The notes below the pieces were generated by a model. It saw only the letters and a program-made list of their open reading frames with translations. It had not been told where the DNA came from and did no database searches. A program made the position numbers and the translations under genes. Below are positions 1 to 27,841 of a stretch of 27,841 nucleotides of DNA, piece by piece. The stretch's first letter is position 1. Every line of letters begins with the position of its first letter. Source of the DNA: a virus; IMG/VR virus record IMGVR_UViG_3300007611_000189, positions 1 through 27,841 of that record, one strand, 5' to 3'.

Positions 1-261
1 GTGCATATAACGTATTAGCCAACCCCACTCAACATCTCGCATGATGTATTCAACTGATGCAAACGCACCTTCCGCAGAAGGCACATAGTTCATTGTAAGC
101 CAAATGCCAGTTAAAAGTTGATTAACAAGCACAAACAGAGACAGAGCACCAAAATAATACCAAAAGTTGAAGTTTTTCGGAGCATAATACTCTGCTACAT
201 GCTCGTTCCATAATTTTGTTGCCGGGAATCGCTCGTCGATCCAATTCATAAATCTACTCAT
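1..261 (-). CDS. petB: Cytochrome b of the bc1 complex (PetB), N-terminal part, cut by window edge
   Basis: The frame is open from an ATG at 261-259 to the window edge, giving the first 87 residues. The peptide has the usual cytochrome b start: an amphipathic stretch with FPATKLWNEH, then YAPKNFNFWYYFGAL, a first membrane helix with VNQLLTGIWLTMNYVP, then SVEYIMRDVEWGWLIRYMH. These are family hallmarks of the quinol:cytochrome c oxidoreductase subunit that carries two hemes b and the Qo/Qi sites in the inner membrane; the heme histidines are downstream, apart from the start of the second helix. A good ribosome site (AGGAG) precedes the ATG, and the gene begins one base after the DUF2244 stop, so the two are coupled. 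Cytochrome b on phage DNA would be very unusual. Whether Rieske protein and cytochrome c1 follow cannot be seen. Confidence 0.88.
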   Translation of the reverse strand, partial: MSRFMNWIDERFPATKLWNEHVAEYYAPKNFNFWYYFGALSLFVLVNQLLTGIWLTMNYVPSAEGAFASVEYIMRDVEWGWLIRYMH

Positions 262-262
262 G

Positions 263-721
263 CTAAACTCCTACTGGTCCTATAATATTTTTTAATTTTT
301 TGCTAAGTTCACTTTGTTCGTCTGCGTCTAAAAATTCTGCAAATTCAACTTTATCGTCTTTACATCTTAAAAACAAACGAGTATGCTTCCAGCGTCTAGG
401 CAAGTGTTCAAGGATTATTTCGCACCAAATTTTCTCAAAAGTAACAGAACTACTTCTTGTTTTTCTTCCTTTTTCTAAGGTAACGCTGTAGTCTGTTATT
501 ATTAATACGTTCTTTTCATTTGATTTATTTGCTGATAACCATAGAGATACCAACAGTGCGCCAAATTCAAGACCAGCGAAAGGAATTATTAGCCAAAGAC
601 CTAAATACGAAAAATAAATGGAAATTGAAAAAAGAACGGCACCTATCAATACAAGAAATCGTAAAGAAAGGTGCCAGTCTGCCGTAAATGTGGGCGAGAG
701 GACAAATACTCTTTTATTCAT
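263..721 (-). CDS. DUF2244-type integral membrane protein
   Basis: 152 aa. Two adjacent hydrophobic segments (about residues 20-40 and 43-63, the second containing PFAGLEFGALLVSLWL) are followed by a soluble beta-rich C-terminal half with a basic patch (LPRRWKH) and an ending like EFLDADEQSEL. This layout and the PFAGLE motif match the DUF2244 family, which in proteobacteria is often found beside cytochrome c oxidase or other respiratory genes; its function is unknown. The stop is one base from the cytochrome b start, which supports a membrane respiratory role by context. No ribosome site is visible: a TAAATAC late-type promoter motif ends about 9 bases before the ATG, so the message may be leaderless. 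Family assignment is by recall. Confidence 0.75.
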   Translation of the reverse strand: MNKRVFVLSPTFTADWHLSLRFLVLIGAVLFSISIYFSYLGLWLIIPFAGLEFGALLVSLWLSANKSNEKNVLIITDYSVTLEKGRKTRSSSVTFEKIWCEIILEHLPRRWKHTRLFLRCKDDKVEFAEFLDADEQSELSKKLKNIIGPVGV

Positions 722-729
722 TTTATAAA

Positions 730-737
730 GTATTTAG
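730..737 (-). promoter_or_regulatory. T4-late-like promoter motif (CTAAATAC) before the DUF2244 gene
   Basis: Read on the minus strand the site is CTAAATAC followed by TTTATAAA and then the ATG at 721. It is nearly identical to the motif at 21643-21650 (ATAAATACTTTATAAA). It lies in the 43-base gap after katG. Transcription starting some six bases downstream would leave almost no leader. Confidence 0.5.
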
Positions 738-764
738 TACCTCTGCCCTTTTGGTTTATTATTA

Positions 765-2897
765 TTACTTCAAGTCAAAACGATCTGCATTCATTACCTT
801 GTTCCAGGCACCAACAAAGTCTGCGACAAATTTGTCATTGTTATCATCCTGTGCGTAGAACTCGGCCAATGCGCGAAGCTCTGAATTGCCGCCGAAAATC
901 AAGTCAATTCTAGTAGCGGTTTTAGTTGTCTCGCCAGTAGCGCGATCAACACCGTCAAAAGAATTGTAACCAGTTTGACGCCATTCGTTCTCCATTGTTA
1001 GCAGCTCTTTGAACCACTGGCTGGACAGTTCTGGCTTCTCTGTAAAAATGCCTTCGCCTGTTCTAGAAACATGCAGACTGCGTAAGCCTCCGACTAATAC
1101 AGTCAACTCAACAGGTGTGAGGTTAAGAAGCTGTGCCTTATCGAGCATGATTTCTTCTGGGCTTACCGCAAACTCTTTTTCTACGTAGTTGCGGAAACCA
1201 CATGCTCTTGGCTCAAGCCATGCAAAGCTATCCACATCAGTGTTTTCTTGTGTGGCATCACCGCGACCAGTTGTTGTATTCACCGTAGCGTTCGATGCCT
1301 GCTCAATCGCATATGCGCCTGCAATAACGATTACGTCAGCAACACTTGCACCAGTAGTTTTTGCAATGTCTTCGTATACAGGAAGAACCTTTTCCAACAG
1401 TGCCGGATTGTTTACTGCCCAAGAACGCTGAGGAGCAAGTCGAATACGACCACCGTTTGCACCACCGCGCTTGTCTGAATCACGGTACGCGCTTGCACTA
1501 GCCCATGCAACTTCTACCATTTCTGGCACAGTCAAATCAGAAACTGCAATTTGCTTTTTAACCTGCTCGACTTCTGAGTCTGATAGGGTTTTGCCTTCGG
1601 GCACCGGATCCTGCCAAGTGTAAGTGGCATCTTTATAATCACCAGCAACATAGTTGGTCTTTGGACCCATGTCTCTGTGCAACAGTTTAAACCATGCCCG
1701 AGCAAATGCCTCGCCAAACGCTTCTGGATCCTTCAAGAAACGCTCGCCGATTTCTCTATACACAGGATCTACTTTAAGAGCCATGTCAGCAGTTGTCATC
1801 ATAGGCAGAACCTTTTCATCGCTACCGTCAACCTGCGGAACCATATCTTCATCGCGGCAATCGATCGGATGCCACTGCCAAGCGCCTGCTGGACTCTTTT
1901 TACATTCCCACTCGTAACCGTAGAGTAATTCTAGGTAACCCATGTCCCACTGAATAGGATTAGTAGTCCACGGACCTTCGATGCCGCTCGTAATTGTGTC
2001 AACACCTTTGCCTGACTTGTGAGTGCTAGACCAGCCAAATCCCTGTGCTTCGATAGGCGCACCCTCTGGCTCGGCGCCGACATTTTCGGCGTCACCTGCA
2101 CCGTGCGATTTTCCAAACGTATGTCCACCCGCGGTAAGAGCAAATGTTTCCTCGTCGTTCATTGCCATTCTAGCAAATGTTTCTCTGACATCCTGGGCAG
2201 AACGAGCGGGATCCGGATCACCGTTGGGACCTTCTGGGTTTACATAGATTAGACCCATCTGCACTGCGGCAAGCGGATTTTCAAGATCCTGGCGAGTGTC
2301 ACCATAACGGTCATCACCCAACCACTCATCTTCAGCGCCCCAGTAGATGTCCTTCTCTGGATGATAAATGTCTTCGCGACCCAGTGCAGTACCATGATTA
2401 GGACCGTCCATGTCTTCAATAGCAACATTTCCTGCAAGCACCAGCAAGTCTGCCCAACTCAACTTGTTACCATACTTTTCTTTTACTGGCCAAAGCAGTC
2501 GACGTGCTTTGTCTAAATTGCCGTTGTCGGGCCAGCTGTTTAGAGGTGCAAAACGCTGGTTACCTGTATAAGAGCCGCCGCGTCCATCGCCAACACGATA
2601 TGTACCAGCTTGGTGCCAAGTCATGCGAATAAAAAACGGACCATAATGTCCATAGTCTGCAGGCCACCAATCCTTGCTGTCGCGCATTACTGCTTTAACG
2701 TCGGCTTTAACAGCATCAAGATCCAGTGTCTTCACTGCTTGTTTGTAATCTATATCATTGTCTGGATGACTTTTTGTGTCATGTTGTCTAAGGATATCTA
2801 GGTTAAGCTGGTTAGGCCACCAATCCTTGTTTTGTGTGCCTGTGTCCGGGGTTGTGTTAGAACCGTGAAATGGACACTGTGAGACATCTTTACTCAT
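765..2897 (-). CDS. katG: Catalase-peroxidase KatG
   Basis: 710 aa, close to the usual 720-740 of this heme enzyme, which removes hydrogen peroxide by catalase and peroxidase reactions in the cytoplasm. Visible family marks: N-terminal CPFHG and DWWPNQL; distal site [13 protein letters not shown] (Arg, Trp, His); the Tyr of the covalent adduct in [12 protein letters not shown] and its Met in [10 protein letters not shown]; proximal heme ligand in [12 protein letters not shown]; proximal Trp in [28 protein letters not shown]; a complete C-terminal degenerate domain. The distal loop is divergent: WHQAG replaces the common WHSAG, and [21 protein letters not shown] replaces the usual segment with FKTFGFAGGRED. 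The start has a strong AGGAG site and its own sigma70-like promoter. The gene ends in four consecutive TAA codons (756-767). It stands between an Fe-S carrier and respiratory genes, which fits protection from peroxide. Confidence 0.95.
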
Positions 2898-2932
2898 ACG
2901 TATTATCTCCTTAAGTATTGTGTTCAGTTATA

Positions 2933-2961
2933 AGTGTACGACTATTTAACATAGAAATCAA
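2933..2961 (-). promoter_or_regulatory. Sigma70-type promoter for katG
   Basis: On the minus strand TTGATT (2956-2961) is followed after 17 bases by TACACT (2933-2938), each matching four or more positions of the consensus. It lies in the 120-base gap between the Fe-S carrier gene and katG, about 35 bases before the katG start. The rest of that gap is AT-rich with no clear terminator. Confidence 0.5.
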
Positions 2962-3017
2962 CTATAAAATAGCTTTTTTCAATATTATTTTTAAATGGTT
3001 GCTATATAAAAAATCTA

Positions 3018-3344
3018 TTAGAAAGTAATACTTTCACCGCAACCACAAGCGCCGGCAGCAAGAGGGTTATTAACAACAAGACTGCTGCCTGTCAAGTCTT
3101 CTACGTAGTCGATTTCACAGTCACTTACATAAGTCCAACTTATGTCATCTACGGCAAGATACAATCCTTCATTGATTTCTACAAACTCATGGACGTCTTC
3201 GTTCATGTCTTCGCGGTTGTTAACTTGCCAATTATACATGAACCCGCTGCATCCTCCGCCTTTGACAGAGAATACAACCGTGTCCACAGAACTATTGTTG
3301 GCAATTTTTTGTAGGTGCTTTTTTGCGTTGTCGGTTATATTCAT
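3018..3344 (-). CDS. A-type iron-sulfur carrier (HesB/IscA/ErpA family)
   Basis: 108 aa, the usual length for this family, which accepts Fe-S clusters and passes them to apoproteins. The three conserved cysteines are present: one in GGGCSGFMYNW (near residue 33) and two in the C-terminal AGACGCGESITF. The N-terminus ITDNAKKHLQKI is typical. Similar genes are known in marine T4-like phages of cyanobacteria and Pelagibacter. It begins about 14 bases downstream of the tmRNA coding piece, so both are probably on one transcript; AGAGAG serves as ribosome site. Among its neighbours endonuclease III needs a 4Fe-4S cluster and complexes II and III contain Fe-S proteins, so maturation of these is a plausible role. 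IscA, ErpA and SufA cannot be separated from sequence alone. Confidence 0.9.
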   Translation of the reverse strand: MNITDNAKKHLQKIANNSSVDTVVFSVKGGGCSGFMYNWQVNNREDMNEDVHEFVEINEGLYLAVDDISWTYVSDCEIDYVEDLTGSSLVVNNPLAAGACGCGESITF

Positions 3345-3357
3345 CGAAACTCTCTTG

Positions 3358-3680
3358 GATAGGCGAGTTTTCTGTTGCCAGGATAACTCGAAACCCCGCC
3401 GACTCTACCCGCTTAGGGGATCAAGCCGCAAGTGCAAATTCTTCGTTTGCATTTACTTTATTTGCTAGGATTACGTCCTTCGCCTGTCGGTAACTCCACT
3501 CGCCTAATTGTATCGCCGTCGAAACCATGGCGCCCCCATCATAAGCACCCTGAATATGAGTCAGGACATTCCAATCGGCGATCAACTCCGTTCTTAGAAT
3601 GTGGTTTCGCACCATGCTTATGGTGGAGGCGGCGGGAGTCGAACCCGCGTCCGTCAACCTTTCGGTCTGCTTCATCGTTA
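3358..3680 (-). ncRNA. ssrA: tmRNA, two-piece circularly permuted form
   Basis: The acceptor piece comes first in transcription and ends with CGCCTCC-A-CCA at 3631-3621, preceded by a T arm GCGGG-TTCGACT-CCCGC. The coding piece begins at 3537 with GGGGGCG, which pairs with the acceptor CGCCTCC over 7 bp (one G-U), then the tmRNA D-loop signature ATGGTTTCGACGG. A further 8-bp helix joins 3498-3505 with 3361-3368. The tag frame starts at GCA 3465-3463 and reads ANKVNANEEFALAA then TGA at 3423-3421; the ALAA end is the usual ClpXP degron. The spacer 3538-3620 would be removed in processing. Permuted tmRNA is known from alphaproteobacteria, some cyanobacteria and some betaproteobacteria. Exact 5' end of the acceptor piece and 3' end of the coding piece are estimates. 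Confidence 0.93.
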
Positions 3681-3687
3681 CAATACT

Positions 3688-3716
3688 ATTTAAGCATAAC
3701 TAAATCTAGAAGTCAA
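3688..3716 (-). promoter_or_regulatory. Sigma70-type promoter for the tmRNA
   Basis: Minus strand TTGACT (3711-3716), 17-base spacer, TTAAAT (3688-3693) with an upstream TGC forming an extended -10. The predicted start near 3681 coincides with the expected 5' end of the tmRNA acceptor piece. The -35 element lies just upstream of the TAG of the preceding small ORF. Confidence 0.6.
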
Positions 3717-3939
3717 TGTCTAGGCCATTAACTTGATAGGTGTTGTACTTTGTGGCTTGTTCGAATCTATCTTTGTCGGACATCCGATCATGATGTAATC
3801 TTTTCTTAGGATCTTGTTTTACTTCATTTAAATTTTGGTCCTGCAAACTTACGTCGCTGATATCTTTTATAGATATCGTTGATATATTGCAGTTGTCTTT
3901 TGTTTGTTTGTTCTTGAATATTTTTATGAATGGGTTCAT
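3706..3939 (-). CDS. Doubtful small ORF, unknown
   Basis: 77 aa if begun at the ATG at 3939, but that start overlaps the preceding 110-aa gene by 116 bases in another frame. A later ATG at 3783 would leave only 25 residues (MSDKDRFEQATKYNTYQVNG...). The unique, non-overlapped part is hydrophilic and looks protein-like, with no stop for about 40 codons. It may be the tail of a gene whose start is unusual, a frame-shifted extension of the upstream gene, or chance. No domain recognised. Confidence 0.3.
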   Translation of the reverse strand: MNPFIKIFKNKQTKDNCNISTISIKDISDVSLQDQNLNEVKQDPKKRLHHDRMSDKDRFEQATKYNTYQVNGLDIDF

Positions 3940-4156
3940 CTGCTCTGCCTCTTAGTGTCTCTATCATAAATTCTTTTTTAGAATAAGTGTAACTCCAATA
4001 CATTTGACTGATTGGGGTCATTCCGTATCTGTCTATATGAATTCTTCTTTCATAAAAATATGAAAACCATACCCATTTTCCGCTAGAGACTTTTTTAGGA
4101 ATATAAGCAAATTTTCTATCCCATTGACTCATTTCAAGTCCTGGTCCAGATTTCAT
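3824..4156 (-). CDS. Unknown phage-type protein, 110 aa
   Basis: The ATG shares its A with the TAA of the preceding gene (TAATG at 4158-4154), so translation is coupled. The protein is basic and aromatic-rich: WDRKFAYIPKK, GKWVWFSYFYERR, ISQMYWSYTYSKKEF, with a very basic C-terminus (KRYQRRKFAGPKFK). No signal peptide or membrane segment. I do not recognise it. It is near the distal end of the operon that carries sdhA. Confidence 0.6.
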   Translation of the reverse strand: MKSGPGLEMSQWDRKFAYIPKKVSSGKWVWFSYFYERRIHIDRYGMTPISQMYWSYTYSKKEFMIETLRGRADEPIHKNIQEQTNKRQLQYINDIYKRYQRRKFAGPKFK

Positions 4157-4443
4157 TATCCAAGTTCTTGTCTAAGATGGCTTATATGTTCTTCGTACAA
4201 AGCCGAACCAATGTCGCCGGCTGTTTCTCTAGCTATTTTTTCTCCTATTGCAAGTAGGTTTTTGAGAGCGCTCTTATGGGTATTTACTTCAGTAGCCTGT
4301 CGTTCAGTAGCGTGAGTGCAGGCTTCATAGAAGATTTCTGGTTTGTAAATTGTTTCGTAAACTTCATTTTCGTCTAAACTATCTCGCACTGCAATGGATA
4401 TTGCATCGTTAACTGTGCATGTAAATTTGTGTGTCGCAAACAT
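4156..4443 (-). CDS. Unknown 95-aa protein coupled to sdhA
   Basis: Begins at the last base of the sdhA stop (TAATG) and is coupled in the same way to the next gene. Mostly helical by composition, soluble, with two cysteines (FTCTV near residue 9, EACTHATERQATE near residue 42) and a C-terminal helix ending SHLRQELG. It does not resemble SdhE, SdhB, SdhC or SdhD. Its tight coupling to sdhA makes a partner or modulator of the flavoprotein possible, but position is the only evidence. Confidence 0.65.
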   Translation of the reverse strand: MFATHKFTCTVNDAISIAVRDSLDENEVYETIYKPEIFYEACTHATERQATEVNTHKSALKNLLAIGEKIARETAGDIGSALYEEHISHLRQELG

Positions 4444-6212
4444 TAATAAGTCCTCGCTTTAGGTGGTATCGCATCCATTTCATCTGTAAGTGGTTCGAGA
4501 ACTACGTCTCGATAATCAAACGTGCCTCCCTCCCAATACAAAGTGTGCTTCAACCAATTTTCGTCGTCGCGCTCGAAATAATCATCACGGCTTTGGGCAC
4601 CACGGCTTTCCTTGCGATGTTCCGCTGAACGAATTGTAGCATCGGCCTGTGCCAACATGTTGTCCAGCTCAAATGCTTCCATCAAATCAGTGTTCCAAAT
4701 CATGTTGTCGTCTTCCACCGTGCCCTGTTCAAAACGCTCACGCACTGGCTTCAACTGTTCAATACCCTGTTGCAGTGTTTTTTCCGTTCTAAACACCGCC
4801 GCCTTACTCTGCATAATCTTTTGCATGTCCTGTCGTACTTCGTGTTGTTTTTCATCGCTTCGGCGTGTACGTATTCTGTCAAAACGTGCTAGTGCTTGGT
4901 CAATGCTGTGCTGTGTACTAGGTTTAGGCGTTTCAAAAGGAGTCAGAATTTCTGCACATCTATCTGCCGCGGCTTTACCAAACACAATTAAATCAATAAG
5001 ACTGTTGCTACCTAACCTGTTTGCTCCGTGAACACTTACACAGGCAGCTTCCCCGATGGCCATGAGTCCCGGTACTGTTTTTGTAACACCATCTTCCACT
5101 GTTACAACCTCTGCATGATAATTCGTTGGTATTCCTCCCATATTGTAATGAACGGTCGGAACTATAGGAATTGGTTGTTTAGTTATGTCTACTTGTGCAA
5201 AAATATGAGCTTCTTCTTTAATTCCTGGCAACCGTTCGTTAATAATATCTTGCCCTAAATGCATCAGATTTAGGTCTACATAGTCCCCGTCGGGTCCGCA
5301 ACCTCTGCCTTCATTTATTTCAATTGTAATAGCTCGGCTTACAACATCTCGACTAGCAAGATCCTTTGCGTTTGGAGCATATCGTTCCATAAAACGCTCG
5401 CCTTTACTATTGGTCAAATATCCGCCTTCGCCTCGTGCGCCTTCTGTGATTAAACAACCTACACCATAGATTCCACTTGGATGAAATTGTACAAACTCCA
5501 TGTCCTGAAGAGGAAGACTCTGACGTAACACCATGCCGCCTCCGTCGCCCGTGCATGAATGTGCCGATGTGGCCGATTGATAGACTTTTCCATATCCGCC
5601 TGTGGCTATCACTGTCATATTTGCATCGAATTGATGAAGCGTTCCATCTTCTAAACACCATGCAATACTTCCTGTAATTCTACCTTCATCGTCTTTTAGT
5701 AAATCCGTTGTGTAATGCTCTGAAAAGAAATTTACTCCTTCCGCGAGGCACTGTTGATATAATGTGTGTAGTATTGCGTGTCCTGTTCTATCTGCCGCAG
5801 CACAAGTTCTTTGCACAATGCCTTCTCCATAGTTTGAAGTCATGCCGCCAAATGGACGCTGATAGATTTTGCCTTCTTTGGTGCGACTAAATGGCACACC
5901 CCAATGCTCTAATTCTACAACAGCTTCTGGAGCAGTACGGCACATAAATTCAACAGCATCCTGGTCGCTTAACCAGTCGCCGCCTTTGATAGTGTCATAA
6001 GCGTGCCACTGCCATTTATCTTCTCCCATATTGCCTAACGCAGCTGAAATACCGCCCTGTGCCGCGACAGTGTGCGACCTTGTAGGAAATAATTTACTAA
6101 CAACAGCGATCTTTAAACCTTTTTTAACAAGTCCAATTGCCGCTCGTAAGCCACTTCCGCCGCCGCCTATTACTACTGCATCATATTCGTGTCTGGTTAA
6201 ATTATAATTCAT
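4443..6212 (-). CDS. sdhA: Succinate dehydrogenase flavoprotein subunit SdhA
   Basis: 589 aa, full length. Rossmann FAD motif [13 protein letters not shown] near residue 15; FAD-linking histidine in [13 protein letters not shown] (about residue 46); second FAD region [12 protein letters not shown]; dicarboxylate site residues in QFHPSGIYG and [11 protein letters not shown] with HYNMGGI; C-terminal FAD contact [11 protein letters not shown]; capping and C-terminal domains complete, ending PPKARTY. The subunit oxidises succinate to fumarate and passes electrons via SdhB to quinone. Here no sdhB, sdhC or sdhD is adjacent: the gene overlaps endonuclease III upstream by 4 bases (ATGA) and an unknown gene downstream by 1. 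It must therefore either dock with host SdhB/CD or act alone, as fumarate reductase-like or oxidase activity. All catalytic motifs that I can check are kept, so it does not look like a decaying copy. Confidence 0.96.
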
Positions 6213-6901
6213 AATTGCTCTTTTTGTTTATATACATTTCTAAGCTGAGACTTTGGTATGTCAATGTCACGCTTACTACACACTTTCTCAAGAACGCAAT
6301 AATCACATTTGGGTGAGCGACTTTTACAAATACGCTTTGCATGTGTAATTAGTTGCATGTGTGCCGCTGGTTTATACTTATCTGGAGTGGTGTCATTTAC
6401 AATAATACTTGACTTGCCCTCGTCTAAACTATCTGTCCAACCCAATCTCCACAACAGCCTGAACACATGTGTATCCACCGCGATGAAGGGCTTGCCAAAC
6501 ACAAAGCGGGTAACAATGTCCGCACTCTTTTTGCCAACTCCTGGCAAACGCATCAGTTCTTTGTGTGTGTCGGGCACTACCCCGCCAAACTCTTCCAACA
6601 GCATTTTGCTTGTTGCCAAAATGTTTTTGCTCTTGGCCTGAAACAGTCCCGCAGGACGGATGGCTTCTATGATTTCTTCTTGACTTAGTTTAAGCATGTC
6701 TTGTGGAGTTTGGGCAAGTGCAAACAATGCATCACAAGCTTTTGCTGTTCTTGCATCTTGGCTTTGCGCACTAAGCATCACTCCTATAAGACTGGTATAC
6801 GCTTTTTCTTTAATCTTAGCATCCGGAAGGTTGTCTTTTACTGCTGGCCAGTATTTTGACAGTTGTTCATATATGTATACAATTTCTGTTTCGGATTTCA
6901 T
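6209..6901 (-). CDS. nth: Endonuclease III (DNA glycosylase/AP lyase)
   Basis: 230 aa versus about 211 in Escherichia coli. Early helix [20 protein letters not shown], helix-hairpin-helix [15 protein letters not shown] with the catalytic lysine, [14 protein letters not shown] with the catalytic aspartate, and the 4Fe-4S loop with spacing C-x6-C-x2-C-x5-C ([17 protein letters not shown]). Removes oxidised pyrimidines in base-excision repair. It overlaps the 29-aa ORF upstream and sdhA downstream, both by ATGA. Base-excision repair and katG together suggest an oxidative stress theme. The short C-terminal extension after the cluster is basic (NVYKQKEQL). Confidence 0.93.
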
Positions 6902-6987
6902 TTGTCCTGCCTGCCAGTGTCAGCAATCATAACAGCTAACAGAAGTGCAATACCTAAACAAAATAAAACGAATCCTGTGTCTTCCAT
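6898..6987 (-). CDS. Tiny single-span membrane protein, 29 aa
   Basis: MEDTGFVLFCLGIALLLAVM then IADTGRQDK. One hydrophobic helix (about residues 6-22) with a negative N-terminus and charged C-terminus. An exceptionally good ribosome site (AGGAGG) lies 9 bases before the ATG; the start overlaps the stop of the ORF above and the stop overlaps nth (ATGA). Size and topology recall small subunits of terminal oxidases (CcoQ, CydX type), but there is no sequence motif to prove it. Confidence 0.65.
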   Translation of the reverse strand: MEDTGFVLFCLGIALLLAVMIADTGRQDK

Positions 6988-7082
6988 CAATAGCCTCCTA
7001 GTGTATCAACCAATATAACCGTGCTTATTGCTAAAGCAGGTATTCAAATTGCAATACTATACCACCATTCTGAAATCTTCAT
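6987..7082 (-). pseudogene. Tiny membrane ORF split by an in-frame TGA
   Basis: Starts with an ATG overlapping the cytochrome c stop (ATGA). Reads MKISEWWYSIAI, then TGA (7046-7044), then in the same frame IPALAISTVILVDTLGGY and a final TGA that overlaps the ATG of the 29-aa ORF. The second half is a good hydrophobic helix and both ends are perfectly coupled to neighbours, which suggests a 31-residue protein whose Trp or other codon has become TGA, or TGA readthrough. The intact 12-aa peptide may be all that is made. Confidence 0.45.
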
Positions 7083-7498
7083 AGCGTCTCTACAAAGTTG
7101 CCGATGTCACGCATATCTTGTTCAGTCATCCACGACGCCTGTCCCCACATCATAGCACTTTGTTGTCCTATGGTTTCACCGTTCTTATACTTGGTAAGTT
7201 TGTCCACAATCATGTCGCTTGTCTGTCCTGCTAATGCTGGACCCACACCACCTTGTCCTGCTTGTCCGTGACAGGCTGAGCACTGTTCATAATGTTTAGC
7301 ACCGGCCGCCACTTCAGGTGCGGGTGTGGCAACTTTTATTGTCTCTCCACTATTCCAAGTCACGCCGCAAAACTGTTGACTGCGTTGGCATTGTCCGTTA
7401 TTGAATCCAATGTTTCTAGTTTCTCCACTGCCAAGGAATGCAAACACACCTGCGGTTGCACCGAACATCAAGAACATTCCTACTACTACTTCCTTCAT
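7079..7498 (-). CDS. Membrane-anchored class I cytochrome c
   Basis: 139 aa. An N-terminal hydrophobic helix (about residues 5-22, VVGMFLMFGATAGVFAFL) acts as signal anchor, then a spacer with two cysteines (NGQCQRSQQFCGVTW) and a cytochrome c domain with heme site CSACHGQAGQGG near residue 72 and candidate Met ligands in SAMMWGQASWM; the end is the usual last helix DMRDIGNFVETL. The heme domain would face the periplasm. It resembles c4/c5 or CcoP-type domains; it could carry electrons between a bc1 complex and a terminal oxidase. The pair of spacer cysteines is odd and may form a disulfide. Coupled to the gene upstream (TGA/ATG overlap) and the tiny ORF downstream. Confidence 0.9.
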   Translation of the reverse strand: MKEVVVGMFLMFGATAGVFAFLGSGETRNIGFNNGQCQRSQQFCGVTWNSGETIKVATPAPEVAAGAKHYEQCSACHGQAGQGGVGPALAGQTSDMIVDKLTKYKNGETIGQQSAMMWGQASWMTEQDMRDIGNFVETL

Positions 7499-7650
7499 AT
7501 ACCTGCATCCTTTTTATAAATGTTTGCTTTTTCAATTAAGAAACTATACTGCCTGATGTCGCCCGATCGCTGTGCCTTCTGTGCAAGTTCTAGTGTCTCT
7601 AAGTATTTTTTCTTTGCTTTTGTTTTTTTATCGCCGAATAGATTAAACAC
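7495..7650 (-). CDS. Small charged protein resembling the Lacal_2735/DUF6435 family
   Basis: 51 aa from a GTG at 7650 that shares its G with the TAG of the preceding gene; ribosome site GAGGA is inside that gene's last codons. Sequence begins MFNLFGDKKTKAKKKYLETL and continues with LAQKAQRSGDIRQYSFLIEKA. The pattern of a short hydrophobic start, Lys-rich stretch, then A-x2-RxGDIRxYS is how I remember the bacterial Lacal_2735/DUF6435 family, of unknown function. Soluble, helical. Its stop overlaps the cytochrome c start. Confidence 0.65.
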   Translation of the reverse strand: MFNLFGDKKTKAKKKYLETLELAQKAQRSGDIRQYSFLIEKANIYKKDAGI

Positions 7651-7910
7651 TATTTGTCCTCCTCTGGGAATAGAATGTCAATGCCTTCAACGGGATCATT
7701 TGGCTCTTCCACCAACCAACACTGTGCATTCCTACCGTCCGCGCTCTGCTCACACTTTATCTGCCAGGTGCTACCGTAGGGATAGCGTTCTTCGGCATAA
7801 GCATACTGCCCGATCAGAGCAAATGCAAGGGCCACAACAGTGATCACACTACTCCAGATCAAAACTGGCTTGGCATCAGTGTAGAATGTGTCTTTATTTT
7901 CGTTCGTCAT
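7650..7910 (-). CDS. Small membrane protein with periplasmic cysteine pair, 86 aa
   Basis: The ATG at 7910 is chosen over one at 7973 because AGAGGA lies upstream and the start overlaps the preceding gene by 17 bases only. One membrane helix (about residues 16-38, VLIWSSVITVVALAFALIGQYAYA) is followed by an acidic domain with two cysteines (IKCEQSADGRNAQCWLVEE), probably outside the cytoplasm and possibly disulfide-bonded. No known family recognised. Lies directly upstream of cytochrome c in a coupled chain. Confidence 0.7.
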   Translation of the reverse strand: MTNENKDTFYTDAKPVLIWSSVITVVALAFALIGQYAYAEERYPYGSTWQIKCEQSADGRNAQCWLVEEPNDPVEGIDILFPEEDK

Positions 7911-8067
7911 CTTTTGAATCCTCTGGTAAATCTGCGTAGCCCGTGTCCCAATCCCAATGACGTTTAGCATCAATCATATGCGGATGTTGGACACGGCGTT
8001 TTCGCTCTCGCAGTTTTTCTTCATCTGTTTTGAACAGGTCCGCGAGCAGGTCACGGAACTTGCTCAT
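7894..8067 (-). CDS. Small highly charged protein, 57 aa
   Basis: Begins MSKFRDLLADLFKTDEEK and contains LRERKRRVQHPHMIDAKRHW and an acidic tail DLPEDSKDDERK. The start overlaps the preceding stop (ATGA), with AGAAGG as ribosome site; its last codons overlap the next gene by 17 bases. An amphipathic N-terminal helix could touch the membrane. No family recognised; four histidines and an HPHM motif are noticeable. Confidence 0.65.
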   Translation of the reverse strand: MSKFRDLLADLFKTDEEKLRERKRRVQHPHMIDAKRHWDWDTGYADLPEDSKDDERK

Positions 8068-8390
8068 CCTTCTCGCTCAAGATCCCAACGCACCTTGTTT
8101 GGTGGTGCTTTTGGCGCACGACCTTTCTCCGTGGTAAACACAAAGAATGTGAAAAATGCTGTTGTGATAAGTGCAAGATGCCCGATGATGTTGTATCCAA
8201 TAAACAACAGTTCCGCGGTGAAGATGCCAAACGCTATACACCACATCGCCGCGATCAAACAGGTCACCAACCACTTGTATTCCATTGGTGCATTTTTCAG
8301 TCCGTTGCGGGTATTATCCATCAGTCCTGATGCAAGTTTTCCCAAGGTGAAAAATCCGTTCTCACCAAATGCTCGTTGAATAATATTCAT
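8064..8390 (-). CDS. Two-span membrane protein, 108 aa
   Basis: Start taken at the ATG 8390-8388 because GGAGGAG lies 10 bases upstream and the ATG overlaps the preceding TGA. Two hydrophobic helices (about residues 42-62, WLVTCLIAAMWCIAFGIFTA, and 65-87, LFIGYNIIGHLALITTAFFTFFVF) separated by a very short loop, with charged N- and C-termini (cytoplasmic by the positive-inside rule: EKGRAPKAPPNKVRW). Hairpin membrane proteins of this kind occur among respiratory complex small subunits, YiaA/B-like proteins and holins; none can be assigned. Confidence 0.75.
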   Translation of the reverse strand: MNIIQRAFGENGFFTLGKLASGLMDNTRNGLKNAPMEYKWLVTCLIAAMWCIAFGIFTAELLFIGYNIIGHLALITTAFFTFFVFTTEKGRAPKAPPNKVRWDLEREG

Positions 8391-8560
8391 ACTTGACAAT
8401 CTCCTCCTGGATATACATATCCGTCGTCTTCTTCCTGTTCTGCTATAAAATCAGCCGCAGTCTGGAACTTGATATCGCCCATGGGCTTACGCTTGACATC
8501 CTTTTCATAGTCTGTAGCGAAATCATCCTTGAGTTCACTTTCATATACTCCACCACACAT
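8387..8560 (-). CDS. Small acidic protein with terminal cysteines, 57 aa
   Basis: Starts MCGGVYESELKDDFATDYEK and ends YVYPGGDCQV. Has GGAG ribosome site just after the upstream stop, and its TGA overlaps the next ATG. Strongly acidic middle (AEQEEDDG). One cysteine near each end could bind metal or form a disulfide. No family recognised. Confidence 0.6.
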   Translation of the reverse strand: MCGGVYESELKDDFATDYEKDVKRKPMGDIKFQTAADFIAEQEEDDGYVYPGGDCQV

Positions 8561-8570
8561 AGTGTGTCTC

Positions 8571-8663
8571 CTATTTTTTGCCTTTCTTCATATCGTATAC
8601 ATAGCCGCCCACAAAGACGCCTAGTAATATTATTACAATTAATGATCCAGCTAGTTCGGCCAT
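8571..8663 (-). CDS. Tiny single-span membrane protein, 30 aa (CcoQ-like layout)
   Basis: MAELAGSLIVIILLGVFVGG followed by YVYDMKKGKK. One helix with a lysine-rich cytoplasmic tail. The size and layout are those of CcoQ/FixQ of cbb3 oxidases, but there is no specific motif, so this is only a topological likeness. Starts 3 bases after the upstream stop; the region before it (AGAGCAGGTTGACAC) contains a usable AGG. Confidence 0.6.
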   Translation of the reverse strand: MAELAGSLIVIILLGVFVGGYVYDMKKGKK

Positions 8664-8666
8664 GTG

Positions 8667-8873
8667 TCAACCTGCTCTTAAAAAGATAGGCAACACAAAA
8701 ATTAAGAACACCAGCAACCAAAAGTTTAGATAAAGTCTATCCAACTTGTCGCTCATTTTCTTGATGCGAAATACTTCTCCTTCGATGTATTTCTGTAGGG
8801 TGGGATCGTCCGTGGTTTTGCGAGCAACGTCCTTGGCTTCCTTGATATACTCTTCGTCAGTCTGTCCAAACAT
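8667..8873 (-). CDS. C-tail-anchored small membrane protein, 68 aa, first gene of the operon
   Basis: A hydrophilic, helical N-terminal part (MFGQTDEEYIKEAKDVARKT to KMSDKLDRLYL) and a single C-terminal membrane helix (NFWLLVFLIFVLPIFLRAG). AGAGG is placed correctly before the ATG. It lies right after the strong promoter at 8898-8926, so it should be the most highly made product of this operon. No family recognised. Tail-anchored layout suggests a cytoplasmic domain held at the inner membrane. Confidence 0.75.
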   Translation of the reverse strand: MFGQTDEEYIKEAKDVARKTTDDPTLQKYIEGEVFRIKKMSDKLDRLYLNFWLLVFLIFVLPIFLRAG

Positions 8874-8897
8874 TTCGTACCTCTAAGCTAGAGCACT

Positions 8898-8926
8898 ATA
8901 ATATAATTGTAGGTTGCAAATGTCAA
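8898..8926 (-). promoter_or_regulatory. Near-consensus sigma70 promoter of the respiratory operon
   Basis: Minus strand TTGACA (8921-8926), exactly 17 bases, TATTAT (8898-8903); predicted start near 8891, 18 bases before the ATG at 8873. The TGA of glyA is part of the TTGACA box. It is the best host-type promoter I saw, so the downstream set (tiny membrane proteins, cytochrome c, nth, sdhA) is probably an early/host-polymerase transcription unit. Confidence 0.8.
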
Positions 8927-10095
8927 GGAAATTTAGTATGATTTAAAGCATTATAATATCTTATAATTTCAACTATTTGCATGGCAAGGTTCTTAAACCA
9001 CTCGCCGTTTCGTCCGCGAGTAGTCTCTGCGGCTGTTCCTATTCTAATACCGCTTGTTTCCAAAAAAGATCGAGGATCGTTAGGAACGGAATTTTTATTA
9101 ACAGTAATCCCTGTTTTTTCTAGTTGGTCTGCAAGCTGTTTTCCTGTTATGGATGTTTCTTGCAAATCTACTAAAACAATATGACTGTCTGTGCCAGACG
9201 TAACGGTTTTAACACCATTCTCCTCAAATACGGCTGCCATAATTTTAGCATGATGTATGACATCATGAGCATATTCTGTAAATTTTACATCTCTTGCCTC
9301 AACAAAACATTGAGCCTTAGCTGCAATGATGTTCATAAGCGGGCCTCCTTGAGTACCAGGAAACACTGCACTGTTTATCTTTTTGCTTAGATCCAAATCA
9401 TTCCATAATATCATACCTCCGCGAGGACCCCGCAGAGTTTTATGCGTTGTACTTGTTACAATATGCGCATAGGGGCAAGGATTGTCGTATTGGAAACCAG
9501 CAATAAGACCTGAATAATGACTCATATCTACTAAAAGCATTGCTCCATAATTGTCAGCAATTTCTCTAAATACTTTCCAATCTATCTGTCTAGGATAGGC
9601 GCTTGCGCCAGCAATTAACATTTTTGGCTTTTTATTTTTAACCAAGCTTTCTACAATGTCAAGATCAATAAGACCATTGTTATCAACACCATAGTGAAAT
9701 GAGGTATATTGTTTACCAGAAATGTTGGCACTACTTCCATGGGACAAATGCCCGCCAGCAGACAGGTCCATTCCTACAATAGTATCTCCCGGATTCAAAA
9801 AGGCATGCATTACTGCTAGATTGGCATTAGCACCGGAATGGGGCTGAACATTAGCAAAATCACAATCATAAAGTTTGGCAACTTCGTCGATTGCAAACTG
9901 TTCGATCTCGTCCATGTGTTCGCAACCATTATAATAACGCTTGGTAGGATAGCCCTCGGCGTATTTATTGGTAAATTCAGATCCGCATAACTTCATAACA
10001 GCATCGCTAGCAAAATTCTCGCTTGCAATAAGCTCTACTGTACTGCGTTGCCTGTGAAGTTCTCGTTGATAAATTTTATTAATTGCTGAATGCAA
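8923..10095 (-). CDS. glyA: Serine hydroxymethyltransferase
   Basis: About 390 aa. Interconverts serine and glycine with transfer of a one-carbon unit to tetrahydrofolate, feeding thymidylate and purine synthesis. Motifs: STVELIASENF, TNKYAEGYPTKRYYNGC, PHSGANANLAV, VDMSHYSGLIAG, and the PLP lysine in TSTTHKTLRGPRGG. The open frame reaches a TTG at 10122, but I prefer the TTG at 10095 (protein start MHSAINKIYQREL) because GGAG lies seven bases upstream and none precedes the outer one. This overlaps the end of the 52-aa gene before it by 17 bases. The protein is shorter than the bacterial norm of about 415-430, mostly at the C-terminus. Serine/glycine supply for nucleotides fits with the RNR genes. 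Confidence 0.93.
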   Translation of the reverse strand: MHSAINKIYQRELHRQRSTVELIASENFASDAVMKLCGSEFTNKYAEGYPTKRYYNGCEHMDEIEQFAIDEVAKLYDCDFANVQPHSGANANLAVMHAFLNPGDTIVGMDLSAGGHLSHGSSANISGKQYTSFHYGVDNNGLIDLDIVESLVKNKKPKMLIAGASAYPRQIDWKVFREIADNYGAMLLVDMSHYSGLIAGFQYDNPCPYAHIVTSTTHKTLRGPRGGMILWNDLDLSKKINSAVFPGTQGGPLMNIIAAKAQCFVEARDVKFTEYAHDVIHHAKIMAAVFEENGVKTVTSGTDSHIVLVDLQETSITGKQLADQLEKTGITVNKNSVPNDPRSFLETSGIRIGTAAETTRGRNGEWFKNLAMQIVEIIRYYNALNHTKFP

Positions 10096-10237
10096 CTGCT
10101 TTCTCCGTAATTGTGTAGTCAAAGTCTATGTTTGCCTCAAACATTTCTTCCTTAACTTGATCGTAAAGTTCTTCGCGGATTTGTTCCTTCTTGTCTTGTA
10201 GTTCTTGGATCTCAGCCGGTGTTAATTTGTCACTCAT
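10079..10237 (-). CDS. Small coiled-coil protein, 52 aa, upstream of glyA
   Basis: MSDKLTPAEIQELQDKKEQI followed by a Glu/Lys-rich helix and FDYTITEKAVAFSN. An alternative ATG lies one codon earlier (10240). AGGAAAG is the ribosome site, inside the end of the previous gene. Highly charged, probably one long helix. Unknown; its end overlaps the glyA start. Confidence 0.6.
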   Translation of the reverse strand: MSDKLTPAEIQELQDKKEQIREELYDQVKEEMFEANIDFDYTITEKAVAFSN

Positions 10238-10715
10238 CATCTTTCCTTGTGCAATCCATTTTGTGTATATGCTCTTTGGTTTCTCTCAAGTCAGTTACCA
10301 GTCCGCACCCATGGCACTTATACCATGTATCTTCTGCCCAACTAATCTTTCTACCACTGTGTTGTTCATACTTTGCGATGATGTCGTCGAACTCCCACAG
10401 TTCTTCTGTTTCAAAGTCGTCTAACCAATCACCAAAGTCATTCCAATCTTCCGTTCGCATAGGTGCAACACTGTATTCGTGCCAACCGTTCCAATACTCA
10501 TCGCCTGGAACATTCCGAATGTCAATACGACCTGTTGAATAATCTTCAGTGACTTCTTGTCGTTCAAAAGTATCACCAACTTTATATCTGCCCATTCTTA
10601 CAAGCGAGCTGCCTTCTTGAACAACATGTGACACTGTTTTAGTAAGTCCACGCTCCTCATACCACTGCATATTAGCAACTCCCATCCAGTTAGTTGAATA
10701 ACTTATAGCCATCAC
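10230..10715 (-). CDS. Unknown acidic protein with C-terminal zinc-ribbon-like knuckle
   Basis: 161 aa (an ATG one codon in may be the start). The N-terminal half is beta-rich (MGVANMQWYEERGLTKTV, GRYKVGDTFERQEV); the middle is acidic and Trp-rich (DWNDFGDWLDDFETEELWEF). Near the C-terminus WYKCHGCGLVTDLRETKEHIHKMDC gives Cys-x2-Cys ... His-x-His-x3-Cys, a likely metal site. No family recognised. Coupled by ATGA to the gene upstream. Confidence 0.7.
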   Translation of the reverse strand: MMAISYSTNWMGVANMQWYEERGLTKTVSHVVQEGSSLVRMGRYKVGDTFERQEVTEDYSTGRIDIRNVPGDEYWNGWHEYSVAPMRTEDWNDFGDWLDDFETEELWEFDDIIAKYEQHSGRKISWAEDTWYKCHGCGLVTDLRETKEHIHKMDCTRKDDE

Positions 10716-10927
10716 TCACCTTTCCAGTTTATCAATACCTGTAACAGTTCCCACTCACCGTGAGTAAGACTAAACCGTTCTATGTCACCTTTGCGGTCAA
10801 TCACAACATCGTATCCTTCGCCATTGCTCCACTCAGTGACTTCCATGTAGTCGTCATCACCAGCAAGGAAACAGTAAGGTTTGAGTTGAGAAAATATCGC
10901 TCGTCTTTGTGATACCTCAATGCTCAC
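10712..10927 (-). CDS. Unknown small phage protein, 71 aa
   Basis: Part of an unbroken chain of genes with 4-base ATGA overlaps from 13712 down to 10230. Soluble; mostly acidic with DGDDDYMEVTEW-like and VIDRKGDIERFSLTHGEWELL stretches. The last half looks like a small alpha/beta domain. No assignment. Confidence 0.6.
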   Translation of the reverse strand: MSIEVSQRRAIFSQLKPYCFLAGDDDYMEVTEWSNGEGYDVVIDRKGDIERFSLTHGEWELLQVLINWKGE

Positions 10928-11154
10928 CCCTTCTCTCCATAGTAATCCAAGACCTGTTCAAAACTGCGAACACGGTCACGGATCATGGCAACATCTTTAT
11001 CCGCATCATGTTCAAAAATAGCAATGCCATGACCTGCTTCTCTACGCCCCAAAGTTTGATTTAAATCATCAACCTGTTTCTTAAGTTCGCTAACTATGAT
11101 GTAATCAACCTGTTCCCAAGTTACGTCTAAAGTATATCCAGTTTCATTCATCAT
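10924..11154 (-). CDS. Unknown small phage protein, 76 aa
   Basis: Two ATG codons in tandem at the start; the first overlaps the upstream stop. Sequence TGYTLDVTWEQVDYIIVSEL then a heptad-like helix KKQVDDLNQTLGRREAG and a C-terminal helix. This arrangement is common in conserved T4-like phage hypotheticals. Function unknown. Confidence 0.65.
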   Translation of the reverse strand: MMNETGYTLDVTWEQVDYIIVSELKKQVDDLNQTLGRREAGHGIAIFEHDADKDVAMIRDRVRSFEQVLDYYGEKG

Positions 11155-11348
11155 TCAATTCCAAAATGTCTTTTTAACACAGAGGACACCGCTTCAACAG
11201 AATCTACTTGATCACAAAAATCTGCAATGTCAGCACATTCTCTTACAATCAATTCGGCGAACTTTTCTTGATCAAATAGTCCATATCTATCATAACTACC
11301 ATATTCTAACCCTGCCTGTTCTGCAAGTTCTTTAATGCGTTCGTTCAT
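11151..11348 (-). CDS. Conserved small phage protein, 65 aa
   Basis: Begins MNERIKELAEQAGLEY and contains QEKFAELIVRECADIADFCD. This start and the LIVRECADI motif are found in very many tailed-phage hypotheticals, which supports a phage origin for the cluster. Predicted helical, soluble; function unknown. Confidence 0.75.
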   Translation of the reverse strand: MNERIKELAEQAGLEYGSYDRYGLFDQEKFAELIVRECADIADFCDQVDSVEAVSSVLKRHFGIE

Positions 11349-11680
11349 GATTTATCTTCTTGCTCTAAATACTTTCTTAAAACCTTTTCCACAAACTGAT
11401 TGAATGTGATATCCATCTCATGTGCCTGTTTCATATATTGTAGCAGTTCTTCGTCGGTAAAGTCAACTTGTATCTCTTCACGATTGTCTCTAACAGGGTT
11501 GTCTGATGTATCCACAAAAATCTTCAGTGTATCACCATCGTCCTGAAAATCATATCGCAAGCTTTCGCCTGATCGAAAGTATCGTGTATAACTGCGACCG
11601 TCCTCGTCGATCACTTCCAGTCGGTCTACTTTTGCCAGTTTTTCTTGGGCAAGCTCGATTGCCATTTCGTGTAAGTCCAT
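11345..11680 (-). CDS. Unknown phage protein, 111 aa
   Basis: N-terminal helix MDLHEMAIELAQEKLAKVDR, an acidic beta-rich middle (YFRSGESLRYDFQDDGD, KIFVDTSD), and a C-terminal helix pair that resembles a ribbon-helix-helix or antitoxin tail (MDITFNQFVEKVLRKYLEQ). The C-terminal segment is typical of RHH-type DNA-binding proteins, but the beta strand is not clear. Function unknown. Confidence 0.65.
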   Translation of the reverse strand: MDLHEMAIELAQEKLAKVDRLEVIDEDGRSYTRYFRSGESLRYDFQDDGDTLKIFVDTSDNPVRDNREEIQVDFTDEELLQYMKQAHEMDITFNQFVEKVLRKYLEQEDKS

Positions 11681-11877
11681 TATTTGTCTCCAAATACATC
11701 AGGTGCTTGTTCAGCCGCCATTTCCATATCATAATCCATAGGATAGTGCTTTAGCAAACTTCTAGCACGATCACGAATCTCTTTTGGAATGCGAGGTGTG
11801 ATTCGAGGATTGCTCAAATCCAGTAAAAATCGCTCAACATTTTTTACAGAATTCTTTCTTTCAATGGGCAGTGTCAA
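11680..11877 (-). CDS. BPSL0761-family-like small protein
   Basis: 65 aa. MTLPIERKNSVKNVERFLLD, then NPRITPRIPKEIRDRARSLL, HYPMDYDMEMAAEQAPDVFG. The order of ER...FL..L..P..TPR.P..IR..AR.LL.HYP...D...AA...PD.FG matches my recollection of the BPSL0761 family found in proteobacteria and their mobile elements; no function is known. Overlaps both neighbours by one to four bases. Confidence 0.7.
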   Translation of the reverse strand: MTLPIERKNSVKNVERFLLDLSNPRITPRIPKEIRDRARSLLKHYPMDYDMEMAAEQAPDVFGDK

Positions 11878-12077
11878 AGTTCACCTCCACAGTGTGGACA
11901 TTTTGGTTTGAGTTCTCGCACAAGGTCTCGCAATTCTTTTGCTTCCTTGATCAGTTTTCGCAGTCGATCCTTTTGGCGATAGCTTTTGGCTTTTAGTAAC
12001 TCTTTTTTGAGATCTTTTTTGATAAGAGTTAGGCGTTGCTCAAACACGCCTGCAAATGCTGTGAATTTTTTGGCCAT
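11874..12077 (-). CDS. Basic coiled-coil protein with terminal CxxC
   Basis: 67 aa. Lys/Leu/Arg-rich helix (LTLIKKDLKKELLKAKSYRQ ... RLRKLIKEAKELRDLVREL) followed by a CPHCGGEL tail. Only one CxxC is present, so a zinc site would need dimerisation. Charge suggests nucleic-acid contact. Unknown. Confidence 0.65.
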   Translation of the reverse strand: MAKKFTAFAGVFEQRLTLIKKDLKKELLKAKSYRQKDRLRKLIKEAKELRDLVRELKPKCPHCGGEL

Positions 12078-12313
12078 TAAAACAACTCCTTTTCCGTAAA
12101 CACACGGAATTCATAGCCTAGTGCACTACAAAAACTGCGTGCGCTTTTCCATTTTGCTTTATTTACTCGCCAGCTTTTTTGATATGCAGGTTTGATCTCT
12201 ACCACAATGGTTCTACCATCATGTGCGTTGACCACGAAGTCTGGATAGTAGTTGCGTATTCTGCCTTCTGGATCTGTATAGGGTATGTGCTGTTCTTCAC
12301 TACTCCAAGTCAT
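12077..12313 (-). CDS. TnsA-N-like PD-(D/E)XK nuclease domain, minimal
   Basis: 78 aa. IRNYYPDFVVNAHDGRTIVV then EIKPAYQ gives the PD...ExK core of restriction-endonuclease-fold nucleases, and the C-terminal helix-strand (ARSFCSALGYEFRVFTEKEL) is typical of TnsA N-terminal-like domains found in phages. Probably a small single-domain endonuclease that acts on DNA. The fold is at the lower size limit, so it may need a partner. Coupled to both neighbours. Confidence 0.75.
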   Translation of the reverse strand: MTWSSEEQHIPYTDPEGRIRNYYPDFVVNAHDGRTIVVEIKPAYQKSWRVNKAKWKSARSFCSALGYEFRVFTEKELF

Positions 12314-12552
12314 TCCGTTTCTCCTTGATGATCTTCAACTTCCCAAGCTCGGTGTAATGTACACCAGTCTTTCAAACAGTGATTTTTTGAGTATTCTCTG
12401 TCAATCACGTTCTTGCCAAATTTTTCACACATGATAGTATACCAACGATCCCAATACCCGTCAAGTATCTGCTGTTCCGATACAGTTATTGTCACACGAG
12501 TCCAGTCGTCGTTTTCGGGATATCTGGGTTCATGGTATCTAAAATATCTCAT
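12310..12552 (-). CDS. Unknown small protein, 80 aa, between dadA and nuclease
   Basis: Aromatic-rich (MRYFRYHEPRYPENDDW, YWDRWYTIMCEKFG), with CLKDWCTLHRAW near the end: Cys-x4-Cys-x2-His could bind metal. The ATG overlaps the dadA stop. No known domain. Confidence 0.6.
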   Translation of the reverse strand: MRYFRYHEPRYPENDDWTRVTITVSEQQILDGYWDRWYTIMCEKFGKNVIDREYSKNHCLKDWCTLHRAWEVEDHQGETE

Positions 12553-13712
12553 TGTTGGTCGAATACCTTGTCGACTATGTTTTTGGCTGTATATGCGCTA
12601 AGAGTCCAACCTAGATGGCCATGACCGGTATTGTAATAGATATGATCGAACTTTTTACTTTGGCGCACTATGGGCATCATGTTTGGAGTCATCGGACGCA
12701 GCCCTGCCCAAGGTTCAGCGTGTTCTAGATTGATACCTTTGAACATTTTTTTCGCCCACTGCTTTAACGGCCGAATTCTCTGCTGTTTGATATCTGTATT
12801 GTAACCTGCAAACTCTGCGGTTCCTGCAATTCTTAGTCTGTCCTCACCCAACCGTGCAGTGACAATTTTCGCAGTGTCGTCTAACAAACTGGTCCATGGT
12901 GCTTTTCCTGGGTTGTTTACAGTGATTGAATATCCTTTTACAGGGTAGATAGGCAGTGTCTCTTTCAACTGTTTGGAGAGGCGGTAACTGTCCACGCCTG
13001 CACATAAAAATACTAATCCGCCGTTGCGTTCTGCTAGTTTTTTCATATCAGATACGGGCGACTGAATGAATCTAACATTGTGGTGATGTTGTAACCATTT
13101 AGTAAGATTTACTGTGAATTTATGAATGTCGCCGGTATAGTCGCTTGTATTATAGAAGCCACCTATTACAGCGGGATTGTCAAGTGCGGGCTCGATGTCT
13201 TTGAGTTCTCCGGGTGTTACTTCCCAACGATCGAGACCAGCTTGTAGATACAGAAGATTTGTTTGTCTTGCTTTCTCTAATTCTTTTTTGTCGGTATAGA
13301 CGTGCAGGATGCCTTTTTCAACACGGTCGAACTCTATACCTGTTTCGTCTGCAATTTCTCTGTATAGATCATGCGCAGTCAGCGCCATCCTACATGTGTC
13401 GATCGTGTTTTGCTGTTGGTCAGGAATAGATGATATAAATTTTAGGAACCATCCATACTTGTGTAGACTAGGAGTCGGATCTATTTTTAATGGGGCATCG
13501 GATTGAAACATCCACTTTATGCCTTTCTGAACGTTTACCCAAGAGTTCCAAGTTTCGGCATTAGATGCTGACAGCTGGCCACCGTTGGCATAGCTGGTAG
13601 CCATTGCAGGATAAGCTCGACTGTCATAGATTGTTACTTCGCAACCTCTTTTGGCCAAATAATAGGCTGTAGTAACTCCTGAAATTCCTGCGCCAACGAC
13701 TATTGCTTTCAT
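12549..13712 (-). CDS. dadA: D-amino-acid dehydrogenase (DadA type FAD oxidoreductase)
   Basis: 387 aa versus about 415-430 in bacteria. N-terminal FAD motif IVVGAGISGVTTAYYLAKRG, YANGGQLSASNAETW, internal LVFLCAGVDSYRL and VKGYSITV, and C-terminal FAD loop AGLRPMTPNMMPIV with YNTGHGHLGWTLS; these are DadA signatures. It deaminates D-amino acids and passes the electrons to ubiquinone at the membrane. D-alanine from peptidoglycan is the classic substrate. The start has AAGAG before it; its end overlaps the next small phage gene (ATGA), so it is built into the phage gene chain. A related glycine oxidase or D-hydroxyproline dehydrogenase is the alternative. With sdhA it is the second quinone-linked dehydrogenase in the window. 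Confidence 0.9.
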   Translation of the reverse strand: MKAIVVGAGISGVTTAYYLAKRGCEVTIYDSRAYPAMATSYANGGQLSASNAETWNSWVNVQKGIKWMFQSDAPLKIDPTPSLHKYGWFLKFISSIPDQQQNTIDTCRMALTAHDLYREIADETGIEFDRVEKGILHVYTDKKELEKARQTNLLYLQAGLDRWEVTPGELKDIEPALDNPAVIGGFYNTSDYTGDIHKFTVNLTKWLQHHHNVRFIQSPVSDMKKLAERNGGLVFLCAGVDSYRLSKQLKETLPIYPVKGYSITVNNPGKAPWTSLLDDTAKIVTARLGEDRLRIAGTAEFAGYNTDIKQQRIRPLKQWAKKMFKGINLEHAEPWAGLRPMTPNMMPIVRQSKKFDHIYYNTGHGHLGWTLSAYTAKNIVDKVFDQQ

Positions 13713-13725
13713 AGTTCACTCTTTT

Positions 13726-14031
13726 TTAGATTGCATCAGCCGGTGCTGTTTCTTCGTTTTTTTCTTTTAGTTTCGTAGGCCGTAAAGGTTCTAGCCAACT
13801 GTCTGGAATGTAGGCCTTGGGTGTATCTCCGAACAAATTGCTTAGGCCAGTTTCAGCGGTAATCCACCAGTAGGCGTCTGTTATGGGAGCCTTGCAGGTT
13901 ATTCCTCTGTATTTGAAAGTTTCGCCTGTTTTGAGTCTGTCGATGTAACTTTCTACATATACAATTTTTCCTACATTTCCTGGTCTAACAGAGTGAATAA
14001 TTTTTGCCATATCGCCTTGTTCGCACTTCAC
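13726..14031 (-). CDS. Conserved small beta-barrel protein (KOW-like), 101 aa
   Basis: MKCEQGDMAKIIHSVRPGNV then GKIVYVESYIDRLK, a Trp-Trp strand (AYWWITAETG), and PDSWLEPLRP. This GDxAxI...PGNxGxIV...PDSWLxPL pattern is a common short protein of phages and proteobacteria, of unknown function. Acidic low-complexity tail (KEKNEETAPADAI). Confidence 0.7.
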   Translation of the reverse strand: MKCEQGDMAKIIHSVRPGNVGKIVYVESYIDRLKTGETFKYRGITCKAPITDAYWWITAETGLSNLFGDTPKAYIPDSWLEPLRPTKLKEKNEETAPADAI

Positions 14032-14243
14032 GTCATTACCTCGTCTGTTTCACCTCGATTCCAACGATCTACTGCGTCTTCACGCGACTCGCCGTACACC
14101 TGTCTACCGCATCCTCCATTATGACTCATGCAACCAAAAACCCATTCGCTATAATCGCGTGTAAGCGGGTATAAGGTATCAATAAGATTGTCACTCCAAT
14201 TTTTACCGCATTCTTTACAAGGAAGGATCTTTTTACTGTTCAC
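14028..14243 (-). CDS. Lar-like zinc ribbon protein, 71 aa
   Basis: GTG start at 14243. ILPCKECGKNW and FGCMSHNGGCGRQVYG provide two cysteine pairs, then SREDAVDRWNRGE, as in restriction alleviation (Lar) family proteins (CxxC ... C..CG ... EAxxxWN). Lar proteins modulate type I restriction; many phage homologs are untested. Overlaps the upstream gene by 11 bases. Confidence 0.65.
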   Translation of the reverse strand: MNSKKILPCKECGKNWSDNLIDTLYPLTRDYSEWVFGCMSHNGGCGRQVYGESREDAVDRWNRGETDEVMT

Positions 14244-14490
14244 TGTTTTGTATCTCTAACAACTTTAAGTTTAATAGAAAATTTTCTAGTGTCAATCTTG
14301 TAATAGTTGACAACAAAGTTATTTTGTCTTCTTCTGTGTATTCACGTTTATCGAACTGATCAAGAACACTGGAACCGATCATCTTATAGGCTTCTTCTTT
14401 TCCTATATTCAATCGGCCCCAGTCGAAATTTTCGATCTCTTCTGCTTCTCTTGCAATTTCAACCAAAAGTTCGAGATCGATTTTTCGCAT
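14233..14490 (-). CDS. Unknown helical protein, 85 aa
   Basis: Acidic, all-helical by composition (LELLVEIAREAEEIENFDWG, YKMIGSSVLDQFD, LTLENFLLNLKLLEIQNSEQ). The ATG overlaps the TAA of the histone-like gene (TAATG). A conserved T4-like phage hypothetical by style; function unknown. Confidence 0.65.
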   Translation of the reverse strand: MRKIDLELLVEIAREAEEIENFDWGRLNIGKEEAYKMIGSSVLDQFDKREYTEEDKITLLSTITRLTLENFLLNLKLLEIQNSEQ

Positions 14491-14666
14491 TAGAGTTCGT
14501 TCTTGCGATCTTGGATTTCTTTTCTACGTTCTTTGGAAAGCTTTCCAATATCGCCGAGTGCCTTGCGAGCACGTGTTGCAGCGGCTTTAACATTCTTAGA
14601 ATCGAATGCTTCTGCTTCTTTGAGATAGTTTTCGTAGGCTTCTACGATCTGTTCGTGTAGTGTCAT
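14490..14666 (-). CDS. Small histone-H1-like basic protein, 58 aa
   Basis: MTLHEQIVEAYENYLKEAEA then FDSKNVKAAATRARKALGD and LSKERRKEIQDRKNEL. The segment NxKAAxTRARKALxxxxKLxKERRKEIQ is what I recall from histone-H1-like (Hc1-type) proteins of marine bacteria and cyanophages, thought to bind DNA. Good AAGGAG site before the ATG. Confidence 0.7.
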   Translation of the reverse strand: MTLHEQIVEAYENYLKEAEAFDSKNVKAAATRARKALGDIGKLSKERRKEIQDRKNEL

Positions 14667-14685
14667 GTTTTCTCCTTTTGTTACA

Positions 14686-15099
14686 CTATTTTATCCAGCC
14701 GATCTTTCGGCCTTGTTTTTTTCGCGTGTCCCATTCTTCAATAGATCCCGGGAAACGCCATGCCCATAATGCTACTAATGCCATAAATGCTCCGCTCCAA
14801 AGCACTGCCTTTACATTGCCGGAGGTTATCCATAGAAACGCTAGACTAGAGCACATAACTAAGAGCATAGCATATTTTGCTTTTATAGGAAAAACCTTGC
14901 GCTCTGTCCAGTTTGTTAGAAACGCCCCAAACCAAGGATGATTATATAACCAATTGTGTAATCTAGGTGAGCTTTTAGCAAATGCCCATGCTGCGACTAC
15001 AAGGAATATTGAAAAAGGTATTCCTGGTAGAACAAAACCCACATAAGCCATGCCTACACATACAATACCTAATGCAATATATAGATACTTTTTGATCAT
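14686..15099 (-). CDS. YbaN/DUF454 family inner membrane protein
   Basis: 137 aa. Three to four membrane segments: residues 5-38 (a hairpin with VLPGIPFSIFLVVAAWAFAKSSPR), 77-95 and 98-114. The motif LPGxPxxxxLxxAxxxFAxSSPRxxxWL with HPxxGxxxxxW is the DUF454 signature; E. coli YbaN is of this family, function unclear. It starts on the last base of the PAAR stop (TAATG), so a host-type membrane gene is joined to a baseplate gene. Confidence 0.88.
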   Translation of the reverse strand: MIKKYLYIALGIVCVGMAYVGFVLPGIPFSIFLVVAAWAFAKSSPRLHNWLYNHPWFGAFLTNWTERKVFPIKAKYAMLLVMCSSLAFLWITSGNVKAVLWSGAFMALVALWAWRFPGSIEEWDTRKKQGRKIGWIK

Positions 15100-15398
15100 T
15101 AGTTACCTACAAATACGTCGGGCGAGCCTTGGTCTGTGAACGGATTGCAATGTGGATCTCCGACTACAGGACATAAGTTATCAGGTTCGGCATTATCAGG
15201 CGTATTGTTGACTACAAGTTTGTTGTTTACGTAGACTTGATTAGTTGCCGCTTTTAGATCGCCAGCACCGTGAGTGTTAGGATCCTTGTCGACAGACACA
15301 AGAAGATTGTTAACATAAACATTGCTCTGGCCTACAACAGTGGTAGTCGCCCCGCATATTCTTGCATCAGTATCGCGATGTATAGGATCCGAGCTCAT
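15099..15398 (-). CDS. PAAR-motif protein, likely tail spike tip
   Basis: 99 aa. DPIHRDTDARICGATTTVVG, VYVNNLLVSVDKDPNTHGAG, then VYVNNKLVV and LCPVVGDPHCNP. The repeats of short beta strands with conserved Cys and His match PAAR-like proteins, which form the metal-binding sharp cone on the gp5 spike of T4-like phages and on T6SS VgrG. Overlaps its neighbours by one base. Good evidence for a contractile-tail phage. Confidence 0.85.
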   Translation of the reverse strand: MSSDPIHRDTDARICGATTTVVGQSNVYVNNLLVSVDKDPNTHGAGDLKAATNQVYVNNKLVVNNTPDNAEPDNLCPVVGDPHCNPFTDQGSPDVFVGN

Positions 15399-15685
15399 TA
15401 TACAGCGAGCCCTGTTGTGTTCTGCATATATTGTGTTGCCATGTCTTGCTCGGTTTTAGCAATGCAACTAACACTGTTTAGATGAATTAAAAAGGTTGTG
15501 TCTTGATCAACTGTGAACATAAAAGGAGCAAGACCTAGGCCCTGTTGCGTTGCCGCAACCATGAGCGGCTTTTCCAATTTAAAGCCTGTGCCAGTTTCGT
15601 CGTCTAGTCTTCCTACTATCTCTTCTCCAGAATTAAGTTTGAGAGATACAACATCACCTTTTTGATACGGTGTTTCGATTAACAT
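15398..15685 (-). CDS. Sm-like small beta protein of marine T4-like phages
   Basis: 95 aa. YQKGDVVSLKLNSGEEIVGR followed by KLEKPLMVAATQQGLGLAPF and a C-terminal strand pair. The start resembles an Sm/LSm fold (LxxGxxVxGxL), and similar proteins are common in cyanophages. Function unknown; RNA binding is possible. Confidence 0.7.
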   Translation of the reverse strand: MLIETPYQKGDVVSLKLNSGEEIVGRLDDETGTGFKLEKPLMVAATQQGLGLAPFMFTVDQDTTFLIHLNSVSCIAKTEQDMATQYMQNTTGLAV

Positions 15686-15954
15686 TATAATTTACCTTCT
15701 GTAGAATTAGTGCGAGTCTGTTCTATGTGCAATTCGAGGTCACTATAACCTCCAATGTAATTACCGTTTAACCAAATCTGCGGAGCAGATCTTGGACGTG
15801 GTATTCCCTCGCTGTCGCACTGTTCAAACAGTTGATCAGCTGTCCAATCTTCACCAAGCACACGCTCTTCGTACTCGATATCAATACTGTCCATTAGATG
15901 TTTTGCCTTGTCACAAAAAGGACAAGTGGTCTTACTCCAAATTATTGCTTTCAT
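15685..15954 (-). CDS. Glutaredoxin
   Basis: 89 aa. Dithiol site CPFC at residues 11-14, cis-proline in SAPQIWLNGNYIGGYSDL with the glutathione-contacting GGYSDL. Uses glutathione to reduce disulfides; encoded close to nrdB/nrdA it is the expected electron donor for ribonucleotide reductase, as in T4 (nrdC). The TAA is shared with the next ATG. Confidence 0.93.
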   Translation of the reverse strand: MKAIIWSKTTCPFCDKAKHLMDSIDIEYEERVLGEDWTADQLFEQCDSEGIPRPRSAPQIWLNGNYIGGYSDLELHIEQTRTNSTEGKL

Positions 15955-15956
15955 AA

Positions 15957-16121
15957 CTATCCTGTATATACTGTGTTGCCTTTTTTATCTACAACGCGGA
16001 CAAGAACAGCGCCGCTATTCTTTTTATTGAGAGCGGCGCTGATTGCCTGTTGCTCGGAGCCATAGGTACCTATAGTACTCCAGCTTTCAAAAGGCGATTT
16101 CTTTTTAAATTGAGCTTTCAT
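15957..16121 (-). CDS. Small basic phage protein, 54 aa, between grx and nrdB
   Basis: MKAQFKKKSPFESWSTIGTY, then SEQQAISAALNKKNSGAVLV and RVVDKKGNTVYTG. Looks like an alpha/beta mini-domain that modulates or binds nucleic acid; I recall similar sequences in marine phages but no function. Sits 3 bases after nrdB and 3 bases before the glutaredoxin gene. Confidence 0.7.
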   Translation of the reverse strand: MKAQFKKKSPFESWSTIGTYGSEQQAISAALNKKNSGAVLVRVVDKKGNTVYTG

Positions 16122-16124
16122 CTC

Positions 16125-17225
16125 TTAAATTTTGGGCAGATCCTCGTAATTCAAATCGTCGCCCATTACTCCTATCACATAGTTAGTGCTCTCGTTTTCC
16201 TGCAAAGCGGTTTGCTTCTTGCTGGTCTCCGAGTGCTTGTTGAACCAAGGAATCGGAGTTGTTTTCGGAGCACTCTTATGATATTTAAGCCCAATATCTC
16301 TCAAAGTTTCTTTGGCCGTATAGTCCATAAAGTCTTTGAGAATGTCCGCATTAAGTCCGATAACCGGTCCTTTCTGGAAGAGATAGTCTGCCCATGCTTT
16401 TTCTTCTTCAATTACATCCATGTACATCTGATAGACTTCTTCTTCGCATTCTTCTTTTGCACGAGCAAATCTTTCGTCTTCTTTTACTACTTGATTGATT
16501 ATATACGCAGTCCAACCTTTATGCAAGAGTTCGTCCTGCAAAATCAACGAAATAAGATTGCCATTGCCAATAAAGATCTTGTTTTCTACCATAGCAAGGC
16601 TGGTAGCAAACGACACCATAAAGCGTAGGCCTTCTAGTGCATAACTGGCCTGTAGAGCCATCCAGATTGCTTTGATGTGTTCATACTCATCAACGTTTTC
16701 ACCTAATTCTACACGGCAGTTGATTTCGTGAAGCTTATCGTAGTGCACGCCAATATTTGCGGCCATGTTGATAATATCATCAGTTTCGTGAATAGTTTCA
16801 AACACTTCTTTCGGAACCTGATAGATGTTGCGAATAATTTGACTGTATGCGCGACTGTGTAGGTTAGTTTCGAAAAAGCCCCAATTGAGACACAGCGCCT
16901 CAACTTCAGGAAGAGATACCACTGGAGTAAACACCTGAGTAGGACCTCTACCTTGAATGCTGTCTAGTGCAGTCTGACGGAGAAGATTTGAAGTAAAGAT
17001 GTGCTTTACCGCGTCGCTGGCATCTTTAAAATCTGTTGCATCTTTTGTAAGGCTAACTTCTTCTGGCACCCAAAAGAAACCACGAGCAGTTGTTTCGAAC
17101 TGCTGAATCTTAGGATACTTGACTTCTTCGAATCTCTGAATAGTTACCGGACCTTCTGGGTCGAGGAACATTTTCCTGCCGAGATAGTCTGTATTTTTCT
17201 TTAGATCATATTGCTCTTTACTCAT
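16125..17225 (-). CDS. nrdB: Ribonucleotide reductase class Ia small subunit
   Basis: 366 aa. Diiron ligands and the radical tyrosine are kept: ALCLNWGFFETNLHSRAYSQ contains the Glu, His and Tyr of the ExxxHxxxY core, with later AMVENKIFIGN and ILQDELLHKGW helices. The C-terminal tail (VIGVMGDDLNYEDLPKI) is the expected NrdA docking peptide. Makes and holds the tyrosyl radical used by NrdA to reduce ribonucleotides. Starts 15 bases after nrdA with AAGGAAA. Confidence 0.95.
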   Translation of the reverse strand: MSKEQYDLKKNTDYLGRKMFLDPEGPVTIQRFEEVKYPKIQQFETTARGFFWVPEEVSLTKDATDFKDASDAVKHIFTSNLLRQTALDSIQGRGPTQVFTPVVSLPEVEALCLNWGFFETNLHSRAYSQIIRNIYQVPKEVFETIHETDDIINMAANIGVHYDKLHEINCRVELGENVDEYEHIKAIWMALQASYALEGLRFMVSFATSLAMVENKIFIGNGNLISLILQDELLHKGWTAYIINQVVKEDERFARAKEECEEEVYQMYMDVIEEEKAWADYLFQKGPVIGLNADILKDFMDYTAKETLRDIGLKYHKSAPKTTPIPWFNKHSETSKKQTALQENESTNYVIGVMGDDLNYEDLPKI

Positions 17226-17240
17226 TTAATTTCCTTTTCT

Positions 17241-19595
17241 TTATAGTTTACAACTTTCGCAATCGTCCATATCATCAATATCAATATTGTGATTTCCGTT
17301 AATAGTACCAATTGGCTTTTCTAATTCTAACTTTTTTAGCAGTTCGTCTGGTGACTTGGCCCCCGCCTTGTTGATCAGACTGTAGTAGAATGTCTTGAGT
17401 CCCCAGTGCTGTGCAAGCATTAGGTTCTTTGCAATTGTCGTGCTGGGCACTTTGTACTCCGGATAGTTGGCGGGGTTATAAAAAGTATTTGTAGAAATAC
17501 TTTGGTCTATATAAGCCGCTAACACCGCTGATGTTTTAATGTAGTTCACACAGTCTTCTTGTTCCCACATCAGCTGATACTTTTTCTTAAGTTTGTGATA
17601 CTCTGGGACAACCTGAGTGAACGATCCGGCTTTGGATTCTTTGGTCGAAATCAAACTCATTGGCATTTCGATACCGTTGGTAGAGTTAATAACAACACTA
17701 GAACTTTCTACAGGTGCAACTGCCATTAGTGTAGCATTATGTATACCATACTGCTTCATGTCTTCGCGTAGACTTTCCCAGTCTAGCTCTGGGGTGAAGT
17801 CGGCCAACTCGTTGACACCTTCAGCTCTGCGCTCCCACGGAAATACTCCTCGACCGTACCACGTTTTGTCGCTGTCTTTGCATGGTCCTCGCTCTTTGGC
17901 AAGTTCAACACTGGCCTGTGTTAGAAAGTATGCCTGATGTTCCGTCCAACTCTTGACTTCTTCGAGAGCATCTTCTTCGCCGTACTTGAGTCCACGTTTA
18001 GCATGCCAATACGCTAGATTGGTAATTCCAACACCTAGCGGGCGGATTTCGTCGTTAGACAATTTACTTTGAATGCTGAGGAAATCTTGATAGTCAAGAA
18101 TATTGCACAGTGCTCTCTGCAGAATTCTGCAGGCACGGCGCATATCCTCTGGATTACGGAAACTTCCCCAGTTAATAGAGCCCAGTGTACACAGCGCAAT
18201 TCTACCTTCGTCGTCGTCCAGTCGTGTAAACGGCTTAGTAGGCAGTAGAATTTCGAGGCAGAGATTGCTTTGGTAAACAGTGTGATACTCGGGATCAAAC
18301 GGTCCTTGGTTTATCACATTGTCAATGAACACTAGATAGATACGACCCGTGTCTGTTCGTTCTTTTAACACGCCGCTTTTGAAAACTTCTTCTGCTGGCA
18401 TTGTCTTCTTGCGTAGATCTTTGCGTTTTTCGTATTTTACATAGAGTCTTTCGAATTCTGCTGTGTCTTTGTAAAATGCTTCATAGAGATCAGGAACCTC
18501 GTTGGGATCAAAGAAAGTGATATTTTCCTGATTGGCAAAGCGACGCCAAAAGAACGAATTTATAACAACGCCATAGTCAAGAAAGCGAACACGAGTTTCA
18601 TCTGTACCCTGGTTGTTTTTAAGAACAATTAGGTCATCGAATTGATAGTGCCAAATTGGATAAAACACAGTGGCGCTGGCGTTTCTTATGCCGCCTTGAG
18701 AGCAGCTGCGAAGATCGGCAAACCATTTTTTAAGGAACGGAATCATCCCTGTGTGCATGATTTCACCGCCGCGAATAGGAGCGCCCCAAGGACGCAGTCT
18801 GCCAATTTCCAGTCCTATGCCGGCGCGCTTTGATGCATACTTGGCCATCATTTCGCCCGAAGCAAAAATACTGTCGAGATCGTCGTCGGAGCGAATTAAC
18901 ACACAACTGCTAAACTGTTTGGTTTTAGTTCCCAGACCAGCTAGCACAGGAGTTGCAAGAGTAAACAGGCCATCAGACGCACAGTTATAATATTCTTTGA
19001 TAAGCTTCATGCGTGTGCGCTTGGGCTCTTCTCTATGCATAACGGTGGCTGCCGCTACCATATATCTTACCTGCGGCGTTTCGAATATTTGCTTGGTAGC
19101 TCTGTTTCTCACCAAGTACTTTTCGATCATTTGCTCGATGGCGGCATAAGAATAGTTTTCGTCTTTTTCATGGTCAAGTATCTTGTCCATGCGATCCCAT
19201 TCTTCTTCTGTATACCACTCTAGCAGTTCTGGAGTATACATGCCGGCTTCTACATTCTTAACAACAATATCATAAAGCCTCGGAGGCTCATAAGTGCCAT
19301 ACACATCTTTGCGCAGCATTGACAGTCTCTGCTTGCCTGCTACGTATTGATAGTTTGTATGTCCGATTTCTGGATTGGTTTCTACGTCGATTAGATCTAC
19401 AATTGCACGTAAGGTAATTTGGTCAATAATTTCTGTGGTAATGCCGTCATAAAAATGTGGCTGGGCATTGATTTCTATCATCGATTGGCTGACATCTGCA
19501 ATGCCAGAACAGATCTTTGCGACCTGCTGTTGCCACTTTTCAACAGCGAGTGGCTCTTTGGTGCCGCTCCGTTTGGTAACTGTTATTTCACTCAT
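17241..19595 (-). CDS. nrdA: Ribonucleotide reductase class Ia large subunit
   Basis: 784 aa (761 in E. coli). N-terminal ATP-cone (VTKRSGTKEPLAVEKW) for allosteric overall control; active-site cysteines in FSSCVLIRSDD, YQSNLCLEILLPT and ALCTLGSINWG; radical transfer Tyr pair in KTFYYSLINKAG; C-terminal redox pair CESC in the last residues. Reduces ribonucleoside diphosphates. A CTAAATAC late motif at 19619-19626 and AAGAGG site precede the ATG. Gene order nrdA-nrdB-grx is that of T4-like phages. Confidence 0.96.
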   Translation of the reverse strand: MSEITVTKRSGTKEPLAVEKWQQQVAKICSGIADVSQSMIEINAQPHFYDGITTEIIDQITLRAIVDLIDVETNPEIGHTNYQYVAGKQRLSMLRKDVYGTYEPPRLYDIVVKNVEAGMYTPELLEWYTEEEWDRMDKILDHEKDENYSYAAIEQMIEKYLVRNRATKQIFETPQVRYMVAAATVMHREEPKRTRMKLIKEYYNCASDGLFTLATPVLAGLGTKTKQFSSCVLIRSDDDLDSIFASGEMMAKYASKRAGIGLEIGRLRPWGAPIRGGEIMHTGMIPFLKKWFADLRSCSQGGIRNASATVFYPIWHYQFDDLIVLKNNQGTDETRVRFLDYGVVINSFFWRRFANQENITFFDPNEVPDLYEAFYKDTAEFERLYVKYEKRKDLRKKTMPAEEVFKSGVLKERTDTGRIYLVFIDNVINQGPFDPEYHTVYQSNLCLEILLPTKPFTRLDDDEGRIALCTLGSINWGSFRNPEDMRRACRILQRALCNILDYQDFLSIQSKLSNDEIRPLGVGITNLAYWHAKRGLKYGEEDALEEVKSWTEHQAYFLTQASVELAKERGPCKDSDKTWYGRGVFPWERRAEGVNELADFTPELDWESLREDMKQYGIHNATLMAVAPVESSSVVINSTNGIEMPMSLISTKESKAGSFTQVVPEYHKLKKKYQLMWEQEDCVNYIKTSAVLAAYIDQSISTNTFYNPANYPEYKVPSTTIAKNLMLAQHWGLKTFYYSLINKAGAKSPDELLKKLELEKPIGTINGNHNIDIDDMDDCESCKL

Positions 19596-19618
19596 TTATG
19601 CCTCTTTTTGTGGTGAAG

Positions 19619-19626
19619 GTATTTAG
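19619..19626 (-). promoter_or_regulatory. T4-late-like promoter motif before nrdA
   Basis: CTAAATAC on the minus strand, including the TAA stop of the upstream gene. About 24 bases before the nrdA ATG with a good ribosome site between. Late-type control of an RNR gene would be unexpected, so the motif may have a wider role here. Confidence 0.45.
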
Positions 19627-20045
19627 CGGAGCAATGGACAGGTCCACAGCAAGTAAGGATTATAATCCTCTATTGCTCGATACTCCGCTACGTCTCTATA
19701 TTCTAGATTAAGCACATGTTCTCGATCTACAGAAAGAAAATATCTTTCATCTTTTTTATCATGTGCTGATTTATGTATCTCGCAAACAGCGGTCGAAAAA
19801 CGCTTAGTTAATTTAATACTGTAGCACATCCCTAGTGCGATTGCAAGGTCATCAAGGTCAGTTTCGAGGATCAATTGCCACGGATCTGGCCATTCGTCGG
19901 GTCTATAATCAACAAGATAATTATTGACAAAGGGAGCAGAGGCCCATAGCTCAGCCACGTCACGCAAAGGATTATCGCTGGTTTCGAGAGAGTTGCGAAA
20001 CTCTCTCCAGGCACGAATACGTTCTAGCCCATAGGTATCAAACAC
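19623..20045 (-). CDS. Conserved phage protein following tail fibre, 140 aa
   Basis: GTG start overlapping the fibre gene's end by 8 bases. MFDTYGLERIRAWREFRNSL, then SAPFVNNYLVDYRPDEWPD and PWQLILETDLDDLAIALGM, KLTKRFSTAVCEIH, RYFLSVDREHVLNLEYRDV. Known to me as a frequent neighbour of tail fibre genes in marine T4-like phages; role unknown (chaperone or adaptor are guesses). Confidence 0.75.
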   Translation of the reverse strand: MFDTYGLERIRAWREFRNSLETSDNPLRDVAELWASAPFVNNYLVDYRPDEWPDPWQLILETDLDDLAIALGMCYSIKLTKRFSTAVCEIHKSAHDKKDERYFLSVDREHVLNLEYRDVAEYRAIEDYNPYLLWTCPLLR

Positions 20046-21618
20046 TGTAGCCTACACCAAAGGTAACTACGCCCAGTTGTCCAGTGTCTGTAGGATTCTT
20101 ATATGTTAGCACCACAGTGTCATTTTCTGTGTCGCTGTTGTTGTCTCTTAGCTCTGCAGAGAACTCAAAATCAGTTAAGAGAGATGTTGCATTTGCACCA
20201 TCACCGGCCGCAGTGCTTGCCGAATAGTTATAATCGTCTGCTACAAAAACTTCATTGTCAGTGTTATCTATCAACAAGTTTAGTGTTCCGAATCTCGTTT
20301 GTGTTCCTATGCGCAGAGTATAATCTATTGTTGTATTTCTGCTGTCTACGCCTAACAACGCAAAAGGTGTGAATGCATCAGACAAAAATACGTCGGCTGT
20401 GACGGTGTTATCTAGTGTTACTTTGGATGCACCTTGAACTTCTGCCGCATAGAATTTTGTATTGAGGGTTGTAACGCCAGCCTGCTCCTGTCTATCTGTT
20501 CTTAGATTTAACACAACATTGTCAGTGGGTTGCTCGAATGCAATCATAGGAACTTCTGGTGATTGAGAATCATTGGTGCCGTTTCCAGTTTTTTCGAACT
20601 CGCAGGCGTCGATTTTGGTTCCTACCCCATTGTTAAAAAACAGTGCCGTAGAATAAATTTCTGAGAACAGGCAGTTGGCAATCTTCCATTTATTTTTTTG
20701 GTTTGCTATCGTATCAACACGAAGTGCGGAATAATTAGATCTAAACTCGCATCTATCAAAATTTACAATTGTCTCAAAGTCTTGTGTTTGATTAGCATGT
20801 AAACTTAGAGAATTATTAACAAACACACAGTTTTTAAACTCTATATCTGTAACAGCAAGACCTACATTCTCGTTAGTCCATTTTATTGCTGGCAATTCTA
20901 AAGTGATATCATTTATTGTATCTGACAGTACATATTCGCCTTGTAAGACAATGCCGTCAAAAACACTATTAAAAATTCCTGAAATATCTACGGATCCGGT
21001 TGTTCTAATAATTGTAAAGTTACTAAATTCGATGTTTCTAGGTCTGTTGAAACTTGTAAATTCGTCTATGTCAAGGCCGTCAGCAGTCACAAAGGTAATT
21101 GTGTTACTTCCAATGTTAAGTTTTGCCCCTGCTTGTGTTTCGCCGCGTAGTATAGTTTCGCTAGGTATTTGTATGTCTTTAGAGACGAGATATTCACCAT
21201 TAGGAATATACAAAACTTTTTTATATTTTGGGTCTGCATTGGTAAAAAGGTCATTAACCGCGTTGACTATGGCATCGGAAGCATCTGTTGATCCGTCTGG
21301 TACTGCTCCAAAATCTTCGATGCTCACCTGAATCTCATCTACCTTGCTCTGTAAAGATCTAGACTGAGTATTAGAAATCGAATGGTCGTCGTTTGCAAAT
21401 TCATAGGCGTTAGCCAGCTCAATGAGATTGTCGTTTGCCGTTAAAACCTTTGTGTTGCCAACTTCTGGCGCGCCCTCTGCAACACTGCCGTTGCCTATAA
21501 AAAGTTCTTGTGTGTCAACTGCCCAAGCAAACTCTGCTGAGGATAATTGAGGAACCCCTGTGTTCGAGTTTTTCTTTCCTCGTCTAACCTGTATCTTTGA
21601 GATTTGCACAACCGCCAC
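20038..21618 (-). CDS. Tail fibre/tailspike with beta-helix (pectate-lyase-like) domain
   Basis: 526 aa from a GTG with a GGAGTAAGG site. The first 60 residues (VQISKIQVRRGKK, LSSAEFAWAVDTQELFIGNG) form the trimeric N-terminal module seen in many phage fibres. SIEDFGAVPDGSTDASDAI begins a right-handed beta-helix domain (IPNGEYLVSKDIQIPSETIL, FSNFTIIRTTGS, FKNCVFVNN, FDRCEFRSNYSAL) typical of adhesins and polysaccharide-depolymerising spikes. C-terminal half is beta-rich. Surface binding, possibly enzyme activity. Own late-type promoter. Confidence 0.88.
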   Translation of the reverse strand: MAVVQISKIQVRRGKKNSNTGVPQLSSAEFAWAVDTQELFIGNGSVAEGAPEVGNTKVLTANDNLIELANAYEFANDDHSISNTQSRSLQSKVDEIQVSIEDFGAVPDGSTDASDAIVNAVNDLFTNADPKYKKVLYIPNGEYLVSKDIQIPSETILRGETQAGAKLNIGSNTITFVTADGLDIDEFTSFNRPRNIEFSNFTIIRTTGSVDISGIFNSVFDGIVLQGEYVLSDTINDITLELPAIKWTNENVGLAVTDIEFKNCVFVNNSLSLHANQTQDFETIVNFDRCEFRSNYSALRVDTIANQKNKWKIANCLFSEIYSTALFFNNGVGTKIDACEFEKTGNGTNDSQSPEVPMIAFEQPTDNVVLNLRTDRQEQAGVTTLNTKFYAAEVQGASKVTLDNTVTADVFLSDAFTPFALLGVDSRNTTIDYTLRIGTQTRFGTLNLLIDNTDNEVFVADDYNYSASTAAGDGANATSLLTDFEFSAELRDNNSDTENDTVVLTYKNPTDTGQLGVVTFGVGYSV

Positions 21619-21642
21619 TTGACCTTACTCCTAGTTTATAAA

Positions 21643-21650
21643 GTATTTAT
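21643..21650 (-). promoter_or_regulatory. T4-late-like promoter motif before tail fibre
   Basis: ATAAATAC followed by TTTATAAA on the minus strand, overlapping the TAA of the upstream gene and 25 bases before the fibre start, with GGAGTAAGG in between. The best placed copy of this motif. Confidence 0.65.
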
Positions 21651-22714
21651 CTGCCGGCACGTGCAGAAACTTTAGCTAAAGTTTTCTCTAATTGCTGCAA
21701 TTCGCTGGCGCCATAGTTTAAAAGATGTGTTCTGTTGTGATCTACAATGCTTTGCACTTTGTCTGCATTATCTAGAAGTAGTTTGGCTCGATCGATAATT
21801 TTTTTAATTTCAGACGTGGTAACTGCTACGGACCGATCGTAATCTTCGTTAACAACAGATCCAAACGTTTTGAATCCTAGATTGTTTAAGTACTCAATTG
21901 CTGGGAAACCTGCTCTTATCACAAAAGGATGTCCGTTTAAGATAGGACGATAGGTCTTTTCTGTGAGAAAACAGGATCCGTCGTTGTTGTGAGTTTCACA
22001 AACAAAGCTCACTTTGGAGTTTTCGTATACAAATGCAGATCCCCACCCTTGGCTGGAACTGCCGTCATTAGTTTCTAAAACTTCAACACCGTCTAGCGGG
22101 CCTTGGTGCTGTTCAATGTAAGCAAGTAGGCGGTCTCTTACTGTTGTTTTTGGATATCCCAGCAGGCTAACTAGAGATTGTTCTTGTTCGACGGTGTCTG
22201 CAAATGTTTCGATCAATTGCAGCCTAGGCGACTTGTCCAGTTTACCTAACAACAGATTGATTTTTGCTGGCAATTCTTTTAGGGGTTTTGCATTAGCAAT
22301 CGTCGGTGACTCTTTATATCTCTGCACACAAGAAATAGCAAAAAGATCACAAAAAATTACATTGTCTGTTTTTTGAAACGAAGATTGAGCACTTTTATTT
22401 AGAACAAATAAAATGTTTTGTTTGTTAATTCCTTTGCGACTTATGTCTTCTAACATTGATTCCCAAAACAATCTAGAAAAGCCTGCTTCGAAAGAGTAAT
22501 CAACAATCAGTACTGTCTTTTTATTTTTACGTTGAGAAACAATATCCAGATTAAAATTTAAATCCAACCCGCTGGCTAACAAAAACAATGTTCCAAAAAA
22601 TGCAATTGCACTTTCACTATCTTCTATAAAATATTTCGAAGACAGAAGGCCCGCGACTAAGTTTGTATTACTTCTATGATTGTTATCTAAACAAAGGACT
22701 TTGAATCTTGTCAT
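21647..22714 (-). CDS. Glycosyltransferase-like protein, 355 aa
   Basis: The C-terminal third reads VSFVCETHNNDGSCFLTEKT, YRPILNGHPFVIRAGFPAIE and YLNNLGFKTFGSVVNEDYD. The TEKTxRPIxxGHPFVIxxG segment is the sugar-nucleotide site pattern of fucosyltransferase-like (GT10-type) and related transferases in marine phage genomes. N-terminal two thirds (FKVLCLDNNHRSN, TVLIVDYSFEAGFS) is less conserved. Lying next to the tail fibre, it may modify virion or host surface sugars. Function by similarity only. Start overlaps the exonuclease stop. Confidence 0.6.
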   Translation of the reverse strand: MTRFKVLCLDNNHRSNTNLVAGLLSSKYFIEDSESAIAFFGTLFLLASGLDLNFNLDIVSQRKNKKTVLIVDYSFEAGFSRLFWESMLEDISRKGINKQNILFVLNKSAQSSFQKTDNVIFCDLFAISCVQRYKESPTIANAKPLKELPAKINLLLGKLDKSPRLQLIETFADTVEQEQSLVSLLGYPKTTVRDRLLAYIEQHQGPLDGVEVLETNDGSSSQGWGSAFVYENSKVSFVCETHNNDGSCFLTEKTYRPILNGHPFVIRAGFPAIEYLNNLGFKTFGSVVNEDYDRSVAVTTSEIKKIIDRAKLLLDNADKVQSIVDHNRTHLLNYGASELQQLEKTLAKVSARAGR

Positions 22715-23415
22715 TAGAGATTATAATACTGTTCTACTCGTTCTAACCACATGTCATGATATTTGTTAAAATTGTCTGGTGTAAGATCAAACTGCTGATA
22801 CTCAAAATTTCTAGAACACATAAAGATGTGGCCATGTTTAATATCAGTGCCGTAAACTTCGTTGTGTGCTAGGAGATAGGCCATCAACTGTAGATAGTAA
22901 TCTTCTACCCATTCTGCTTTTTTGGGTTTATTGGTTTGTTTGTAATCCATAACTGCGGGGTTGCCTTTATATTCTCCTAGAAGATCAGCAGTGCCTGAAT
23001 ACAACCCTGGATAATATAAACTCTGCTCCATAGCATAGACTGCGTTTACGTCAACAAGTGCATTTTCAATAATCTTGTCTGCCATTGCATTTGCTTGCAC
23101 ATGCACCGGATTATTGCCCGGCTGGCGTTGTTCTCCTACGATAAAACGCTCAAGGTTGCTGTGCATTGCTGTGCCAACTCCTGCAGCTTCTTTTGTAATC
23201 TGTTTGGCTTTTTCTTCGCCAACACGCTTGCGCCACTCAATTAGATGAGTTTTGTCTTTGGTTCTGTCTAGAATTGTAGTAACGCTAGGAAGCCTATCGC
23301 CTTCAGGAGTTTCGTAAACCCGTTTGCGAGTCACAGGATCATTTATTTGTTTGCATCCTTGGTAATTGAATTTTTCGACAAAAGGGGGAGGAGAGTATTT
23401 TTGTTGTTCAGTCAT
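22714..23415 (-). CDS. PD-(D/E)XK exonuclease (RecB/Cas4-like)
   Basis: 233 aa. RLPSVTTILDRTKDKTHLIE, GVGTAMHSNLERFI, and catalytic SGTADLLGEYKGNPAVMDYK followed by DYYLQLMAYLLAHNE: this order (GTAxH, D, DxK, QLxxY) is the RecB-family nuclease core. Conserved in cyanophage and pelagiphage T4-like genomes, where it probably serves DNA recombination or degradation. No ribosome site before ATG; a promoter overlaps (23423-23451), so possibly leaderless. Confidence 0.85.
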   Translation of the reverse strand: MTEQQKYSPPPFVEKFNYQGCKQINDPVTRKRVYETPEGDRLPSVTTILDRTKDKTHLIEWRKRVGEEKAKQITKEAAGVGTAMHSNLERFIVGEQRQPGNNPVHVQANAMADKIIENALVDVNAVYAMEQSLYYPGLYSGTADLLGEYKGNPAVMDYKQTNKPKKAEWVEDYYLQLMAYLLAHNEVYGTDIKHGHIFMCSRNFEYQQFDLTPDNFNKYHDMWLERVEQYYNL

Positions 23416-23422
23416 AACGTAT

Positions 23423-23451
23423 ATATTACGACCAAATTAGTTTGAAGTCAA
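23423..23451 (-). promoter_or_regulatory. Sigma70-type promoter for the exonuclease
   Basis: TTGACT (23446-23451), 17 bases, TAATAT (23423-23428) on the minus strand. The TGA of the previous gene lies in the -35 box, as at glyA. The predicted transcription start falls on or next to the ATG at 23415. Confidence 0.55.
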
Positions 23452-23789
23452 TCTAGATTGTTTTCGGCATTTTTTGCCGCTATGTCATTTACTTTGTCTT
23501 GGCTGTCTTCTTTGTCGGAATCTCTAGGTTCCTTGGAAACTCCTGGGACATCTAGTGTTACACCGTCTGAGTTAAAATTCTGAACTAGTTTTTCGAATTG
23601 CTGAGGATTTTCGTCGAACATGGCCTTGAACGTCTCATAGTCAATAGCCATAGTTCCAAACATTTTATTGATTGCTGACCAGGTCAATTCGGCAGCAGCG
23701 CCTTTGCTTGCGGCTCTACCTCTTACGTTCCGGAGTATTGTAAGCAGTTTGTTTTTAACAGGATTTTCAACAAACTCCCTGAATCTCAT
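23448..23789 (-). CDS. Conserved phage protein, 113 aa
   Basis: MRFREFVENPVKNKLLTILR, then SKGAAAELTWSAINKMFG, MAIDYETFKAMFDENPQQFE, and an acidic Asn-rich tail. The start (FREF) and the middle are like a small phage protein in cyanophages near the capsid-scaffold region. Function unknown. ATGA overlap with the 64-aa gene upstream. Confidence 0.7.
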   Translation of the reverse strand: MRFREFVENPVKNKLLTILRNVRGRAASKGAAAELTWSAINKMFGTMAIDYETFKAMFDENPQQFEKLVQNFNSDGVTLDVPGVSKEPRDSDKEDSQDKVNDIAAKNAENNLD

Positions 23790-23980
23790 AAGCTATTGAG
23801 CTCTTGTCTTAGATCGCGTATCTGATTTCTAAAGTATTGAATTTGCTTGCGAATGTCTCGGCGACGCTCTGCACGGTCTCTCATTGCCTGCGCGGCTTGA
23901 GCCATGTCTGGTTGATCATTGCCTTCTTGCTCGAAAATCTTTTTTAGATCTTCTTCACCTGCAATATTTTCAAGTTTCAT
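23786..23980 (-). CDS. Small coiled-coil protein, 64 aa
   Basis: MKLENIAGEEDLKKIFEQEG, then Ala/Met/Arg-rich helices (AQAAQAMRDRAERRRDIRKQ) and FRNQIRDLRQELNSL. Strong coiled-coil pattern. Unknown; coupled on both sides to the scaffold-like and 113-aa genes. Confidence 0.65.
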   Translation of the reverse strand: MKLENIAGEEDLKKIFEQEGNDQPDMAQAAQAMRDRAERRRDIRKQIQYFRNQIRDLRQELNSL

Positions 23981-24795
23981 CCTGCTAAAATCCTATAAAG
24001 ATTATCTGCGTGCTCTACGCTTTCGCGCTGTTCTCTGCCTTCTGGTTCAATGCCTCCGGCGGCTGGCTCAGATGTTTCAAAATCGTCTTCGTCGTCCACA
24101 TCCATGTCTAGTTCACTTGCATCGACGTCCATATCAACGTCTGTGTCGGTGTCTACTTCTGCTTCTGGCTCGTCGCCTAGCATGTCTGTTGCAGATTCTT
24201 GGCCTGTTAATACTCTGACTGCATTTGACATTTCGTCTCTAGTCTGTTTAAGATGACTTAGGGCGTCCTCAATAGCAGGCGCAGCCGTAGACAAAAACTG
24301 TTTTGCTTCTTGCTGTCCCATTTCGGTGCGGATAGAATCACCTAGTGAAAGTAGGGTATCATTTTCCATTCCACTGAGTTCTTCAATCCAGCGACTTACT
24401 TTATCAACCATAGAGTTAGCAGTAACAATAGCACTGGCCTGCTCAACTTCATCTTCTTTTATAATTTGTTCAAATTCTTTATCAATGTTTTCCATTGTGT
24501 TTTCACCTGTGTTTTCTGTAGTAGGCTCTTCGTATTCTTCAGACTCGTTGCGCTCGGCAATTTCTGCATTTAGCGCGTCTAACATCCACTGTGTTTCATA
24601 AAATGTTTCGTTTTCTAGATTTTCATTAAACTTTGAATTTGAACGCATTTGATGCATTTGTGTTCGCAGTTTGTTCCTTGCGTCTTCTAGTTGTGTTCTA
24701 TCGAATTGTGAGAAATCAATTCGCTTGCCAAACGACCTTTCTAGATTTTCATTTATTTTGTCTGCTGTAAAAGTAACTAAGTCTGAAGTTTTCAT
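23977..24795 (-). CDS. Acidic T4-like virion-associated or scaffold-like protein, 272 aa
   Basis: Helical N-terminal half: DFSQFDRTQLEDARNKLRTQ, FYETQWMLDALNAEIAERNE; then VDKVSRWIEELSGMENDTLL and LGDSIRTEMGQQEAKQFL. The last 80 residues are an Asp/Glu-rich low-complexity segment of repeated D-V/T-D units. Conserved in marine T4-like phages; I recall it as a structural or prohead-core-like protein, without proof. Late promoter and AGGAAAT site precede the ATG. Confidence 0.65.
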   Translation of the reverse strand: MKTSDLVTFTADKINENLERSFGKRIDFSQFDRTQLEDARNKLRTQMHQMRSNSKFNENLENETFYETQWMLDALNAEIAERNESEEYEEPTTENTGENTMENIDKEFEQIIKEDEVEQASAIVTANSMVDKVSRWIEELSGMENDTLLSLGDSIRTEMGQQEAKQFLSTAAPAIEDALSHLKQTRDEMSNAVRVLTGQESATDMLGDEPEAEVDTDTDVDMDVDASELDMDVDDEDDFETSEPAAGGIEPEGREQRESVEHADNLYRILAG

Positions 24796-24820
24796 ATTTC
24801 CTATTTCCCAGAACGATAAC

Positions 24821-24828
24821 GTATTTAT
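24821..24828 (-). promoter_or_regulatory. T4-late-like promoter motif before the scaffold-like gene
   Basis: ATAAATAC on the minus strand directly adjoining and overlapping the TAA (24828-24830) of the preceding gene, 26 bases before the next ATG. Confidence 0.6.
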
Positions 24829-25268
24829 TAAAATGAAGCCAAACGTTCGGCTTTTGTTTTAGCTATTTTTGACTGCTGTTTCACTTCACAATAGCGAGCC
24901 CATAAAACATCGGCTTTGAAATAGTTTTCGTCTTTTAGGCAAGCATAGTATGAGGCCATTAACATAGTGCTGTCCACATAGTAGCGATTGTAGTCTCTAT
25001 CAGCCCGATAGAGGTCCATTGCATTTTTGTCTAGTCTGTTCCAGGCTATGAGATTTGCTAGTTTTATCGCTACCTTGTTTAGACACACGTTTTCGAAGAT
25101 CAACTGATCATTCCTATACAAATTCTTATAGGGTCCATCGCAGGTGATTAGAGCGCAGCCCACGCGAATGCCTTCCGCTGTTTTTTCAGGCAGAATAGTG
25201 CCCTGTTTTAAAAATTTCTTTTGTGTTTTCGCAACTATCTGCTCGAATCGTTTTGAGATGTCACTCAT
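24828..25268 (-). CDS. Conserved phage protein, 146 aa
   Basis: ISKRFEQIVAKTQKKFLKQG, EKTAEGIRVGCALI, NLYRNDQLIFENVCLN, YNRYYVDSTMLMASYYACLK, and a basic C-terminus. Soluble, helical. Appears in marine T4-like genomes next to structural genes; no function known. AGAGG before the ATG lies in a small hairpin (25271-25288). Confidence 0.65.
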   Translation of the reverse strand: MSDISKRFEQIVAKTQKKFLKQGTILPEKTAEGIRVGCALITCDGPYKNLYRNDQLIFENVCLNKVAIKLANLIAWNRLDKNAMDLYRADRDYNRYYVDSTMLMASYYACLKDENYFKADVLWARYCEVKQQSKIAKTKAERLASF

Positions 25269-25270
25269 GC

Positions 25271-25291
25271 AATACCTCTAGGGGTATTTAA
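25271..25291 (-). promoter_or_regulatory. Late-like motif and hairpin overlapping ribosome site of the 146-aa gene
   Basis: Minus strand TTAAATACCCCTAGAGGTATT: a TTAAATAC motif (25284-25291) whose AATACC pairs with GGTATT, leaving CCTAGA in the loop. The Shine-Dalgarno AGAGG is partly inside the hairpin, so it could limit translation if transcribed from further upstream. Confidence 0.4.
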
Positions 25292-25299
25292 AAGGTTTG

Positions 25300-25539
25300 T
25301 TACATGCGTAGAAGGATTGTGACAATAATCGAAAGCACGCCTGCTACCACAGTACCAGCTGTGCCAATGATCACCTTAGAAAGACTTTTTTGTCCTTCAA
25401 CAATGTCATCGTGAATACTATCAACTTTGGTTTCGAGGTTGTTGATTCTCTTGTCTAGAGATTCGTAACGCAGAGCACATAGATCTACGTGTGCTTCTAG
25501 ACTTTCTCTTTCAAGTTGTGTCGGCTCTTTTGAGGCCAT
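25300..25539 (-). CDS. Coiled-coil protein with C-terminal membrane anchor, 79 aa
   Basis: LERESLEAHVDLCALRYESL, a heptad segment DKRINNLETKVDSIHDDI, then a glycine-rich membrane helix (VIIGTAGTVVAGVLSIIVTI). Topology matches XhlA-type and other phage proteins associated with holins in the lysis module. AAGGAG site. A leader of about 75 bases contains the hairpin at 25554-25566. Confidence 0.7.
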   Translation of the reverse strand: MASKEPTQLERESLEAHVDLCALRYESLDKRINNLETKVDSIHDDIVEGQKSLSKVIIGTAGTVVAGVLSIIVTILLRM

Positions 25540-25553
25540 TTATTTCTCCTTGA

Positions 25554-25566
25554 TCTCGCTCCGAGA
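25554..25566 (-). promoter_or_regulatory. Leader hairpin with CGGAGCG loop
   Basis: TCTCG-GAG-CGAGA on the minus strand, just upstream of the AAGGAG ribosome site. The loop and closing pairs (CGGAGCG) are the same as in the hairpin at 26833-26849. Confidence 0.4.
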
Positions 25567-25615
25567 GTGCTTTGTGCCTTTAGGGGAAATTGTGATGCCT
25601 ATTGCCTATATGTGT

Positions 25616-25623
25616 TTATTTAT
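25616..25623 (-). promoter_or_regulatory. T4-late-like promoter motif before the coiled-coil anchor gene
   Basis: ATAAATAA on the minus strand. Like other copies it includes a TAA, here the stop (25616-25618) of the shifted reading frame of the upstream membrane gene. Confidence 0.5.
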
Positions 25624-25944
25624 CTTTTTTATAAATCTCTCGATTGAGATCATACATTTCTTTGCTTATATTTTTAAGCTCTTTTGCTGTGTTAAGCAAC
25701 ATCGATGCCATTCTCGACACTTTGAATATTGCCACCACCACCAGTAAACGGCCACAGAAAAAAATACCACTCCGCCAGTCACGATCAGCTTAGATTGAGT
25801 GTCATTCCAACCTATTAGATCTACAAAAAAGATAGCCGCAAGTGCAACAAAAGGAGTTGTCCAAGCGGCATAACTCCACCATTTCACTTCTCGATTTGTG
25901 CCAGTAGAAAATTTTTCTAGACTGTTGTGTCTGTGCTTGTTCAT
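25616..25944 (-). CDS. Two-span phage membrane protein with -1 frame break
   Basis: The ATG at 25944 opens SLEKFSTGTNREVKWWSYAA and two membrane helices (PFVALAAIFFVDLIGW and LIVTGGVVFFSVAVYWWWWQ). In this frame it ends at 25666 after an unlikely Cys/Trp tail. In the -1 frame the sequence continues from the same point with FKVSRMASMLLNTAKELKNI and SKEMYDLNREIYKKDK to TAA 25616-25618, a natural amphipathic helix. Either a base is missing near TGGCAATATTCAAAG, or a -1 frameshift or overlapping gene exists. Conserved T4-like phages have a similar 'WWWW' membrane protein. No ribosome site; TTAAATAT lies 4 bases before the ATG. Confidence 0.6.
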
Positions 25945-25948
25945 ACAA

Positions 25949-25956
25949 ATATTTAA
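25949..25956 (-). promoter_or_regulatory. Late-like motif directly before the two-span membrane gene
   Basis: TTAAATAT on the minus strand, then TTGT and the ATG. If it is a promoter the mRNA has almost no leader. Confidence 0.4.
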
Positions 25957-25977
25957 TAGAACAGATCTAAAACTTAA

Positions 25978-26340
25978 CTAGGAGTTAAACTCAATCCAAA
26001 CGTTTGCATCAGGTTCGTATGAACGAAACACAGGGGGATATACTGCAAAGGTATTGGTTAAATTGCCTATAACGGGAACACCATTTAAATCTTGTTGCAA
26101 AAGTGCTACTGGGTTGTTGCCTTCTAGAAAAACATCTGCTCTTTCTACTTGAAAAGTCCAATACCAGTAATCATTTATTTGTTTGGGGTCTTCGCTCCAT
26201 TCTATATTTGCACGAAGTCCTATTGTTTGTAGGAGTGTATTAAAATTGCTCTGCTGGCCCTGAGCAATTGGATCTTGTGAATCTCGCTCGGCCAGCGAAC
26301 GCGTAATATCAACTGTGGTTTGTAAACTATATTGATGCAC
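25978..26340 (-). CDS. Conserved T4-like phage protein, 120 aa
   Basis: GTG start at 26340. MHQYSLQTTVDITRSLAERD, GQQSNFNTLLQTIGLRANIE, then beta-rich WYWTFQVERADVFLEGNNPV and YEPDANVWIEFNS. The opening (xQYxLQTTxDxT ... GQQxNFNxLxQxIGLR) is well conserved in cyanophages and pelagiphages; no function is known, probably structural. GTAAATAC is 4 bases before the start and no ribosome site is seen. Confidence 0.75.
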   Translation of the reverse strand: MHQYSLQTTVDITRSLAERDSQDPIAQGQQSNFNTLLQTIGLRANIEWSEDPKQINDYWYWTFQVERADVFLEGNNPVALLQQDLNGVPVIGNLTNTFAVYPPVFRSYEPDANVWIEFNS

Positions 26341-26344
26341 GGTC

Positions 26345-26352
26345 GTATTTAC
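26345..26352 (-). promoter_or_regulatory. Late-like motif between terminator and the 120-aa gene
   Basis: GTAAATAC on the minus strand, 4 bases before the GTG start at 26340 and 6 bases after the terminator's T run. A very compact terminator-promoter-start arrangement. Confidence 0.5.
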
Positions 26353-26358
26353 AGAGAT

Positions 26359-26386
26359 AAAAAAAGGCGAGTAAAAAACTCGCCTT
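26359..26386 (-). terminator. Intrinsic terminator after the Gly/Asp-rich structural gene
   Basis: Minus strand AAGGCGAGT, loop TTTTT, ACTCGCCTT (26364-26386), a perfect 9-bp stem followed by a run of seven T (26359-26365 complement). It ends the transcript from 26807-26412. Confidence 0.9.
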
Positions 26387-26411
26387 GATGGTTTTTAGTA
26401 AAACCCTGGTC

Positions 26412-26807
26412 TTACTGTAGGCCGTCAAAAGTAGTTGTAACAGCAACAGTAACGTCGTCTGCATAAGTACCTTTGCTGGTACTAACAGTGCCCGTGCCCT
26501 GAAGTGCAATTGCAACCGAACCGCTTGCGCCATCAGCAGTGCCGTTTACACCAACAACTGTGAATGCGTCTGGACCATCTGTGTCGTCGCCAGTGCCGTC
26601 GCCGCCGGCATTACCAATACCGAAAACAAATGCATCAAGCTCAGCTTGTGTTACGTTTGTGTCATCAGTACCAACAATTGTTGCGATAATTGTTTTACCA
26701 GCAATGCCCTGTCCATTGACTGCTTGCTTGTTAGCGTCTAGAATAGATGCATCAACACCTGTTCCTGTGTTGTCATATGTTTGAAAAAATGTGCTTAGAT
26801 CTGCCAT
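26412..26807 (-). CDS. Gly/Asp/Thr-rich structural protein candidate, 131 aa
   Basis: ATG at 26807 chosen because GGAG precedes it; a longer frame to 26915 has no site. MADLSTFFQTYDNTGTGVDA, then beta-rich low complexity: GKTIIATIVGTDDTNV, FGIGNAGGDGTGDDTD, GVNGTADGASGSVAIALQGT. Almost no Cys or Lys-rich segments. The only gene with its own late motif (26857-26864), a leader hairpin and a strong terminator, so a separately and probably highly expressed virion protein such as a decoration or tail component. No family recognised. Confidence 0.75.
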   Translation of the reverse strand: MADLSTFFQTYDNTGTGVDASILDANKQAVNGQGIAGKTIIATIVGTDDTNVTQAELDAFVFGIGNAGGDGTGDDTDGPDAFTVVGVNGTADGASGSVAIALQGTGTVSTSKGTYADDVTVAVTTTFDGLQ

Positions 26808-26832
26808 GATATTCTCCTTGTCTCTTATCAAT

Positions 26833-26849
26833 ACCTTCGCTCCGAAGGT
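26833..26849 (-). promoter_or_regulatory. Leader hairpin of the structural gene
   Basis: Minus strand ACCTTCG-GAG-CGAAGGT, 7 bp with a 3-base loop, located between the late motif and the ribosome site. Shares CGGAGCG with the hairpin at 25554. May stabilise the 5' end of the message. Confidence 0.5.
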
Positions 26850-26856
26850 GGCAACT

Positions 26857-26864
26857 GTATTTAG
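26857..26864 (-). promoter_or_regulatory. T4-late-like promoter motif before the structural gene
   Basis: CTAAATAC on the minus strand, about 50 bases before the ATG at 26807, leaving room for a leader with hairpin and GGAG. Confidence 0.6.
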
Positions 26865-26899
26865 CAGATCAACAAAAAATGAGGAGTTTAGGGGTGATT

Positions 26900-27841
26900 T
26901 TAGGCCGGTTTCCAACGAGATCTAGGAACCAATTTGACTTTGTCTCTCTGTTTGACATAGCCTTCGCCGCCAGTTTCATCACCAGTAGTTGCAGTGATGT
27001 CGGCTTCTGCAGAATCTAGTTCGTCGATTACTTCATCTTTTGCCTGCATGAGTTCTTGAACTAATATTAATATACTGTCTAGCACACCTGGATTATTTTC
27101 ATCCAGCTGTTTTATTCTAGCCTGTTTGGGTTCTGACACTTTTTGTTGGACGAAAGCATAGAAGCCTTCTGTGTCTATGCCCTGTAGATTGTTTTGTTTG
27201 CTTTGGTTGTTTACAAAGCTGTAGATTATGTTTTGTAGATCGCTAAGTCCTCTGAATGGTTCTAGAAATTTAGCAATTTTATCTTGGTATTGATCAGCTG
27301 TTTTTGCAATGCTATCTAGGTTTTCTACGTCTACCGCAGGTCTATGGTCAATGTAGGTCTGTCCTAGAACAACAACTTCGGGATTGATTCTAAAATCTTC
27401 TACATTATCGAACGGAGTGCCTGCATTCATAGGTGCACCCCATTCGTCGAATTTAAGCGTGGCCGCAACTCCGACTTTGCTCTTTGCAATCCTTGTGCCT
27501 AGTTTAGATGTGGCGTCTACATGATAGGTGGTTACGTTGGGAGTAAATGATATTTTGCCGTTGCCGCCTTCATAGGGCTTGCCCGGGTGATATAACAAGT
27601 CTCCAAACACATATCCACGAAAGTTTTCTGGTGTTGCCTTTTCGAACAGTGGCCAAAGATTTGCCATGTCGCCCGCAAACTTTTCTCTCCAGTCTTCGCC
27701 TTTACCTCGGCTTAAAATAAACTGTTCTAGATCACGCGGACTATCGCTCTTGCCTTCGTCTCTGCCCCAATTGTTTTTGCCCACTAGCCGAAAGGTTCCG
27801 GCCTCGTCTCTGCCCCAAAATATAGTGGGGTTGCCGTCCCA
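26900..27841 (-). CDS. Large conserved phage protein with ligase-like motif, 5' end outside window
   Basis: The frame is open to the window edge, giving 313 residues. It starts WDGNPTIFWGRDEAGTFRLV and soon GKNNWGRDEGKS. xWDG followed by a strand and GRD resembles nucleotidyltransferase motif I (KxDG) of ATP-dependent DNA/RNA ligases, with the lysine just beyond the edge; ENFRGYVFGDLLYHPG is like ligase motif III, and GVAATLKFDEW follows. Later parts are helical with a C-terminal acidic and basic tail (VKLVPRSRWKPA). Similar proteins are common in marine T4-like phages (DUF6267-like by memory), without known function. Whether it is active cannot be judged here. Confidence 0.65.
   Translation of the reverse strand, partial: WDGNPTIFWGRDEAGTFRLVGKNNWGRDEGKSDSPRDLEQFILSRGKGEDWREKFAGDMANLWPLFEKATPENFRGYVFGDLLYHPGKPYEGGNGKISFTPNVTTYHVDATSKLGTRIAKSKVGVAATLKFDEWGAPMNAGTPFDNVEDFRINPEVVVLGQTYIDHRPAVDVENLDSIAKTADQYQDKIAKFLEPFRGLSDLQNIIYSFVNNQSKQNNLQGIDTEGFYAFVQQKVSEPKQARIKQLDENNPGVLDSILILVQELMQAKDEVIDELDSAEADITATTGDETGGEGYVKQRDKVKLVPRSRWKPA

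What the first reader, a model, noticed from the sequence alone, without database searches (positions are those of the whole stretch)
3358..3680. Permuted two-piece tmRNA encoded in a phage-like genome
Acceptor piece with T arm and CCA precedes the coding piece; 7-bp acceptor stem and an 8-bp internal helix form across the pieces; tag ANKVNANEEFALAA. tmRNA is known in some phages but mostly in one-piece form. A viral tmRNA might rescue ribosomes stalled by mRNA degradation, or tag proteins differently from the host.
Basis: partly seen in the sequence, partly recalled or inferred. Interest (0 to 1): 0.78.

Follow-up and report, generated by a model that had tools for sequence, protein, structure and literature searches.

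The report
Phage split tmRNA with hairpin spacer
A bacterial virus carries its own gene for a two-piece ribosome-rescue RNA, a kind already known in phages, but the throw-away segment between the two pieces is a structured hairpin that in other phages is shared as a near-identical unit between otherwise unrelated viruses, which does not seem to have been described.

Summary
In detail: a permuted two-piece tmRNA gene lies on the minus strand, about 3681-3361. Rfam tmRNA_permuted scores 115 bits and ARAGORN also calls it. The window is phage: a 275-kb viral contig shares its nrdA-nrdB-glutaredoxin-tail block and carries a permuted tmRNA on the same side and strand. Phage two-piece tmRNAs are already published (Melnitz, PMC9004378), so the gene is a new member of a known kind.

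What looks new is the excised inter-piece segment. Here it is 83 nt, extending the acceptor stem through CCA (pairing with a UGAU linker) into a hairpin. The same plan occurs in 10 of 12 phages chosen without regard to it, in at least 120 viral contigs, and in a few alphaproteobacteria. Of 121 phage segments, 70 fall into 24 sequence families. Thirty family pairs from otherwise unrelated contigs share 91% of the segment, while the mature tmRNA stays at background identity. The excised part is therefore exchanged, or selected, as a cassette of unknown function; the window's own cassette is a singleton.

Side finding: phages here encode SdhA, cytochrome b and KatG.

The parts
3361..3681 (-). permuted (two-piece) tmRNA gene, precursor
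   Evidence: RF04321 115.3 bits 3681-3421; RF01849 70.2 bits ending 3361; RF01850 81.2 bits, gathering 84; ARAGORN
3621..3681 (-). acceptor piece: 5' helix strand GUAAC (3681-3677), T arm, acceptor 3' strand CGCCUCC (3631-3625), discriminator A 3624, encoded CCA 3623-3621
   Evidence: Rfam alignment, sequence
3538..3620 (-). excised inter-piece segment (83 nt): hairpin arms UAAGCAU 3620-3614 / GUGCUUA 3548-3542, inner hairpins, linker UGAU 3541-3538
   Evidence: model R1 built from other phages scores the window 80.7 bits
3361..3537 (-). coding (mRNA-like) piece: acceptor 5' strand GGGGGCG 3537-3531, GUUAC 3494-3490, tag frame, 3'-terminal hairpin CGAGUU 3390-3385 / AACUCG 3369-3364; the 3' end is placed by similarity
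3421..3450 (-). tag reading frame ANEEFALAA + UGA
   Evidence: ARAGORN; resume context as in SAR11 and Rfam consensus
3018..3344 (-). A-type Fe-S carrier protein gene downstream; L149 also has one near its tmRNA
   Evidence: Pfam PF01521; L149
15398..24795 (-). phage block glutaredoxin - nrdB - nrdA - tail protein - exonuclease, upstream of the tmRNA; shared with the 275-kb contig G030 that also has a permuted tmRNA
   Evidence: PHROGs; synteny

Best explanation
This is a phage-encoded permuted two-piece tmRNA. One precursor is transcribed. The acceptor stem, CCA paired with UGAU, and the inter-piece hairpin form one long helix. Host RNases (inferred: RNase P at G3537 and 3' trimming to CCA) remove the hairpin, leaving two pieces held by the acceptor stem and an internal helix. 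Host AlaRS charges it at the G3-U70 pair, host SmpB carries it to stalled ribosomes, and nascent proteins get ANEEFALAA and go to host proteases. The gene is kept because mRNA decay during infection stalls ribosomes. The removed hairpin is a modular cassette that phage tmRNA genes exchange. Shown: the gene, structure, tag frame, synteny, hairpin covariation and cassette sharing among other phages. Inferred: processing, charging, rescue and the benefit to the phage.
For: Rfam and ARAGORN. Fold z-scores. The related 275-kb contig has a permuted tmRNA about 3.5 kb from the shared nrdAB block, same strand. L149, with a 58%-identical FAD oxidoreductase, also has one. Mature features are kept in 86 non-redundant phage tmRNAs: G3-U70 in all, T and acceptor stems with compensatory changes (the search pattern fixes the outer acceptor bases). 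Tags mostly end in ALAA-like motifs. Hairpin: 10 of 12 phages chosen without regard to it have UGAU/UGAC, and all 12 a flanking helix of at least 7 bp; compensatory changes occur at stem positions not fixed by the search pattern. Cassette sharing: 30 pairs with core 0.91 against T arm 0.76, coding 0.69 and 0.63, where background medians are 0.75, 0.675 and 0.63; the edges coincide with the piece boundaries. No phage SmpB in 27 records, so a host partner is needed.
Against: No expression, processing or infection data. The host is unknown, so host tag and tmRNA cannot be compared. The window's own cassette matches no family (best 0.64). Cassette hits came from a pattern that fixes about five nucleotides of each arm. 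The hairpin is not phage-only: a few alphaproteobacterial tmRNAs have it, with UGAU.
Confidence: 0.8

Rival explanations
1. The phage tmRNA competes with the host's: it titrates SmpB or retags proteins to manipulate host proteolysis rather than to rescue ribosomes.
For: The tRNA-like-domain-only RNA of phage DS6A, or a similar molecule, inhibits tmRNA (PMC4131195, PMC11915505). No phage SmpB in 27 records.
Against: A full tag frame with an ALAA end and an intact acceptor/G3-U70 is kept across many phages, as expected for active trans-translation.
Confidence: 0.12
2. A passive passenger: a host tmRNA captured by imprecise excision or transduction, without function in the phage.
For: ssrA is a common integration site and fragments occur in prophages (discussed in PMC9004378).
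Against: Complete gene with compensatory changes; kept near the same nrdAB block in a divergent relative; same precursor hairpin in many unrelated phages.
Confidence: 0.04
3. A host chromosome fragment misclassified as virus.
For: The left part holds cytochrome b, KatG, SdhA, Nth, cytochrome c and GlyA genes, usually cellular.
Against: All main genes on one strand, interleaved with small ORFs; nrdAB/tail/exonuclease block syntenic with viral contigs; sdhA 72-73% to viral contigs against at most 66% to cells; sdhA, nth and cytochrome b also lie among replication genes in viral contig G001.
Confidence: 0.03
4. Cassette similarity among other phages reflects vertical descent with extreme constraint on the excised segment, not exchange.
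For: Perfect stems and a constant UGAU imply constraint.
Against: There are 24 dissimilar families and 51 singletons, and mature parts of same-family pairs are at background, with T-loop types switching within families.
Confidence: 0.25

Closest known systems
Permuted tmRNA of Alphaproteobacteria (Rfam RF01849/RF04321), e.g. SAR11
   Same: Piece order, acceptor and T arm, internal helix, tag frame, 3'-terminal hairpin with CUGGCAACAGAA; some alphas also have an inter-piece hairpin and UGAU
   Different: The window has a canonical GGTTCGA T-loop instead of GGGGGCRGTACCC, an 83-nt segment against mostly 9-56 nt in the sampled cells, and scores slightly better with beta_tmRNA (81 against 70 bits)
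ssrA of Methylophilales phage Melnitz (PMC9004378)
   Same: Two-piece tmRNA in a marine myophage; hairpin TAAACACTT/AAGTGTTTA + UGAT
   Different: Alpha-type T-loop, 142-nt segment; a glutamine riboswitch is reported there, none found in this window
tmRNA of Stenotrophomonas phages (Moby, Menderavirus)
   Same: Permuted, hairpin and UGAU, near nrdA
   Different: About 0.9 kb from nrdA; gammaproteobacterial hosts; different cassette
tmRNA with group I intron (tmRNA_intron)
   Same: A tmRNA gene carrying a removable RNA segment (PMC11915505)
   Different: The intron sits in the T-loop region and self-splices; here the segment lies between the pieces and the ends need not be rejoined

Membership tests
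permuted (two-piece) tmRNA | acceptor piece precedes coding piece | tested here: met
   Rfam RF04321 full-length match, ARAGORN tmRNA*
permuted (two-piece) tmRNA | 7-bp acceptor stem with G3-U70, T arm, encoded CCA | tested here: met
   sequence
permuted (two-piece) tmRNA | in-frame degradation tag ending AA + stop | tested here: met
   ANEEFALAA, UGA
permuted (two-piece) tmRNA | mature RNA in two pieces after excision | not testable with these tools
   needs RNA-seq or northern blot
permuted (two-piece) tmRNA | alanine charging and SmpB-dependent tagging | not testable with these tools
   biochemistry needed; no smpB in the 27 phage records searched
alpha-type tmRNA (RF01849) | score over the family cut-off | tested here: met
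   70.2 against 50 bits
alpha-type tmRNA (RF01849) | alpha T-loop GGGGGCRGTACCC | tested here: not met
   canonical GGTTCGACTCC in the window
beta-type tmRNA (RF01850) | score over the family cut-off | tested here: not met
   81.2 against 84 bits
phage-type hairpin cassette (defined here) | flanking helix from CCA plus UGAY linker | tested here: met
   7 bp + UGAU, model R1 80.7 bits
phage-type hairpin cassette (defined here) | core shared with another phage at 80% or more | tested here: not met
   best 0.64: the window's cassette is a singleton in this sample

The most novel reading that the evidence does not exclude
Phage permuted tmRNA genes are docking sites for exchangeable RNA cassettes. 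The stem that permutation makes removable releases a small structured RNA at every maturation, and these RNAs have functions of their own (for example decoys or regulators against host defence; a few contain tRNA-like arms), so phages swap them while keeping different tmRNA bodies.
Probability: 0.3. Interest if true: 0.85.

Novelty: new variant of a known kind. Interest (0 to 1): 0.55.

Why it matters
The tmRNA itself adds one more to a known list. The discarded segment matters more: in phage tmRNA genes it is structured, covarying, and shared at 80-100% identity between viruses whose mature tmRNAs are at background similarity. That is the reverse of what a neutral spacer would show, and it makes the purpose of permuted tmRNA genes in phages testable.

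Tried and rejected
Searching the 14-residue tag found nothing, but that tag is wrong; the correct core tag was searched only in 398 Pseudomonadota genomes (none). Other generic patterns for viral permuted tmRNAs gave nothing or only L037. A phage-only hairpin was considered and dropped: the strict pattern is absent from 385 alpha and 369 gamma genomes, but the covariance model found similar hairpins with UGAU in a few alphaproteobacteria. Cassettes as mobile elements elsewhere: no copies outside the tmRNA in the fetched loci and none in 50,697 phage records for two tested cassettes. A common inner fold for the cassettes: none seen. Glutamine riboswitch as in Melnitz: no Rfam hit in the window. 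Phage-encoded SmpB: none in 27 records. sdhA/katG/dadA in isolated phages: the hits inspected look like bacterial sequence filed as phage.

Full report
What is there. On the minus strand the window encodes a complete permuted tmRNA. Rfam's tmRNA_permuted model matches full length (3681-3421, 115.3 bits against a cut-off of 47) and alpha_tmRNA extends to 3361; ARAGORN agrees. With laxer settings beta_tmRNA scores 81.2 bits, just under its cut-off. The acceptor piece ends in CCA at 3623-3621; the coding piece starts at 3537 with GGGGGCG, which pairs with CGCCUCC and includes the G3-U70 pair that AlaRS needs (established knowledge). The predicted fold is much more stable than shuffles (z -3.4 and -4.1).

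The tag is ANEEFALAA: the second in-frame GCA (3450) sits in the conserved context UAAAU-GCA-AAC-GA found in the Rfam consensus and in SAR11 tmRNAs whose tags are ANESYALAA or ANQKFALAA. The upstream GCA belongs to a conserved element before the frame. The 8-bp complement is within the coding piece; the piece-joining helix is GUAAC/GUUAC, and the coding piece ends in a hairpin that covaries with GGAGGC/GCCUCC in cells.

It is a phage gene. All main genes lie on one strand. NrdA, NrdB, glutaredoxin, tail and exonuclease genes are syntenic with viral contigs, one of 275,366 bp (G030), which carries a permuted tmRNA about 3.5 kb from the same block, on the same strand, with ARAGORN tag ANSNFKPEVFANFDEVAIAA. 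L149, with a 58%-identical FAD oxidoreductase and an Fe-S carrier, has another, with tag ANDNFYSEDFALAA. No smpB was found in 27 phage records including G030 and seven isolates, so host SmpB must serve; some of those records are fragments.

Known context. Two-piece tmRNAs in phages are published: of 133 unique phage tmRNA structures, 53 were two-piece and 50 of those marine or aquatic (PMC9004378). The 2025 tmRNA database lists 79 phage sequences (PMC11915505). By itself this gene is a new member of a known kind.

The inter-piece segment. Here it is 83 nt. The fold extends the acceptor stem: ACCA pairs with UGAU except for one C-A mismatch, followed by UAAGCAU/GUGCUUA and inner hairpins. In 12 phages chosen without regard to this feature (8 named isolates and 4 contigs, the window included), all have a flanking helix of at least 7 bp and 10 have UGAU or UGAC; cellular segments are mostly 9-56 nt and usually lack the helix. 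It hits none of 385 alpha and 369 gamma genomes. In 86 non-redundant sequences the stem shows many compensatory changes, including positions the pattern leaves free, and RNAalifold gives 13 of 26 pairs with double changes. The percentage paired is inflated because the register was chosen to maximise the helix; the variety of pair types is not. A model built from 32 other viral loci scores the window 80.7 bits. The hairpin is not exclusive: a few alphaproteobacterial tmRNAs score as high and have UGAU. It is probably an old processing feature that phages keep.

Cassette sharing. Among 121 phage segments, 24 families (70 members) and 51 singletons appear at 80% core identity. In 30 same-family pairs whose contigs show under 200 nt of translated similarity outside the tmRNA, the core is 0.91 identical on average, while T arm plus acceptor (0.76), coding 8-47 (0.69) and coding 48-180 (0.63) are close to the background medians (0.75, 0.675, 0.63). 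One of these pairs (L184/L257) also has a similar mature tmRNA and was left out of the profile. Similarity starts and stops at the piece boundaries: L192 and L221 share 60 of 62 nt although their T-loops are of different types. The contigs are fragments, so relatedness elsewhere in the genomes cannot be excluded, and the pairs are not independent of one another. Either cassettes are exchanged or they are selected more strongly than the mature RNA. I favour exchange. The window's cassette has no family yet.

Mechanism. Most likely the RNA is matured by host RNases, charged by host AlaRS and used with host SmpB to free ribosomes stalled during infection, tagging the products for host proteases. 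Everything after the gene itself is inferred. A search of the open-access papers for an intervening segment of permuted tmRNA found nothing; that library is incomplete, so novelty of the cassette is provisional.

Noticed in passing
window 1-261, 765-2897, 4443-6212, 7079-7498: Phage-borne genes for respiratory cytochrome b (cut by the contig end), KatG, succinate dehydrogenase flavoprotein SdhA and a cytochrome c; SdhA is 72-73% identical to two other viral contigs and at most 66% to cells; cytochrome b has no match in 50,697 phage records and the sdhA/katG matches inspected look like bacterial sequence.
   Followed up: partly
L150 2362-3612 (-), with sdhA 14055-15812 and nth 12691-13368: A second viral contig (G001) encodes a full 416-aa cytochrome b next to a DNA polymerase III alpha-like gene and near a DnaB-like helicase gene, plus SdhA and Nth: phage-encoded parts of respiratory complexes II and III.
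   Followed up: partly
window 12549-13712: D-amino-acid-dehydrogenase-like FAD oxidoreductase, 58% identical to one in L149, which also has a permuted tmRNA.
   Followed up: no
window 12077-12313: Short TnsA-like endonuclease N-terminal domain protein; a relative in G030 (L146) at 36%.
   Followed up: no
L179, L211, L228, L277, L285 inter-piece segments: Some cassettes contain tRNA-like arms (GGTTCGAATCC; CTTTTAA with GCGGGTTTGAGTCCCG); ARAGORN calls weak tRNAs in them at a relaxed threshold.
   Followed up: partly
L300 (Tunturiibacter phage Tunturi_4): A release-factor-domain (RF-1) protein gene is annotated just upstream of the phage's permuted tmRNA, a possible second ribosome-rescue factor.
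   Followed up: no
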